A DNA stretch of 64,000 nucleotides, taken from contig JAFGYE010000052.1 in assembly GCA_016936255.1 (NCBI GenBank), forward strand, positions 1 to 64,000, given 5' to 3'. Below, one piece after another: positions 1 through 64,000 of the stretch. Origin of the DNA: Marinifilaceae bacterium. Its GTDB lineage: Bacteria; Bacteroidota; Bacteroidia; Bacteroidales; Marinifilaceae. The position numbers and the translations under genes are program-made. The notes beneath the pieces were generated by a model that did not search any database, had not been told where the DNA came from, and saw only the letters and a program-made list of their open reading frames with translations. Position 1 is the stretch's first letter. Every line of letters starts with the position of its first letter.

Positions 1-81
1 GAACTATTCTGAGAAGTAAAAATCAGTGTTCTAAATAATGTTTTGTTAATTTTAAAAAACGAAAGGATAAAACACTTTTAC

Positions 82-715
82 GTTGTGGTGCATAACAAAA
101 TCAGCTTTATGAGTAAATTATTTAAATTATCAATATCAATTCTAATTTTATTTTCTTGTATAAATTCACAAGGACAAATTGTAAAATCAGACTCAATAAA
201 TGTCATTAAAACAACCAAGGATTTTTACGATTGGTATATCTATTCCACAAGAAATGACAAATCAATAGAAAACAGACCTGACTTTATTATAACTGCAAAC
301 GGAATTGTTTGTCTTGACTATTCGAATTATATAGCTAATCTTAAGCAATACAAATTTTCTGACTCGCTAATCAATATAGAGATATTATCTTACAAAAATT
401 GCGATGATAATCTTAAAAATATTTCTAAGACTGAATGGGCACATTTTGATGACATAGATGATTTTGAAAAAATTGATTGTGGATTTCCAAATTCTTACAA
501 ATGGATTGGAGGCCAAGAAATGTGTGACGGTATTCGGATTAATAAAGTTGACTTTATAAATGAAAAGACTTGTGTTGTAACCATTGAATATTATAGTATT
601 AATAGTGATAAGTATTCTTACTGGGGAAATAATACAAGGATAAAGCTAATAAAAGATCAAAACTCCTGGAAAATACAGGACATTGATATTTAGAAACAAA
701 AATACGCACCACAAC
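82..715. repeat. Inverted repeat bracketing orphan gene 1
   Basis: The 10-base sequence GTTGTGGTGC at 82-91 recurs as its exact reverse complement at 706-715, on either side of the first gene. The match continues a few bases inward with one G/A difference. The two following genes have the same arrangement with different sequences, so this looks like a module boundary rather than chance. Seen directly in the sequence; the function is unknown. Confidence 0.6.
109..693 (+). CDS. Secreted or lipoprotein-like hypothetical protein
   Basis: I do not recognise this family. The chosen ATG at 109 begins a short basic N-terminus followed by a hydrophobic stretch ending in LFSCINSQ, which reads as a signal peptide, possibly a lipoprotein signal with the Cys near residue 17. 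An in-frame start at 43 would put about 22 extra residues in front of this signal and is unlikely. The mature part (about 175 residues) is acidic and polar and ends in a segment that could fold like a small SnoaL/NTF2-type immunity protein (VVTIEYYSI, WKIQDIDI), but that is only a guess. The gene is AT-rich, stands alone, is bracketed by an inverted repeat and is followed by a strong hairpin. Confidence 0.6.
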   Translation: MSKLFKLSISILILFSCINSQGQIVKSDSINVIKTTKDFYDWYIYSTRNDKSIENRPDFIITANGIVCLDYSNYIANLKQYKFSDSLINIEILSYKNCDDNLKNISKTEWAHFDDIDDFEKIDCGFPNSYKWIGGQEMCDGIRINKVDFINEKTCVVTIEYYSINSDKYSYWGNNTRIKLIKDQNSWKIQDIDI

Positions 716-719
716 ACGC

Positions 720-749
720 AAATATAAGGCATTAAAACGCCTTATATTT
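720..749. terminator. 11-bp perfect hairpin after orphan gene 1
   Basis: AAATATAAGGC at 720-730 pairs perfectly with GCCTTATATTT at 739-749 across an 8-base loop. It is AT-rich and ends in a T-rich arm, so it may act as a terminator for the gene at 109-693. It could equally be a structural part of the cassette boundary. Confidence 0.5.
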
Positions 750-754
750 GTATC

Positions 755-2832
755 GTTGCCAGTAATGTTAAGAAACCGAAGTGCACAGAATAATACTCAG
801 TAAGAAAATGAAATTACACATAAAATTCACATTGATTTTAATAATTGCGACATCTAATTTATTTGCGCAAAAGGACTATAGAGCAATTTTAGAAATTAGA
901 GGAGCTACTGAAGAATTTTGCATTTCAAAAGATTCTACTTTTTGGATTGCTACAAAAACAGGAGACACGTATTTTAGTGAGGGTTTTGATAAGCCTTGGA
1001 AATATGGAACATTTAAAACTAATGAATATGATTTAGTTTCTGGGCGAACATTTGAAAGAGCAAGCTTTTTTAATCGTGATACTGGATATATTTCTGGATT
1101 TATTCAAAAAGACGGAAAACAAGATTTTATCTATTGGACAAACGACGGTGGCAAAAACTGGCAAGAAGTAAAATTTGGAAAGTCGAGTTGGATTGACGCA
1201 AATTATATAGACTATAAGGGGAATGCGTGGATGAGCGGAAATTCACAATTAGTTTATTATTCCAATGATTTCGGTAAAACTTGGACATCATTTGATAAAA
1301 TTGAGTCAACTGGAAACATGAGGATTAACACAATATTTTTTGAGAATACAAAAAGAGGTATTGTCGGGGATTTCTGGAACAGAATTTATCTAACTGAGGA
1401 TAATTGTAAAACATGGACAAAAATCACAAGTCCTTTAGACCAAAAAAAATATGTAAGAACCGACAAGAATATAAGACCTACCATTTATAAGGCTCAAATA
1501 TTCGGAAACAATATAATAATCAATCAACAAAACCGAATTTTTTGGTCAAAACTGGATTCTATTCAATGGAATGAACTTTCAGACATAATTGATTACTCCT
1601 ATGATAAATCGTCAAATAAATTGTTTGCTATATCTAAGGATTTGAAAGTGCATCTTTTTGATTCCAATTTCGTTTCAAATTGGACATCTGAATCCAATTT
1701 AGTAAATGCTCCAATTTCTATTAAAACATTAAATGGAACATTATATGCATGGCACAGAGCTGAATTAACCAAAGTAAATGAAAATGAATTTCTTTATACT
1801 CCAATGTATACACTTGAAAATCCAATTGCAACTCCTTATGTGACTGCAAAAGCAACGAGAAGAACTTGGGGTGTTAATGGTCGTGAAATTCTGCAATCTG
1901 ATGACCTAGGTAAAACTTGGTACAGAATTGATTTATTAGATTTTAATATTGGGAATTTTAAAGCTATCAATGATTATGAAGCCATAATATCAGATTCATA
2001 TTATCAAAAGTATTACAAGTACAAAATAACTGATGATTCTACGGAATTAATTAAATACTTTATTGAAAATCCGTTGTCAGAATTTCTTTCTAATCCTTTA
2101 AAAGAGGTCAGTTTTGAAATAGGAAGTCAAGGTTGTTTTCATTCTAATTTAAAAGTGATAGAATATAAATTAGAAAATGACTCAACGTTTTCAGCTTCAA
2201 AGATTGAACAACAAGGGTACAAAACGGAAAAGGAGAAATTTAGAAATTCATTTTCAGCTAAAGTTGCTTTTGGAATTCTTGATGCAATTGATTCAAATCC
2301 ATTTAGTAAAATCAATGTGAATGAGCTGAACATAAGCGAAAATGATAAAGATGAATACCTTAAGAAGATTGATTTAATAGAAAAAGATTTCAAAAAGGGT
2401 AATACTTTCGATTATGAACATGGAACAAGCAGGTATAGTTTACCTTACAACAAGCTTGATTTTGAATTTTATAAAAATGCAGTAAATCAAATTGACTCAT
2501 TTAACAATACGATTTTGAACAATATCTTGGGAACAAGATATGGAAACTGGAGTACCACAACTAATTGGATTAAAATAACTTTTAAGAATAAAAAAGGAGA
2601 AGAAATTTCAATATCGAATTTTGATGATATGCCAAACGCATGGTATTTACCTTGGATTGTTGAAGCTAATGGACTTATTTTTCCGATAAACAATATTGAA
2701 GTAACCAAATTTATTGAATCTAATACACCAGACGATTTCATTTCACTTGAGAATAAAAATAAATTGGCGATATTCCAAATGATTGATTATCTGTACAAAA
2801 AGAAGATTAATGAATAAAACACTACTGGCAAC
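755..2832. repeat. Inverted repeat bracketing orphan gene 2
   Basis: GTTGCCAGTAATGTT at 755-769 is matched in reverse complement at 2818-2832 with a single A/G difference. The downstream arm begins at the base right after the stop codon of the BNR-repeat gene. The unit therefore contains exactly one gene plus its leader. Confidence 0.65.
808..2817 (+). CDS. Secreted BNR/YCF48-like beta-propeller protein
   Basis: This is a protein of about 669 residues. The ATG at 808 is chosen because it directly begins a signal peptide (KLHIKFTLILIIATSNLFAQ); the in-frame GTG at 781 adds nothing typical. Asp-box/BNR motifs of the form S/T-N-D-x-G-K-x-W recur at about residues 111-118 (TNDGGKNW), 151-158 (SNDFGKTW), 195-202 (TEDNCKTW) and 364 (SDDLGKTW). 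These mark a sialidase/YCF48/sortilin-type beta-propeller. The C-terminal 250 residues carry no motif I recognise. Such proteins are normally exported; a substrate or partner cannot be read from the sequence. It is a solitary gene bracketed by an inverted repeat. Confidence 0.7.
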   Translation: MKLHIKFTLILIIATSNLFAQKDYRAILEIRGATEEFCISKDSTFWIATKTGDTYFSEGFDKPWKYGTFKTNEYDLVSGRTFERASFFNRDTGYISGFIQKDGKQDFIYWTNDGGKNWQEVKFGKSSWIDANYIDYKGNAWMSGNSQLVYYSNDFGKTWTSFDKIESTGNMRINTIFFENTKRGIVGDFWNRIYLTEDNCKTWTKITSPLDQKKYVRTDKNIRPTIYKAQIFGNNIIINQQNRIFWSKLDSIQWNELSDIIDYSYDKSSNKLFAISKDLKVHLFDSNFVSNWTSESNLVNAPISIKTLNGTLYAWHRAELTKVNENEFLYTPMYTLENPIATPYVTAKATRRTWGVNGREILQSDDLGKTWYRIDLLDFNIGNFKAINDYEAIISDSYYQKYYKYKITDDSTELIKYFIENPLSEFLSNPLKEVSFEIGSQGCFHSNLKVIEYKLENDSTFSASKIEQQGYKTEKEKFRNSFSAKVAFGILDAIDSNPFSKINVNELNISENDKDEYLKKIDLIEKDFKKGNTFDYEHGTSRYSLPYNKLDFEFYKNAVNQIDSFNNTILNNILGTRYGNWSTTTNWIKITFKNKKGEEISISNFDDMPNAWYLPWIVEANGLIFPINNIEVTKFIESNTPDDFISLENKNKLAIFQMIDYLYKKKINE

Positions 2833-2942
2833 CCCGCTAGTGCGCGATTGTATCGCGTTCAGTTAGACCGGAAAAGAAGACAATCATTACCCCGCTATTA
2901 AAACTTAATTGAGCAGTTTAATTAGTTTTTAGACAGACTGCC
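2833..2942. repeat. Inter-cassette spacer with hairpins and a direct repeat
   Basis: ACCCCGCTA occurs at 2831-2839 and again at 2889-2897. Between them CGCGAT-TGT-ATCGCG (2843-2857) forms a perfect 6-bp hairpin. AAAACTTAATT (2900-2910) pairs with AATTAGTTTT (2920-2929) with one bulge and leads into a T run, so it can end transcription of the upstream gene. The GC-rich patch contrasts with the very AT-rich genes on both sides. Confidence 0.5.
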
Positions 2943-4849
2943 GTTAGCGGTAAACTGTTCTTAAATACTCGATTCAGTAATCTAACATCATAACAATTAG
3001 TCATATGAAAAAAACGTTTCTGCTATTATTTATAGCCATTTGTTTTAATTTAAACGGATATTCTTCTGATACGATATATTTCAATCCAAATTGGGAAATT
3101 ACAAGTAAAACAAAAGGTGCTTATTATCGAATTGCGGATATGAATGCTACTGGTTTCTTTTACGAAGGAGCCTTTAAGGACTATTCAATAAAGAAGAACA
3201 ATATTATTTCATCTGGATGTTATGATGATTACAATAAACAAGGTAGTTTTGAAGAATATTATGAAAATGGAAATGTAAGAGCAAAGGGACAATTCACTAA
3301 AAATAAACGTAGTGGTTTATGGGTTTATAATTATGAAAACGGGCAATTTAAGATGTCTGTTGACTTTTCTACACAATATTTTAATATTATTGAATTTAGA
3401 GATACATTAAATAATTTATCTATTAAAAATGGTACAGGTCAATGTATAATAGATGTTTCTGTCTTTGGAATACCTGCTAAATTGATTGCTAACTTTTCAG
3501 AGGGCGTGCGTGATGGAAAATGGATCTATTCTGATGATCAGGGTGAAAAAATTCTAATTGAAAAATACAATAAGGGAACCTTTCTTTATGGTGATTTTAA
3601 AGGAACTATAAAAGACAACAACATTATTGGACCTTTCCTCACAAATAGGTATTTTAATGAATCTAAGTATTTTATTACTGAAAAAATGTGTTGCGAAAGG
3701 GGCTTTGACGAAAAATATTATACTTTCCTAAAGCATTTAACTAAAGAAATAAATTTTTCAAACTCTGAAAGTCTTACCTGCCTAAATAGTCAAATGCCTG
3801 TTGATGCCATAATCTGTATGGCAAACGACCATGAAAATAATTATTGGTTTGGAACAGATGGTTCTGGTCTTATAAAACTTGATACTACATTCACATTTTT
3901 CAATGAGACCAACTCCCCTTGTAAAAGTAATTTCGTATCAAAAATAGCAGTAGATAAAACTAATAAGGTTTGGTTTACTTATGGGGCTGATAGTAATGAT
4001 TACAGTTTTTCAACTTCTGGCTTAGCTTGTTACTCAGAGAATAAAATAAAAATATTCAATACTGAAAATTCAGGTTTAACTTGTAATATTATTAATGATA
4101 TTGCGATAGATTCAAATAATATTAAATGGTTTGCTACTTTAAATTGTATTATAAGTTATGACGAACCAAATAGTAAATGGACAAAACATTTCAATATTGA
4201 TAAAAAAATTCGAATTATTGATACTTTGCAGTTTAGCAATAAAAGGGAATATTTAAAAAATGCTAAAAAGGATAGTACTTCTGACTACTCTTTTGAAATA
4301 TATGCAGGTACTCAATATGAGCTTGAATTAAAAACAATTAATGGACGTCGTACTTATTATGAAAATCCTTCGTGTTTTACTGATATTAAGATACTCCCAA
4401 ACAATGATTTATATATTAATTCTTTTTATTCAGGTTGTTCTAGCTATGACGGCATTAATTGGAATATAATATCTGACTCAATTCAATATGAATGCATGAA
4501 GTTTCAACTCGATAATTTTTCTCTTTGTGAAGAGTCACAGCGTAGAATATTTGAATATTCTTCAATAGAAAAGACTTTGAATCCAATTTACAACCCTATG
4601 AATCAGATAATAACTGGTTTAAACAACTTAATTTGGATTCAATGTTCGGACAGAATAGTAAAGGTTTCTGATTCTCAAATTATTGAGTATCGGATACAAG
4701 ATAACAGAATCAAATATGCTGAAAATGGTAAAGGTAAATCAGATTTCTACTGTATATTCCTTGATGCAGTAGGGAGTATGTGGGCTGGTATTAATGGTGG
4801 TATTATAAAAATTGAATGATTTTAAATAGGTCTTTAGTCTACTGCTAGT
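2943..4849. repeat. Inverted repeat bracketing orphan gene 3
   Basis: GTTAGCGGTAAACT at 2943-2956 and AGTCTACTGCTAGT at 4836-4849 are imperfect inverted repeats. The first ten positions pair completely at RNA level if three G-U pairs are allowed. The downstream arm lies one base from the group II intron remnant that starts at 4851. Confidence 0.5.
3005..4819 (+). CDS. Secreted MORN-repeat and two-component-regulator-propeller-like protein
   Basis: This protein of 604 residues starts with a clear signal peptide (KKTFLLLFIAICFNLNGYSS). Residues about 70-115 hold MORN-like repeats of the antitoxin-like type (EEYYENGNVRAKGQF, GLWVYNYENGQF), and a second weak copy lies near GVRDGKWIYSDDQGE. From about residue 275 there are short beta-propeller repeats as in the sensor domains of hybrid two-component systems (NNYWFGTDGSGLIKLD, NKVWFTYG, NIKWFATL, and SMWAGINGGIIKIE at the C-terminus). 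No kinase domain follows, so it is a stand-alone periplasmic or exported binding protein. The ligand is unknown. It is a single gene bracketed by an inverted repeat. Confidence 0.65.
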   Translation: MKKTFLLLFIAICFNLNGYSSDTIYFNPNWEITSKTKGAYYRIADMNATGFFYEGAFKDYSIKKNNIISSGCYDDYNKQGSFEEYYENGNVRAKGQFTKNKRSGLWVYNYENGQFKMSVDFSTQYFNIIEFRDTLNNLSIKNGTGQCIIDVSVFGIPAKLIANFSEGVRDGKWIYSDDQGEKILIEKYNKGTFLYGDFKGTIKDNNIIGPFLTNRYFNESKYFITEKMCCERGFDEKYYTFLKHLTKEINFSNSESLTCLNSQMPVDAIICMANDHENNYWFGTDGSGLIKLDTTFTFFNETNSPCKSNFVSKIAVDKTNKVWFTYGADSNDYSFSTSGLACYSENKIKIFNTENSGLTCNIINDIAIDSNNIKWFATLNCIISYDEPNSKWTKHFNIDKKIRIIDTLQFSNKREYLKNAKKDSTSDYSFEIYAGTQYELELKTINGRRTYYENPSCFTDIKILPNNDLYINSFYSGCSSYDGINWNIISDSIQYECMKFQLDNFSLCEESQRRIFEYSSIEKTLNPIYNPMNQIITGLNNLIWIQCSDRIVKVSDSQIIEYRIQDNRIKYAENGKGKSDFYCIFLDAVGSMWAGINGGIIKIE

Positions 4850-4850
4850 C

Positions 4851-4910
4851 GAGTAAGCCAGGGGAATTTCACCCCCTAACTTCTCGCAGAACCGGACAAT
4901 TCGCAAGCTC
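4851..4910 (-). mobile_element. Group II intron 3'-end remnant (domain V/VI)
   Basis: Read on the minus strand, 4910-4889 begins GAGC and ends GGTTC, as domain V does. It is only 22 nt long against the usual 34, so its upper stem is lost. It is followed by a 35-nt stem-loop (4885-4851): GAGAAGTTAGGGG pairs with CCCCTGGCTTACTC, leaving one unpaired A near the base. This matches domain VI with its branch-point A, and the strand then continues CTCGAC, fitting an intron end of the AY type. No reverse transcriptase or upstream domains are visible, so this is a fossil. It lies just past the actE stop. Confidence 0.6.
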
Positions 4911-4971
4911 AGCACAAAGCAAGCGGGTTTATTCAGAAAATAATTTCACAATTATTCATAAGGGGCACGTC

Positions 4972-5538
4972 CTACTTTTGTCCTTGCAGATCAACTTTTA
5001 TGTACTCAATAATTTTCCATCTGTCGGCTTGCTTAATTTGAGCACCATGAGCACCCATAACCCCAAAACCAATGCTTATTACATGGAAAATCTCACCACG
5101 TGGCGTTGTTTTCATTACATCAGTAACCAAACTTCTGGGCTGAAATGGATATTTGCCACTTGTAAACAGATATCCTTGTCCATCTCCCTTTTCACCATGA
5201 CAGTGGATGCAATAAATCCCGAAAAGTTTCTTGCCTCTCTGCACATCGTCAGCGGTCATTTCGTTGGGATTAAAAATATTTTCGCCCGCCCAAATCCGTT
5301 CTTCCGGTGTTTTTTCAAAATGGTAAGGAATCATTTCTCTGGGAATAGTACCCTCGGCCGGCAAACGCAAACTCGACCCGTCTTCGAAATTAGGATTCGC
5401 AGAATATGGTTCAAAAGCACGCGATTGTACCATATCCGGAAAATAGGAATAACCCGGATGGTTGCGGTCTTTATCGCAGGATGCCAACAAAACCAAAACT
5501 ACCAATAAAATACTGCAATAGGATACGAATTTTTGCAT
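4972..5538 (-). CDS. actE: Alternative complex III monohaem cytochrome c subunit ActE
   Basis: This 188-residue lipoprotein has a signal ending in LLASC (lipobox) and a cytochrome c domain with a single CIHCH haem motif (about residues 110-114) in a typical LFGIYCIHCHGEKGDGQG context. A Met ligand is plausible in the GFGVMGAHG segment. In alternative complex III this subunit passes electrons out of ActA towards a terminal oxidase or soluble carrier on the periplasmic face. It is the last gene of the minus-strand act operon, 25 bases after the membrane subunit gene. It lies after actF here, whereas actE usually precedes actF. No terminator hairpin is evident beyond it, only the intron remnant. 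Confidence 0.88.
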   Translation of the reverse strand: MQKFVSYCSILLVVLVLLASCDKDRNHPGYSYFPDMVQSRAFEPYSANPNFEDGSSLRLPAEGTIPREMIPYHFEKTPEERIWAGENIFNPNEMTADDVQRGKKLFGIYCIHCHGEKGDGQGYLFTSGKYPFQPRSLVTDVMKTTPRGEIFHVISIGFGVMGAHGAQIKQADRWKIIEYIKVDLQGQK

Positions 5539-5563
5539 AACAATTTCTTTTTTGGGTCATGAA

Positions 5564-6733
5564 TCAGGTTTCGTAATGAAAACTCTCTTCGAGCAAAGGA
5601 TCATTTTTGCTTAACAGTGGCGCTTTAGCCAAAGAGGAAAAAACTACGAATAAAAAGCCAGCCAGATAGAAACATACAAATCCAATTTCCGTCAGCCCAA
5701 TTTGAGCCGTTTTCCCTATTGTTCCGGGAATTACCAGTAAATAGATATTCAACCATTGACCAATCAACACAACCACCGCCATAAGCGATAACCATTTTAA
5801 ATTTCGTTTTGAATTCCGGGTCATTAATCCCAGAAATGGAATTGCAAAATTAAGAACCAGAATGGTGAAAAACAGAATGGTATGATCGTTTAATCTGGGC
5901 GCAAAATAGGCTGTTTCTTCAGGAATATGACTGTACCAGATCAACAGATACTGAGAGAACCACAAGTACATCCAGAAAATACTGAATGCGAACAGGTATT
6001 TTCCCATATCATGAATGTGTTCTTTGTTGATGAATTCCAAATGACCTTTCCATTTCAGAAAGCTGATAAAAAGGATAATCGTGGCAATACCAATCTCAAA
6101 AAGACCAATAAAAATAAACCATCCGTAAAGGGTACTGTACCAGTGTGCATCGATAGACATTAACCAATCCCAGCTCATGGTAGAACTTGAAACGGCAAAG
6201 AAAACCATAAACAAAGCGGCCAATAACTTTCCCTTTTTATAGTACTTGATATCTGTTGATAAATCCTGCTGCAAGGAATTTTTCCGCAACAATCGCGTCA
6301 ACCATATCCAAACCCCAAAATAAATTGCCATCCGGATGAAAAAGAACGGAATATTTAAATAGGCCGCTTTCCCCTCCAATATTGGATCGTGCAATCCCTC
6401 GTGCGACCAATGATAGATATCATGCATTCCGAAATACAACAGGAACATCAAAATTGCTGATACCGGCAGAAATGATGCGAAGGCTTCGGGAATGCGCTGC
6501 AATGCCGTATGCCATCCTGAATAAGCTATTTTATGCAATGCCTGAAATACGCCTCCAAACAGAGCAATGAATAGAAAAAACAGGTTGTTAATTAAAAAAT
6601 TTGTCCAAAACCTCTGACTGTTGGGGGCTTCTATAAAATACCCAAGCAGAAGCAATAGAATTCCGAATCCTCCTGCTGTAAGCAGTGCAATTTGCGCTTT
6701 TCGGGAAAATGTATAATTCTTGTCCATCACCAT
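5564..6733 (-). CDS. actF: Alternative complex III membrane subunit ActF (NrfD-like)
   Basis: This integral membrane protein of 389 residues has about ten hydrophobic segments. It carries the ActF-type N-terminus (YTFSRKAQIALLTAGGFGILLLLLGYF) and internal HDIYHWSHEGLHD and AHWYSTLYGWFIFIG motifs that I know from quinol:cytochrome c oxidoreductase membrane subunits. It is paralogous to ActC and is thought to help form the quinol-side membrane sector. The start could be the Met at 6733 or the one two codons later. It lies 14 bases downstream of actD, in the same operon. Confidence 0.87.
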   Translation of the reverse strand: MVMDKNYTFSRKAQIALLTAGGFGILLLLLGYFIEAPNSQRFWTNFLINNLFFLFIALFGGVFQALHKIAYSGWHTALQRIPEAFASFLPVSAILMFLLYFGMHDIYHWSHEGLHDPILEGKAAYLNIPFFFIRMAIYFGVWIWLTRLLRKNSLQQDLSTDIKYYKKGKLLAALFMVFFAVSSSTMSWDWLMSIDAHWYSTLYGWFIFIGLFEIGIATIILFISFLKWKGHLEFINKEHIHDMGKYLFAFSIFWMYLWFSQYLLIWYSHIPEETAYFAPRLNDHTILFFTILVLNFAIPFLGLMTRNSKRNLKWLSLMAVVVLIGQWLNIYLLVIPGTIGKTAQIGLTEIGFVCFYLAGFLFVVFSSLAKAPLLSKNDPLLEESFHYET

Positions 6734-6747
6734 ATGGTTTATGCGGT

Positions 6748-7269
6748 TTACGATTCAATCTCCTTAACCTGTATGTTCATTGCGTCTTCTTTTTCCAGAA
6801 TGCCTTTCACAACAGTATCCTGACTTCCGGCCTCATCCAGATCTACAATAATCACAAAACGGTCATCGGTACTTCGTTCGTCGTGAATCACAGTCCTGGC
6901 TCCCGGTCCGAGTTTCGAGCGAATAAAGAATGCTATTGCCATTCCAAAAGAGGCAAACAAAACCGTCAGCTCAAAAGTGATCGGGATAAAGGAAGGAATC
7001 GCAAAATGAGGCTTTCCTCCAATAAACAATGGGTAATCAACAGTAAATGCCCAGGTCTGAAAACCAAAAGCGATGAGCAAACCAATTCCTCCGCAAATGA
7101 ATGCAACAGTTGGTAAATTGGATCGTTTGAATCCCAATGCCTGATCCAATCCGTGAACCGGGAAAGGAGTCAAAACATCCTGAATGGATACATCCTGAGC
7201 TCTCAATTCCTTGGCAGCACGAAGAAGATTCTCCTCATCTTCAAAATAGGCTGAAATATATCTTTTCAT
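6748..7269 (-). CDS. actD: Alternative complex III subunit ActD (DUF3341)
   Basis: This 173-residue protein has an N-terminal cytoplasmic alpha/beta domain (YISAYFEDEENLLRAAKELR ... VLTPFPVHGLDQALG) followed by two membrane helices around VAFICGGIGLLIAFGFQ and ELTVLFASFGMAIAF. The PFPVHGLD signature and length fit ActD. Its ATG coincides with the end of the 89-bp tandem repeat lying between it and actC. Its leader (AAAATTATAAACAG before ATGAAA) is therefore shared by the repeat units. Confidence 0.88.
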   Translation of the reverse strand: MKRYISAYFEDEENLLRAAKELRAQDVSIQDVLTPFPVHGLDQALGFKRSNLPTVAFICGGIGLLIAFGFQTWAFTVDYPLFIGGKPHFAIPSFIPITFELTVLFASFGMAIAFFIRSKLGPGARTVIHDERSTDDRFVIIVDLDEAGSQDTVVKGILEKEDAMNIQVKEIES

Positions 7270-7304
7270 CTGTTTATAATTTTTATGCAGTTGTCAGATG
7301 GAAC

Positions 7305-7358
7305 TTACCATACAATCATCTCCCTGTGTGTAGAAAGCTTTATAAATGGACGTTTCAT
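7305..7358 (-). CDS. Candidate 17-residue peptide in repeat unit 1
   Basis: The minus strand reads MKRPFIKLSTHREMIVW followed by TAA, with the same AT-rich leader as actD in front of its ATG. The peptide is cationic and amphipathic-looking. Because other copies of the element have indels that shift the frame, the sequence may be conserved as DNA or RNA and not as peptide. Coding status is unproven. Confidence 0.25.
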   Translation of the reverse strand: MKRPFIKLSTHREMIVW

Positions 7359-7393
7359 CTGTTTATAATTTTTATGCAGTTGTCAGATGGAAC

Positions 7394-7447
7394 TTACCAT
7401 ACAATCATCTCCCTGTGTGTAGAAAGCTTTATATATGGACGTTTCAT
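7394..7447 (-). CDS. Candidate 17-residue peptide in repeat unit 2
   Basis: This is the second copy of the small frame, MKRPYIKLSTHREMIVW then TAA. It differs from the neighbouring copy by one Phe-to-Tyr change. The same caveat applies: this may be a non-coding repeat that happens to be open. Confidence 0.25.
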   Translation of the reverse strand: MKRPYIKLSTHREMIVW

Positions 7448-7550
7448 CTGTTTATAATTTTAAGTTTTCGTCATATGGTCCCGAAAGCTTTCGGGATTAC
7501 CATATAGTCATTCTCGTGTGTAAGAACTTTTTCTCATGCTCGTTTCATGA

Positions 7551-8924
7551 TTATTCGTTTTTGTCCTCATTGGTAAATTTCTCTCCGGAACTTTTCATGA
7601 CCGTCTTCACCTCGGCTATTGCAATTACCGGGAACACCCGAATAAATAGCAGGAAGCAGGTAAAAAACAGGCCTAAGGTTCCGATAAATATTCCCACTTC
7701 AACAATGGTTGGACTGTACATTGACCAACTTGATGGCAGGTAATCGCGGTGCAGAGAACTAACAATGATTACAAATCGTTCGAACCACATTCCAATGTTG
7801 ATGAAAATGGATAGAACAAAAGTGAATGCAAGATTTCGTCTTAATTTTTTAATCCACAGCAATTGCGGAGAAATTACATTGCAGGTCATCATGATCGCAT
7901 AGGCCCACCAATATGGTCCGGTTGCACGGTTCAGAAATGCATATTGCTCATATTCAACGCCCGAATACCAGGCAATAAACAATTCGGTGATGTAGGCAAT
8001 CCCCACAATAGAGCCGGTTGCGATAATAATTTTATTCATCGATTCAACATGACCAACTGTAATATAGCTTTCCAGATTCAATACTTTCCGTGTAATAATT
8101 AAGAGCGTAAGCACCATTGCAAAACCAGAAAAGATAGCTCCGGAAACAAAATAGGGAGGAAAAATGGTTGTGTGCCATCCCGGAATCACCGAAGTTGCAA
8201 AATCGGAACTTACAATACTGTGAACCGATAGTACCAATGGTGCGGCCAATCCGGCCAATACCAAACTCATGGTTTCATGTCTGCTCCAGTGTCTGGCAGA
8301 TCCTGTCCAACCAAAACTCAAAAATCCGTAAACCGCTTTCTTAAATTTCGATTTCACTTTGTCGCGAATGGTTCCGATATCAGGAATTAATCCAACATAC
8401 CAAAACAAAAGAGAAACACTAAAATAGGTACTGATCGCAAACACATCCCACAAAAGCGGTGAGTTAAAATTGACCCAAAGACCACGCGTATTTGGATAAG
8501 GGAACACAAAGAAAGCAAGTAGTGGACGTCCCATATGAATTAATGGAAACATACCTGCACACATCACGGCAAAAAGTGTCATTGCCTCGGCTGATCGATT
8601 GATACTTGTTCTCCATTTCTGACGAAACAGCAGCAATATGGCTGAAATAAACGTACCTGCATGACCGATCCCTACCCACCATACAAAATTGGTAATTCCC
8701 CAACCCCATCCAATGGTTTTGTTCAATCCCCAGGTTCCAATTCCCTGCCAAATCGTCCATCCCATCATGGCTAAGCCCAAAAACAAAGCCGATAATGTAA
8801 TGGTGATTCCAGCATACCAGGCTTTTCCTGCTTTTCCTTCAATTGGAGCAGAAATTTCATCAGTAATCTTTTGATACGTTTTTTTCCCCGTGATTAATGG
8901 TTCACGAATTGGCGACACATACAT
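7551..8924 (-). CDS. actC: Alternative complex III quinol-binding membrane subunit ActC (NrfD-like)
   Basis: This protein of 457 residues has about ten membrane helices of the NrfD/PsrC family. Recognisable features are the N-terminal REPLITG segment, GWTIWQGIGTWGLNKTIGWG, WVGIGHAGTFISAILLLFRQ and HMGRPLLAFFVFPYPN. In this complex ActC carries the quinol site and passes electrons to the iron-sulphur clusters of ActB. It begins 10 bases after the actB stop, and is separated from actD by 281 bases of tandem repeat, an unusual gap in an otherwise tight operon. Confidence 0.92.
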   Translation of the reverse strand: MYVSPIREPLITGKKTYQKITDEISAPIEGKAGKAWYAGITITLSALFLGLAMMGWTIWQGIGTWGLNKTIGWGWGITNFVWWVGIGHAGTFISAILLLFRQKWRTSINRSAEAMTLFAVMCAGMFPLIHMGRPLLAFFVFPYPNTRGLWVNFNSPLLWDVFAISTYFSVSLLFWYVGLIPDIGTIRDKVKSKFKKAVYGFLSFGWTGSARHWSRHETMSLVLAGLAAPLVLSVHSIVSSDFATSVIPGWHTTIFPPYFVSGAIFSGFAMVLTLLIITRKVLNLESYITVGHVESMNKIIIATGSIVGIAYITELFIAWYSGVEYEQYAFLNRATGPYWWAYAIMMTCNVISPQLLWIKKLRRNLAFTFVLSIFINIGMWFERFVIIVSSLHRDYLPSSWSMYSPTIVEVGIFIGTLGLFFTCFLLFIRVFPVIAIAEVKTVMKSSGEKFTNEDKNE

Positions 8925-8934
8925 AAGCGTGGTT

Positions 8935-11919
8935 TTATGATTTGTTCGTTTCTTTATTTCTAATCTTTGTCAGATAACTTACCGATGGAAGCGTATGAAT
9001 CTCTTCCAATAAATGATAATTTCGCTTGCCCGAAGTTTCTTTTACCACCTGACTGTTATTATCATTTAAATCTCCGAAAATGATTGCTCCTGCAGGACAA
9101 GCTTGCTGACAAGCTGTTTTGATTTCGCCATCCCGAGGTCTTCTTCCATCAATTTTTGCTTTCAATTTTCCTTCCTGAATCCGCTGCACGCACATCGAGC
9201 ATTTCTCAATCACTCCTTTGGCCCGAACCGTAACATCGGGATTTAGAACCATTCGTTTTAAATCAATTGTCATTTCAGCCACATCGTGCAGATTATCTGG
9301 AATCGAATCTGCTTTCGTAAAATCAAACCAATTGAACCGACGCACTTTATACGGACAGTTGTTTCCGCAGTAACGAGTCCCAATACAACGATTATAAGCC
9401 ATTTGATTTAAACCTTCGCTACTGTGAGTGGTAGCCGCTACCGGACAAACATTCTCGCAAGGCGCATTGTCGCAATGCTGACACATTACCGGCTGAAAGG
9501 AAACATCCGGATTCAGCTCACTGCCCGAAAAATACCTGTCGATACGAATCCAGGACATTTCGTGCGCCCGAATCACCTCTTTTTTACCAACTACAGGAAC
9601 ATTATTTTCTGCCTGACAAGCAATGGAACAGGCACCGCAGCCAACACAGGAATTCAAATCCACAACCAATCCCCAATGATGATTCGGAAAATTTGGTTTC
9701 TTGTAAATACCTGCATTCTCATATTCCTGATGCGATTCATTTCCGGCCGCCGGATCTTTTAAATATTCTCCCAAAGAAGCTTCACGAACAATTGCTCTTC
9801 CCTCCATGGAGTGATGAGTCTGAGTCATTGCCAATTCATACTTCTCCTCTGTTTTTTTGATTTCAATTCCAGTTGAAAAATCCACACGTAAATTATTCTT
9901 TAATTGAGATAGTTTTGAAACATTAACACCTACATTCTTACCCACCACACCACAATCAGTTCTGCCATAACCCAAAGCAACGGCTACCGTATTGTATGCC
10001 TGTCCGGGCAAAATATAAACCGGCAATTTTACTCCTGAATTCAGCTCCACAACATCACCGGTCTCCAAAAGCATTTCTTCTGCTTGTTTTGGCGATACGG
10101 TCAAATAGTTGTCCCAACAAATTTTCGTTACCGGATCTGGAAGTTCCTGAATCCATGGATTGTTTGCCATTTTTCCATCGCCCATAGCAGAGCTTTCATA
10201 TACCTGAAGTTCTACGCCTGCTGATTTTGGTGCATTTGCAATGTTTTCAATCAATTCCCCAATTCCAGCCATCTTAAATCTGGTATCGAAAACCGATTTT
10301 GTTTGAGGTTCAAAAACTCCTTGTTGCAGACTGTTGTTCCAAAAAATGGTGAAATTTGGATAGGCCGTTTGAAGCGGATATAATTTCTCTTCCCAATAAT
10401 TCTTAATAAATTTTAAATAGTCCGTTTCCTGACCAATCCATGCAAGCAAAGTAGATTGAAATTGCCGGGTATTGAATAACGGACGAATTCCCGGCTGCAT
10501 CAAACTGTAACGGCTTGTTTTAGGTTCCAAATCATTCCAGCTTTCTATAAAATGATTATCGGGAGCTACATATTTAAAACGACCACTGGTTTCACTTGGA
10601 GTCATATCCAGTGACACCGAAAATGGCACTTTATCTATTGCCTTTGCAAATTCCTCCCCCTTAAAATAATCGTATACCGGATTAACACCGTAAGAGAACA
10701 AAGCTTTCACCTTACCCGAATTCAGATCAGTAAGTAATTGTTCCATATCCGGATCAATTGCTTGTTTGGTTAGTATTTGTTTATCAATCCGCAAGGTTGT
10801 TCCGTAATTTTCCAACTCGTAATTGATCGCATTGATTAAGATCTGAGTATTTAAATCATTTTCACCGGCAACAACCAATGATTTCCCTTTATTTTCCCAA
10901 AGCTCTTTGGCCAATTCGCGGATATCTTCCGAAGTATCATTCAAAGAATAGGATTCCTGACCTTTAATTTTCAATATCTCATTGTACAATTGAGCAATAA
11001 GTGAAACCTGTTCGGAAGGTTTTACCGGAATCCGATAATCAGCATTGCTACCGGTTAAGGACAAACGCGATTCAAACTGAATGTGCCGCGACATATTTGT
11101 ATTTCCATCGCTCAGTTTGCGTTTTTTGGTGTACTGCCGAATGTGTTCAACAGGCATCAGCCAATTTCCCAAAAAATCTGCATCAAAACTCACAATTACA
11201 TCTGCAAAATCGAAACGGTAATCGCAAACACCTGCTTTCCCAAAACACATTTCGTTCGCCTTTATCAATGCAGATGCAGATCGGTTATCGTACTGTACCC
11301 ACTTCACATTGGGATAAGATTTTAAAAACATCTCTATCACAGCCTTTGTTGATGGACTGTATATTGTCGGAGTCAAAAGAACGGCTCTCTCTTTACTTTC
11401 TTTTAATTGATTCAATTGCTGAATCATACTTTGATCCAATTCATCCCAGGAAATTTTGGTGCCGCCTTTCCGCGGATTTTTATAACGGCTGGTATCGTAC
11501 AATCCCAAAATGGAAGCCTGAACCCTTGCACTTGTCCCACCATATGTGACAGACGACAAATCGTTGCCTTCAATTTTTATTGGACGGCCTTCTCTGGTCT
11601 TAATCAGGATACTGCAATATTCACTGCCGTTTACATAGGATGATGCATAGTAATTTGCTTTCCCCGGTGTTATTTCTTCGGGTTTAATTAAATATGGAAT
11701 GGCCTTATGAACAGAATTTTCACAACTTGCCAACACGGTACTTATGGCAAGACTGTACCCGCAAAGCTTTAAAAAATCACGTCGGTTCGATTGTGATTTC
11801 TCATTTCCATTATCAAATATATCGAGTATTTGTTCCAGATTCCCCTTAGGTAAACTCTGCTTTTCGGGAGTTTCTGATCCATTTTTACGTTCGGCAAGAC
11901 TTTTCCAATGTTTCTTCAT
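8935..11919 (-). CDS. actB: Alternative complex III iron-sulphur subunit ActB (molybdopterin-family fold)
   Basis: The protein is about 994 residues. The ATG at 11919 gives the family's usual N-terminus, MKKHWKSLAERKNGSE; an in-frame start 12 codons earlier lacks support. A twin-arginine signal (SNRRDFLKLCGYSLA) lies near residue 45, so the subunit is Tat-exported. The first two thirds resemble a molybdopterin oxidoreductase large subunit. The last third is a ferredoxin-like domain with four Cys clusters: CVGCGACSIAC, CQHCDNAPCENVCP, CIGTRYCGNNCP and CSMC...CQQACP. These wire quinol oxidation in ActC to the haems of ActA. The actA stop lies about 60 bases upstream. Confidence 0.93.
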   Translation of the reverse strand: MKKHWKSLAERKNGSETPEKQSLPKGNLEQILDIFDNGNEKSQSNRRDFLKLCGYSLAISTVLASCENSVHKAIPYLIKPEEITPGKANYYASSYVNGSEYCSILIKTREGRPIKIEGNDLSSVTYGGTSARVQASILGLYDTSRYKNPRKGGTKISWDELDQSMIQQLNQLKESKERAVLLTPTIYSPSTKAVIEMFLKSYPNVKWVQYDNRSASALIKANEMCFGKAGVCDYRFDFADVIVSFDADFLGNWLMPVEHIRQYTKKRKLSDGNTNMSRHIQFESRLSLTGSNADYRIPVKPSEQVSLIAQLYNEILKIKGQESYSLNDTSEDIRELAKELWENKGKSLVVAGENDLNTQILINAINYELENYGTTLRIDKQILTKQAIDPDMEQLLTDLNSGKVKALFSYGVNPVYDYFKGEEFAKAIDKVPFSVSLDMTPSETSGRFKYVAPDNHFIESWNDLEPKTSRYSLMQPGIRPLFNTRQFQSTLLAWIGQETDYLKFIKNYWEEKLYPLQTAYPNFTIFWNNSLQQGVFEPQTKSVFDTRFKMAGIGELIENIANAPKSAGVELQVYESSAMGDGKMANNPWIQELPDPVTKICWDNYLTVSPKQAEEMLLETGDVVELNSGVKLPVYILPGQAYNTVAVALGYGRTDCGVVGKNVGVNVSKLSQLKNNLRVDFSTGIEIKKTEEKYELAMTQTHHSMEGRAIVREASLGEYLKDPAAGNESHQEYENAGIYKKPNFPNHHWGLVVDLNSCVGCGACSIACQAENNVPVVGKKEVIRAHEMSWIRIDRYFSGSELNPDVSFQPVMCQHCDNAPCENVCPVAATTHSSEGLNQMAYNRCIGTRYCGNNCPYKVRRFNWFDFTKADSIPDNLHDVAEMTIDLKRMVLNPDVTVRAKGVIEKCSMCVQRIQEGKLKAKIDGRRPRDGEIKTACQQACPAGAIIFGDLNDNNSQVVKETSGKRNYHLLEEIHTLPSVSYLTKIRNKETNKS

Positions 11920-11981
11920 AGATAAATGGTTATCAATAGGTAAAATGCAATGCAACAGGACAATAATTAACTTTTACGATT

Positions 11982-13136
11982 CTAATAATGGCATCGGGCA
12001 CATTCCCGTCCTCCAATATCAGTAACTCTTACACTGTCAATAACTCCTGCAGTTAAATCTTCGTGCAGCTTTTTAAAGCCGTTGGCATAATATCCATTGG
12101 CCTGAAAATCAACAGCTGTTTTATCATGACAATCCAAACACCAGCCCATCGACAAATCTTCAACTTGCTTAATTACATGCATTTCTTCAACAAGGCCATG
12201 ACATTCCTGACATTCTCTTTTTCCCACATTGGCATGCTGGGCATGACTGAAAAAAACATGATCAGGTAATTGATGGATTCGAATCCATTCTACAGAAGTG
12301 TTATTTTCTATTGCCTTAATAATTTTGTTAATTTCGAATTTCCCTGAATTAGGTCCTTCCCTTACAATAACATGACAGTTCATACAAAGATTTACATGCG
12401 GAATTCCTGCCGATTTACTTTCGTCAGCTGTTGTGTGACAATATCTGCAATCAATTTTATTACCGATAACATGAACTTTATGAGAAAATTTAATGGGCTG
12501 TGCAGGTTGGTAATTTTGTTTGCGTCCCAAAGCCATAGCTCCATCAGCCAACATGTTTATCTGGTATCCAAAGGCAAGCACAAAAATTAATACCGGAATT
12601 AATTTATATTTGATTTTTTTGGTGAAGAACAAATCAATTAAGGCGATCGTAATTAACGCACCCAAAAAGAAAAAAACAATCAGGTTATTTACCTTAGGTT
12701 TGGTTTCATGAAGGGTATCCTCCCTTAATTGAACGAGATATGCTTTAATGTATCCAAGTTCTTCTTCCGAATAAGAATATCCTACATGTGCTGCCTCCAT
12801 TTTTTTCCCCAACGGACTCATCAATACAGATTTAAATTCTGCAATTGATTTATCGGCGTAGGTTTCGGCAATATCTATCGCAGAAGGATTCCAATTCAGC
12901 GTATCGATGTATTCAATATTGTGGCAGGAAACACAGGATATTACATCCGTTTTTATTCTGGTTAAACCTTTAAAAAGACGCTCGCCCCTTTTTTCAGAGT
13001 TTAAAAAATAGTTGAACTGATGATTATCATTTTCAGCAACATGAGTGCTGTCAGCTTCAATTGCGAGAAGCGCAGGAGGACTAAATAACAGAAAAAGTAT
13101 AATCAGGGCATAAAAAAATCCGTAGGGTTTACTCAT
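11982..13136 (-). CDS. actA: Alternative complex III multihaem cytochrome c ActA
   Basis: This 384-residue protein has an N-terminal signal or anchor and two further membrane helices at about 152-172 and 178-197. I count six CxxCH haem motifs, beginning at residues 68, 230, 251, 309, 333 and 379 (CVSCH, CRYCH, CMNCH, CQECH, CLDCH, CARCH). The last five form the canonical pentahaem domain. The first belongs to an N-terminal monohaem cytochrome domain ahead of the helices. ActA collects electrons from ActB and hands them to ActE. It is the first gene of the operon. Confidence 0.92.
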   Translation of the reverse strand: MSKPYGFFYALIILFLLFSPPALLAIEADSTHVAENDNHQFNYFLNSEKRGERLFKGLTRIKTDVISCVSCHNIEYIDTLNWNPSAIDIAETYADKSIAEFKSVLMSPLGKKMEAAHVGYSYSEEELGYIKAYLVQLREDTLHETKPKVNNLIVFFFLGALITIALIDLFFTKKIKYKLIPVLIFVLAFGYQINMLADGAMALGRKQNYQPAQPIKFSHKVHVIGNKIDCRYCHTTADESKSAGIPHVNLCMNCHVIVREGPNSGKFEINKIIKAIENNTSVEWIRIHQLPDHVFFSHAQHANVGKRECQECHGLVEEMHVIKQVEDLSMGWCLDCHDKTAVDFQANGYYANGFKKLHEDLTAGVIDSVRVTDIGGRECARCHY

Positions 13137-13489
13137 AGGTAAGGTATTTGGTACAGATTAAGGTTATATAATAGCCAATAATGAAAATACAAATCAAAAT
13201 ACGAAACCCTTAACTTCCAAATCCTACTACAATCGAAACATTCTATTTAAAGGCAGCTGAGCTCACTTTGTTCGTAACTTCCTCGCTCTCTACCAAATAT
13301 AATAATTTAAACGAATAAATCATATTCATTCACATAATGAAATACAAAAGGAAGTCAGAATATATACAGACATATATGTCTTTTATTAATATTTACTAAG
13401 GATACATGATTATTAAAAAATTTGTGCAAAAAATGCAATTCAGAAATAAATTGAAAAGAGTGGTTTTAAGAACAATTTTTTCATCAGCC
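13137..13489. promoter_or_regulatory. act operon upstream region with possible -7 box
   Basis: This gene-free stretch lies before actA and should hold the act promoter. On the minus strand TATATTTG (complement of 13294-13301) matches the Bacteroidota -7 consensus TAnnTTTG, but I see no good TTTG/TTG at the right distance, so it is weak. The rest is AT-rich and I see nothing else in it. Confidence 0.3.
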
Positions 13490-13530
13490 AAAATAAAAAA
13501 CGGGCATTCTTTTAAAAGAATACCCGTTGA
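13490..13530 (-). terminator. Terminator after collagen-like lipoprotein gene
   Basis: On the minus strand CGGGTATTCTTTT pairs with AAAAGAATGCCCG (13526-13501), with a single G-T pair, and runs directly into a T run (complement of 13494-13500). It lies about 20 bases beyond the stop of the gene at 13547-14524 and separates it from the act operon. Confidence 0.8.
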
Positions 13531-13546
13531 TATTTTTGATTGTAAC

Positions 13547-14524
13547 CTATTCTACAATACCCATTTCCAATGCTGCTGCCTCAAAACTTATTTGATCATT
13601 TGCTTTAGACGTCATTTGATTAGCTAGTTCACCAGTAATAATAACTGCTCTGTAATTAAAAGTTTCTTTTGAAAGTATTTCTTCCACATTTGCAAAAGTG
13701 AACAACTCACGCGCCATGTAACAGATATCCTGACCACCAAATCTAAATGATTCTGTCAGTAAATTCCCTGAAGTTGTTTTATTTGAATTTGGCAATAAAA
13801 TTGCATGATCGTTTGCATCAATCCTATAAACTAAAACAACACCACTCTCAACTACATTATCAGTAATCTTATCAGACAAAGATATTAATTGATCATATGC
13901 ATAAAGCAAGTTCTTGTCCGCATTTAGAATCCACTGATTCTCCAATACACTAAACAAATAAGATTTCACATTGGCATTTCCATCGGCACCTTTCAATTCT
14001 AAACCAGCTCCCCAGTTTGTATCTCCTTCATCATTTGTTACTGCCGGGCCATAAAGCACATAGCTTGTTTTATTAAGGTAAAAATCGCTTGTGTTTCCGA
14101 TAGTGTTATCAGGAACACCTTCGCCGGAAAGTATTTTTGAACCATTTGTACCGTTGGTTCCATCAACACCATTGGTTCCATTAGTTCCATCAGCACCGTT
14201 AGTTCCATTGGTACCTTTTAAAGAAAACCCATCTGTATCTGTCCAATTATCTGCATTTACTTTAGGTCCGTACAACATTCCTGTTGCAACGTCCAAATAA
14301 TAATCGCTTGTTGTTCCAACTGTTGCTGCTGGTTCGCCTTCACCGCTATAAATAATGCTGCCATCGGTTCCTGCTGATCCAACTTCTCCTGCTGCACCTT
14401 GTTCTCCTTTATCTCCTTTTGGCCCCAATAATCCAGCCTCACCATCGTCACCACTACATGAAACCATCGAAATACTTAGCGCCATAAAAGCGACTGCGAA
14501 AAAATAAAGTTTACTCGTTTTCAT
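13547..14524 (-). CDS. Collagen-like repeat lipoprotein
   Basis: This protein of 325 residues has a lipoprotein signal (MALSISMVSCSGDDGE). It then has Gly-x-y collagen-like tracts (GLLGPKGDKGEQGAAGEVG and later GTNGTNGADGTNGTNG) alternating with two copies of an approximately 45-residue unit. Each unit contains SGEGxPxxTxGxTSDxYL...LYGP...LKGxxG. The C-terminal 120 residues are a separate globular domain. Similar proteins in this phylum are surface or outer-membrane lipoproteins; the function is unknown. The simple-repeat DNA makes copy-number change likely. A strong terminator follows. Confidence 0.75.
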   Translation of the reverse strand: MKTSKLYFFAVAFMALSISMVSCSGDDGEAGLLGPKGDKGEQGAAGEVGSAGTDGSIIYSGEGEPAATVGTTSDYYLDVATGMLYGPKVNADNWTDTDGFSLKGTNGTNGADGTNGTNGVDGTNGTNGSKILSGEGVPDNTIGNTSDFYLNKTSYVLYGPAVTNDEGDTNWGAGLELKGADGNANVKSYLFSVLENQWILNADKNLLYAYDQLISLSDKITDNVVESGVVLVYRIDANDHAILLPNSNKTTSGNLLTESFRFGGQDICYMARELFTFANVEEILSKETFNYRAVIITGELANQMTSKANDQISFEAAALEMGIVE

Positions 14525-14630
14525 TTTTTTTGTAAATTTGAAATGATTAATAATTTGGAATTAAAAAGATCTTGCGTGATGTTTAATTCCTTTTAATTAT
14601 GTATTTCCGGAGGCTGTAACCTCCGGATTT

Positions 14631-15224
14631 TTAATATGTACTTAAGCCTGCTGAAAGAAGAACTACTCCAATTGCTAAGGAGGCCAAAACGGACACTCCA
14701 ATGACTAAGATCAGACTAACAATAAAGTAGCTTGTTTTTTTTTCCTCACATACCTTTGTTATGGGAACAAAACCAATATATAAAATATACAAACTGTATA
14801 AGCCAGCCAGTAAAGCCAAGATGGTTAGACTTGGAAGAATGTAAAAAACTCCCGCAAGCCAAATTGGCGTATAAGAATAGGCTACCAGTTTAATTGCATT
14901 GAAAAAGCTTACTTGAGTATCGAAAGAAGGTGCCAGCTTATGAATACAGAATGCACTTAGGAAAACACCTAAAAATGCGCCTAAAAAAGCAAGAATCGCC
15001 TGATGAAGTCCCCAGCTAAAAGAAGCAACTTTAAAATAACTCCCCAAACCTATTAATCCATACCCAATAAAAGAGGCTATGGTAGGAATTAAAACCAAAG
15101 GAAGTACATAGAATAACAAAAAATCTTTCTGGTCAGTTTGCTCATGACTAATCTTCGCCCATGCTTCTTTCGGCTGAAGGATAACCAGTTTTACTCTATC
15201 GATTAAATATTCAATATTTATCAT
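14631..15224 (-). CDS. Yip1-family membrane protein
   Basis: This protein of 197 residues has a short cytoplasmic N-terminus typical of bacterial Yip1 proteins (RVKLVILQPKEAWAKISHE) followed by five hydrophobic helices. The bacterial family has no established reaction. It lies 15 bases downstream of the AIM24-type gene, so the two are probably co-transcribed. Confidence 0.8.
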   Translation of the reverse strand: MINIEYLIDRVKLVILQPKEAWAKISHEQTDQKDFLLFYVLPLVLIPTIASFIGYGLIGLGSYFKVASFSWGLHQAILAFLGAFLGVFLSAFCIHKLAPSFDTQVSFFNAIKLVAYSYTPIWLAGVFYILPSLTILALLAGLYSLYILYIGFVPITKVCEEKKTSYFIVSLILVIGVSVLASLAIGVVLLSAGLSTY

Positions 15225-15239
15225 GATTTCAGAATTTAA

Positions 15240-16010
15240 TTATGATTCCAATAAACTCTGTAAAATCCCGTTACTACCTTCTTTCCGACTATTAGAACCT
15301 CCTGTTGATAATTGATTGATTAACTTACTAATTGGCATGGATTGCAGCCATACTTTTCCCGTTCCCTGAAGAGTTGCCAGAAATAAACCTTCCCCTCCAA
15401 AAACCATCGATTTCAAATTCCCTGCCTGTTGAATACTAAAATCAATACCTTCCTGAAAACCAACAACGCATCCTGTATCCACCCTCATTGTTTCTCCGTT
15501 CAAATCATGCTCTATAAGTGTTCCTCCGGCATGGATAAAAGCATTTCCATCGCCTTGTAATTTCTGAAGAATAAATCCTTCACCGCCAAAGAATCCGGCT
15601 CCCAGTTTACGATTAAAGTGCATGCTGATTTTTGTTCCTAATGCAGCACACAAAAAAGCATCACGCTGTACAATCACAGTTCCACCTAATTGCTCTAAAT
15701 CAATAGGAACAATAGTTCCAGGATATGGCGCGGCAAAAGCAACCTGACTTTTTCCTGTTCCCCGATGCGTAAAATGTGTAATAAATATTGACTCCCCGGT
15801 AATTTTTCTGGATGCAGCCGAGAGTAATTTCCCGAAAATTCCTTTATCCGGCTCTGAACCATCTCCCATCTTCGCCTGAAAATCAATCCCTTCTTTCATA
15901 TATAACATTGCTCCGGCTTCGGCAATTACTGTTTCATTTGGATCCAATTCAATCTCTACCAACTGAATATCGTGTCCTATAATCTTATAATCTATTTCGT
16001 GTGATTTCAT
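15240..16010 (-). CDS. TIGR00266/AIM24-family protein
   Basis: This 256-residue protein has the beta-rich AIM24 fold, with repeated G-rich strands ([74 protein letters not shown]). The family is cytoplasmic or membrane-associated and has no assigned enzymatic role. Its gene neighbours here (Yip1, DUF3592, secreted stress-like proteins) fit an envelope-associated cluster. The length is normal for the family. Confidence 0.85.
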
Positions 16011-16061
16011 GATTTCTGTATTTATAATTTGGTGATATTAATTATCTAATTCTTTTCTATT

Positions 16062-16580
16062 TCAATTCCTTGATCCTAAAAACAATGCCAAAACAAACAC
16101 TCCAATTTTTTTAACAAACTGCCACAACATGAGAACTCCTATTAAACAAAACAGTAAAGGACCGTAAGTAATCAAATAAGTAAAAAAATTGGGGCCAGGT
16201 TCAAGCAAGGAAGCATCAGGCAATTCCGGATCATAATAAACAGTAACTGATTTCCCTTCTGCATATTTCTGAATATCTTTTTTTGCACTTGATGCACTGC
16301 TGCTGCTTCCATCAACAGTAGAAATTCTATTTCCAGAATACTCCTTCCCCTCTACAACATATGTGTAAACAATATTGGAAGCATACATTTTTGTTCCATC
16401 ACTTATCGATGTGCTAATATCCGCTAAAGTAACCATGCCTTCAACAGCTGGCCAAGACTTTGAGGCATTTGCCTCTTCAACAATAGTTTGGCTGATATTT
16501 TTATAAAAAAACCAACCTCCCATAATAAATGCTGCTGCAAAAATTAGTGCAGCAACCGATGAACTTTGCTTGTTTTCCAT
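16062..16580 (-). CDS. DUF3592 membrane protein
   Basis: This protein of 172 residues has an N-terminal transmembrane helix (SSVAALIFAAAFIMGGWFF), an extracytoplasmic beta domain (WPAVEGMVTLADIS ... IVYTYVVEGKEYSGNRIS ... VTVYYDPELPDASLLEPG) and a C-terminal helix. The YxPxxPxxSLLEPG segment is characteristic of DUF3592. The function is unknown. It lies 12 bases downstream of the next gene, so they probably share a transcript. Confidence 0.8.
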   Translation of the reverse strand: MENKQSSSVAALIFAAAFIMGGWFFYKNISQTIVEEANASKSWPAVEGMVTLADISTSISDGTKMYASNIVYTYVVEGKEYSGNRISTVDGSSSSASSAKKDIQKYAEGKSVTVYYDPELPDASLLEPGPNFFTYLITYGPLLFCLIGVLMLWQFVKKIGVFVLALFLGSRN

Positions 16581-16592
16581 AGTATCTATTTT

Positions 16593-17645
16593 TTAAAAAT
16601 TAAAAGCATCCATTAGTTGAAGCATCTCTGGTTTAGTCTGAACAGAACTGGACACAAGTATAATATATGTATCGTAATTTGGGATTTCGATGATTAAAGA
16701 AATGCCTTCGTCTCCTTCCATTTTACCATACATACACTTTTTCCCGCTGTGTGTGAAAATTTCAAGGTTTCCTCCCTGATCAGGATTGCCATTTTTACGT
16801 GAAGTTGCAGCTACTCCCAAATTGCCATTCATTCCTTTCATAAACATGGCGCTATAGGTTCCCTCCATATTCATTACCATCATTTTTCGGTAATTATTGA
16901 AGCTGAAACCATTTGCTATTTTCTGAAACTTCTCATAAGGATACTTTACAGGAACTAAATCTATTGCTTCATCGCCATCATCACCACGATCATCGTTAAA
17001 AGCATCACTCATACCTCCAAATATCTCCTGCTGATATTGATCCTGATCTTCGTATTTAATATTAGAAGGAGGAGTAAATTTTGAGGCAGACACAGAAATA
17101 TTTTTGTCAAATCCGACAGCTGTTTCGATCGATTCAATACCTAATATTTTTGCTTCTGATTTTAATGTAACACCTTCGTAAATCCAACATTTCGCGCCCA
17201 TTAATTTTACAACTTCGCACTCATTCCCCAAAACATCTTCTTTGCCAACAATCTCGCCGCCAAAAGCTTCCAAAAGATCTTTTACCATCTTCTTCTTTTC
17301 TGCATCGGTCATATTTTCAGTGATATCCTGAAAAGGAACAGTTCCTTTCTGCCCTTTGTTTTCAATTAAGTTGGCATTCCAAAATTTACCGTCTTTAATA
17401 ATCGAGATATCATGCGTTTTGGTTTCACTCTTAATTCCAAACATTTTAGTTACGCTTACCGATTTGGTTTCCGTAAAAGATGAATTCCCATAGTTGTCCC
17501 ACCAAACAGACTTGGTGCCAGTAGTATTTCCGCTAAATTGATACTCAACATGCCCTGATTTGATGGCATATATCTGACTCTTTTGCTGAGCAGTCACAAC
17601 AAAGGTCATTAGTAAATAGCTTACGATCAGAATTATTTGTTTCAT
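16593..17645 (-). CDS. Secreted hypothetical protein, paralogue of the gene at 18856
   Basis: This protein has 350 residues. The ATG at 17645 begins the signal peptide (MKQIILIVSYLLMTFVVTAQ); an upstream in-frame start adds nine non-signal residues. The mature protein is beta-rich. A central block (GNECEVVKLMGAKCWIYEGV...LKSEAKILGI) matches a block in the lipoprotein at 18856-19518 (GHDCEVWDLLGVRQWIYKGL...LKAVTNMAGI), so the two are paralogues. This one has an extra C-terminal domain of about 130 residues. It resembles the DUF4412-type periplasmic proteins in style, but I cannot assign it firmly. A copy of the dispersed repeat abuts its leader. Confidence 0.65.
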   Translation of the reverse strand: MKQIILIVSYLLMTFVVTAQQKSQIYAIKSGHVEYQFSGNTTGTKSVWWDNYGNSSFTETKSVSVTKMFGIKSETKTHDISIIKDGKFWNANLIENKGQKGTVPFQDITENMTDAEKKKMVKDLLEAFGGEIVGKEDVLGNECEVVKLMGAKCWIYEGVTLKSEAKILGIESIETAVGFDKNISVSASKFTPPSNIKYEDQDQYQQEIFGGMSDAFNDDRGDDGDEAIDLVPVKYPYEKFQKIANGFSFNNYRKMMVMNMEGTYSAMFMKGMNGNLGVAATSRKNGNPDQGGNLEIFTHSGKKCMYGKMEGDEGISLIIEIPNYDTYIILVSSSVQTKPEMLQLMDAFNF

Positions 17646-17662
17646 GTGTCTAAATTTGTTTT

Positions 17663-17860
17663 TTATTGCCACATGGAACTCGCCAACTTAGTCATCCTCG
17701 TGTGTGAGAAAAGTCTTCTCATAGCGCGTTTCATATGATTATAATTTTAAGTTTTTGTCATATAGCCTGTCCCAAACATATTTCGGGAGAACTTACCAAG
17801 CTGGAATAATCACCCTGCTGTATGTCAAAACACCTTGGCATGGACGTTTCATCGGTTAAT
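17663..17860 (-). repeat. Two copies of the dispersed act-type repeat
   Basis: Two diverged units related to the actC-actD repeat lie head to tail. On the minus strand the first begins ATGAAACGTCC at 17852 and opens a 19-residue frame (MKRPCQGVLTYSRVIIPAW, stop at 17793). The second begins ATGAAACGCGC at 17734 and opens a 23-residue frame ending at 17663. Between them lie an imperfect CCCGAAA...TTTGGG hairpin and the AT-rich AAAACTTAAAATTATAA leader seen in the act operon copy. Order, strand and leader are the same at both sites. Confidence 0.75.
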
Positions 17861-18038
17861 GGATTTGAATGAAATGCACTTGTTTGATTGCGAGTTTTAA
17901 CAAAAATTAGATGATTGAGCTTTACCTGAAATACTTCCTGTCGGGAACTTTTTTATTATGGTTGAATGGTTGTAAAGTGAATTGGTTGATTGCCCCAAAC
18001 AGGAAGTACTAACTAAATGTATGTAGTTAAATAAAACT
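17861..18038. other. Spacer with a 10-bp inverted repeat
   Basis: TACTTCCTGT at 17932-17941 is the exact reverse complement of ACAGGAAGTA at 17999-18008, with 57 bases between. It lies downstream of the small barrel gene on the minus strand. No gene is seen here. Confidence 0.4.
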
Positions 18039-18572
18039 CTAGAAATGGTATAACAATCCTACCCCTGCTGACAAGAAATTTGAACCGCCAATGGTATACT
18101 TCAAATCTGCATTGAAATACATTTTATCGGACAATGCAAAGCGACTGCCAACACCAATATTCACACCAATATCACTTCCTGAAGCATCCAAATCTGACAT
18201 GCCTCCAAGAAAATCGTCGAACTCACTTGATCCTGAACTTACTCCATCCATTTTAAATTTCCAGAAAGTAACATTCAAACCTCCAATACCATAAAAAGTC
18301 ATACTTTCGTCAGTAGAGAAAACGTAATGCGCATCGAAATCCAATGTTGACCAATTCACATTATTTTTCTTTAAATAGTAAGTGAACGCAGGGGCAATTT
18401 CCCATGTATCACTTGCTAAATAAACTCCTTTAGCAGATATACCAAGAGTGCTGATATCCGTTGCATATCCAAGACCTGCTCCGGCCATAATTTTTGAGTC
18501 TTGTGCTTTGCTTGTTAAACTGAAAAATACTGTAAGCACAGCAGCGATAACTAAAACAAATTTGTTTTTCAT
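18039..18572 (-). CDS. Small outer-membrane beta-barrel protein
   Basis: This protein has 177 residues when started at the ATG at 18572, which gives a clean signal peptide (KNKFVLVIAAVLTVFFSLTSKAQ). The rest is alternating beta strands with Gly- and aromatic-rich turns (MAGAGLGYATDISTLGISAKG, YGIGGLNVTFW, NIGVGSRFALSDKMYFNADLKY) and a terminal aromatic residue (GLLYHF). This is the outline of an OmpX/OmpW-sized eight-strand barrel. Its function is not apparent. It is part of the minus-strand envelope cluster. Confidence 0.75.
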   Translation of the reverse strand: MKNKFVLVIAAVLTVFFSLTSKAQDSKIMAGAGLGYATDISTLGISAKGVYLASDTWEIAPAFTYYLKKNNVNWSTLDFDAHYVFSTDESMTFYGIGGLNVTFWKFKMDGVSSGSSEFDDFLGGMSDLDASGSDIGVNIGVGSRFALSDKMYFNADLKYTIGGSNFLSAGVGLLYHF

Positions 18573-18744
18573 TTTTTTACTTTTTTTACTGATTATTAAT
18601 TTTTGATTGAGATTATAAAATTTCCACTTCAACATTTATCCATACTGATGTTTCCATATCAAAACCTGCAGGTACAGCAACTGTTTCTGTGAGATTAATT
18701 TTCAGATTTTATTGAAATTATTTACAATGTAATTAGGCCGTTCC

Positions 18745-18850
18745 CGAGACTAAGCAACTTCTATTTAACTGCCTTGCGAAATCCACCATGCTGGAATAAT
18801 AATCTTCCCGTGTGTCAAAATCACTTTTCACATAGTCGACTCCTATAATT
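18745..18850 (-). repeat. Decayed copy of the dispersed repeat
   Basis: This single unit matches the core of the family (on the minus strand TGACACACGGGAAGATTATT then CCAGCATGGT, preceded by AAATTATAATTATA). Its ATGAAACG start has changed to ATAGGAG, so the short frame is lost. It follows the stop of the lipoprotein gene at 18856 at once, as the act copy follows actC. Confidence 0.6.
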
Positions 18851-18855
18851 ATAAT

Positions 18856-19518
18856 TTACAGATCAGTAATATCCTTGTGAGGAAAATTAGGAAGCTCGAA
18901 ATAGCTGTATGCAACCGAAACTTCAAATTTGACACTTGTTGCTTCCTTTATTATGGTGATTCCCGCCATATTTGTTACTGCTTTCAGACTTAGACCTTTG
19001 TAAATCCACTGTCTAACTCCAAGCAAATCCCAAACTTCACAGTCGTGACCCAATATTTTCTCATTACCCAATTGAACTCCTCCCATACTTACCATTGTCT
19101 CCTTCGCTGCTTCCAATGCATCTAAATTATTCTGGCGCATGTAATCAATTAGAGGATCTTCTTTGGTATAAATTATACTGTTTTTATAATCAACCGAATA
19201 AAGTTTCTCATTATCAATTTTATAGGCACTACGGGCATTCGTAGTTGTCGATTCTTCTACTCCATTAACATTAACGATGGTAATTGTTTCCGATTTATCC
19301 TCAAAGTTTATTTCAAGAGCCCCCCATTTTTTGAAATACAGATCTTCTGTGCCTGATCCATTCATATATGGGCCGGATATTGAAGTTTCGTAGTGCACAA
19401 TACCCGATTCCACATTATAACGCTTGATGTCCTTACTCTGTAAATCATCATCTTTATCACATGAAACAATGACTGAAACAAAAAATAAAATACTTAGATA
19501 CTTTACTATATTTTTCAT
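18856..19518 (-). CDS. Lipoprotein, short paralogue of the gene at 16593
   Basis: This 220-residue lipoprotein has a lipobox (VSVIVSCDKDDD). Its block CEVWDLLGVRQWIYKGLSLK is related to the secreted protein at 16593-17645, but it lacks that protein's C-terminal domain. No known domain is recognised. It lies about 40 bases downstream of the OmpA-family gene on the same strand. Confidence 0.65.
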   Translation of the reverse strand: MKNIVKYLSILFFVSVIVSCDKDDDLQSKDIKRYNVESGIVHYETSISGPYMNGSGTEDLYFKKWGALEINFEDKSETITIVNVNGVEESTTTNARSAYKIDNEKLYSVDYKNSIIYTKEDPLIDYMRQNNLDALEAAKETMVSMGGVQLGNEKILGHDCEVWDLLGVRQWIYKGLSLKAVTNMAGITIIKEATSVKFEVSVAYSYFELPNFPHKDITDL

Positions 19519-19560
19519 AATTCAAATTGGTATTTGTTTAAATCGTTCTTAAAATTTTAA

Positions 19561-21282
19561 TTAGTTTGGCATTACATAGAAACCGGTATTTTCCCTTTGT
19601 ACAATTGTTGTTGTTTTAGCATCCGATCTGCCCAACCAAAAGTCCTCTTCCGATCTCATCATGTCCCCAGTATTTCCTTCGTCCAAATCGCAGGTATAAG
19701 TTCCTCCAATTTCCAAATGATCAGATTTACTGTGAACAGAGCCATCATCATTATAGGTTACATACTTAACTGTTAATCGATAACTATCACTTTCGTCAAC
19801 ATCAAGAACTTCCATTTTACCCAAATACCCGTCAGACGTACCGTAAATGATGGTAGTCCCATTTTTCAAAAGAATTCCCGATTGATTGGAAACCGGGATA
19901 TTCCCATTTGGCAAGCTTTCCATTTTAGTATCGATCGCTTTACGATCCAAAGAATCAAAAATTGAATTGCCTGATGTATTTGGATTGGCCGTTGCCGCAA
20001 TTCCTTTCACTTTCACAAACTCCACTCTTCGGTTGTTCGCTTTTCCTTCGGGAGTGCTGTTATTATCCAATGGCCTGCTTTCTCCGTAACCGGCATAACT
20101 CAATCGGTTCGATGAAATTCCCATCTGAATCAATTTCTCCATTACCACTTTAGCTCTCGCTTCCGATAAACTTTTATTTGATGCATCATCACCATCGCTA
20201 TCAGTATGACCTTCCACACTAAAATTTAAATCAGGTTGTTTTTGCAGTAATTCGCAAATTTTATTGATTGGCCCCATCGACTCGGGCTTTAAACTGGCCT
20301 TGTTTACATCGAAACGGATTCCATTGCAAATGATCTTACCATCCTGCAGTACACGATCGTAATATTTAACCCCACCTTTTGCAATGCGAACATTTTTCAC
20401 ATAGTATGCTTTATCGTCGGCTAATTTAGCCCAATATGCCTGCAGACAGATTCCCGTCGGATTTGCTTCATAATGCGGAATATTTATCAATCGAGTGTCA
20501 TCCATATACACTTTCAACTTGCCTTTTGTGTAGGCAATCGATACATGAATCCAACGGGCTTTATCATTCCAGCTATAATCTAAATCGGGATGTTCTCCAG
20601 AAACGTCACTATTCTGAACAGAAATATGTTTGTAGCCTATTTCAATTTCCTGACCACTATTCTTCTGATTTTTTAAATCATATAAGTAAACCGAAAATCG
20701 ATTGCCATTTGCTGGCTTATAAAAATCAAATTCCACTGTAAAAATTTCAGGAAGATAATCTTCACCTGCATTCTTTAGATATGGGACAACCGCGGGTGTT
20801 CCATCCATAAACATCATCACATTTTCGCCATCTACGTTTGCAATTTCAACTTGTCCTTTCACCAAATCCCAACGACTGGGAAACTCACCATTCTCTTCCG
20901 TAATTGCAGGACCATCTTCAAAGATTACAACATCACCGGGAACAAAGTCAAATTTATTCCAAACCACGTCAGGCTTTTTAGCAACTTGCTTTTCTACTCT
21001 CTCATTACTATTATTCCCGTCATTTCTATTTGAGTCTTCATTGTTTCCTGAAGTAATTTTTGACTCTTCATTCGCAGCTTTCTTTTTCTTCTTCTTTTTA
21101 CCGAATAAACTTCCAATACCTTCTTCCAGTTTATCGAAGCCTTTATCTACACCTCGTTCTATTTTATTATTAGCTCGACGTGTACCTTGCTTCTTTACTA
21201 CTTTTTCCGGATCTACTACCTGCGCATTTATAATTGTAATGCTAAGTGTAAATAACAAGGATAGAAATACGAATTTTTTCAT
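19561..21282 (-). CDS. OmpA-family protein with LamG-like domain
   Basis: This protein has 573 residues with a signal peptide ending at INAQ. A Lys-rich linker (GSLFGKKKKKKKAANEE) lies at about 58-75. A concanavalin/LamG-like domain spans about 125-300 (EFDFYKPANGNRFSVYLYDL, WIHVSIAYTKGKLKVYMDD). An OmpA peptidoglycan-binding domain follows at about 320-430 (GIRFDVNKASLKPESM, VEGHTDSDGDDASNKSLSEAR, NRRVEF). It presumably links the outer membrane to the cell wall, with the LamG domain binding an unknown partner. The C-terminal 130 residues are an unassigned beta domain. It is the first gene of the minus-strand lipoprotein cluster. Confidence 0.82.
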   Translation of the reverse strand: MKKFVFLSLLFTLSITIINAQVVDPEKVVKKQGTRRANNKIERGVDKGFDKLEEGIGSLFGKKKKKKKAANEESKITSGNNEDSNRNDGNNSNERVEKQVAKKPDVVWNKFDFVPGDVVIFEDGPAITEENGEFPSRWDLVKGQVEIANVDGENVMMFMDGTPAVVPYLKNAGEDYLPEIFTVEFDFYKPANGNRFSVYLYDLKNQKNSGQEIEIGYKHISVQNSDVSGEHPDLDYSWNDKARWIHVSIAYTKGKLKVYMDDTRLINIPHYEANPTGICLQAYWAKLADDKAYYVKNVRIAKGGVKYYDRVLQDGKIICNGIRFDVNKASLKPESMGPINKICELLQKQPDLNFSVEGHTDSDGDDASNKSLSEARAKVVMEKLIQMGISSNRLSYAGYGESRPLDNNSTPEGKANNRRVEFVKVKGIAATANPNTSGNSIFDSLDRKAIDTKMESLPNGNIPVSNQSGILLKNGTTIIYGTSDGYLGKMEVLDVDESDSYRLTVKYVTYNDDGSVHSKSDHLEIGGTYTCDLDEGNTGDMMRSEEDFWLGRSDAKTTTIVQRENTGFYVMPN

Positions 21283-21993
21283 GAGTACAATTTTTGGTTT
21301 TGATTACATTATAAATGTATGGTGTTAATCAAACCTCAAATAGCAAACATGTTCCAAAAACAAAAGCAAATGTTCAATAATCTCACTATAAGCAACTTAA
21401 TCGTAAAAACTTCACTTATACACCGAAATTATCATTCCATCATATTCATGCAAACGGAAGATAAAAAGGATTCCATGCATACCTAATCAGGCAATAAAAT
21501 CCGATTAATCAAAACACCACTTTCTCCCTGAAAACGTATCTTTTAAAGACATTTTGAGTCTTATTAGTATTCTTAAATCATTGTGGATTTTTACAGAAAA
21601 AAAGGAAGGAACAACACCAAAGTATAACAAATGTTTCTGCAGCTAAAACAAATGCTCCAAAACAACACAACTAATTGACATATAGCTGATTGGTGCAGGA
21701 TTGAAATTAACCATCCAAACAAGTATCGTAAAATAAATTGGCTCCGGGTTTAAGAAAACACCATTTTTGAGCCGATAACAATTAAAATTAGTTGGTAAAT
21801 TAACAAACACAGGAGCAATAACCCGTATGTGTTTCGTGTAAGGCATTACACGAATATCCTCAACAAAAAAGATTCTATAAAATTGAATGAACTAAGTTTT
21901 GATGTTTACTTGACAAGAGACCAAATAACAAATTGCCTACCTCCTAATCATCAGGTAAGCAGCAAGCGATTTGGTTCTCTTTATCTTTTTAAT
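21283..21993. other. Long AT-rich intergenic stretch
   Basis: About 700 bases before the OmpA-family gene hold no convincing gene. A hairpin CGTGTAA-GGCA-TTACACG lies at 21835-21852. A 67-codon minus-strand frame at 21643-21846 has no signal, domain or normal composition and I do not call it. The promoter of the OmpA-family gene should lie at the left end, but I see no clear -7/-33 pair. Confidence 0.4.
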
Positions 21994-22055
21994 TTTTAAT
22001 GTACATCAAACTTTATTTTAATGTACATCAAAGTAAAGTTTGATGTACATTAAAA
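21994..22055. promoter_or_regulatory. Triple TTAATGTACATCAAA palindromic array
   Basis: The 22-base arm TTTTAATGTACATCAAACTTTA (21994-22015) is repeated exactly in reverse complement at 22034-22055. A third copy of its first 17 bases lies between them in direct orientation at 22016-22032. Each copy centres on the near-palindrome TTAATGTACATCAA. This could be a multi-site operator for a dimeric regulator, or a large hairpin ending the HTCS transcript. It lies about 95 bases past the HTCS stop and about 710 bases before the OmpA-family gene. Confidence 0.55.
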
Positions 22056-22148
22056 ATAATTATTGCCTAGATAAAACAAATAACTTTACCTGTACACAGT
22101 AAGGAATACTACTTAAGAATATATCACAATAAGCTTACTTAAAAAGTT

Positions 22149-25013
22149 TTAATTGGAATGTTCCTTTATATACTCGGAGGGAGTACAACCTTGAATCTCT
22201 TTAAAGCATTTGGAAAAATACGAAGTGTCGTTAAATCCGGTAGAAAAACAAACATCACTAATATTCACATCTGGGTTCAATAAAATTTCCGATGCCATTT
22301 TTATTCTTTGCGTTCTGATGAATGCAGTAGCTGACAGTCCGGTTAAAGCTTTTAACTTACGATGAAGTTGTGTTCGGCTCATTAAAGTCTCCTCGCAAAA
22401 CTGATCTACAGTAAAATTCGGATTGTGTAAATTCGCTTCCAGAACTTTCTGCAATGTTCTTGCAAATTTCTCTTCTTCAGATGGAAACACAATATTTAAA
22501 GGACTGATAACTATTTCATTTTGATACTTTTTCTGCATCTCTTTTCTTGTGGCAATTAGTCTTTCAACCTTAACGATTAAAGCCTGAGCATTAAATGGTT
22601 TCACGATGTAATCATCTGCGCCGGATTTAAGACCATCCAATTCATTGTCATCACCAACTTTGGCAGTCAATAAAATAATGGGTATGTGATTGGTTTTCAC
22701 ATCTGCTTTTAAGCAGGAACAAAGCTCAACACCACCAACTTTTGGCATCATTACATCCGAAATAATCAAATCAGGAATATATTCGATTGCCATCTTAATC
22801 CCAATTTCCCCGTCTTCAGCTTCTAAAATTTTGTATTTATGAATAAAGTAAGTCTTGATGTATTTCCGCATATCTAAATTATCCTCAACAAGCAACAATA
22901 CGGGCAAATCTTCAATTTTCACCTCGTTTTCTTCTTCCGGGTTCAAATCTGAATTTACTTCATAAAACTGCTCCTCTTTTTTTGCCAGAGGTAAAAACGA
23001 TATTTCGTTTGCCTTAAAATGATCTTTAGATGTTGGCAACAACAATTCAAATTGAATGATTTGACTATTGGAACAACTAACCTTTATGGGTGCGCGGTAA
23101 AGAGTACACAACTCCTTCACTAAAGAGAGTCCAATACCGGTTCCTTGTGTTTCGTTTTCGCCTGCACGGTAAAACCGATCAAAAATATGAGCCAATTGCT
23201 CTTTGGTTAACGTGCACCCCGAATTACTTACAATTATTTTAATATGATCATTAAATGCATCAAGCTTCATTTCTACATTCCCATTTTTAGGAACAAACTT
23301 AAATGCATTGGACAATAAATTAGTAATTATTATTTCAACAATATTCGTATCGAACCAAACATCTCCTGATTCATTTATTTCCAATTGATAATTTATCTTT
23401 TTCTCGGATGCCTGATAAATAAACGAATTTGAAATTCCTTTAAGCAATGTTGACAAATCACCTTCCTGCGCTGAAATGGCAAAATGACCTGCATCAATTT
23501 TAGAGAGATTTAATAGCTGATCAACCAATGCAAGTAATCTGTTGGTATTCCGCAGAATCAGTTTCATTTCATCCTGCTCCTCATTGCTATGAGGCCGGGC
23601 TAAATGCTTTTCTACCGGACCTTTTATTAATGTTAAAGGTGTTCTAAATTCATGGGAGATACTACTGAAAAATTTCGATTTCATCTGATTTACAATCTGT
23701 AACTCTCTTGAAACCTTTTGTTTGTTCTTGTATAAGTAATAAAAAAACGCGGCCAATCCTCCAAAAAGCAACAGCAGAACTCCAAACTGATTTCTCTGCA
23801 TTTTTTTTGATTCTCCAATCAACTGATTTCTTGCATTCAACAGCTCAATCTGATGGGTTTTATTTTCCGATTGATATTTAAATTCCAAATCATTCATTAC
23901 ACGCACAGTCTCGCTGTTGTATAACGAATCGGTATAATTTTTATGCAATAACAGAGCATCACTTGCCTCCCGATATCTTCCTGTTGCATAATAGACTTCA
24001 TACAAAACCTTATTCGCAAACATTAGATTATCAACAGAATGAATTTCTTTTGAAATTAATCGTCCTTCCAACAAATTCTTTTCAGCTTCCTTGTATCGTT
24101 TTAACTTCGAACAAACATTACCATGCTGAATTAGTATCGTACTTAAGTAACGCTTATCATTTTTTTTCCGCTGCAAAGCGAGTGCCTGCTCAAAATACCC
24201 ATAAGCTTTCTCATATTCATTTTGAAACATTTTCACTTGTCCCAAAAGCTGATAACAAATACCCTCACCAATAGGATTCCCACGTAATTTTGACAGCTCC
24301 AGCGATTTATTAATATAGTAATTGGCTGAATCAGCTTCCTGCAAATCAAGGTAGGCTTCTCCAACATTGCCATAACTAATCTCTAAATGATATTTATTGT
24401 CGCTGCTTACTCCATATTTTAAAGATTCCCGAAAATAGGACAAAGCCTTTTGATATTCTTTTTGTACCAAATAGATATTTCCAATTCCGTTTTCGGCAAT
24501 TGCCTTGCCATATAAATTATTACTGAATTTTGTTGTATTGATTGATGAAACAAAATAATTAACAGCCTCTTCATTGCGATCCGTTTTCCGACAAACAACT
24601 CCTAACTCATTGTATATTCGTCCTAATTTGTAATAATCTTTTATTTTATGGGCAAAGGGCAATGACTTTTGATAGTAATATTTAGCAGAATCGTAGCCAT
24701 GTGTATATCGATGGTTTACCCCTATCCTATAATATATTTCTGCCAGGCCGGTAGTATCCTTATCAGTTTTAATTTTATTCAAAAGCAGATGCAAATAAGA
24801 CGGATATTCTTCTTTTAAGATTTTTCGGTTATCAGCTACAAGACTGATCAGGCTATCAGAATTTTCGATTTTTCCTTCAAGCATAACCAACTCATTAATG
24901 GCTACTTTCAAACTATCTAAATCATGAAACCGGGCTTTCTTATAATCATCCTTGGCATAAACTTCAGTAATTAGGATTGTGAAAAGAAAGAAAAAAAAGA
25001 ATTTTTTAATCAT
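22149..25013 (-). CDS. HTCS-type hybrid sensor kinase/response regulator with TPR sensor
   Basis: This protein has about 954 residues. The ATG at 25013 begins the signal peptide (IKKFFFFFLFTILITEVYA); the in-frame Met 16 codons earlier is discarded. A periplasmic TPR-rich region (AEIYYRIGVNHRYTHGYDSAK and several more) spans about 60-370. One membrane helix follows near 405-420 (FGVLLLLFGGLAAFFYYLY). Next come HisKA (H-box SHEFRTPLTLIKG, about 450), HATPase_c (GTGIGLSLV), a receiver domain (LLLVEDNLDMR ... DLIISDVMMPKVGG ... VKPF) and an AraC-type HTH at the C-terminus. It senses an unknown signal and acts as a transcription factor. Its targets may include the neighbouring envelope genes or the palindromic array. 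Confidence 0.9.
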   Translation of the reverse strand: MIKKFFFFFLFTILITEVYAKDDYKKARFHDLDSLKVAINELVMLEGKIENSDSLISLVADNRKILKEEYPSYLHLLLNKIKTDKDTTGLAEIYYRIGVNHRYTHGYDSAKYYYQKSLPFAHKIKDYYKLGRIYNELGVVCRKTDRNEEAVNYFVSSINTTKFSNNLYGKAIAENGIGNIYLVQKEYQKALSYFRESLKYGVSSDNKYHLEISYGNVGEAYLDLQEADSANYYINKSLELSKLRGNPIGEGICYQLLGQVKMFQNEYEKAYGYFEQALALQRKKNDKRYLSTILIQHGNVCSKLKRYKEAEKNLLEGRLISKEIHSVDNLMFANKVLYEVYYATGRYREASDALLLHKNYTDSLYNSETVRVMNDLEFKYQSENKTHQIELLNARNQLIGESKKMQRNQFGVLLLLFGGLAAFFYYLYKNKQKVSRELQIVNQMKSKFFSSISHEFRTPLTLIKGPVEKHLARPHSNEEQDEMKLILRNTNRLLALVDQLLNLSKIDAGHFAISAQEGDLSTLLKGISNSFIYQASEKKINYQLEINESGDVWFDTNIVEIIITNLLSNAFKFVPKNGNVEMKLDAFNDHIKIIVSNSGCTLTKEQLAHIFDRFYRAGENETQGTGIGLSLVKELCTLYRAPIKVSCSNSQIIQFELLLPTSKDHFKANEISFLPLAKKEEQFYEVNSDLNPEEENEVKIEDLPVLLLVEDNLDMRKYIKTYFIHKYKILEAEDGEIGIKMAIEYIPDLIISDVMMPKVGGVELCSCLKADVKTNHIPIILLTAKVGDDNELDGLKSGADDYIVKPFNAQALIVKVERLIATRKEMQKKYQNEIVISPLNIVFPSEEEKFARTLQKVLEANLHNPNFTVDQFCEETLMSRTQLHRKLKALTGLSATAFIRTQRIKMASEILLNPDVNISDVCFSTGFNDTSYFSKCFKEIQGCTPSEYIKEHSN

Positions 25014-25446
25014 ATTAACAATTATAAGATCTTCTTTAAGAAACGAATAAAAAACACACATAAATATAAAACCAATGCTAAAGAAGTTCTGAAACTTCGC
25101 TAAAAATCACTGTAACCATTCTGAATGATTGAATTTAAGACAAAAAAAATGCACATGCAAATATATCATATAACTTAACAAAACAATAATATAAGTGCAA
25201 ATTTTAAACCCAAAATATTCTAAACTCATCAAACATTAATCCGAATTAACTATTTGTCATACTACTTTACTAAAATTGATTGAAACTTTACTCTGCAACT
25301 TATTTTATAAGTTCAGTATTTACCTGTTATCCGAAGCCACTCTACGCTTAAAATTTCCCTAATTTGGAATATTTATTAGTATCTTTACCATCCTTTATAT
25401 ACACATTTACACGCCTTGTTATTTAGTAAGGCAAAAGGATTTTACA
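25014..25446. promoter_or_regulatory. Divergent promoter region, HTCS gene and cysH
   Basis: The HTCS gene and cysH read away from each other across 433 AT-rich bases. TATCTTTA at about 25379-25386 is one mismatch from the -7 consensus for cysH, with TTTG only 13 bases upstream, so it is uncertain. I see no riboswitch-like fold or other feature. Confidence 0.3.
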
Positions 25447-26109
25447 ATGAATTTTGAAAGCATAAAAAAGAAACTTGAGCAATACAAAGCCGAAGGAAAG
25501 ACGATGTTTACCACATCCTCTTTTCAATCGCACAGTCTTGTTTTACTTCATATTATCAGCCGGATAGACAATACAATACCTGTTTATTTTATTAATACCG
25601 GATTTTTATTCCCTGAAACCATTCAGTTTAAAGATCAAATCGCCAAAGAATTTGGATTGAAAATTATCGATGCAAAATCTTCAGTTCCTAAAGCACAACA
25701 AAAAGATGCAAAGGGAAATTTTCTCTTCACCTCTGATCCTGATTACTGTTGTTTCCTAAATAAGGTACAACCTCTGGATGGTGTTTTGGCAGATTACGAT
25801 GTTTGGATCAATGGCGTTCGGGCAGATCAATCGGCTGTTCGAAAAGCGATGAATATTGAACAGGATGCTCCTCATGGTGTCATCCGATTTCACCCAATGT
25901 TGGATTGGAGTAAACAGGAAATTTACAAGTACATTAAAGAGCACAATCTTCCCCGTCATCCGCTCGAAGCAAAAGGTTACGACAGCATTGGCTGTGAGCC
26001 TTGTACACGAAAAATGACTCTGGGCGATGATCGGTCGGCACGATGGTTTGGAATGAAAAAAACCGAATGTGGTTTAAATACCGATTTGGTAATTAAAAAA
26101 GATAAATAA
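25447..26109 (+). CDS. cysH: Assimilatory APS reductase (phosphoadenylyl-sulfate reductase family)
   Basis: This 220-residue PAPS/APS reductase reduces adenylyl sulfate to sulfite in sulfur assimilation. It has a PP-loop-like TSSFQSHS near residues 23-30. It also has the Cys-Cys at 101-102 with CEPC at 183-186, which ligate a [4Fe-4S] cluster and mark the APS-using type, and the catalytic Cys208 in ECGLN near the C-terminus. The KG-rich loop AKGNFLFTSDPDYCC fits the family. It is followed 39 bases later by an SDR gene, probably in the same transcript. Confidence 0.88.
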   Translation: MNFESIKKKLEQYKAEGKTMFTTSSFQSHSLVLLHIISRIDNTIPVYFINTGFLFPETIQFKDQIAKEFGLKIIDAKSSVPKAQQKDAKGNFLFTSDPDYCCFLNKVQPLDGVLADYDVWINGVRADQSAVRKAMNIEQDAPHGVIRFHPMLDWSKQEIYKYIKEHNLPRHPLEAKGYDSIGCEPCTRKMTLGDDRSARWFGMKKTECGLNTDLVIKKDK

Positions 26110-26148
26110 TAATTACAGCTAATAATCCGAAATTAAAACACAGATACA

Positions 26149-27066
26149 ATGAGAGTATTAATTACAGGTGGCGCCGGTTACATTGGCACCGAATTATGCA
26201 TAAAATTGAATCAGAATCCTGATGTAAAAGAGATTATTGTATTGGATAATCTGCATCAGGCTAACTTCAATCTGTTTTTACACTCCCAAATAAAACCTGG
26301 CAAACTAACTTTTGTTAGAGGTGAACTTTTGGATTCAAGAACTCTCGATAAAATTATAAAAGATATTGATGTAGTTTATCATCTTGCGGCTGAAAATTCG
26401 GACAACGATAAGCTTCATCATCTTCATGAGCAGGTTAATAATTGGGGAACTGCTGAGTTGGTTTATGCCATCGAAGAAAGCAAGGTAAAGCAATTGATAT
26501 ACGTTAGTTCAACCGCTGTTTACGGTTATTCTGATAATGAATTCGACATTTACTCCATTCCTGAACCAACAACTTCATTGGGAAGTTCTACATTAAGAGG
26601 AGAACAACATGTTGAACGAATCATGTCGAAAATAAACACTCAAATTATTCGTTTGGGAAATGTTTTTGGTTACGGTGTAAGCATGAATATGAAAGGAATT
26701 TTAAACAGTTTACTTTTCGATTCTCATTTTGTGGGTCGTATTTCCATCCACGGAAGTGGAAACCAAAAACGTCCGTTTATTTCTTTGGAAAAAACCAGCA
26801 GCATCTTAGCCAATCTTTTGGGTGGCAAATTAGATTCCGGAGTTTATAATCTGGTGGAATACAACAAATCAATTATGGATATAGTGGAAGTTATTCAAGC
26901 CCAAAATCCGGATATGGAAATGATTTTCACCAACCAGCATCTCGAACTGCCTCAGCAATTGGTTGCTGTTGATGAACGAATTATGAAATTGTACGACGGA
27001 GAAAAATTAGGCTTTGAAGAAGAATTAAAAATACTAAAAGATCATTTTGAAGCTTCAAGCCTATAA
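26149..27066 (+). CDS. Extended SDR/epimerase-like protein lacking the YxxxK catalytic pair
   Basis: This protein of 305 residues has an intact NAD(P)-binding Rossmann start (GGAGYIGTE, Gly at 7, 10 and 13), DVVYHLAAEN at about 74-83, and the Ser/Thr strand LIYVSSTAVYG at about 117-126. Where extended SDRs have PYGxSKxxGE it has TSLGSSTLRGE: Leu144 and Thr148 replace the catalytic Tyr and Lys. It is therefore unlikely to be a classical UDP-sugar epimerase. It may be a nucleotide-binding or chaperone-like paralogue, or an enzyme with displaced catalytic residues. It lies next to cysH and a bidirectional terminator follows. Confidence 0.7.
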   Translation: MRVLITGGAGYIGTELCIKLNQNPDVKEIIVLDNLHQANFNLFLHSQIKPGKLTFVRGELLDSRTLDKIIKDIDVVYHLAAENSDNDKLHHLHEQVNNWGTAELVYAIEESKVKQLIYVSSTAVYGYSDNEFDIYSIPEPTTSLGSSTLRGEQHVERIMSKINTQIIRLGNVFGYGVSMNMKGILNSLLFDSHFVGRISIHGSGNQKRPFISLEKTSSILANLLGGKLDSGVYNLVEYNKSIMDIVEVIQAQNPDMEMIFTNQHLELPQQLVAVDERIMKLYDGEKLGFEEELKILKDHFEASSL

Positions 27067-27098
27067 AAGCTATTGATATATCTTTGTTGTCAGATACA

Positions 27099-27136
27099 AA
27101 AAAGCTTGATTCGGGAATGAATCAAGCTTTTTTTTT
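27099..27136. terminator. Bidirectional terminator between SDR and AI-2E genes
   Basis: AAAGCTTGATTC pairs with GAATCAAGCTTT around a 6-base loop, with A runs before it and a T run after it. It can stop transcripts from both the SDR gene (plus) and the AI-2E-type gene (minus). Confidence 0.85.
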
Positions 27137-27161
27137 GTTTTCTGACCAATGTAAATCCCAG

Positions 27162-28262
27162 CTAAATTTTTTCCGTTAATTTCTTTACAAACCGGTATTT
27201 GTTAAAAAACTCTTTTGCAATAACACGCATAATTGTGTAAGATGGTATTGCCAGCATCATTCCTAAAATACCTGCCATACTTCCTGCCATGATAATCACA
27301 ATAAAAATCTCGAGAGGATGAGCATTTACACTGTTGGAATAAATTAAAGGTTGAAACAAAATATTGTCGATAATCTGAACTGTGGCGAATACAAGCGCCA
27401 TATATCCCAAAAGAGGAACAATTCCTGTATAAAAATCAATATCTAAATTGGTGGCAATTCCAATAATCATTCCAAAACAGGCTCCAATAATTGGTCCTAT
27501 ATATGGAATCACATTCATGATTCCAGCAAACAGCCCAATTACAACTGCGGTACTAAAAGGCAAACCAACAATGGTAAGACCAATGGTTACCATAAAACCA
27601 ACCAATATAACTTCAAAAAACAATCCCACAAAATAACGCATTAACAGTTTTTTGATCGAATCCAATACGTGACGAACACCTTCTTCGTTGCGGGCCGGAA
27701 CCATAAGCACAACTCCTTCGGTAAACAAACTGCTGTCCTTCAAAAAGAAAAAAGTAATGAACGAGATCGAAAACAATGCAATAAATGTATTCCCTAAAGT
27801 ACCAACAAGAGAACCAAAAATATCCGAAACATCAGACACTTTCACAAATGATGAAATATTTTTAACCAGAACTGCTTTCAGGTCAAAAGTCTCGCCATTG
27901 GCAGAATACTTCACCACAAAAGCTTCTATTTTTTGCATTGGTTCTTCAAGACTTTGAACGGCTGCATTTACATCTATATGTGATAGATCCTGCGCCTGCG
28001 ATGCTATCATTGGAATAAAGGTCCGGAAGAACATAATCATTACCATCCACAAAAGGATGAGTGTTATCCCTGCAGATAAAACAGAAGGAAATTGCCATTT
28101 CTTGATCTTTAAACCATTTAAAAAATCGACAACCGGACGTCCAATAAAGGAAAGAACAACCGAAATTAAAACGTATGTCACAATATTGCTGAAATACCAA
28201 AACAATAGCCCTAACATGATTAAACCAAGAGCTACAATAAAATATTTTCCTTTTTCATTCAT
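27162..28262 (-). CDS. AI-2E family transporter (PerM/TqsA-like permease)
   Basis: This protein has 366 residues when started at the ATG at 28262 (MNEKGKYFIVALGLIML). It has about eight membrane helices, two N-terminal ones then a soluble linker (QDLSHIDVNAAVQSLEEP), followed by the C-terminal bundle with GLFAGIMNVIPYIGPIIGAC and NILFQPLIYSNSVNAHPLEI. These are hallmark segments of the family. Despite the name, most members have no proven autoinducer role. It is a single-gene unit. Confidence 0.87.
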   Translation of the reverse strand: MNEKGKYFIVALGLIMLGLLFWYFSNIVTYVLISVVLSFIGRPVVDFLNGLKIKKWQFPSVLSAGITLILLWMVMIMFFRTFIPMIASQAQDLSHIDVNAAVQSLEEPMQKIEAFVVKYSANGETFDLKAVLVKNISSFVKVSDVSDIFGSLVGTLGNTFIALFSISFITFFFLKDSSLFTEGVVLMVPARNEEGVRHVLDSIKKLLMRYFVGLFFEVILVGFMVTIGLTIVGLPFSTAVVIGLFAGIMNVIPYIGPIIGACFGMIIGIATNLDIDFYTGIVPLLGYMALVFATVQIIDNILFQPLIYSNSVNAHPLEIFIVIIMAGSMAGILGMMLAIPSYTIMRVIAKEFFNKYRFVKKLTEKI

Positions 28263-28360
28263 AGGTAAACGATAATTTTTGCCTGTTGAGTATCCCAAAT
28301 AAGAATAATTGATTGCATAACAGTTTAAAAGTAAGAAATTTTATGGTATCAAAGAACCCA

Positions 28361-28390
28361 AACAAAAAAAGGCTTTCTTTCGAAAGCCTT
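28361..28390 (-). terminator. lon terminator
   Basis: AAGGCTTTC and GAAAGCCTT form a 9-bp stem with a 4-base loop. On the minus strand it is followed by seven T. It lies 19 bases beyond the lon stop codon. Confidence 0.85.
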
Positions 28391-28408
28391 TTCCTGATTT
28401 ATGCCAAA

Positions 28409-30892
28409 TTAAAATTTTATGGGATTATCTACCTTTTGCTTCATCAAGGCAATGTCCAAAACTTCCATAATCTCATCAACAAAGTGAAATTTAAGACCTT
28501 TTAAATAAATATCCTTAATTTCCTCAATGTCTTTTTTATTCTGATTGCAAAGTATAATTTCCTTAATTCCAGCTCTCTTGGCAGCAAGAATCTTTTCCTT
28601 AATTCCTCCAACCGGCAACACTTTTCCGCGAAGAGTAATTTCACCAGTCATAGCCAAGTGTTTTTTCACTTTGCGTTGTGTGAAAATTGAAGCCATGGCA
28701 GTCACCATAGTAACTCCAGCTGAAGGTCCGTCTTTTGGAATTGCTCCTTCGGGTACGTGAACATGAAGATTCCACTCATCGAAAGTTTCCTTTTTAATCC
28801 CCAATGCACCACAGTGTGCTCTCAAATATTCTTGTGCCAGCAATGCTGATTCTTTCATAACATCGCCCAGGTTCCCGGTAAGAGTTAATTTCCCTTTACC
28901 AGCCGACAAACTTGATTCGATGAACAAAATTTCACCACCAACCGAAGTCCAGGCCAAACCCGTAACCACACCGGCATATTCATTTCCCTGATATTTATCT
29001 CTGTTAAAGATTGGTGCACCTAAAAGTTCTTTAAGATCCGAAATCTTTATATTGATATCATATTCCTCTTCCATTGCAACCTTACGGGCAATACGTCTCA
29101 TTAACTTGGCAATTCGTTGATCCAAAGCTCTTACACCCGACTCACGAGTATATTTATCGATGATTTCGGCAATTACCTCCTTCGAAATTTTAATATTATC
29201 AGCAGTAATACCATGATTCTCCATTTGCTTCGGAATCAAATGAGTCTTGGCAATCTGTACTTTTTCTTCCTGAATGTAACCACTTACATCAATCATTTCC
29301 ATACGATCGCGAAGAGGAGCTGAAATCGCCCCGATATTATTGGCTGTTGCTACAAACATCACATTCGACAAGTCGTAGTCTACATCCAAAAAGTTATCGT
29401 GAAAAGCACTGTTCTGCTCAGGATCAAGAACCTCTAACAAAGCGGAAGATGGATCCCCTCTAAAATCACTGCTTACTTTATCAATCTCATCTAAAATAAA
29501 AACAGGATTGGATGAACCGGCTTTTTTCATTCCCTGAATAATTCGTCCAGGCATTGCTCCAATATATGTTTTTCTGTGACCACGAATTTCTGACTCATCG
29601 TGTAATCCACCTAGAGACATTCTGGCATATTTTCTATCCAAAGCTCTCGCAATGGATTTTCCTAAAGATGTTTTACCAACCCCCGGAGGTCCGTATAAAC
29701 ATAAAATTGGTGATTTTAAATCTCCTTTTAGTTTTAATACAGCCAAATGCTCAATAATTCTGTCTTTTACTATCTCCAAACCAAAGTGATCCTGATCTAG
29801 AATTTTCTGCGCTCTTTTCAAGTTGAAATTATCCTGGGTGTATTCGCTCCATGGCAAATCAAGCAACTCCTCAAGGTAATTTAACTGTACCGAATATTCT
29901 GCCGAAGCAGGATTCAGACGTTGAAGTTTATTCAATTCTTTTTCAAAAACAGCTGCAACTTCGTCGGTCCATTTTTTAGTTTGTGCCCTTTCTTCCAACT
30001 CTTCAACATCCTGATCATTCGGACCTCCGCCCAATTCATCCTGAATGGTTTTCATTTGCTGATGCAGCAGGTATTCTCTTTGCTGCTGATCCATATCGGT
30101 TTTCACCTTGGTCTGAATATCATCTTTCAGCTCCAAAACCTGCACTTCACGAACCAATAATTCCAAAAGCTTCATTGCTCTGCCACCAATCTCATCAATC
30201 TCCAGCAACTTCTGTTTTTGGTTGTGCTTAATTTCAGAATTGCTTGAAATAAAGTTGATTAAAAACGAAGCTCCTTCGATATTCTTGATTGCAAAACTAG
30301 CCTCATTAGGAATGTGCGGCGACAATTTAATCACCTTAACCGCCATATCCTTAACAGATGATATAAGTGCCTTAAATTCATTATCTTCCTCCTCAGGACG
30401 AATATCTTTCAGTGTTTTAATCTTAGCAATGTGGTAAGGCTCCTCTGAAATCATTTCCTGCAGCTCAAACCTCTTTTTACCCTGTAAAATAACTGTGGTA
30501 GAACCATCAGGCATTTCCAAAATTTTGATAATCTGAGCAACCGTTCCAATTTTATATATATCATCAAAATGTGGATCTTCAACACTCAAATCGATTTGAG
30601 TAGCTGCACCTAACATCCCTTTCTTGCTGTATACTTCACGAACTAATTTCAAGGATTTTTCTCTCCCTACCGAAATAGGAATTACTACGCCAGGAAACAG
30701 AACCGTGTTACGAAGAGGCAAAATTGGCAAACTGTCAGGAACAACCAGTTCATCCAGCGTATTTTCATCCTCATCGGTTATAATTGGAATAAAATCTGAA
30801 TCTTCATCCATCATATTCGTTAATGCGATATCACTTATATTGATTTCAATCTTTCTACTCATTATTTTGCTTGTCATGTTCTCATTACTCAC
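28409..30892 (-). CDS. lon: ATP-dependent protease Lon
   Basis: This protein of 827 residues has the complete domain order of bacterial LonA: an N-terminal substrate domain ([18 protein letters not shown] at about 54-71), a coiled linker, an AAA+ domain with Walker [10 protein letters not shown] and Walker [11 protein letters not shown], and a C-terminal Ser-Lys protease ([11 protein letters not shown] with the catalytic Ser, [15 protein letters not shown] with the Lys). It degrades damaged and regulatory proteins in the cytoplasm. It stands alone with its own terminator. Confidence 0.97.
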
Positions 30893-30991
30893 TATAAGGA
30901 AACAAACTGATGCCCTATTTAAAGTGACAAAATGTCTGTTCCTGCCAAAATTAATTGGTCACCATTTACTAGGCAATAGCTATGCCAAAAT

Positions 30992-31028
30992 AAAAAATGA
31001 GCTCTATCAGTTAACAGAAAGAACTCAT
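30992..31028 (-). terminator. Terminator after GlmU-like gene
   Basis: On the minus strand ATGAGTTCT pairs with AGAGCTCAT (one G-T pair) across a 14-base loop and ends in six T. It lies about 22 bases past the GlmU-like stop and separates that gene from lon. Confidence 0.75.
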
Positions 31029-31050
31029 ATTAATATAATAAGGATTTGTG

Positions 31051-32241
31051 TTAAAATGATTTCCGATACTCTTTGGTCATTTCAAATACGTTAGTCAAGA
31101 TATTTTTCTCCACCTCATTAAATTCCATACCTCTACGTTGCATTACCAAACCAGCAACTTCGAAAGTTGCTTTCAATCTATACTCCTTAAAACCATGATT
31201 TCCGCCCATTGCAAAAGAGGGAATAAAATTACGGGGAAACCCAGCTCCAAACACATTAGCACTCACACCAATAACAGTCCCGGTATTCAACATGGTATTA
31301 ATCCCGCATTTAGAATGATCACCCATAATAGTACCACAAAATTGCAAACCTGTTTTTTCAAAACTATCACTGGAATAGCTCCACAATTTAACTTCCGAAT
31401 AATTATTTTTCAGATTTGAATTATTTGTATCTGCTCCAATATTGCACCATTCACCCAATACTGCATTTCCTAAAAATCCATCATGCGCTTTGCTCGAATA
31501 ACCAAACAACACCACATTATTTAATTCTCCGCCACATTTGCAATATGGTCCTAATGTAGTTGCTCCATACACCTTGGCTCCCATTTTTAGTTCTGCATGC
31601 TCGCACATGGACAAAGGACCATGCACCAAACATCCTTCCATAATAACTGCATCTTTTCCAATATAAATTGGGCCATCAGTAGCATTTAATGTTGCAAATT
31701 CTACCTTTGCTCCTTCTTCAAGAAATACATTCTCTCTTCCAAGAACATTTACCGTATCACTTATTTTCTGCGATTTTCTTCCTTTGGTCAGCAATTCAAA
31801 ATCGGCACGAAGAGCCTTGTCATTGCTTCCAAATATATGGTAAGGCATTGCTATTCGATCAACAGCCTGCTCATACACAACTTTAACTTTTGATTCAATT
31901 TCTTCCTTGTTCACCAACTCAACATCTGCAGCCAAAAAATTAGCAGCCAGAATAAGCCCTTCCTTTGCAAGATACTCTCCCTCTTTTAAATTCAGAATTG
32001 CATCTTTCAACTTCTCATCCGGAAGAACAGAACCATTAATCAATACATTTTGTTCCTGAACTAAGATTGGATATTTTACAGACAAATAATCCTGCGTAGA
32101 ATGACTTAAGCTATCGGTAAGATATTTCTCCCATTTTTCGCGAATGCTTAAAATACCAACCCGAATCTCAGATACCGGACGTGTAAATGTGAGTGGACGC
32201 AGATCATTCCATGCGCCATCATCAAAAAGAATATAATTCAT
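31051..32241 (-). CDS. GlmU-like sugar nucleotidyltransferase/acyltransferase
   Basis: This 396-residue protein is of the Bacteroidota-specific GlmU-like type (TIGR03991-like): an N-terminal nucleotidyltransferase-like domain (ILFDDGAWNDLRPLTFTRPVSEIR) and a C-terminal left-handed beta-helix of hexapeptide repeats (IYIGKDAVIMEGCLVHGPL, GAKVYGATTLGPYCKCGG, LGEWCNIGADTNNSNLKNNY). It is a probable substitute for GlmU in making UDP-GlcNAc for peptidoglycan and LPS, but the activity is inferred from family membership. It has its own terminator. Confidence 0.85.
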   Translation of the reverse strand: MNYILFDDGAWNDLRPLTFTRPVSEIRVGILSIREKWEKYLTDSLSHSTQDYLSVKYPILVQEQNVLINGSVLPDEKLKDAILNLKEGEYLAKEGLILAANFLAADVELVNKEEIESKVKVVYEQAVDRIAMPYHIFGSNDKALRADFELLTKGRKSQKISDTVNVLGRENVFLEEGAKVEFATLNATDGPIYIGKDAVIMEGCLVHGPLSMCEHAELKMGAKVYGATTLGPYCKCGGELNNVVLFGYSSKAHDGFLGNAVLGEWCNIGADTNNSNLKNNYSEVKLWSYSSDSFEKTGLQFCGTIMGDHSKCGINTMLNTGTVIGVSANVFGAGFPRNFIPSFAMGGNHGFKEYRLKATFEVAGLVMQRRGMEFNEVEKNILTNVFEMTKEYRKSF

Positions 32242-32291
32242 TGTAGTAGTGATTTAAATCCGAAGGATTTTTATGTATGATCAAAAATAAA

Positions 32292-32319
32292 AAAAAGCCT
32301 CGAATATTCGAGGCTTTTT
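32292..32319. terminator. Terminator after rpmE2
   Basis: AAAAAGCCTCGAA and TTCGAGGCTTTTT form a near-perfect palindromic hairpin flanked by A and T runs. It can work on both strands; on the minus strand it ends rpmE2. Confidence 0.85.
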
Positions 32320-32343
32320 CTTAATATGGTAGATTTTTTAATC

Positions 32344-32607
32344 TTACTTCTTGTTACCGTCCATGTGTTTCTTGTAACGATTCATGAACTTATCAACACG
32401 ACCAGCAGTATCTACTAATGTCATCTTACCTGTATAAAAAGGATGAGATGTATTAGAGATCTCAAGCTTAATAACTGGGTACTCAATACCTTCGAACTCA
32501 ATAGTTTCTTTAGTTCTAGCAGTCGACTTAGCAATAAAAACATTTTCGTTTGACATGTCTTTAAAAGCTACAAGACGGTAATTTTCCGGATGTATTCCTT
32601 GTTTCAT
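32344..32607 (-). CDS. rpmE2: 50S ribosomal protein L31 type B
   Basis: This protein has 87 residues when started at the ATG at 32607 (MKQGIHPENYRLVAFKD), the normal L31 start. An in-frame Met 12 codons earlier would overlap the promoter leader. The conserved core SNTSHPFYTGK is present, and there is no CxxC zinc motif, so this is the type B (zinc-independent) form. A clear -7/-33 promoter precedes it and a terminator follows, so it is transcribed alone. Confidence 0.95.
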   Translation of the reverse strand: MKQGIHPENYRLVAFKDMSNENVFIAKSTARTKETIEFEGIEYPVIKLEISNTSHPFYTGKMTLVDTAGRVDKFMNRYKKHMDGNKK

Positions 32608-32650
32608 TTTAATATCCTTTAGTTTCTTATAATCTACTTCCAATAGGCTG

Positions 32651-32681
32651 CAAAGGTAGATATTGTAATTTGTTTTGCAAA
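32651..32681 (-). promoter_or_regulatory. Promoter of rpmE2
   Basis: On the minus strand the -7 box TACCTTTG (complement of 32651-32658) follows TTTG (complement of 32678-32681) with a 19-base spacer. This matches the Bacteroidota consensus TTTG-N17-23-TAnnTTTG exactly and leaves a leader of about 40 bases before the L31 start. Confidence 0.8.
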
Positions 32682-32693
32682 AGAATAAATAAA

Positions 32694-33908
32694 TTATTCT
32701 TCACTTTCCGTTACTTTTTTCTCTTTTACCTTACTTCCCCTGTTCTCCAGAGGAATAATAGGCGTCCGTTTAAAGGGTTTATTAGGGTCAAAAAGCAGAC
32801 GATAGGTATAATGCGTCTTCATTTTCACACCACCAACCGACTCATAAATAGAAATCATTTTCGGATTAAAATCACCCACCCACGAAAGTTCAACTTCTTT
32901 GTAATGTGACTTCCTCTTCATAACCTTATCCATGTGCCAGAAAATTGCCGACTCAACACCAAAACGCTGATATTTAGGAGTAACACCCATAATTGTGATC
33001 CGGGCACGGGTAATCGTTTTCTTTTTTAAATGGTATAAAAATTTCAGTTTGTTCCAGAAATTAAATTTCCCATTCATTTTTATTAATATCTGATTGATAT
33101 CGGGCATCATCACAAAAAATGCAATTGGATTTCCCTCGTGATAAGCAAACCAAATAAATTCTTCGTCGATAACTCCTTTTCCATCACGAGCCATTTTACG
33201 GATATCTTCAGGATCAATCGGCGAGAAATTGTCATGAAATTTCCATGCCTCATTGTATATGGTAATTATATCCTGTATGTATTTTTCAGATTTTTCAAAC
33301 GAAAAATGCTCAAAACTAAATCCTGGTTTTTTGGCAACCCACTCGGCAATCTTCCAAAATCTTTCCGGGAAAGGTTTGGTTCTGTCAAGGTGGTAGCTAT
33401 ACTGTTCAAAGAACACCTTAAAGCCATACTCCTCGAAAAATGCCTTGTAGTATTTCTGATGATATGGCATTCCATACCCCTGAGACATAAAACCATCAAC
33501 TAAAAGCCCCCAATGATTGTCATTCTCGCCAAAATTTACAGGACCATCCATGGCTTCCATACCACGATCCTTTAGCCATTCTTTAGCTGTACCAAACAAT
33601 AGAAATGCTGCCTTTTTGTCATTTACACATTCGAAAAAACCACATCCGCCTGTCGGCTGATCAAAAGAAAAAGCTTTATTGGTGTTGATAAACGCCGCTA
33701 TCCGGCCAATTACTTTTCCTTCATCGTTTTGCAATATCCACCGGCATGCCTCACCATGCTTAAAGAATGAATTTTCCTTCGGATCAAATATACCTTCAAT
33801 CTCAGCATCCAACGGACAAGCATAATTGGAATCATCTTTATAAATGATTCTGGCAATATCTAAAAAATCTTTTTGATGCGTATGATCTAAAACTTCAACT
33901 ATCCTCAC
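32694..33908 (-). CDS. GNAT-like N-acetyltransferase domain protein
   Basis: This protein of 404 residues starts MRIVEVLDHTHQKDFLDIARIIY and contains RWILQNDEGKVIGRIAAFIN and GRxxAFxN-type acetyltransferase strands, then DGPVNFGENDNHWGLLVDG and MPYHQKYYKAFFEEYGF. A C-terminal acetyltransferase-like half has ITIMGVTPKYQRFGVESAIFWHM, with the Q/R-x-x-G-V/A cofactor loop. It belongs to a family widespread in this phylum whose substrate I do not know. It is preceded by the Bax-inhibitor gene about 48 bases away and may share its transcript. Confidence 0.7.
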   Translation of the reverse strand: MRIVEVLDHTHQKDFLDIARIIYKDDSNYACPLDAEIEGIFDPKENSFFKHGEACRWILQNDEGKVIGRIAAFINTNKAFSFDQPTGGCGFFECVNDKKAAFLLFGTAKEWLKDRGMEAMDGPVNFGENDNHWGLLVDGFMSQGYGMPYHQKYYKAFFEEYGFKVFFEQYSYHLDRTKPFPERFWKIAEWVAKKPGFSFEHFSFEKSEKYIQDIITIYNEAWKFHDNFSPIDPEDIRKMARDGKGVIDEEFIWFAYHEGNPIAFFVMMPDINQILIKMNGKFNFWNKLKFLYHLKKKTITRARITIMGVTPKYQRFGVESAIFWHMDKVMKRKSHYKEVELSWVGDFNPKMISIYESVGGVKMKTHYTYRLLFDPNKPFKRTPIIPLENRGSKVKEKKVTESEE

Positions 33909-33955
33909 TCGATTCGCTTTATTTAAGTTCTTTAATTTAGGATTCCAATGCCATT

Positions 33956-34711
33956 TTATCGTTTGGCCAATTTTGAGAGTAGTCTCAACAACTCAACATA
34001 CAACCAAACCAATGTTACCATTAGCCCAAATGCTCCATACCACTCCATGTATTTTGGCGCTCCGGATTGAGCCCCTTTTTCAATAAAATCAAAATCTAAA
34101 ACTAAATTAAGTGCAGCGATAACAACAATAAACAGGCTAATACCAATACTTAGTAACCCAGAATCATTTGCAATGTTTAAGCCAAAACCAAACATTCCCA
34201 AAATCCAATTCAACATGTAAAATATAAATATTCCGCCTGTTGCGGCAATCACACCTGTTTTAAATTTCTCTGTTACTTTAATAAATCCAGTTTTATAGGC
34301 AAAAAGCATTGCAAACAAAGTTGCAAATGTTAAGCCAACAGCCTGTACCACAATACCTGGATAGGCTGAATTCATCATTGCCGACAATCCGCCTAACATA
34401 AGGCCTTCGGCTAAAGCATAAAACGGAGCCGTATAGGGCGACCAAACAGGCTTAAATGCAGTAACAACGGCAAGAATCAATCCACCAATTGCTCCACCAA
34501 TTAACCATGGAAGAACCACTGATGAATCCATCGAATCATTGAATAATCCCCATGTGTAACTTGCTGCAGCTACCAGAAAAAACAATAGCAAACCAACTTT
34601 ATTAACGGTTCCATTTACCGTCATCGTTTCACTCTCACTGTACGATCCATTTCTTGATGCGTAAAAAATCTTTTCGCTCAGAACTGGATTAGAACTTTTT
34701 GTATATCCCAT
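33956..34711 (-). CDS. Bax inhibitor-1/YccA family membrane protein
   Basis: This protein of 251 residues has seven hydrophobic helices. Family features are ALAEGLMLGGLSAMM, FATLFAMLFAYKTGFI and the C-terminal DFDFIEKGAQSGAPKYMEWYGAFGLMVTLVWLYVELLRLL, with acidic residues as in the pH-sensitive Asp pair of bacterial BsYetJ-like proteins. It probably acts as an ion-leak channel or protease partner in the inner membrane; its role here is inferred. The hydrophilic N-terminus is about 35 residues long. Confidence 0.88.
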   Translation of the reverse strand: MGYTKSSNPVLSEKIFYASRNGSYSESETMTVNGTVNKVGLLLFFLVAAASYTWGLFNDSMDSSVVLPWLIGGAIGGLILAVVTAFKPVWSPYTAPFYALAEGLMLGGLSAMMNSAYPGIVVQAVGLTFATLFAMLFAYKTGFIKVTEKFKTGVIAATGGIFIFYMLNWILGMFGFGLNIANDSGLLSIGISLFIVVIAALNLVLDFDFIEKGAQSGAPKYMEWYGAFGLMVTLVWLYVELLRLLSKLAKR

Positions 34712-34843
34712 GTGTGTTAACTCTTAATCTTTAAAAATCTATTCTTAAAATTTCGCAAAAAATACGTTTCAAATTTACTTTGTTTAATTTTCTTTTCCTA
34801 GATATGAATGCCATATCACATCATAAAATATCTTAAAAAACAC

Positions 34844-35518
34844 TTATAAATTAAGTTCATATTGAAGATCATCCCAAATCTCCCTCCAGTCCTCATCCTC
34901 TCTTTTTAATTCGCAAACCAAATCAACAAGCTTATTCACAACAACATCTCCTCTTCGGGCAATCTTCCCTAAGGCTCTTTTTACCTGATTTAAAAAATAA
35001 GCATCCTCAAATTTCTTTGGCAGCATTTCTATAAAATCAATAAACAGCCTGTCACTCTCCTCTTTCTTATCCATTGCAAGGCGTCCAACAACCATTACTG
35101 CACACACCTGTTTTGCTATATTCTCACTTTTTAACCACTCTTTAACAAGCGCTTTTGCATTAGGGAGGTATTGAAACAAATTCATGCTTGCCTGCTCCAA
35201 CAATTCATTTGAATCCATTTCAGCGAACCAACGCTCCAACTGCTCTTCGGTCACTTTTGCAGGTTCTTCGAGAAGGGTTGCCACAATTTTAGATTCACGA
35301 AAACCTTTGGTCCATAATTTATGTGCTAAAAGATGATCCTTCTGATAATCCCTCCCTATTTCACGCAAATTTACAATTGTTGCTCCCAATGATTTTGAGT
35401 AGTTCAATCCAAATTTTTTCATTTCATGATGAGTCTCACCATTACGAAGAATTTGAATTTTCTTGAAAATTTCCTGAAACAATTCTTCTGTTTCTTTCCT
35501 ATCGATAAAAAAATCCAT
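34844..35518 (-). CDS. AlkD-like DNA alkylation repair protein
   Basis: This protein of 224 residues is made of helical HEAT-like repeats (GATIVNLREIGRDYQKDHLLAHKLW, QVCAVMVVGRLAMDKKEE, FLNQVKRALGKIARRGD). The length and Trp/Asp pattern fit the AlkC/AlkD DNA alkylation repair family, but I cannot locate the catalytic Asp with certainty. It is likely a DNA glycosylase or a DNA-binding scaffold. A -7 box lies just upstream at 35544. Confidence 0.75.
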   Translation of the reverse strand: MDFFIDRKETEELFQEIFKKIQILRNGETHHEMKKFGLNYSKSLGATIVNLREIGRDYQKDHLLAHKLWTKGFRESKIVATLLEEPAKVTEEQLERWFAEMDSNELLEQASMNLFQYLPNAKALVKEWLKSENIAKQVCAVMVVGRLAMDKKEESDRLFIDFIEMLPKKFEDAYFLNQVKRALGKIARRGDVVVNKLVDLVCELKREDEDWREIWDDLQYELNL

Positions 35519-35543
35519 TTTACTAAAATTAGTTAACTGCCTG

Positions 35544-35551
35544 CAAAGGTA
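35544..35551 (-). promoter_or_regulatory. -7 box of the AlkD-like gene
   Basis: TACCTTTG on the minus strand (complement of 35544-35551) fits TAnnTTTG and is followed by CA as at rpmE2. No clear -33 TTTG is present at the usual spacing. Confidence 0.55.
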
Positions 35552-35601
35552 GAGTTTATAATCCTTTCAGAATATTTTTTTGTATTTTTTTCACAAAACA
35601 C

Positions 35602-35633
35602 TTGGAGAATAATTAAAGATTTCTCTATATTTG
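35602..35633 (+). promoter_or_regulatory. Promoter of tRNA-His
   Basis: TTG at 35602-35604 is followed after 21 bases by TATATTTG at 35626-35633, matching the Bacteroidota -33/-7 pattern. The tRNA begins about 20 bases downstream. Confidence 0.75.
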
Positions 35634-35653
35634 CACCGCATTAGAGCAAAAAT

Positions 35654-35728
35654 GGTGATTGTAGCTCAGTTGGTTAGAGCGCTGGATTGTGGTTCCAGAG
35701 GTCGCCGGTTCGAGACCGGTCTTTCACC
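35654..35728 (+). tRNA. tRNA-His (GTG anticodon)
   Basis: The cloverleaf is complete: G-1 opposite C73 as histidine tRNAs require, D arm AGCTC...GAGC, anticodon stem CTGGA/TCCAG with loop TTGTGGT, T arm GCCGG-TTCGAGA-CCGGT. CCA is not encoded. The acceptor arm GTGATTG/CTTTCAC leaves two adjacent U-U oppositions, which is odd but possibly lineage-typical. Confidence 0.93.
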
Positions 35729-35749
35729 CTAGATAAAAAGTCAATAAAG

Positions 35750-35773
35750 ATGCGCCTTACGGCGCATTTTTTT
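35750..35773 (+). terminator. tRNA-His terminator
   Basis: ATGCGCC-TTAC-GGCGCAT is a perfect 7-bp stem followed by a run of T. It ends the tRNA transcript about 20 bases past the mature 3' end. Confidence 0.88.
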
Positions 35774-35945
35774 ATGGCTAAAATTATAGACCTACTACGG
35801 ATCAATTTAAATATAATAACTTTTAAATCAAACAATTACAGTCACTTCTATTAAAAACTCATCCTACAACTCCTGAAACGAAACCTGTAATTGTTAAAAT
35901 AATATTTCATCGGAATTTTCTCGTAACACATCTATATCCCTTTTG

Positions 35946-36107
35946 TTATTGGTAAGAAATTGAGGAATTCAATGATAAAGTCCAAGAATAAGATAACCAA
36001 ACCCAATATACAGCCAACAATAATATCACAAAAAATAATACAACCAAAAGTCTGTCAATCACTTTGGCTCTTGTACTAAAAACATCATAATTATTCATCT
36101 TAATCAT
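35946..36107 (-). CDS. Small single-helix membrane protein (53 residues)
   Basis: Translation on the minus strand from the ATG at 36107 (or the next at 36098) gives 53 or 50 residues: a short charged head (DVFSTRAKVIDR), one hydrophobic helix (LLVVLFFVILLLAVYWVWL) and a polar tail ending SISYQ. The Arg before the helix and the clean single span make it a plausible small membrane protein, but I have no family. It lies between tRNA-His and an HTH gene on the same strand. Confidence 0.45.
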   Translation of the reverse strand: MIKMNNYDVFSTRAKVIDRLLVVLFFVILLLAVYWVWLSYSWTLSLNSSISYQ

Positions 36108-36158
36108 ACTTACATTACAAAAACACGAAAAAAAAGCAACTGTGTGATTTTTAATTTC

Positions 36159-36428
36159 TCAGTCGTATTCTACATTAAACAACTCTTTTTTATTTATTGG
36201 TCTGGGTGGAGTATTATATAAATCTTCAGGATTGCATTCAAAAAAATCAGCAAGTCTTATAATTACTTCAGAAGGAAAATCTTTTGAAGAACCCTCCGGT
36301 GCATTAAGAATCCTGCTAACATGCTCTCTTGTTCTACCCATCATCATTGCAATTGCTTTTCTGAGAGCAACTCCTTCCTTAGCTTTTAAATTCCCCAATC
36401 GATCATTGATATTAAATTTTTTTTGCAT
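36159..36428 (-). CDS. Small XRE/Cro-like HTH regulator
   Basis: This 89-residue protein has a helix-turn-helix in MMMGRTREHVSRILNAPEGSS (about 28-48). It is followed by the RLADFFECNPEDLYN motif typical of Cro/C1-type repressors, and a short polar tail. It probably binds DNA as a dimer. It is divergent from the HTH gene at 36571, and the 142-base gap between them may be the shared operator. Targets are unknown. Confidence 0.75.
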   Translation of the reverse strand: MQKKFNINDRLGNLKAKEGVALRKAIAMMMGRTREHVSRILNAPEGSSKDFPSEVIIRLADFFECNPEDLYNTPPRPINKKELFNVEYD

Positions 36429-36570
36429 TGAATACCGCTATTTTAAAACTATTGCTTAATTTGTGCGCTAGAGATCACATAACTCTTATTCTATTTCATA
36501 ATAAAGATTACGAATTTCACAAAGCTGTCCAAATTAAACAGACACTTTTTGATTAAATAATTCACACCTT

Positions 36571-36969
36571 ATGTCAAAAGGCGATATTATAAAAACATTA
36601 ATTAGGGAATCGGGGTTGCCAATTACTGAAATTGCAAGAAGAATCAATGTTGACAGGCGAACAATATATGCCTATATGAAGAAAGACAATTGGAAACCTG
36701 AAACCTTACAACAGATTTCAATTGCCTGTAATAAAGATGCCAACTATTTGCTAAAAAAAATATTGGACAGCAACACTAAGCAAGGAGAAGATAAACAGAT
36801 AAAAATAGAAGAACCAGATGTAATCTATCACAATAAAAAAAAAATAAACAATCTTTTAAACGAAAATGCAGTCCTCTTACACAAATTGGTAGATTTACAG
36901 GAGAAACACATTCTACTGCACGAGGAGTATTTACAATTAAAAAACAATCTACAACCGAAACGTAAATAA
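36571..36969 (+). CDS. HTH protein with C-terminal coiled coil
   Basis: This 132-residue protein has a helix-turn-helix in SGLPITEIARRINVDRRTIYAYM (about 14-36) and CNKDANYLLKKI after it, as in XRE-type regulators of this phylum. A Lys/Glu/Leu-rich coiled-coil tail (INNLLNENAVLLHKLVDLQEK) follows from about residue 90. It is divergent from the other HTH gene. It probably regulates transcription; the target is not visible. Confidence 0.75.
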   Translation: MSKGDIIKTLIRESGLPITEIARRINVDRRTIYAYMKKDNWKPETLQQISIACNKDANYLLKKILDSNTKQGEDKQIKIEEPDVIYHNKKKINNLLNENAVLLHKLVDLQEKHILLHEEYLQLKNNLQPKRK

Positions 36970-37187
36970 CCTTACTTAAACTCATCCTATTCGCATCCGC
37001 TTTGACTTAAATCTTATTGGAATTACAAAAACCAATAATCACATCCATACAATTCCGATTTTTACGGCTATTTTTGCACTCAATAAAATTCTCAACTTCC
37101 AAAAAAAAGAGTTGGGATATCTATTGTTAGTGGTGGCTTATTTTTCTCACAAGTCAAACTAAAGCTTTCAAAAAACAGAATTACGTA

Positions 37188-37694
37188 ATGAGCAAAATAA
37201 AGATCGATTTAGAGTTGTTAAGGCAGAATGCAAAAACTACCGAAACTGCCACCAAAGAATTATTCACCAGACTAAAAAAAAAGAAACCCAAACAATTGGA
37301 TTCTATTGTTCACACACTTCATGATGAAGTATTCGAAGATCTGGATTGCCTGGAATGTGCCAATTGCTGCAAGAGCATTAGTCCGATTGTTATTGATAAG
37401 GACATTGAACGCCTGGCAAAACAGTTTAGAATGAAACCTTCAGAATTCATCAATCAATATTTATATATGGACAATGAAAACGATTATGTGTTTAAGGAAA
37501 CCCCTTGTCCGTTTTTGATGCCTGACAATTACTGTATGGTTTATGAAAATCGTCCCCGTGCCTGCCGCGAATATCCACACACCGACCGCAAACGCATTTA
37601 TCAAATACTCGATCTCACATTAAAAAATACACATTACTGTCCTGCTGTTTACGAAGTAGTCGATCGCCTTAAAAAGAAAAAAGAACAACTATAA
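37188..37694 (+). CDS. YkgJ-type cysteine cluster protein
   Basis: This protein of 168 residues has the YkgJ/CxxxCxxCC pattern: LDCLECANCCKSI at about 58-70, then PCPFL...CMVYENRPRACREYPH at about 105-130, and a last Cys near the C-terminus. The family is thought to bind zinc or an iron-sulphur cluster; its reaction is unclear. It begins the plus-strand cluster leading to porQ, 55 bases further on. Confidence 0.85.
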   Translation: MSKIKIDLELLRQNAKTTETATKELFTRLKKKKPKQLDSIVHTLHDEVFEDLDCLECANCCKSISPIVIDKDIERLAKQFRMKPSEFINQYLYMDNENDYVFKETPCPFLMPDNYCMVYENRPRACREYPHTDRKRIYQILDLTLKNTHYCPAVYEVVDRLKKKKEQL

Positions 37695-37749
37695 GCAAGA
37701 ATCTTTTCATTCGGATTTCTATCTTTAGAATGCCTAAGCAATCAATTCC

Positions 37750-38775
37750 ATGAACAAAACAGCAATTCTCATCCTCATTTCTCTTCTTGCAAGTCTTACG
37801 CTGAAAGGCCAGAGTGGTGGAGAAAACATCTACGAATTCCTGAATTTAGGAAGTTCGGCCAGAGTTGCCGCCATGGGAGGAGATCAAATTGCACTGAACA
37901 ATGTTGATGCAGATTACTCTTTTTACAATCCAGCGGCCCTTCATCCCGATTTGGATCAAAAAGTGGCATTAAATTACGTAAATTACCTTACGGATATCAA
38001 TTACGGATATGCTTCCTACACTAAAGATTATGCTAAAATCGGCATCTTTTCATTGGCAATGCATTACGTAAACTATGGAAAATTTACAGAAGCAAACGAA
38101 TTTGGAGAAATAACCGGCAATTTTAAAGCTTCCGATTACGCGCTGATTATTAGTTATGGCAGGCAATTGAATAAGAATATTCGTGTGGGAGCTTCAATTA
38201 AACCAATTTATTCTGCCTTAGAAAGATACAGCTCTTTTGGTTTGGCTGCCGATTTGGCCTTGATCTACGACAGTTCCGATGAACTATTCAGAGCTTCTAT
38301 TGTGGCGCGGAATTTTGGTTATCAAATTAAAGCCTACTACGGATCGCACCGTGAAGATCTTCCGAATGAAGTATTAATTGGAATGAGCACCAAACTACAG
38401 CACGCTCCGTTTCGTTTTGCAATCACCTACCGCCATCTGGAAGAATTCGATCTGACTTACGAATCAGAATTAAATAAAACGGACGATTCCTTCTCAAAAT
38501 CAAGCAAAGACGGATTCTCCGACAAAGCCCTGAAACACTTCATTTTAGGTGCAGAATTTTTACCCTCGAAGAATTTTAGTATTCGGCTGGGGTACAACTT
38601 TCAGCGAAGAATGGAACTTAAAGTTGATGAAAAAACTTCGACTGTTGGATTCACCTGGGGATTTGGAGTTAAAGTATCTCGTTTCCAGGTGAGTTTTGCC
38701 TCGGCAAAGTATCATTTGGCAGGCGCAAGCAATCATTTCTCAATCAGCACCCGATTAAGCGACTTTAATTTCTAA
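37750..38775 (+). CDS. porQ: Type IX secretion system outer-membrane protein PorQ
   Basis: This protein has 341 residues with a signal ending LKGQ. It opens with the PorV/PorQ signature YEFLNLGSSARVAAMGGDQIAL and runs as a beta-barrel to a C-terminal ISTRLSDFNF. PorQ is one of the accessory outer-membrane proteins needed for type IX secretion of gliding adhesins. It sits directly before cmk and ispH, the arrangement I associate with porQ in this phylum. Confidence 0.85.
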   Translation: MNKTAILILISLLASLTLKGQSGGENIYEFLNLGSSARVAAMGGDQIALNNVDADYSFYNPAALHPDLDQKVALNYVNYLTDINYGYASYTKDYAKIGIFSLAMHYVNYGKFTEANEFGEITGNFKASDYALIISYGRQLNKNIRVGASIKPIYSALERYSSFGLAADLALIYDSSDELFRASIVARNFGYQIKAYYGSHREDLPNEVLIGMSTKLQHAPFRFAITYRHLEEFDLTYESELNKTDDSFSKSSKDGFSDKALKHFILGAEFLPSKNFSIRLGYNFQRRMELKVDEKTSTVGFTWGFGVKVSRFQVSFASAKYHLAGASNHFSISTRLSDFNF

Positions 38776-38878
38776 AAAAATAATTCAAATTGCGCATTTC
38801 AATCGTTTACAGGAAACTATAATCTTTCACACCTCCTATTTTTAGTTCCAAATCTCATATTTTGATCGATTTTCTTTA

Positions 38879-38886
38879 TACTTTTG
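38879..38886 (+). promoter_or_regulatory. Possible -7 box of cmk
   Basis: TACTTTTG matches TAnnTTTG. A TTTG lies 14 bases upstream (38861-38864), shorter than usual, so this is only moderate evidence for a promoter between porQ and cmk. Confidence 0.45.
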
Positions 38887-38922
38887 TACCCAATTGCACA
38901 AAAAAACCGAGCAATAACTAGA

Positions 38923-39615
38923 ATGGATATACCTGAAAAGAAACTAATTATAGCAATCGACGGACATTCGTCGTGCGGAAAAAGTACTGTTGCCAAGGAT
39001 TTGGCAAAAAAAATTAAATACACTTATATTGACAGTGGTGCAATGTATCGGGTGGTTACTCTTTTTGCAATGAGAAACAACTTAATTTCCAGCGACAAAG
39101 TAGATGAAAATAAGTTGGCTCATTTGATCGATCAAGTAAACATCTCTTTTAAATACAACACTGAAAAACAGCGTCACGAGACTTATTTAAATGCTGAATT
39201 GGTTGAAGATGAGATTCGCCAAATGGCTGTTTCGAACAACGTAAGTTTGATTGCTAAAATCAAATTTGTTCGTGAGAAAATGGTGGCTTTTCAACGTGAA
39301 TTGAGCAAAGAAGGTGGAGTTATAATGGACGGCAGGGATATTGGAACTGTGGTTTTCCCAAATGCCGATTTAAAAATATTTATGACAGCCGATGTAGAAA
39401 TAAGAGCCATTCGCCGTTACAAAGAATTAAAAGATAAAGGAGAAAACATTTCATTGGACGAAATCAGAGAAAACGTTTCAAAAAGAGATTATATCGATGA
39501 AAACCGCGATGAAAGTCCGCTCCGAAAAGCTGATGATGCAATTGTACTTAACAACAGTCATTTAACTCCGGACGAACAATTGGATTGGATTGTTGATCGC
39601 ATGAATGAGCTGTAA
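38923..39615 (+). CDS. cmk: Cytidylate kinase
   Basis: This protein has 230 residues when started at the ATG at 38923 (MDIPEKKLIIAIDGHSSCGK); 13 earlier in-frame codons from a TTG overlap the promoter. The P-loop is GHSSCGKST, the CMP-site motif DSGAMYRVVT follows, and DGRDIGTVVFPNADLKIFMTA and RYKELKDKGENISLDEI are conserved. It phosphorylates CMP/dCMP. It lies immediately before ispH-pfkA (23 bases) in the porQ-cmk-ispH order. Confidence 0.95.
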   Translation: MDIPEKKLIIAIDGHSSCGKSTVAKDLAKKIKYTYIDSGAMYRVVTLFAMRNNLISSDKVDENKLAHLIDQVNISFKYNTEKQRHETYLNAELVEDEIRQMAVSNNVSLIAKIKFVREKMVAFQRELSKEGGVIMDGRDIGTVVFPNADLKIFMTADVEIRAIRRYKELKDKGENISLDEIRENVSKRDYIDENRDESPLRKADDAIVLNNSHLTPDEQLDWIVDRMNEL

Positions 39616-39638
39616 GTAATCAACCGACAGGATAAAAA

Positions 39639-41486
39639 ATGAATATTGAAATTGATCCTAACGCCGGATTCTGCTTTGGTGTTGTAAATGCCATAAATAA
39701 AGCAGAAGAAATACTGAAAGAGGACAATCAACTCTTCTGTATTGGTGATATCGTTCACAACAATATCGAAGTTGATCGTCTTAATGCTCAAGGGTTACAA
39801 GCCATCAATCACGATCAGTTTGCAAAACTGTCAGGAAAAAAAGTTTTATTTAGAGCACATGGAGAACCTCCAACCTCTTACGAAACAGCAAAAAAGCAAA
39901 ATATAGAAATTATTGATGCTTCGTGCCCGGTAGTTTTAAAACTGCAAAAAAAGATAAAAAAAGCATATCAGGAGATTAAGAAGTCAAACGGTCAAATAAT
40001 TATATACGGTAAAAAAGGTCATGCCGAGGTAAATGGTTTAGTCGGTCAAACCGAAGGCAAGGCAATTGTTGTTGAAAATACAGATGATTTAAAATTGGTG
40101 AACTTTAGCTTGCCGGTTGTTCTGTTTTCACAAACAACAAAAACCATTTCAGGCTTTGCTGAAATTTCAGAATATCTGAAAAAGGAATGCAAAAACAGCC
40201 TTAGTATTAATGATACAATTTGCAGAAAGGTATCGAATCGTGTTCCCTTAATTAAGGATTTTGCAGGCAAACACGATGTGATCATTTTTGTGAGCGGAAA
40301 AAAAAGTTCGAACGGAAAATTACTGTTCGATGTCTGTAAAAGAACAAATCAGAACAGTCACTTTATCACTTGCCCCGATGAACTGAATATGGACTGGTTT
40401 GCGAATGCGAAATCGGTTGGTGTAAGCGGAGCAACATCCACTCCCACCTGGCTGATGAATGATACAATTGAAAAAATAAAACTTGAAAATAAAAACGATT
40501 TAAGCATGTCTAAAATTAAGAAAATTGGAGTTTTAACTTCAGGAGGCGATGCTCCAGGAATGAATGCAGCTATCAGAGCTGTTGTTCGTGCTGCTATCTA
40601 TAACAAAATTGAAGTTGTAGGTGTACTGCAAGGATACGAAGGCTTAATTCATGGTGATTTTAAGAAAATGAAATCTCATGATGTAAGCAACATTATTCAA
40701 AAAGGCGGAACTATTCTTCGTTCGGCCAGAAGTGAAGAATTCAGAACTGTTGAAGGAAGAAAAAAAGCACATGAGCAAATGATTGCCAATAAAATAGATG
40801 CTCTTGTGGTTATTGGTGGTGACGGTACATTTTCAGGAGCCCGTATTTTTACACAGGAATTTGATATCCCTGTAGTGGGAATTCCGGGTACTATCGACAA
40901 TGATTTGTTTGGTACCGATTACACGATTGGTTACGACACGGCAATCAACACAGTAATTGATGCTGTTGATAAAATCCGCGATACTGCGAGTGCTCACAAC
41001 CGTTTGTTCTTTATTGAAGTAATGGGCCGTGATGCTGGTTTTATTGCTTTGCGAAGTGGAATTGCAACAGGAGCTGAAGCTATTTTAATTCCTGAAAAAG
41101 AAACCCACACTCAGGAATTGCAAAAATATCTTGAAAAAGGGTACAAAGAACACAAATCAAGCGGAATTGTAATTGTTGCCGAAGGTGACAAATCTGGTGG
41201 TGCTTACACAATTGCAAAGGAAATTGGGAAAGAACATCCGGAATACGACATTCGTGTATCTGTTTTGGGACACATGCAAAGAGGAGGTTCTCCATCGGCT
41301 TTCGACCGCGTAACTGCATCTACTTTGGGCGTTGCTGCTGTTGAAGCTTTACTGGATGATCAAAAGAGTATCATGGTTGGAATTGTTAACGGTGAGGTTT
41401 CACATGTTTCATTCAACAAAACCATTAAAAACAAGAAGAAAGTTAAGGATTCACTGATGAGTCTTAACGATATTCTTTCTATCTAA
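39639..41486 (+). CDS. ispH-pfkA: In-frame IspH-PfkA fusion (HMBPP reductase plus 6-phosphofructokinase)
   Basis: This single reading frame of 615 residues encodes two complete enzymes. Residues 1-285 are 4-hydroxy-3-methylbut-2-enyl-diphosphate reductase (last step of the MEP pathway), with cluster ligands Cys12, Cys96 and Cys195, His40, His74 and His128, and Glu130. Residues 290-615 are 6-phosphofructokinase with GGDAPGMNAA, GGDGTFSGA (Gly in the ATP-type position), PGTIDND (catalytic Asp) and GHMQRGGSPSAFDR. Met290 (codon at 40506) matches a normal PfkA start, and there is no stop between the two, with essentially no linker. It may be a true bifunctional protein, or PfkA may also start internally. 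Confidence 0.93.
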   Translation: MNIEIDPNAGFCFGVVNAINKAEEILKEDNQLFCIGDIVHNNIEVDRLNAQGLQAINHDQFAKLSGKKVLFRAHGEPPTSYETAKKQNIEIIDASCPVVLKLQKKIKKAYQEIKKSNGQIIIYGKKGHAEVNGLVGQTEGKAIVVENTDDLKLVNFSLPVVLFSQTTKTISGFAEISEYLKKECKNSLSINDTICRKVSNRVPLIKDFAGKHDVIIFVSGKKSSNGKLLFDVCKRTNQNSHFITCPDELNMDWFANAKSVGVSGATSTPTWLMNDTIEKIKLENKNDLSMSKIKKIGVLTSGGDAPGMNAAIRAVVRAAIYNKIEVVGVLQGYEGLIHGDFKKMKSHDVSNIIQKGGTILRSARSEEFRTVEGRKKAHEQMIANKIDALVVIGGDGTFSGARIFTQEFDIPVVGIPGTIDNDLFGTDYTIGYDTAINTVIDAVDKIRDTASAHNRLFFIEVMGRDAGFIALRSGIATGAEAILIPEKETHTQELQKYLEKGYKEHKSSGIVIVAEGDKSGGAYTIAKEIGKEHPEYDIRVSVLGHMQRGGSPSAFDRVTASTLGVAAVEALLDDQKSIMVGIVNGEVSHVSFNKTIKNKKKVKDSLMSLNDILSI

Positions 41487-41597
41487 ATGATTTGAGAACG
41501 GTGGTTTTTGTTCATGCCTGTTTTCGTATCAGGATTTAATGCCCAAATGATGAGATTCTAACCAGAACTCATAACTTTGAGGAAAATACTCACAGTA

Positions 41598-44072
41598 ATG
41601 AACAAGACTACCGAATTCGCAGATATCATACTGCCACTTCCATTGGCCCGGCTTTTTACCTACTCTATTCCGGAGGAACTAAAAGCTGATGTGGCCATTG
41701 GAAAAAGGGTAGTTGTTCCCTTCGGCAGTAAAAAATTCTACACAGGCATTGTGAAAAACATTCACAATACAGCTCCTGAAGATTATTCAACCAAAGATAT
41801 TATTACCTGTCTGGATGAATCTCCGATTATCAATTCTTTTCAATTCAATTTTTGGGATTGGATATCACAATATTACCAATGTGCTTTAGGTGATGTTTTT
41901 AAAGCAGCACTTCCTTCAGGATTAAAGCTGGAAAGCCAAACCAAGATAACTGCAAACGAAGATTTTCAGACTCAGGAAACTCTAAGTAAAACCGAGGCGC
42001 AAATTTTGAATGTACTTAAGCATTCAAAAGACGTGAACATCTCTGCATTAAATCAGGCCACAGGATTAAAAAATACGCTTCCTCAAGTAAAATCACTACT
42101 CGAAAAAGGAGCCGTTTTCATCGAAGAACAAATCATTAACCATTACAAGGAAAAGAAAAAAGAGTTTGTTCGATTGGCATCTGATTTTAGCGAATCGGAA
42201 ATGGGAGATCTGATCAATGACTTAAAAAGAGCAAAAAAACAGCAGGAGATACTCCTATCCTATCTTAATCTTTCCAAACATTACTTCGAAGAAAATGCTC
42301 TAAAAGTTTCAGCCCTCGAACTTCTAACGTCAACAGCAACTTCCAAAAGCATTTTAAAAAGTTTGGTGGAAAAAAACATTCTTGAAATTTACCATGAGAA
42401 ACTGGATCGAATCGATCTGTCTCAAACAGAAACTTCAGGACTTAAAGAATTGAATGAATATCAGGAAAAAGCAATTGCTGAGATCCGTGAAAACTTTGAA
42501 GAGAAGAACTGTGTACTGCTCCACGGAGTCACCTCAAGTGGAAAAACAGAAATATACATCCATCTGATTCAGGAGCAGTTACAACTTGGGAAACAGGTAC
42601 TTTACCTGTTGCCGGAAATTGCTTTAACAACTCAGATCATCAATCGGCTTCGAACTGTATTTGGAAATAAAGTAGGAATCTATCATTCGAAATTTAACGA
42701 TGCCGAACGGGTAGAAATTTACAACAATATCAATCAAAACAATCCTGATAATGCCTATCAGGTAATATTAGGTGTTCGTTCATCAATATTTTTGCCTTTC
42801 AAAAATTTAGGATTAATTATTGTCGATGAAGAACACGAAAACACATACAAACAATTCGATCCGGCTCCGCGATACCACGCACGCGATGCTTCTATTTATC
42901 TGGCTCATTTGCATCAGGCAAAAACTTTATTGGGCACTGCTACCCCCGCAATAGAAACCTACTATAATGCCAAAACGGGCAAATACGGTTTGGTAGAATT
43001 GTTTCAGCGTCACCAGAATCTGGAAATGCCCGAAATAATTATTGCTGATGTAAAGGAAGCCAAACGGAAAAAACGGATGAAATCCATGTTCTCTCCTGAG
43101 TTGATGCAAATGATGGAAACTTGCCTGGAAAATAAGGAACAGATCATTTTATTTCAAAACAGAAGAGGATATTCGCCCTATCTGGAATGCAAAAGCTGCG
43201 GGTGGGTTCCTCATTGCCCAAACTGTGCTGTCAGCTTAACATACCACCAATTCAACAATCAATTGGTTTGCCATTACTGTGCTTACAGTATTCATCCACC
43301 AACCAGCTGTGAACATTGCAGTTCAACCGAAATTGAAGACAAAGGTTTTGGAACTGAAAAAATTGAAGAGGAATTAACAGGTTTCTTTCCTGATGCAAGA
43401 ATTGCAAGAATGGATTTGGATACCACCCGCAAAAAAATGGCCTATGAAAAACTCATTTACAAATTCGAAAATCAGGAACTCGATATTTTAGTGGGTACAC
43501 AAATGGTTTCGAAGGGACTCGATTTTGATAATGTGAGTTTGGTTGGTGTGCTAAATGCCGACTCAATGCTGAATTACCCGGATTTTCGTGCCTACGAACG
43601 GAGTTTTCAGATGATGGCTCAGGTTTCCGGACGTGCCGGCCGAAAAAAGAAAAGAGGCAAAGTTCTGATACAAACTTATACTCCTGAACACCCAATCATA
43701 AAAAATGTAATTGGGAACGATTATATTTCGATGTACTCCGACCAATTGGCAGAAAGAAAAGAATTTATTTATCCGCCTTTTTACCGCTTAATCAACATCT
43801 GTTTAAAACACAAAAACCAAACTCTGGTGAATCAGGCGTCAGAAACCTTGGCAAAATCTTTACGGAAAATTTTTGGCATTCGTGTATTTGGGCCTCAATC
43901 GCCTGTTATTAACCGAATTCAAAACTTATACATCGTTAACATCCTTTTAAAAATAGAGAAGAAAAGCTCCCCATCCAAAGCCAAATGGATTTTAAATCAA
44001 CATGCAAATCATCTAAAAAGCATGGATCAATTTAAATCCATTCAAATTAATTTCGACGTCGATCCGATGTAA
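41598..44072 (+). CDS. priA: Primosomal protein N' (replication restart helicase PriA)
   Basis: This protein has 824 residues when started at the ATG at 41598 (MNKTTEFADIILPLPLARLFTYSIP, the usual N-terminus); an upstream TTG in frame is discarded. It has an N-terminal 3'-DNA-binding domain, Walker A GVTSSGKTE, Walker B VDEEHENTY and helicase motif LGTATPAIETY. The eight-Cys zinc module is CKSCGWVPHCPNCAVSL ... CHYCAYS...CEHC, and motif VSKGLDFDNVSLVG follows. It restarts stalled replication forks. It stands alone between the fusion gene and the kinase gene. Confidence 0.95.
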   Translation: MNKTTEFADIILPLPLARLFTYSIPEELKADVAIGKRVVVPFGSKKFYTGIVKNIHNTAPEDYSTKDIITCLDESPIINSFQFNFWDWISQYYQCALGDVFKAALPSGLKLESQTKITANEDFQTQETLSKTEAQILNVLKHSKDVNISALNQATGLKNTLPQVKSLLEKGAVFIEEQIINHYKEKKKEFVRLASDFSESEMGDLINDLKRAKKQQEILLSYLNLSKHYFEENALKVSALELLTSTATSKSILKSLVEKNILEIYHEKLDRIDLSQTETSGLKELNEYQEKAIAEIRENFEEKNCVLLHGVTSSGKTEIYIHLIQEQLQLGKQVLYLLPEIALTTQIINRLRTVFGNKVGIYHSKFNDAERVEIYNNINQNNPDNAYQVILGVRSSIFLPFKNLGLIIVDEEHENTYKQFDPAPRYHARDASIYLAHLHQAKTLLGTATPAIETYYNAKTGKYGLVELFQRHQNLEMPEIIIADVKEAKRKKRMKSMFSPELMQMMETCLENKEQIILFQNRRGYSPYLECKSCGWVPHCPNCAVSLTYHQFNNQLVCHYCAYSIHPPTSCEHCSSTEIEDKGFGTEKIEEELTGFFPDARIARMDLDTTRKKMAYEKLIYKFENQELDILVGTQMVSKGLDFDNVSLVGVLNADSMLNYPDFRAYERSFQMMAQVSGRAGRKKKRGKVLIQTYTPEHPIIKNVIGNDYISMYSDQLAERKEFIYPPFYRLINICLKHKNQTLVNQASETLAKSLRKIFGIRVFGPQSPVINRIQNLYIVNILLKIEKKSSPSKAKWILNQHANHLKSMDQFKSIQINFDVDPM

Positions 44073-44174
44073 ACAACATCGTTTACAAGCATTTAAGACT
44101 TGTAATTGAATTTTCTAAATGTGTTAAAAATACATAAGGAATGTGCTAAAGATTCGCCAACACACGAATTTGTT

Positions 44175-44182
44175 TATCTTTG
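44175..44182 (+). promoter_or_regulatory. -7 box before the heptose kinase gene
   Basis: TATCTTTG at 44175-44182 fits TAnnTTTG, 27 bases before the GTG start. No clear -33 element is seen at the usual distance. Confidence 0.55.
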
Positions 44183-44209
44183 CTGACATAATTCAAAAAC
44201 CAGGAAATA

Positions 44210-45211
44210 GTGAATAAAATTGAATTAGAACAAATATTCGAATCCTTCTCTAAATTAAATGTGTTGGTTATCGGCGACGTTATGGTAGACGCCTACGTTT
44301 GGGGAAAAGTAGAGAGAATCTCACCGGAAGCTCCGGTACCAATTGTTTCCTGCGTAAAGCGCGAAAGCAGATTGGGAGGAGCAGCTAATGTGGCTCTAAA
44401 TATCAAATCCTTAGGTGCAAGCCCTATTCTTTGTTCGGTGATTGGCAATGATGAAAAGGGAAAAGAATTTCTAAGCCTTTTAACGGAAATACAAGAAGAG
44501 CAATACGGAATAGTTGTCAGCAACAAACGCAGAACAACCGTAAAAACCCGATTCATAAGCAACAATCAACACCTGATTCGGGTCGATGAGGAAGATACTC
44601 ATGAATTGGCGGATGAAATAGAAGCTGAATTTATTGATCACATCAAAAGCTTAATCGAAAAGCATGAAATTCATGCAATTATTTTTGAAGATTACGACAA
44701 AGGTGTAATCACTAAAAATCTGATTGATGAAATCACCAATCTTGCTAACAGCAAAGCAATTCCTGTTGCGGTAGATCCTAAAAAACGTCATTACAACGAT
44801 TATAAAAATGTAAGCCTTTTCAAACCAAACTTCAAAGAATTTGTGGAAGGTTCCAATCTCCTTATTGAAAAAGGAGATATTCAGGGAATATTCGATGAAG
44901 CCAAAAAGTTTCAGAATGAAATGGGCATTAAGAAACTATTTATTACGCTATCTGAGTTAGGCGTTTTTATCAGCAACGAAAAAACCTACGAACACATCCC
45001 TGCAGTAGTTAGACAAATTGCGGATGTTTCAGGAGCCGGCGACACTGTAATCAGCGTTGCCACCTTGTGTTTGGCTGCCGGTATGAATGCAAAACAAATT
45101 GCTGCGATCTCGAACCTTGCAGGAGGAATTGTGTGTGAAATTCCGGTTGTTGTTCCAATTAACAAGGATCAACTTTTAGCCGAAAGCAGTATGATAATCG
45201 ATAAGCTTTAA
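44210..45211 (+). CDS. PfkB-family sugar kinase, HldE/RfaE1-like
   Basis: This 333-residue protein starts with GTG (no ATG fits upstream). Ribokinase/PfkB features are LVIGDVMVDAYVWGKVERISPEAPVPI (about 15-42), GGAANVALNIKSLG, and the C-terminal VSGAGDTVISVATL with the catalytic Asp. The EAPVP and GGAANVA motifs match the kinase domain of D-glycero-beta-D-manno-heptose-7-phosphate kinase (HldE N-terminal half, RfaE1). The nucleotidyltransferase half is absent, so it would be a single-domain kinase feeding LPS heptose synthesis. Substrate choice is inferred. Confidence 0.8.
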   Translation: MNKIELEQIFESFSKLNVLVIGDVMVDAYVWGKVERISPEAPVPIVSCVKRESRLGGAANVALNIKSLGASPILCSVIGNDEKGKEFLSLLTEIQEEQYGIVVSNKRRTTVKTRFISNNQHLIRVDEEDTHELADEIEAEFIDHIKSLIEKHEIHAIIFEDYDKGVITKNLIDEITNLANSKAIPVAVDPKKRHYNDYKNVSLFKPNFKEFVEGSNLLIEKGDIQGIFDEAKKFQNEMGIKKLFITLSELGVFISNEKTYEHIPAVVRQIADVSGAGDTVISVATLCLAAGMNAKQIAAISNLAGGIVCEIPVVVPINKDQLLAESSMIIDKL

Positions 45212-45371
45212 AAAATCAAATCAGCTATTTTACGATTATGAAAAACGTTCATCCACAGGGAGTTCTGTTTCCTTATGATTTTAGCCTTACAAGGCTATAA
45301 TATGTTGATAATTTACTTGCTTTTGTTACTATTTTAGATGGATTCAAAATTTTAAATATGCTTTAAAATAG

Positions 45372-45379
45372 TATCTTTG
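45372..45379 (+). promoter_or_regulatory. -7 box of the parA operon
   Basis: TATCTTTG at 45372-45379 fits TAnnTTTG, about 48 bases before parA. The -33 region is AT-only without a TTG at the standard spacing. Confidence 0.6.
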
Positions 45380-45426
45380 GAACAAGTTCATTTTTATAAT
45401 ATAAAACCTTGTAATCAGAATTGTTT

Positions 45427-46230
45427 ATGGCTAAAATAATTGCTCTGGCAAACCAAAAAGGAGGGGTTGGGAAAACCACTACAGCAATAAACCTTGCTTC
45501 AAGTCTTGCTGTTTTGGAGTATAAGGTTTTAATTGTTGATGCTGATCCGCAGGCGAATTCGACCTCAGGCATTGGCTTCGATGTTCGAAACATTGAAAAA
45601 AGCATTTACGAATGTATTGTTGATGGAATTGAACCCAAAGAAGCCATTCTACATAGTGAGATTGAAGGATTTGATATTCTTCCTTCGCACATCGACTTGG
45701 TAGGTGCTGAAATTGAGATGTTGAATCTTGCAAATCGTGAGCAAATTTTATTGAAGGTTCTTGAAAAATTAAGTCCTGATTATGATTTTATTCTAATTGA
45801 CTGTTCGCCTTCACTTGGTTTAATTACTGTGAATGCGCTAACAGCAGCTAATTCAATAATCATTCCTGTTCAGTGTGAATATTTTGCATTGGAAGGTTTG
45901 GGAAAACTTCTGAATACAATTAAAATTATTCAGAACCGTTTAAATCAGGATTTGGAAATTGAAGGATTTCTTCTAACGATGTATGATAGCCGTTTACGAT
46001 TATCAAATCAAGTTGTAAGTGAAGTTAAAAAACACTTTCAAGATATGGTTTTCGAGACAATCATTCAACGCAACACTAAGCTAGGTGAGGCTCCAAGTTA
46101 CGGTAAACCAGCAATTCTTTACGATGCCGAATCAGCCGGAGCAGTTAATTACTTAAATTTGGCTCGTGAATTATTGAAAAATAATAACCTGACAAAAACA
46201 AACACCAAAGCAAAACTCATTAGCGAATAA
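45427..46230 (+). CDS. parA: Chromosome-partitioning ATPase ParA (Soj)
   Basis: This protein has 267 residues when started at the ATG at 45427 (MAKIIALANQKGGVGKTT); a TTG two codons earlier is a less likely start. The deviant Walker motif is KGGVGKTTTAINLASSL, with DADPQANSTSGIG and DFILIDCSPSLGLITVNAL following. It dimerises with ATP on nucleoid DNA and is stimulated by ParB. It begins the parA-parB-DUF5683-mltD operon, with parB 15 bases behind. Confidence 0.96.
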   Translation: MAKIIALANQKGGVGKTTTAINLASSLAVLEYKVLIVDADPQANSTSGIGFDVRNIEKSIYECIVDGIEPKEAILHSEIEGFDILPSHIDLVGAEIEMLNLANREQILLKVLEKLSPDYDFILIDCSPSLGLITVNALTAANSIIIPVQCEYFALEGLGKLLNTIKIIQNRLNQDLEIEGFLLTMYDSRLRLSNQVVSEVKKHFQDMVFETIIQRNTKLGEAPSYGKPAILYDAESAGAVNYLNLARELLKNNNLTKTNTKAKLISE

Positions 46231-46245
46231 TATTGAAACAGTAAG

Positions 46246-47124
46246 ATGGTAAAAAAGAGCGCATTAGGAAGAGGATTAGGAGCACTTATTAATGATATCG
46301 ATGATGTTCAGGCAAGACCTGAAAGAGATTTAAGTAACGAAATCGAGATCTCAAAAATTGAAGCAAATCCGTATCAGCCAAGAACCAAATTTGATGTGGA
46401 AGCTTTGAATGAATTGGCTCAATCCATTAAAGAATTAGGAATTGTTCAGCCAATTACGGTTCGGAAAATTCATAATAACTCTTACCAGCTTATTGCCGGA
46501 GAAAGACGTTATCGGGCAGCAAAAATTGCCGGACTAACTAAAATTCCAGCTTACGTTCGAATGGCTGAAGATGATAAAATGCTGGAACTTGCCTTGGTTG
46601 AAAATATTCAACGCGAAGACCTTGATTCAATTGAAATTGCCATTAGTTACCAAAGATTAATTGAAGAGTGCAAACTAACACAAGAGAGTTTATCTGACCG
46701 TGTAGGTAAAAAACGCTCTACTATATCCAACTATTTACGACTACTAAGACTACCTGCTGAAATCCAAAAAGGAATTCGCGAGAAAAAACTACTTATGGGC
46801 CATGCCCGCGCATTGGTAAATGTTGATGATCCAAGAACTCAACTTGAAATTTTTCAAGTAACCGTTGAAAACGATTTCTCCGTTCGAAAAGTTGAAGAAT
46901 TGGTTCGTAATTTTAACCAGACAACTGAAGAAAAACCAACTCCGGAGAAAGCAACAGCGCTTCCTAAAGAGTATGAATCTTTAAAAGATCACTTAGCCAA
47001 TCATTTTAGTGCAAAAGTTGATCTTAAACGAACCAAAAATGGCAAAGGAAAAATCATTATCCCATTTACATCCGATGACGATTTAGAACGTATCCTTGCC
47101 GTATTGGATCAAATGAAATCATAA
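46246..47124 (+). CDS. parB: Chromosome-partitioning protein ParB (Spo0J)
   Basis: This 292-residue protein has the ParB N-terminal start KKSALGRGLGALI, the CTPase/clamp motif GERRYRAAKIAGL, ENIQREDLDSIE, and an HTH (LTQESLSDRVGKKRSTISNYLRL) at about 148-170. A C-terminal dimerisation region follows. It loads at parS sites and acts with ParA in chromosome segregation. I find no perfect parS palindrome in the window, so the site must be elsewhere or diverged. Confidence 0.96.
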   Translation: MVKKSALGRGLGALINDIDDVQARPERDLSNEIEISKIEANPYQPRTKFDVEALNELAQSIKELGIVQPITVRKIHNNSYQLIAGERRYRAAKIAGLTKIPAYVRMAEDDKMLELALVENIQREDLDSIEIAISYQRLIEECKLTQESLSDRVGKKRSTISNYLRLLRLPAEIQKGIREKKLLMGHARALVNVDDPRTQLEIFQVTVENDFSVRKVEELVRNFNQTTEEKPTPEKATALPKEYESLKDHLANHFSAKVDLKRTKNGKGKIIIPFTSDDDLERILAVLDQMKS

Positions 47125-47152
47125 GTTAGTTGAAACTTTTAAAAAATAAACA

Positions 47153-47809
47153 TTGAATAATTTGCGCCTGATTATTTTCCTTGGGCTGATCTCTCTTATC
47201 GTGCTTGGAGGAAGTAAAAATGCTATCTCTCAGCGGATAGAAGCAGATACAGTATCTGTTGAACCGATTGTTAAAGTTCATTCTCCGCATAAAGCAACCA
47301 TGTACTCTGTTGTATTTCCGGGTTTAGGACAAGCCTACAACAAAAAGTATTGGAAGATACCTATATTATACGCTGGAATTGGTGCAACCATTTATGCCAT
47401 TAACTGGAATACCAAGAATTACAAAAAATACAAAAATGGCTTTAAAGATTTTTCTGAATTTTACGATTGGAAAATTCTCTCTGCAGAAGATAAACTAGAG
47501 ACCGAAAAACCTACTGCGGATAGTTACCAGAAAATTCTGGAAAATGATTGGGATGCAACAACAACATCCTATGATACTTGGTTTAAAAGCACTTTACAAA
47601 ATGGTAAAGACTCTTATAAGCACGATCGCGATCTTAGCTATATCATTTTGGTCGGGGTTTACGTACTAAACATTGTTGATGCAGCCGTTGATGCACATTT
47701 CACCAATTTTAATGTGAACAATGACTTGACTATTAAAGTAGAACCTGCGGTCAGTTATTCTGCTTTTTCGGGCAATTCTCTTGGCTTTAGATGCCAAATT
47801 ACCTTTTAA
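47153..47809 (+). CDS. DUF5683 membrane or secreted protein
   Basis: This protein has about 218 residues and shows the DUF5683 core SPHKATMYSVVFPGLGQAYNKKYWKIPILYAGIGATIYAIN and the later LSYIILVGVYVLNIVDAAVDAHF. A signal peptide (NLRLIIFLGLISLIVLGGSKN) lies at the N-terminus. No ATG precedes it, so it must start at TTG (47153, or TTG at 47162). It lies between parB and mltD in this phylum's usual order. Its role is unknown; the context suggests cell envelope or division. Confidence 0.8.
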   Translation: MNNLRLIIFLGLISLIVLGGSKNAISQRIEADTVSVEPIVKVHSPHKATMYSVVFPGLGQAYNKKYWKIPILYAGIGATIYAINWNTKNYKKYKNGFKDFSEFYDWKILSAEDKLETEKPTADSYQKILENDWDATTTSYDTWFKSTLQNGKDSYKHDRDLSYIILVGVYVLNIVDAAVDAHFTNFNVNNDLTIKVEPAVSYSAFSGNSLGFRCQITF

Positions 47810-47815
47810 AAAACA

Positions 47816-49519
47816 ATGATGAAAAAAAAACAATATATTTTACCCCTTATTTTTTTGGGTACTGCATTTGCTTGCAACACAATCAAACAGACAGGTTCTG
47901 AACAAACAGTCAAGACAACATCAGGAATTGAACAAGTAACACTTTCTGAAATTGACACTTTATCGAAAGTCACAGAAAATGTAAGTGAGGAAACTGAAAA
48001 AGACTCTTTGGATTTTCTGAAAATTAATCCGGTTGATGTTCGTTGGGATCTAAATGACAGTATCAATACAACTTTCTCAAACAACCTAGACAGTCTGCTA
48101 TATTCATGGTACGCAAAGAACACGTTTAAAACAAGAACATACAATCGGGACACGATTTCGGCTCAAGCAGAAAAAATTCCGGATTCAGTATATATCAAGC
48201 GATTGGAAGAAATTCCTTCTTTAATTGATTTATCCTACAACAAAATCGTACGAAACTACATCGAACTGTATTCGCAAAGAAGAAGATCTCAGGTTGAAAT
48301 GATGATGGGAATGTCGGAATACTACTTCCCGATTATCGAAGAAATTTTGGACAAAGAAGGCCTGCCTCAGGAATTAAAATACTTACCCATCATTGAATCA
48401 GCTTTAAATCCAAAAGCACTATCCAGAGCCGGGGCAAGTGGTTTATGGCAATTTATGTATGGAACGGGAAGAATGTACAAGCTCGATATTAATACTTTTG
48501 TTGATGAACGAAGAGATCCTGTAAAAGCGAGTTACGCTGCAGTAAAATATCTGAAAGATATGTACCGGGTTTACGGCAATTGGCATTTGGTAATTGCTGC
48601 CTACAACTGTGGACCAGGAAATGTAAATAAAGCAATCAGACGAAGTGGCGGCAAGAAAAACTATTGGGATATTTACTTTCACTTGCCTAAAGAAACAAGA
48701 GGATATGTACCTGCATTTATAGCTGCTCTTTATACTTTCAATTACCACAAAGAGCATCAGTTATTCCCGCAGCCATCTAATTTGCCGGTTGCATGCGACA
48801 CTTTGCTCATAAATGAACAACTTCACTTTGATCAGGTGGCTAATGTTATCAACATTTCGAAAGAGCAATTAAGGGAATTAAATCCTCAATACAGAGCAGA
48901 TATTATTCCTGCAAGTAAAGATGGTTATGCATTAAAAATACCTCTGCAGTACACAACAAAATTTATCGATAAGCAAGACTCTATTTTTGCTTATAAAAAG
49001 GAGTATTATTTTAGCATGAAAGACAAGGTAGTAAATCCTAATGACCGATACCAAAAGTTTGCCCATGTTACTCCCAAGGATAAAGCTAAGGTGTATTACA
49101 AAGTAAAATCGGGTGATGCCATCGGACTTATTGCTTCCTGGTTTCATGTTAGAACCTCGGATCTCAGCTATTGGAATAATGTAAGAAGAAACTTAATTAA
49201 AGTTGGCCAAAAACTAGTGCTGTATGTTCCTAAAGGAAAAGAATCCTATTATAGTAGCTTCAACACAATGAGTTACAGCCAAAAACAAGCTACATTAGGA
49301 AAAACAACTACATCCGTCAAAACAAGCACAAAACAAATTCCACTAAATGCCAGTAATGGATCATACGTTTACTATACGGTTAAAAGAGGTGACAACTTTT
49401 GGACTATCGCCAAAAAATTTCCGGGTATTTCCAACTCCGACATCATGAAAATTAATAATATAACAGATGATGGAAGTCTTAAAGTGGGTCAAAAATTGAA
49501 GATTCAACCCAAAAGCTAA
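47816..49519 (+). CDS. LysM lytic murein transglycosylase (MltD-like)
   Basis: This protein of 567 residues has a lipoprotein-like signal (FLGTAFACNT). The lytic transglycosylase domain covers about 165-330, with the catalytic Glu in PIIESALNPKALSRAGASGL, then GLWQFMYGTGRMYKL and YNCGPGNVNKAIRR. LysM peptidoglycan-binding repeats follow at about 425-470 (YYKVKSGDAIGLIASWFHV) and 525-567 (YYTVKRGDNFWTIAKKF). It cleaves glycan strands to 1,6-anhydro ends during wall growth. It is the last gene of the par operon; a terminator follows. Confidence 0.9.
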   Translation: MMKKKQYILPLIFLGTAFACNTIKQTGSEQTVKTTSGIEQVTLSEIDTLSKVTENVSEETEKDSLDFLKINPVDVRWDLNDSINTTFSNNLDSLLYSWYAKNTFKTRTYNRDTISAQAEKIPDSVYIKRLEEIPSLIDLSYNKIVRNYIELYSQRRRSQVEMMMGMSEYYFPIIEEILDKEGLPQELKYLPIIESALNPKALSRAGASGLWQFMYGTGRMYKLDINTFVDERRDPVKASYAAVKYLKDMYRVYGNWHLVIAAYNCGPGNVNKAIRRSGGKKNYWDIYFHLPKETRGYVPAFIAALYTFNYHKEHQLFPQPSNLPVACDTLLINEQLHFDQVANVINISKEQLRELNPQYRADIIPASKDGYALKIPLQYTTKFIDKQDSIFAYKKEYYFSMKDKVVNPNDRYQKFAHVTPKDKAKVYYKVKSGDAIGLIASWFHVRTSDLSYWNNVRRNLIKVGQKLVLYVPKGKESYYSSFNTMSYSQKQATLGKTTTSVKTSTKQIPLNASNGSYVYYTVKRGDNFWTIAKKFPGISNSDIMKINNITDDGSLKVGQKLKIQPKS

Positions 49520-49542
49520 AATTAAATCCTATTAGGGTAAAT

Positions 49543-49574
49543 AAAAAAAACGAAGTAATTACTTCGTTTTTTTT
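49543..49574. terminator. Terminator after mltD
   Basis: CGAAGTAATTACTTCG (49551-49566) is a perfect palindrome flanked by eight A and eight T. It ends the plus-strand operon 25 to 50 bases after the stop. Confidence 0.88.
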
Positions 49575-49895
49575 GCTTTTTTATTAACAATACCAAACAT
49601 TTTATTAACAAAAACTAAATATTTTTATTTGTATTCCTTTTAAATAAAGCTCATTGAAAGTGTTGTACACACTGGTTTTACTGATCAAAAACCTTTTTAT
49701 CACAACAAACAATTCATACATTAATCAAAAACTTTTGATCGGAAAGGAATATATAATTAAATTGGCATCAATAAATAAAATCAGGCCAGATCTGATTTAT
49801 TTATCCCGATTTATTGATATGCTAATAAGCTTCTGGTAAATTCTTTCCCGGAATTGCCAGAAGCCGGGATAAAACAACTCTTCTTACTATCCTTT
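49575..49895. other. Gene-free AT-rich gap
   Basis: The 320 bases between the mltD terminator and the gldG stop hold no convincing gene. The only frame (61 codons from a TTG at 49654) has no start context, domain or signal. Nothing else is seen. Confidence 0.4.
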
Positions 49896-51410
49896 TTACT
49901 TTATAAATCCAGGTTTCATTCTTTTGGATCGCTTTCTTCGTCTTCTTTCAAAACGGAGCAAACCATATGCAATTATTAGTACGAGGGGAAGTAAGAAATT
50001 AAGATATTTCAAAAAGAAAACTCTGGCATCAGTAATTTCTTTTATCGGACGTGAAGAAACGCCTTTTGTTCGCAGCGACATCAATCCGGTATCATCACTT
50101 AGCCAATCTACCGCATTTGCTAAAAAATTAATATTATCCCTCTGAATAGCAATTTTACCAGCTCCCATACCATTCACAATAAAATCTCCATCACCTACAA
50201 CACAAATTCGCGCTTCCTTTTCACCCCCCATATTACCACTAATTGTGGCGGCAACAGTTAAATCGGGATAAAGAAAATCCTGAGCCCGCCATATTCTTCC
50301 AATATTAAAACTAATTGGCGCTTTTAATTTCCCCGAAATATCGGATGTAAAAGCAAGAGGCTGATAATTCATCTTACTATCACCAATAAAACTAATCGGG
50401 CTTGCAAATTGCAGTACAACCGTTTCTATCCCATCGGTAATCGTATGATTTGCAAATTTTGATATCACAGGCAAAAAAGGAAAATTAATCTGCTGTGGAT
50501 AGGAAAAATATCCTTGTTGCTGAACCGTAACAGTTCCACACTTTTTATCAACAATAAAGGAATCATCAACATATAAACCTTTGCTTTGCAACCATGTTTC
50601 TAAACCAGTATTCACCAAAACACCAATTCCATCATTCAACATTCCGTTTACCCGTTCAATAGCTATAAATAAGTTACCTCCTTCAGCTAAATATTTATCT
50701 AAGCGTGATAATTGTGTTGACGAAATGGTTGCCATAGGTCCAATTAACATCAAAGACTTGTAATCCGAAAGATCAGGTTCAGATAACAAATGAATCTGTT
50801 TTACATCGTATAAAATAGACAATTCAGTGATTGCCTGTTCCAATTTTCCAAGTGCAGGTTCACCATGTCCAACAATGTAACCGATTTTAGGTTTATCCTT
50901 GATGGTTAGCCTTTTAATTAAGGTCGACAATGTATACTCCATAACGATTCCAGGCTTTATTAATGGAATAATTTCCGACTTATCCCCAACCTGAATAGAC
51001 ATTCCCAAAAATACCCTTTGCACTTTAATTTGATCCCTTTCCCGAACTTCTAGAGGTACCGGGTTGATGCCTGCCTCGATGGCCTCTTGCTCCAACTCCT
51101 CATTCGTATTGGGATTGATAAATTCAAAATCAATTTTCTTCTTACTGTAATTATTATATTCCGTTAAAAGATTCTTTAAATCCTGTACAGTCCGATTAAC
51201 GTCCGGAGGTAAATTATCAGAAACATACAAAGTAATTATAATAGGAGTCTCTACCTCTCTTAAAATTCGTTTGGTTGAACGATCCAATGTATATCTCTTA
51301 TCCTCGGTAAAATCAGCACGAAAGAAAAAAACCGAAGAAATAAAATTCAGAATGATTAAAATCCCAGCAACAACTAAACTGCTATATATTATATTTTTTC
51401 TTTTAGTCAT
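49896..51410 (-). CDS. gldG: Gliding-associated ABC transporter substrate-binding protein GldG
   Basis: This protein of 504 residues has an N-terminal membrane anchor (IIYSSLVVAGILIILNFISSVFFF), then the GldG/ABC-2-associated domain (FTEDKRYTLDRSTKRILREVETPIIITLYVS; IGYIVGHGEPALGKLEQAI). A C-terminal membrane helix (FFLKYLNFLLPLVLIIAYGLLRF) precedes an Arg/Lys-rich tail. GldG is the integral component of the GldAFG transporter required for gliding. It lies 10 bases downstream of gldF. Confidence 0.88.
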   Translation of the reverse strand: MTKRKNIIYSSLVVAGILIILNFISSVFFFRADFTEDKRYTLDRSTKRILREVETPIIITLYVSDNLPPDVNRTVQDLKNLLTEYNNYSKKKIDFEFINPNTNEELEQEAIEAGINPVPLEVRERDQIKVQRVFLGMSIQVGDKSEIIPLIKPGIVMEYTLSTLIKRLTIKDKPKIGYIVGHGEPALGKLEQAITELSILYDVKQIHLLSEPDLSDYKSLMLIGPMATISSTQLSRLDKYLAEGGNLFIAIERVNGMLNDGIGVLVNTGLETWLQSKGLYVDDSFIVDKKCGTVTVQQQGYFSYPQQINFPFLPVISKFANHTITDGIETVVLQFASPISFIGDSKMNYQPLAFTSDISGKLKAPISFNIGRIWRAQDFLYPDLTVAATISGNMGGEKEARICVVGDGDFIVNGMGAGKIAIQRDNINFLANAVDWLSDDTGLMSLRTKGVSSRPIKEITDARVFFLKYLNFLLPLVLIIAYGLLRFERRRRKRSKRMKPGFIK

Positions 51411-51420
51411 AAATCAGGAT

Positions 51421-52140
51421 TTACAGATTACGATTTGATAGAATCATTTTTGACGTAAAAAGGCAGAAAAACACAATAGATAAGAAATAAATCAGATCTT
51501 TTGTATCAACAACACCTCTTGATATTGATTCAAAATGAGTTGAAAGACTCATATAACTAAAGAAACTTCCAAGGAAGCCTACAAAGTTAGAAGCCAACAC
51601 ATCAAAAATAATGTGAAAAAATATTCCTATGGACAAGGCGGTTAAAGATGCAATTATTGGATTTGATGCAACACAAGACGCAAGCAATCCAATACTAATA
51701 TAAACCATACTCATAAGCAATAAGCCCACGTATCCCAATAAAATTGCAGAATGATCTACTGGACCAATTGCCCACAATGTGAAATAATAAATTACTGTTG
51801 GAGCCAGTGCTATTGCAATTAACAGTAAAGTGGACAAAAACTTACCAAAAATTAATTGCCAATCGCTCACAGGCTTAGTAAGCAAAAGCTCAAGGGTACC
51901 AGCTTTTAATTCCCCGGCAATTGAACGCATAGTAAGAGCCGGAATAAAAATAAATAAACTCCAGTAGGCCACTGTAAAAAATGTATTGAGATTGGCTTGC
52001 CCCACAAAAAAGACATCAGCCCCGTAAATCCATGTAAAAAAACCACTAAACCCTAGAAAAATAACGATTAATACATAAGCCGTTAATGAATCAAAAAAAG
52101 TGCTTAGCTCTCTGCCGGCAATGTGAATAATTTGTTTCAT
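51421..52140 (-). CDS. gldF: Gliding-associated ABC transporter permease GldF
   Basis: This protein of 239 residues is an ABC-2-type permease with six membrane helices and the GldF segment RSIAGELKAGTLELLLTKPVSDWQLIFGKFLSTLLL (about 67-103). The protein begins MKQIIHIAGRELSTFFDSL. It is the membrane channel of the gliding ABC transporter, directly adjoining gldA (6 bases) and gldG (10 bases). Confidence 0.92.
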   Translation of the reverse strand: MKQIIHIAGRELSTFFDSLTAYVLIVIFLGFSGFFTWIYGADVFFVGQANLNTFFTVAYWSLFIFIPALTMRSIAGELKAGTLELLLTKPVSDWQLIFGKFLSTLLLIAIALAPTVIYYFTLWAIGPVDHSAILLGYVGLLLMSMVYISIGLLASCVASNPIIASLTALSIGIFFHIIFDVLASNFVGFLGSFFSYMSLSTHFESISRGVVDTKDLIYFLSIVFFCLFTSKMILSNRNL

Positions 52141-52146
52141 AAAGAT

Positions 52147-53076
52147 CTAACGAAGGGTTAATTCCCGAAATATATCCTCCAGTTTTGTTTCTGTAGGTGT
52201 CAACTCAGTAATGTAATAATTATTTTGAACACATGTATTAAATATTGCTTTAACTGATGTAGTATTGGGTAAAGACTGAATTTCAAACAATTGCTTATCA
52301 ACATCAATAATATCAATAGAATCGATCGTTTCTATCTCAAATAAAGATTTAAAGATATAATCAATATTTCCCCCTTGTACTCCCAATTTTAAGATCTCAT
52401 TTCCCTGGGCCTGCTTCCTTAATTCTTCGGCAGTCCCATCCACTACAATTCTACCATTATTAATAATTAAAATACGATCACAAGTAGCCTCAACCTCCGC
52501 TAAAATATGAGAACTTAAAATAACCGTTTTTTCTTTTCCAATACGCTTAATAAGCTCCCGAATCTCTACAATCTGATTTGGATCAAGCCCTGTAGTTGGC
52601 TCATCAAGAATTAGTATATCCGGATCATGAATTAAAGCCTGCGCCAATCCAACTCTTTGCTGATAACCTTTTGACAGCTCACCAATTAATTTATGCTTTT
52701 CCCCTTCCAAACCACAAGTCCGAATCATATCCAATATCCTTTCAGGAATAAGATATTTTGGTATCCCGTGAATTTTAGCAATGAACTCCAGAAAATCAAT
52801 GATGTTCATTTCCTGATACAAAGGATTATTTTCGGCCAAATATCCAATATTCTTCTTAATGATTTCGGGATGATCATGAATAGAATAACCACCAACCAAT
52901 ACATCTCCTTCTTCAGGTTTAATAAAACACGCGATTGCTTTCATAGTAGTCGTTTTTCCTGCTCCGTTTGGACCCAGAAAACCCAAAACCTCTCCAGCTT
53001 TCACACGAAAAGATACATTATCAACAGCCTTTTGAGGACCGTATCTTTTGGTTAGATGTTCAACAACAATATCCAT
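52147..53076 (-). CDS. gldA: Gliding-associated ABC transporter ATPase GldA
   Basis: This 309-residue ATPase has Walker A GPNGAGKTTT (about 35-44), signature LSKGYQQRVGLAQALIHDP, Walker B ILILDEPTTGLDPNQ and the switch His in ILSSHILAEVEATCD. The C-terminal 80 residues form a regulatory tail. It powers the GldF/GldG transporter. gldA, gldF and gldG are consecutive here and clearly co-transcribed. Confidence 0.93.
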   Translation of the reverse strand: MDIVVEHLTKRYGPQKAVDNVSFRVKAGEVLGFLGPNGAGKTTTMKAIACFIKPEEGDVLVGGYSIHDHPEIIKKNIGYLAENNPLYQEMNIIDFLEFIAKIHGIPKYLIPERILDMIRTCGLEGEKHKLIGELSKGYQQRVGLAQALIHDPDILILDEPTTGLDPNQIVEIRELIKRIGKEKTVILSSHILAEVEATCDRILIINNGRIVVDGTAEELRKQAQGNEILKLGVQGGNIDYIFKSLFEIETIDSIDIIDVDKQLFEIQSLPNTTSVKAIFNTCVQNNYYITELTPTETKLEDIFRELTLR

Positions 53077-53244
53077 ATAAGAAAAATCTAATTGTATCTA
53101 ACAAATTTAGAAAAAAGGTCATCTATCTAACTGAACTGTTATCGATTTAACAATTATTAACAGTAAATAATCAGATGGGCTGGCTGCCTTTTCTGTCATT
53201 TAATGAAATTAAGTATTTTTACAGCTCAAATACACAATAAAAAT

Positions 53245-53898
53245 ATGATTAAAGCAATTATTTTTGATATGGATGGTCTTTTGATAAACTCAGAACCATT
53301 CTGGCAGGAGAGCGAAACAAAGGTATTCTCATCACTTGGACTTGATGTAAATAACAAAATGTTTGAACAGTTCATGGGAAAAAGAATAGATGAGATAGTT
53401 GAAATAATGCACAAAATGATGCCTTGGAATCATGTTTCAAAAGAAAAGGTTACAGAAGATATTGTTGAAAATGTTATTCGTTTGGTCTTGGAAAAAGGAA
53501 CTTGTTTGGATGGCGTGAATAAGACTCTGGAGATTTTACAGCAGGCTTCCTTTAAAATTGGACTTGCTTCATCCTCCAAAATGAAAATTATCTCAGCGGT
53601 TTTAGAAAAACTGCAGCTTCATGATTATTTCGAAGTGGTTCATTCGGCCGAATTTGAAAAATATGGAAAACCACATCCACAGGTTTTTATTACAACGGCT
53701 GAATTACTCGGCATTCCCCCATCAGAATGCCTGGTTTTCGAGGACTCATTAAATGGTGTAATCTCCGCTCTTGCGGCAGGCATGAAATGTATTGCGGTTC
53801 CTGAGAAAGATGCCTTTAACCTCAATAAATTTGTAATCGCAAATAAAGTTCTTGATAGTTTGAATGATTTTGAGATTCCTCAACTTAAGAATTTATAA
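53245..53898 (+). CDS. HAD-superfamily phosphatase (hexitol/2-deoxyglucose-6-phosphatase-like)
   Basis: This protein has 217 residues when started at the ATG at 53245 (MIKAIIFDMDGLLINSEPFW), which begins with the catalytic DxDG motif. Motif II LASSS, Lys in FEKYGKPHPQVF and motif IV VFEDSLNGVISALAAGM complete a subfamily I phosphatase of the YniC/HxpB type. It dephosphorylates small sugar phosphates; the exact substrate is inferred. Its last codons overlap the end of aroK by 14 bases on the opposite strand. Confidence 0.88.
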   Translation: MIKAIIFDMDGLLINSEPFWQESETKVFSSLGLDVNNKMFEQFMGKRIDEIVEIMHKMMPWNHVSKEKVTEDIVENVIRLVLEKGTCLDGVNKTLEILQQASFKIGLASSSKMKIISAVLEKLQLHDYFEVVHSAEFEKYGKPHPQVFITTAELLGIPPSECLVFEDSLNGVISALAAGMKCIAVPEKDAFNLNKFVIANKVLDSLNDFEIPQLKNL

Positions 53899-54397
53899 CT
53901 GGATCCAGAATTGCTGTAAAATCATCTAATTCCAAATTACCAGAGACCATTTTGTACTGTGACTTTTCATAATAAGGCATCCTGAACTTCAAATGCCTTG
54001 TTATGTAGTCAAGTAATTCATCCTGAGAAAAATTTTTCACTAAAGGACGCTCGCTATCGGAGTTGGTAATTCGCTCCCGAAGCAATAAAGGACTGCATTC
54101 GATAAACAAGGTAACCCCCAATCGATTCATCTCCTCCATATTGTTATTAAAACAAGGAGCTCCGCCCCCTGTAGCTACAATAAGATTTTCAGCTTCGAAA
54201 ATTGATTTCAAAGCATCATGCTCCCGTTGCCGAAAACCAGACTCTCCAAATTTTTCGAAGATTTTCGGGATCGTTAACTTCTCTCTCTCTTCAATCAGAG
54301 TATCAAGATCAACAAAATGAAAACCATAATGGGCCGCAATAATCTTACCCCAGCGTGATTTACCACACCCCATATATCCAATCAAAAAAATCTTCAT
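53885..54397 (-). CDS. aroK: Shikimate kinase
   Basis: This 170-residue protein has P-loop GYMGCGKSRWG, shikimate-binding FVDLDTLIEE and GESGFRQREHDAL, ATGGGAPC, and the ERPL lid-region motif. It phosphorylates shikimate in aromatic amino acid synthesis. It is a short normal-length kinase, tail-to-tail with the HAD gene (14-base overlap) and 47 bases downstream of parC. Confidence 0.95.
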   Translation of the reverse strand: MKIFLIGYMGCGKSRWGKIIAAHYGFHFVDLDTLIEEREKLTIPKIFEKFGESGFRQREHDALKSIFEAENLIVATGGGAPCFNNNMEEMNRLGVTLFIECSPLLLRERITNSDSERPLVKNFSQDELLDYITRHLKFRMPYYEKSQYKMVSGNLELDDFTAILDPVINS

Positions 54398-54444
54398 TGC
54401 AAAATTTAAAATAAGTGAAGCATAACAATTCGCTGAAAAAGAAA

Positions 54445-57042
54445 TTAATCCTGATTATTTTCAGTGTTATCATCTACATCAACCTCAACACCTTCAATAT
54501 TTTCATTCTCCTCTTCGCGTTGCAAAGGCTCTATTTCTTTGATTTCAGAAACTTCGTAAATAGATAATCTTTTCCCTCTTGCTTTGTATGATTTCACACC
54601 AATAAACTCATTTCCATCTACAATTTCATTAGGCCGGTCTGCATTTTTACCACCATATGAAATTTCGAATCTTGGATATTGCTCATCGGTTAAGCAAACC
54701 AGTCTATTTTCAGGATTCTCACCTAAGAAACTTACCTCTTTGCCATTTCCTTCCATGGTAAAACGTTTCAGGTAATAATAGTCCTGATCGGCATCAAAAA
54801 ACACAGCAGACCAAATCTTTTCATCGTCATATTTTTCAATAATACTGATATTATCAGGATAGTGATTGCTTAAATCGAAGCTCGTAAAATGAAATGAGGA
54901 TGCTCTTGTTACAACAAGAATCTTATCATCACCTGTAAATTCGCCAATAAAATCACCTCTTTGATCTGTATTTATACGCAAAACATCAGGGTCAAACCAT
55001 ATTTTTCTTCCTCCTAAAGTAGAAACTCCTTCTTGTTTCAGAGTGATCTTATGAACGTCATTTCTAGATAGTATATTCCCCATTGAAGCACGTCCTTTAA
55101 CAGCCAATTCCGCAAAATCAAATTCAAATACTGTTTTTTTCAAACGAGCCTTTGGTTTTAAAACAACACGAATAACTTCAGCCTCACCATTTGGATTCGC
55201 ACTAAAATACAGAATTCGTGAACCATCTGTAGATTTGGTGATATCATACTCCTTGTCACGGGTAATGCTGGTTACCGAAAAACGTTTTACGTAAGAGTTT
55301 CCGCCCTTGCCATCCCGATAAGCTACATTATAAATCGTTCTCTTATCATTCTTACCAAATACTGCTATATGCAACAAATTCTTTCCAACAAAACACTTAT
55401 CAGCTACTTTGGTCACAAAATAAGTACCGTCTTTCCTAATCACAATAATATCATCAATATCAGAACAATCGCAGATATACTCATCCTTCTTCAGACCGGT
55501 TCCAATAAAGCCTTCCTCTCTGTTAACGTATAATTTTTCGTTGGCAACCACTACTTTGGTTGCTACAATATTTTCGAAACTTCTGATTTCAGTTTTTCTT
55601 TCCCGTCCAATTCCATATTTCTTCTTTATGGATTTATAGTACCTGATTGTGAAAGGAATAATATTTGCCAGATGAACTTCGATTTCCGCAATCTCATCTT
55701 CAATAGATTGAATAAAATCCTTGGCTTTATTAATATCGAATTTAGAAATTCTTTTAATTTTAATCTCAGTCAACCGCACAACATCATCACGGGTTACAGC
55801 ACGCATTAAGTTTACCGTAAAGGGTTTTAATCCTGTATCGATGGTTTCAATAACCTCTTCCCATGTTTCACACTCCTCAATGTCCCGATAGATTCTGTTT
55901 TCAATAAAAATTCGCTCCAAAGAAGCATAATGCCATGACTCTTCGAGTTCATTTTTGCGTATTTCAAGCTCTAGTTTCAATAAAGCAACCGTATTATCGG
56001 CAGCGCGTCTTAAAATTTCAGCAACGCCAATAAATTTCGGTTTATCATTCTCAACAATACATGCATTGGGAGAAATAGAAATTTCACAATCTGTAAAAGC
56101 ATAAAGAGCATCAATGGTATTATCAGAAGAAATACCATTGGCCAAATGAATCTGAATTTCTACAAATTCAGCCGTATTGTCATCAATCTTTTTGATCTTA
56201 ATTTTCCCTTTATCATTTGCTTTGATAATGGATTCAATTACGCTTGATGTTGTTTTTCCAAATGGAATTTCAGTTATTTTAAGAGTCCGGTTATCGAACT
56301 TTTCAATTCTAGCTCTCACTTTCACCGCACCACCACGCAAACCATCATTGTAACGGCTTACTTCAACCAATCCAGCTGTTGGGAAATCCGGATAAAGTTC
56401 AAACTCCTCACCACTCAGGTAGGACACACAAGCATCAATTAATTCGTTGAAATTATGCGGTAAAATTTTGGATGCCAGTCCAACTGCAATACCTTCTACC
56501 CCTTGCGCCAATAATAATGGAAATTTTACCGGAAGCGTAATTGGTTCTTTGTTACGCCCGTCGTAAGATTGTTTCCAATTGGTTGTTTTTGGATTAAAAA
56601 GAACCTCCAAAGCAAATTTAGATAAACGTGCTTCAATATATCTTGGTGCGGCAGCAGAATCACCGGTAAGGATATTCCCCCAGTTTCCCTGCATGTCAAT
56701 CAACAAATCTTTTTGTCCCAGCTGAACCAGCGCATCGCCAATTGAAGCATCGCCATGAGGATGATACTGCATGGTGTTACCAATAATATTGGCTACCTTA
56801 TTGTATCGCCCATCATCCAATTGCTTCATGGCATGCAAAATTCTTCGCTGAACAGGCTTTAACCCATCATTTACATAGGGTACAGCTCGTTCTAAAATCA
56901 CATAGGATGCATAATCCAGAAACCAATTTTGATACATCCCGGAAAGATATGTCACATTCCTCATTGTTTCGGAGTGCACGCCATTCACATCATTATCCAT
57001 TTCCTCTGGGATTTCCATACCATTTGTCTCGTCGTTACTCAT
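54445..57042 (-). CDS. parC: DNA topoisomerase IV subunit A
   Basis: This 865-residue protein has a long acidic N-terminal extension (MSNDETNGMEIPEEMDNDVN) before the catalytic domain. The active-site Tyr135 lies in SAAAPRYIEARLS, QYHPHGDASI is conserved, and GPF-like VKFPLLLAQGVEGIAVGLASK follows. The C-terminal beta-pinwheel ends in a Glu/Asp-rich tail. This form of type II topoisomerase A fits ParC of the Bacteroidota. parE follows upstream on the same strand with a gap of 50 bases. Confidence 0.92.
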   Translation of the reverse strand: MSNDETNGMEIPEEMDNDVNGVHSETMRNVTYLSGMYQNWFLDYASYVILERAVPYVNDGLKPVQRRILHAMKQLDDGRYNKVANIIGNTMQYHPHGDASIGDALVQLGQKDLLIDMQGNWGNILTGDSAAAPRYIEARLSKFALEVLFNPKTTNWKQSYDGRNKEPITLPVKFPLLLAQGVEGIAVGLASKILPHNFNELIDACVSYLSGEEFELYPDFPTAGLVEVSRYNDGLRGGAVKVRARIEKFDNRTLKITEIPFGKTTSSVIESIIKANDKGKIKIKKIDDNTAEFVEIQIHLANGISSDNTIDALYAFTDCEISISPNACIVENDKPKFIGVAEILRRAADNTVALLKLELEIRKNELEESWHYASLERIFIENRIYRDIEECETWEEVIETIDTGLKPFTVNLMRAVTRDDVVRLTEIKIKRISKFDINKAKDFIQSIEDEIAEIEVHLANIIPFTIRYYKSIKKKYGIGRERKTEIRSFENIVATKVVVANEKLYVNREEGFIGTGLKKDEYICDCSDIDDIIVIRKDGTYFVTKVADKCFVGKNLLHIAVFGKNDKRTIYNVAYRDGKGGNSYVKRFSVTSITRDKEYDITKSTDGSRILYFSANPNGEAEVIRVVLKPKARLKKTVFEFDFAELAVKGRASMGNILSRNDVHKITLKQEGVSTLGGRKIWFDPDVLRINTDQRGDFIGEFTGDDKILVVTRASSFHFTSFDLSNHYPDNISIIEKYDDEKIWSAVFFDADQDYYYLKRFTMEGNGKEVSFLGENPENRLVCLTDEQYPRFEISYGGKNADRPNEIVDGNEFIGVKSYKARGKRLSIYEVSEIKEIEPLQREEENENIEGVEVDVDDNTENNQD

Positions 57043-57092
57043 AGAGGTATTTGGGTTTATTTAGTTCTAAAAAATCGATTGATGAAATTTGC

Positions 57093-58925
57093 TTAAAGCT
57101 CATCTCTTTCAATATGAAGATTACCGATGATAAATTCTTGTCTTAAAGGAGTATTTTTCCCCATGTAGAATTCCAGCATGTCCGGAACAGAATCATCTTT
57201 CTTCATCACAACAGGATCAAGCCTGATGTCTTTACCAATAAAGTGTTTAAATTCACTTGGTGAGATTTCACCTAAACCTTTAAATCGGGTTATTTCAGGG
57301 TTAGCACCAACACTTTTCATTGCCTTCACTCTTTCCTCTTCGGAGTAACAATAATGAGTTATTTTTTTATTCCGAACCCGAAACAGCGGTGTTTGTAAAA
57401 TATACAAATGTCCGCTTCTAACAATATCAGGGAAAAACTGCAAAAAGAAAGTAATCAACAACAAGCGAATATGCATTCCATCCACATCGGCATCGGTTGC
57501 AATAATCACATTGTTATAGCGTAAACCTTCCAATCCATCCTCGATATTTAATGCTGCCTGCAACAGATTGAATTCTTCATTCTCGTAAACAATCTTTTTC
57601 GTTAACCCATATGTATTTAAAGGTTTCCCTTTTAAACTAAAAACAGCCTGAGTATTTACATCTCTGGATTTGGTGATTGATCCACTAGCCGAATCTCCCT
57701 CGGTAATAAAAAGAGAAGCTTCTGATTTTTGTTCGTGTTTTGTATCAAAATGAACCCGGCAATCACGTAATTTTTTATTGTGTAAGCTAGCCGTTTTTGC
57801 TCGTTCTTTGGCAATTTTTTTAATGCCGGAAATGGCCTTTCGTTCTTTTTCTGACTCAATAATTTTCTGGAGAATAGCCTCGGCTACAGTTGGGTTTTTA
57901 TGCAGATAATTATCCAAATTAAAAGTCACGAAATCCATTATGAAATTCCGAACGGACGGTCCTTCCGGACCTATATCTTTAGAACCTAATTTTGTTTTGG
58001 TTTGTGATTCAAAAACCGGCTCCTGTACTTTAATACTAATTGCTGATATAATAGAAGTCCTGATATCTGATGTATCAAAATCCTTTTTAAAGAAATCCCG
58101 AATCCCTTTCACCAAGGCTTCTCTAAATGCAGCAAGGTGAGTTCCCCCTTGCGTTGTATGCTGTCCGTTTACAAAAGAATAGTACTCTTCGCCATACTGT
58201 CTGCCATGGGTCATAGCAACTTCGATATCCTCACCTTTCAAATGAATGATATCATATAATCCTTCCGAATTCATATTCTCATTCAAAAGATCAAGCAATC
58301 CATTTTTCGAAAAGAATCTTTGACCATTAAAGTAAATAGACAGTCCTGCGTTTAGATAAACGTAGTTTTTAAGCAGTGTTTCAATATATTCAGAAATAAA
58401 CCTATAATTTAAAAACAACTCCTCGTCAGGATGAAAAACGATTCTCACACCATTTTTTTCCTCGGTAGGCTCAATTTCATTTTCTTCAACAAGAACACCT
58501 CTTGAGAAAACAGCTTTCTTAACCTCTCCTTCGCGAAAAGATTCTATAATGAACTGATCGGACAAGGCATTTACGGCCTTTATCCCCACTCCATTAAGAC
58601 CTACGGATTTTTTAAATACTTCAGAATCGTATTTTGCTCCTGTATTCATTTTGGAAGTTACATCAATTAACTTCCCTAAGGGAATACCCCGGCCAAAATC
58701 ACGAACAGTTACGTTCCTGTCTGTAATACTAACTTCGATTGATTTGCCCACTCCCATAGCAAACTCATCAATTGAGTTATCAATTACTTCTTTCAATAAA
58801 ATATAAATACCGTCATCATGAGAAGATCCATCGCCAAGTTTCCCGATATACATACCAGGGCGTTTGCGAATGTGTTCTTTCCAATCTAATGTGCGGATTG
58901 AGTCTTCAGAATATTTTGCAGTCAT
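57093..58925 (-). CDS. parE: DNA topoisomerase IV subunit B
   Basis: This protein has 610 residues when started at the ATG at 58925 ([28 protein letters not shown]); 13 earlier in-frame codons look untranslated. It has the GHKL ATPase ([32 protein letters not shown]), [14 protein letters not shown] in the TOPRIM region and [15 protein letters not shown]. It pairs with ParC to decatenate chromosomes. The parE-parC order is normal. Confidence 0.94.
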
Positions 58926-58942
58926 GAAAAATCGCGTTTTTA

Positions 58943-58950
58943 CAAATATA
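58943..58950 (-). promoter_or_regulatory. -7 box of parE
   Basis: TATATTTG on the minus strand (complement of 58943-58950) fits TAnnTTTG, 17 bases before the parE start. No clear -33 TTG at the expected distance. Confidence 0.5.
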
Positions 58951-59299
58951 GTTAAAAGAACCATTCGTTAGGAAGTAGTTTATCAACAGCCTGTTGAAAT
59001 GCCCTTACTTAAAGCAATATTCCAGAAATAAAGCCATTCCTATTTCCCTAAAAATCAACGAAAAAAGATATTACAACACCTGGTAATTCAGAACAAACAC
59101 AAATAAAATTCAATCTAAAAAACTCAAACACATTGACGATTGCTTTTTTTTTAGTTCTTCTAAATCAAAGAAAGACAACAGAATAAAGGAATCAAGCACT
59201 GGAAGAATCGAAAAAAAAGCAAAATTCCTGATGTAAAAAAGCTTCTTTCTCATCAGTAAATGAAGAAAGAAGCCGTAAATTATTTAATGCTATTAAAGC
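58951..59299. terminator. Gene-free gap with obgE terminator
   Basis: The 350 bases between parE and obgE hold no gene. GCTTCTTTCT at 59241-59250 pairs with AGAAAGAAGC at 59264-59273, and the minus-strand side runs into a T run (complement of 59235-59240). This terminates the hpt-adk-obgE transcript. The rest is AT-rich without features. Confidence 0.75.
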
Positions 59300-60289
59300 T
59301 TACTGATTAATAGCTTTCCAAAGCATATCTTTTAATTCGGCAAGTCCTTTTTGAGCCACTGAAGAAATAAAAACATGCGGTATTTCAGGCAAATCCTGTT
59401 TCATCTCATCAATCAACTCCTGATCCAACATATCAGATTTTGTAATTGCCAGCAAACGCTGTTTGTCCAGAAGTTCCGGATTAAACTGTTTTAGTTCGTT
59501 CAACAGAATTTTGTATTCATTATGAATGTCGTCGCTATCGGCAGCTACCATAAACAGAAGAACAGAATTTCGCTCAATGTGTCGTAAAAACCGCAAACCG
59601 AGTCCACGCCCTTCATGTGCACCTTCAATAATACCTGGGATATCTGCCATTACAAATGAGCGATTATCCCGGTAAGACACAATCCCTAAATTAGGAACCA
59701 ATGTGGTAAAAGGATAATCTGCAATTTTAGGCTTAGCTGCAGATACTACAGAAAGCAAAGTAGATTTACCCACACTAGGGAAACCAACTAAACCAACATC
59801 TGCAAGAACCTTTAATTCTAATATTACAGGTCGTTCAACTCGTTCTTCTCCGCTTTGGGCATAACGAGGTGTTTGATTTGTTGAAGATCTGAAATTCCAG
59901 TTCCCCAGACCTCCACGACCACCTTTCACTAAGATTTTCTCTTCACCATCTTCAGTCACATCAAAAATAACTTCGCCAGTTTCAGCATCACGGGCAACTG
60001 TACCCAATGGCACCTCAATCACCTTATCTTCTCCTTCTTTACCCGTACTTCTACTCTGACCACCATCGCCACCATCGCCAGAAAAGACGTGACGACTATA
60101 TTTTAAATGCACCAAAGTCCAAAGTTGCTTATTTGCACGTATGATAACATGTCCTCCTCGGCCACCATCACCACCATCCGGTCCACCAGTCATTGTCAAC
60201 TTATCCCTAAAAAGGTGAGTTGACCCGGCACCTCCGGCACCTGAACGACAAAATATTTTTACGTAATCAACAAAATTAGACCCAGCCAT
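59300..60289 (-). CDS. obgE: Obg-family GTPase
   Basis: This 329-residue protein has the glycine-rich Obg fold ([33 protein letters not shown]) at about 1-158. The G domain follows, with [23 protein letters not shown] and TKSD. It is a conserved GTPase of ribosome assembly and stress response. It is the third gene of the hpt-adk-obgE cluster, 16 bases behind adk. Confidence 0.95.
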
Positions 60290-60305
60290 AATATATTTTT
60301 TTAAT

Positions 60306-60911
60306 CTATTGTACTTTAACAGGAACCAATTGTCCCGTTAAACATTTCTCCAGCAATAAGCTAATTCGTTCAAGTACATCTTCTAATGATCCTATTGCAT
60401 CGAGAGAGTGATACACTCCCTTTTCTTTATACCGCTTTGCAATTGGAGCAGTAACATTTTCATAAATCCGAAGGCGTTTTTCAATTACTTCCCTTCCTCC
60501 ATCATCCGGTCTGCCAGATGATTCGCCTCTTTTTAAAAGTCGTTGAATTAACTCTTCTTCTTCCACTTTTAATTCAATAACCAGATCAACAACACTGTCC
60601 CGTTTAGCAAGCATCCCGTCAAAAACCTCAATCTGACCTTCGTGACGCGGCATGCCATCGTATACAAAACCCTTTGCTTCGATATTGCTGTCTAAAAATT
60701 TCTCAACAATTCGATAAGCTAATTTATCCGGAAAAAAATTCCCTCCATCAATCAATCTTTTTGCTTCCAATCCTTCGGGTGTTGCCAGCTTAATTTCTTC
60801 CCTGCACACATCACCTGTAGAAAGGTGAATCAACCCATATTTTTTCTGCAACAACTTAGATTGAGTTCCTTTTCCCGAACCAGGAGGTCCAAACAAAACA
60901 ATGTTCAACAT
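60306..60911 (-). CDS. adk: Adenylate kinase
   Basis: This 201-residue protein has P-loop [22 protein letters not shown], the AMP-lid segment [13 protein letters not shown] and SSGRPDD. It balances AMP, ADP and ATP. The start codon touches the stop of hpt (60912), so the two are translationally coupled. Confidence 0.95.
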
Positions 60912-61454
60912 TTACTTTTCAATTACAGTATACACATCCGGAAGGTTTCTACCCATTCCATCGTAATCCAATCCTCTTCCAACAATAAAATCATTTGGTA
61001 TTTCCATACCTACGTAATTTAATTTCACATCACGAATCAAAGCATCTGGCTTGAACAACATAGTTGCAATCAAAACTTCTTTTGCTTCGTAATCTTTAAT
61101 TTGTTCCAGTGTATTTGTGATTGTAATTCCTGTATCAACAATATCTTCCAGCAACACAACCGTTCTGTCTTTTAAATCTTCTGTAAAACCCATTAATTTT
61201 TTCACCTTACCAGTTGTTCCCATTCCATCGTATGAAGACAATCTCATAAATGTAATCTGAGCATTTTCAACAGTTATCTGCTTCATCAAATCCGATGCGA
61301 ACATGAAAGAACCATTTAAAATACAAATAAATAACGGATTTGTCCCAGCAAGATCCTTATTCATTTTTTCAGCCATTTTAGCAATTACATTGTCAATATC
61401 CTCAGAAGGAATAGACACTCTAAATTCTCGATCCAGAAGTTTTACAGTTTTCAT
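60912..61454 (-). CDS. hpt: Hypoxanthine phosphoribosyltransferase
   Basis: This 180-residue protein has the phosphoribosyltransferase PRPP motif VVLLEDIVDTGITIT at about 107-121. It also has ILNGSFMFASDLMK and the C-terminal VGRGLDYDGMGRNLPDVYTV (purine-binding). It salvages hypoxanthine/guanine to IMP/GMP. It is the first gene of the hpt-adk-obgE operon; purE diverges from it. Confidence 0.94.
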   Translation of the reverse strand: MKTVKLLDREFRVSIPSEDIDNVIAKMAEKMNKDLAGTNPLFICILNGSFMFASDLMKQITVENAQITFMRLSSYDGMGTTGKVKKLMGFTEDLKDRTVVLLEDIVDTGITITNTLEQIKDYEAKEVLIATMLFKPDALIRDVKLNYVGMEIPNDFIVGRGLDYDGMGRNLPDVYTVIEK

Positions 61455-61629
61455 TGATTCAATTTTTGTCTTAGTTGTCCGATTTCCCCCAACAAGATTT
61501 CCCTTGAAATATCGGGCGTTTAAGGCAATGCCCTAAAATATCGTAAAATAAATATGTCTCACTCTAAAAAAACAGAAATAAAAAATGTTCCAATTCCACA
61601 GTGCTACATACATATTTTTTTTTCAATTT

Positions 61630-61637
61630 TACGTTTG
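61630..61637 (+). promoter_or_regulatory. -7 box candidate of purE
   Basis: TACGTTTG at 61630-61637 fits TAnnTTTG, 112 bases before the purE start. The -33 region is unclear. A divergent minus-strand element lies about 65 bases to the right. Confidence 0.5.
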
Positions 61638-61696
61638 AAAAAATAGTCAGCGATGCAAGCAACATTGGAATTAAAACAATTCCTTAATTTTTGCTG

Positions 61697-61731
61697 CAAA
61701 AGTACAATTTTTTGTCATTTTATTTACCAAA
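61697..61731 (-). promoter_or_regulatory. Candidate promoter of hpt
   Basis: On the minus strand TACTTTTG (complement of 61697-61704) fits the -7 consensus, and TTTG (complement of 61728-61731) lies 23 bases upstream. It would give an hpt leader of about 240 bases, unusually long. The leader contains GGGC...GCCC pairing possibilities but no riboswitch I recognise. Confidence 0.45.
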
Positions 61732-61748
61732 TCCACGAATAAAACCAT

Positions 61749-62255
61749 ATGAAAGCAAAAGTAAGTATCATAATGGGAAGTACATCCGACCTTCCGGTTA
61801 TGGAAAAAGCCGCCAAAGTCTTAAACGACTTCAAAATCCCTTTCGAGATTCATGCATTATCTGCTCACAGAACACCTGAAGAAGTTGAGAAATTTGCCAA
61901 AGGAGCATTCGATCGTGGAATAAAAGCCGTTATTGCAGGTGCTGGAATGGCAGCACACCTGCCTGGTGTAATTGCCGCAATGACTCCTGTTCCTGTGATT
62001 GGAGTGCCAATCAATGCATCCTTGGATGGTATGGATGCCCTTTTAAGTATTGCACAAATGCCTCCGGGAATTCCTGTTGCGACGGTTGGTATTAATGGTG
62101 CAATGAATGCAGGTATTCTTGCGGGACAAATGCTTGCTATTGGCGATAGCGAATTACAAAAGAAGGTTATCGCATTTAAAGAAAGTCTTAAAGAAAAAAT
62201 CGTAAAAGCGAACGAAGAATTATCTTCTATCAAATACGAATTCAAGACCAACTAG
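61749..62255 (+). CDS. purE: N5-carboxyaminoimidazole ribonucleotide mutase (PurE)
   Basis: This class I PurE of 168 residues has GSTSDLPVMEKA (about 11-22), ALSAHRTPEEV (about 36-46), GAGMAAHLPGVIAAMTPVPVIGVP and the conserved LLSIAQMPPGIPVATVGI. It rearranges N5-CAIR to CAIR in purine synthesis. It is next to the purine salvage gene hpt (divergent) and is followed by a strong terminator. Confidence 0.95.
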   Translation: MKAKVSIIMGSTSDLPVMEKAAKVLNDFKIPFEIHALSAHRTPEEVEKFAKGAFDRGIKAVIAGAGMAAHLPGVIAAMTPVPVIGVPINASLDGMDALLSIAQMPPGIPVATVGINGAMNAGILAGQMLAIGDSELQKKVIAFKESLKEKIVKANEELSSIKYEFKTN

Positions 62256-62280
62256 AAAACAAAATAAAAAATTTCAAAAC

Positions 62281-62316
62281 AAAACCACAACACATAATTA
62301 TGTGTTGTGGTTTTTT
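62281..62316. terminator. purE terminator
   Basis: AAAACCACAACACATAA and TTATGTGTTGTGGTTTT form a perfect 17-bp palindromic hairpin followed by more T. It lies 26 bases after the purE stop. Confidence 0.92.
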
Positions 62317-62548
62317 ATTACATTTAATACTGATTTAATTTTGTTTAGCGTTAAAGCAATTCAATTTATATTAACACACAAACAATTAACTATTTTCAGA
62401 TAATACGGAACAATTAGAATTTTCAACAATAATACTATTTCATAGTTGTTATGGCATAAACACATTATAATCCTCTTAAAAACCGATAGCCATCATAAGA
62501 AGAAAAATGTTTGTTTATTCATTCTATGATTTAGACAATACTATCTAA

Positions 62549-63361
62549 ATGAAAAAAACACATCTGCTTTTTCTTCTTTTACTGCCAATTCATTTATTCG
62601 CATCGAATGAAAATCATTTAGCTGGTGCCCGCTCGCATGCAATGGGAAATTCCAGTGTTGCATTATTGGATATTTGGTCCGGTTTTCACAATCAGGCAAT
62701 ATTAGCTAAATTGAATAAAAAATCCTTTGGTGCCTACTACGAAAACCGATTTGAAACAAAAGAATTAAGCACAAAAGCTTTTCATTTTAACTATCCCACA
62801 AAGCTTGGCACTTTCAGTATGACCTATAAGCAGTTTGGCTTTAATCTTTATAAAGAATCAAAAATTGGCATCGCATATTCACGTTCTTTAGGAAAACACT
62901 TTTGGGCAGGTCTGCAATTTGACCAAATCCGAAAAGAATTAAATGAATCCTACGGATCACAAAGTAAATACACATTTGAAGCAGGAATTCTTGCAGAAAT
63001 ACTCCCTGATATTCACTTAGGCTTTCATATTTTCAACCCAAGTCAAACAAATTTTACGACTGTTGACTATGAAGATGAAATTCCCTGTATTGCCAGGTTT
63101 GGTTTTTCCTGGAAGCTATCCGATCAAACCGTTATTACTTCTGAAATTGAAAAGGATTTGGATTCTGAAATGAGAACCAAATTCGGCATTGAATACGGAA
63201 TAACAGAAATGATATCCTTACGGGCCGGCGTTTACAATCATCCGAATTCGATCAGCATGGGAATGGGATTTTCTTTTAAAATTATAAAAGCCAATATTTC
63301 ATTTTCCCGACATCCGGTATTGGGTTGCTCTCCTTCGGCTGATATCAACATATCCTTTTAG
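62549..63361 (+). CDS. Outer-membrane beta-barrel protein, PorV/PorQ-like start
   Basis: This 270-residue protein has a signal peptide (MKKTHLLFLLLLPIHLFAS) and an opening AGARSHAMGNSSVALLD that recalls the AMGG signature of PorV/PorQ barrels. The rest is regular beta strands (LGKHFWAGLQFDQIRKEL, FGIEYGITEMISLRAGVYN) and it ends with an aromatic (NISF). It probably sits in the outer membrane; its cargo is unknown. It lies 9 bases before the next gene, so they are co-transcribed. Confidence 0.7.
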   Translation: MKKTHLLFLLLLPIHLFASNENHLAGARSHAMGNSSVALLDIWSGFHNQAILAKLNKKSFGAYYENRFETKELSTKAFHFNYPTKLGTFSMTYKQFGFNLYKESKIGIAYSRSLGKHFWAGLQFDQIRKELNESYGSQSKYTFEAGILAEILPDIHLGFHIFNPSQTNFTTVDYEDEIPCIARFGFSWKLSDQTVITSEIEKDLDSEMRTKFGIEYGITEMISLRAGVYNHPNSISMGMGFSFKIIKANISFSRHPVLGCSPSADINISF

Positions 63362-63370
63362 TTTCTGCAT

Positions 63371-64000
63371 ATGATTTTCTCAAAAAAAACAATAACACTC
63401 TTTTGTTTACTGTGTTCTGCGCTGATCGCCAGATCACAGAATACAGTATCACAGAATGATTTAATTGAAAATTTAATTGAAGCAATTGCAGAACAAAGCG
63501 AAGAAGAATTAGACTACTCAAATCTGCTTGACGAATTAAACATCCTTTTAATTGATCCAATAAATCTAAATAGTGCGAATGAAAGTGATCTGAACAAACT
63601 CCTTATTCTCAACAAAAATCAAATCAACAATTTCATTAAGTACCGAAAAAGTACAGGACAAATATTTAGTCTTTATGAATTACAGCTGATTCCAGGATTT
63701 TCATCTGAAATGATTCGAAACATTGCCCCTTTTGTTAGCCTAAAACAGACATCACAAGACACACTAAACACCCGAAAGAAAGCAAAGCATATTCTGCTTC
63801 TAAAATCAGAAAGAACAATTGAGGAAGAAAAAGGATACACTACTGAAAATGCAAATTCAAGATACATTGGAAACCCATGGAAATACTACACACGCTACCA
63901 ATATACATCTCCTGAAAATAAAATTTCTTTTGGATTCACCTCGGAAAAAGACAAAGGGGAACCATTTTTTGAAGGAGAAAATAAGAATGGCTTCGACTTT
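63371..64000 (+). CDS. Helix-hairpin-helix outer-membrane-like protein (partial, cut by window end)
   Basis: The ATG at 63371 gives 210 codons without a stop up to the window edge. It has a signal peptide (KKTITLFCLLCSALIARSQ). A ComEA-like helix-hairpin-helix region follows at about 60-125: DPINLNSANESDLNKLLIL and SLYELQLIPGFSSEMIRNIA. After it, strands typical of a large barrel begin (YYTRYQYTSPENKISFGFTS). Such proteins are known in Bacteroidota as HhH-domain outer-membrane proteins of unknown role. It follows the barrel gene by 9 bases. Confidence 0.75.
   Translation, partial: MIFSKKTITLFCLLCSALIARSQNTVSQNDLIENLIEAIAEQSEEELDYSNLLDELNILLIDPINLNSANESDLNKLLILNKNQINNFIKYRKSTGQIFSLYELQLIPGFSSEMIRNIAPFVSLKQTSQDTLNTRKKAKHILLLKSERTIEEEKGYTTENANSRYIGNPWKYYTRYQYTSPENKISFGFTSEKDKGEPFFEGENKNGFDF

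Follow-up and report, generated by a model that had tools for sequence, protein, structure and literature searches.

An in-frame fusion of ispH and pfkA in Labilibaculum, Marinifilum and their close kin

Fusions of IspH to other proteins are not new as a class, and the main text of Rao et al. 2015 (PMC4746011) presents IspH-RPS1, IspH-UbiA and an FBP-IspH from Chromera velia. The first of these (NCBIfam PRK00087) resembles the protein described here in that IspH occupies the N-terminus and is followed by an unrelated partner, but differs from it in that the partner is the ribosomal protein S1 and the carriers are mostly Firmicutes; the same source reports a similar IspH activity after removal of the S1 domains. 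As for IspH-UbiA, according to that account it likewise has an N-terminal IspH and a second enzyme at the C-terminus, whereas its partner is a prenyltransferase with a plausible pathway link and it belongs to sulfate reducers. The terms “phosphofructokinase” and “pfk” are absent from the main text of that paper (PMC4746011). No report of an IspH-PfkA fusion was found in the literature searched, which was open-access only and leaves absence from print uncertain, and while other IspH fusions, such as IspH-RPS1 and IspH-UbiA, have already been published, this pairing appears to be new.

IspH is essential, and PfkA governs the entry into glycolysis. The reading proposed here for their fusion, to which we give a probability of about 0.78, is that the loss of a stop codon between ispH and pfkA led to a 67-kDa IspH-PfkA protein in which each domain performs its own reaction, probably accompanied by some free PfkA.

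The fused frame, its distribution and its junction

The window, i.e., the whole stretch of 64,000 nucleotides that was analysed (a Marinifilaceae bacterium, contig JAFGYE010000052.1), contains on its forward strand (39639-41486) a single open frame of 615 codons, running from the ATG at 39639 to the TAA at 41484-41486 and comprising a complete IspH (residues 1-285), a four-residue linker (286-289) and a complete ATP-type PfkA (290-615). The features are the following:

38884..39615, + strand: cmk (cytidylate-kinase-like) open reading frame, the upstream neighbour, 23 nt before ispH (open reading frame; sequence recognition)
39639..40493, + strand: IspH (4-hydroxy-3-methylbut-2-enyl diphosphate reductase) domain, codons 1-285 (Pfam LYTB, NCBIfam PRK01045.1-1)
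40494..40505, + strand: linker N-D-L-S, codons 286-289, matching the old ispH stop and the old 9-nt spacer (gapless alignment to Ancylomarina)
40486..40508, + strand: start-like pfkA context round the ATG at 40506 (Met290), with A at -3, -12 and -13 (start-context score, fold energy)
40506..41486, + strand: PfkA (ATP-dependent 6-phosphofructokinase) domain, codons 290-615, and the stop TAA (Pfam PFK, NCBIfam PFKA_ATP)

The single IspH-PfkA frame announced in a preliminary description of this DNA is thereby borne out, and both halves exceed the NCBIfam cut-offs. Pfam LYTB matches residues 5-281 (E 1.9e-81, 273.7 bits against a cut-off of 24.5) and Pfam PFK residues 295-571 (E 4.7e-113), and the equivalog models for IspH (PRK01045.1-1, 352.6 bits against 276) and for ATP-type PfkA (PFKA_ATP, 423.6 bits against 371.35) are both passed. 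The IspH-RPS1 model PRK00087 scores 234.7 bits, below its cut-off of 624, the C-terminal half being a PFK and not S1 repeats. Cys12, Cys96 and Cys195, which the same description had named together with Met290 at 40506, are where it placed them and are cysteines in 36/36 aligned rows. Taking the cluster cysteines and the active-site His, Glu, Thr, Ser and Asn positions to be those of E. coli IspH, all 12 positions (C12, C96, C195, H40, H74, H128, E130, T167, S223, S224, N225 and S267) are invariant in the 36 rows. For PfkA, we take ATP-type enzymes to have Gly at two positions where PPi enzymes have Asp/Lys, besides a catalytic Asp, and the corresponding G396, G417 and Asp420 are kept in 36/36 rows; the full set of positions checked (12 in IspH and 11 in PfkA) is present in 12/12 fused rows. 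The calculated masses (67.2 kDa for the whole, 31.6 kDa for residues 1-285 and 35.1 kDa for residues 290-615) are close to the 67, 31 and 36 kDa given earlier, and the window's fused protein is a 100% match (rounded) to that of Labilibaculum euxinus.

With IspH single-copy in the window's genome (one PF02401 match), any ribosome that completes ispH would be expected to yield the 67-kDa fusion. Of the four PFK-type loci in the same genome, the fused one alone exceeds the PFKA_ATP cut-off; two of the extra ones score best with the “mixed” PFK model and one with the PPi-type model, all below the cut-offs of those models. These three loci (contigs C88, C72 and C73 of the genome; L002, L003 and L004) are of mixed or PPi-like type. 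A split relative, G024, has besides its ispH-pfkA pair a second close PfkA, 69% identical to the window's (C11:1599367-1601244 and C11:2299624-2300616).

The AlphaFold2 model of the window's protein, run as a monomer on a 36-row alignment, has a mean pLDDT of 84.9 and a pTM of 0.51, with residues 286-290 and the loop 356-360 under 50, and reads as two independent folded domains on a short flexible or disordered tether. A PDB sequence search at 1e-40 returned PFKs from bacteria and eukaryotes together with one IspH (3dnf). In the solved eukaryotic PFKs, one PfkA fold follows another in a single chain (residues 385-685 of 4omt_A match 278-569 of the query), which by analogy suggests that an N-terminal partner could in principle be tolerated by the PfkA fold.

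How widespread is the fusion? The unbroken frame occurs in 16 of the 56 genomes of the family, from the marine bacteria Labilibaculum, Marinifilum and their kin (by genus, eight in g1, four in g11, two in g14 and one each in g12 and g10), three of them single-contig assemblies (G007, G001 and G034), and one of the 16, G050, being a mosaic record that is to be discounted. The family search, at a threshold of 1e-80, matched 52 of the 56 genomes, the four unmatched ones being 63-80% complete, and ispH and pfkA are adjacent or fused in 50 of those 52; in the split family loci that were measured, there is an ispH stop followed by a spacer of 1-115 nt, with all three frames represented. In the genus search, eight of nine genomes match and none has a stop (the ninth is 63% complete). 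Further contig records gave 12 fused loci out of 19, all named Labilibaculum or Marinifilum, of which ten look like family genomes already counted and two Marinifilum records (L040, L041) are additional; among the rest, Ancylomarina sp. DW003 has a TAA at codon 286, two loci have both genes out of frame, and in four PfkA was not found within the fetched flanks. At the order level (392 genomes), 11 rows among the matches listed span both halves, and a stop is present in every one of them except the window's own. None of 20 order-level loci (17 long open frames and three in-frame pairs) is fused, two of them having no IspH match nearby; L058 and L070 have ispH and pfkA in different frames and hence are unfused. 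A search of 395 genomes of the phylum at 1e-165, strict enough to overlook a weak fusion, returned only the window's own genome.

The junction itself indicates how the two frames may have been joined. The preliminary description had pointed to residues 280 to 290 as the place to look for a stop in relatives, and that is where it lies: in five Ancylomarina genomes, the nearest split relatives, the junction reads AAA TAA ATT ATT AGC ATG TCG, i.e., a stop at codon 286, an in-frame 9-nt spacer and the pfkA start, while the TAA is absent from the fused group. Relatives in Marinifilum have AAA ATA ATT ATT AGC ATG TCA or AAA ATA AAT ATT AGC ATG TCA, and Labilibaculum has AAA AAC GAT TTA AGC ATG TCT and variants of it. 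By this alignment, the fusion is a lost ispH stop and the linker is the old stop plus the old spacer. The linker DNA is always 12 nt long in the 16 fused genomes, in seven distinct sequences with 10/12 positions varying, whereas 0/12 of the same bases vary in the five split Ancylomarina, at a similar divergence (pfkA fourfold-site identity of 0.43-0.83 in ten fused rows and 0.55-0.83 in Ancylomarina). For this reason, the spacer seems to have been freed from constraint on becoming a linker, except for the A at -3 and one T.

Translation of the fused gene and possible constraint on its junction

The mechanism proposed starts from an ancestor of Labilibaculum, Marinifilum and close kin that would have carried co-oriented ispH and pfkA with an in-frame 9-nt spacer, and that lost the ispH TAA. 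Translation from the ispH start would then run on to the end of pfkA, giving a putative 67-kDa protein, presumably expressed and active, in which a [4Fe-4S] IspH domain at the N-terminus is tethered by a short flexible linker to a C-terminal ATP-PfkA domain. Each domain most likely catalyses its own reaction, and the PfkA parts presumably assemble into their usual tetramer, with the IspH domains on its outside. Ribosomes would probably also start at Met290, in a Kozak-like and unstructured context, to give some free 35-kDa PfkA, with mixed tetramers as a possible outcome, so that every IspH molecule would be tied to a PfkA and the reverse would not necessarily hold.

The case for the internal start comes from the context of Met290. 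PMC6847099 reports that translation in Bacteroidota is adjusted through A at -3, -6, -12 and -13 together with low structure, and not through Shine-Dalgarno sequences. Start contexts were scored against a sample drawn from the window, two further loci of the same genome and loci from related Labilibaculum. It comprised 132 gene starts and 749 internal ATGs and included near-orthologues, only identical first 60 bases having been removed. On that scale, Met290 scores 5.64, a value matched by 0.93% of the internal ATGs and 41% of the gene starts, and its fold energy is -5.1, with only 2% of 300 internal ATGs as open. Of ten fused genomes scored, eight show a start-like and open context, which no more than 1.2% of internal ATGs equal, and Met290 with A at -3 is found in 16/16. 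That this context is kept suggests that ribosomes probably also initiate there, so that production of a free 35-kDa PfkA beside the fusion is plausible, and it may differ between lineages: the scores are weaker in L011 and L012 (-0.64 and 1.84, reached by 16% and 5% of internal ATGs) and there count against an internal start, although their fold energy is still open. In the linkers of L011 and L012, the former spacer reads GAGGAGTTAAGC / GAGGAGTTAAAC, which is Shine-Dalgarno-like before Met290 and odd for Bacteroidota. The internal initiation at 40506 suggested earlier is thus supported by sequence context and is compatible with a fusion protein, while the label “read-through” attached to it was wrong, since no stop codon remains. 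As for a separate pfkA promoter inside ispH, three near-matches (two of them overlapping) against 0.46 expected in shuffles make a weak case.

Could the fusion then be a near-neutral one with two products, in which the loss of the stop was tolerated, most PfkA comes from Met290 and the fused IspH brings no benefit? This explanation falls only a little short of even odds. Besides the start-like, open context in most scored genomes and the constancy of Met290 and of the A at -3, it agrees with the fact that the two reactions share no intermediate and no pathway step, so that any effect of the fusion would be on stoichiometry, stability or regulation and not on channelling. It is also compatible with the lack of stops: in a neutral simulation on a fourfold-site tree of 13 fused rows (tree length 3.93), the four linker codons stayed stop-free at all 13 tips with P 0.23-0.59, depending on start sequence and base composition, and with P 0.46-0.85 at half the rate. 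The lack of stops alone is therefore weak evidence and could be due to chance. Against near-neutrality stand the weaker context in L011 and L012, the loss of the A at -6 in Labilibaculum and near kin and the length of the junction, which has one value in 16/16 fused genomes, while the cmk-ispH spacer (39616-39638 in the window), used as a length control, has seven in the same genomes (-1, 6, 20, 21, 23, 24 and 26). In L014 and L024, the cmk stop overlaps the ispH start (TAATG). Constant junction length is better evidence than stop absence. Nonetheless, split Ancylomarina likewise keep a fixed ispH-pfkA spacer (9 nt in 5/5, with cmk-ispH spacers of 32-130 nt), so that the uniform length may be owed to translational coupling rather than to fusion. 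Eight codons round Met290 showed no clear sign of synonymous constraint, with 2.25 distinct codons there and 2.22 over the remainder of PfkA.

Origin of the fusion and possible coupling of its domains

Two further histories would fit the same junctions: the fusion may predate the split of Ancylomarina, with the stop regained there by fission, or it may have arisen twice. Together these are the less probable course, with some tree evidence in their favour. In the rpoB tree the fused rows fall apart and two changes are needed, and the PfkA tree does likewise, its starred branches forcing two; a single clade is unrejected by either (p-AU 0.119 and 0.138, respectively). In the IspH tree, on the contrary, the 13 fused rows form a single clade (99/94), with a p-AU of 0.0501 for the rival clade of Ancylomarina and Labilibaculum, and a weaker grouping of them (60/99, with a p-AU of 0.406 for the rival) comes from 23 ribosomal-operon genes. 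These comparisons, from which G050 was excluded as a mosaic, favour a single loss of the stop. In that genome (g14), 970 nt from the pfkA start (L013, positions 867-1836 from the ispH ATG) are identical to Ancylomarina DW003 (L016), with flanks 92-100% like G049; other mosaic loci are L111 and L126, the ribosomal-operon genes (12.7 kb) being 100% identical to those of DW003 and rpoB being the same as in DW003 outside a 67-bp patch with 35 differing bases. The pattern would be explained by either recent introgression or a chimeric assembly.

Has the loss of the stop been followed by selection for the fused state, one domain regulating, stabilising or placing the other, for instance by fixing the dosage of a glycolytic-control enzyme and of the last MEP enzyme? 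The frame has been kept though 10/12 linker bases changed, the fusion has been retained over the whole fourfold-site tree, and the sole IspH is joined to the sole canonical ATP-PfkA, all of which would fit such a coupling. It is nevertheless unlikely, given that the stop test is non-significant, that the linker is disordered at a pTM of 0.51 and that G050 seems to carry an Ancylomarina PfkA behind a fused linker, a combination that, if real, points to independent modules. The bifunctional protein proposed in the preliminary description is the natural reading of a conserved frame with its active-site positions kept, while any functional coupling beyond the joining of operon neighbours goes unsupported. 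Finally, removal of the stop by a sequencing or assembly error can be set aside, since chance or error is excluded by independent assemblies that share the open junction, in 16/56 family genomes, seven different 12-nt sequences and three single-contig genomes.

Comparison with known arrangements

With the loss of the ispH stop as the preferred reading, one of the closest systems is the pair of separate ispH and pfkA neighbours found in the same family, with the same genes, order and strand, from which the fusion differs by the stop and the 1-115-nt spacers. The set formed by Ancylomarina, Marinifilum and Labilibaculum gives a view of a fusion event at base level, in which a stop and a spacer would have become a linker and the old start codon was retained, and offers a clean case of how bacteria whose translation does not depend on Shine-Dalgarno sequences deal with a start site now enclosed within a gene. 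A natural IspH-PfkA also provides a ready test of a more general question: are fused operon neighbours functional partners (“Rosetta stone”) or tolerated accidents?

Among the described fusions, the one that touches the same metabolism is Chromera velia FBP-IspH (PMC4746011, Fig. 2c), where, as here, IspH is joined to an enzyme of the step between fructose-6-phosphate and fructose-1,6-bisphosphate; as presented in that figure and its text (PMC4746011), the partner is a fructose bisphosphatase and not a PFK, the fusion is named in the other order and the host is a eukaryotic alga. The likeness invites a further reading, on which we would place little weight: were all IspH throughout the fused group carried as an N-terminal arm of the only canonical ATP-PfkA, together with a shorter PfkA from Met290, the mixed tetramers, with variable numbers of Fe-S arms, might form a built-in connection, sensitive to oxygen and iron, from the fructose-6-phosphate step to isoprenoid output. 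If that were true, the algal FBP-IspH would represent a separate event that attached IspH to the same node of metabolism.
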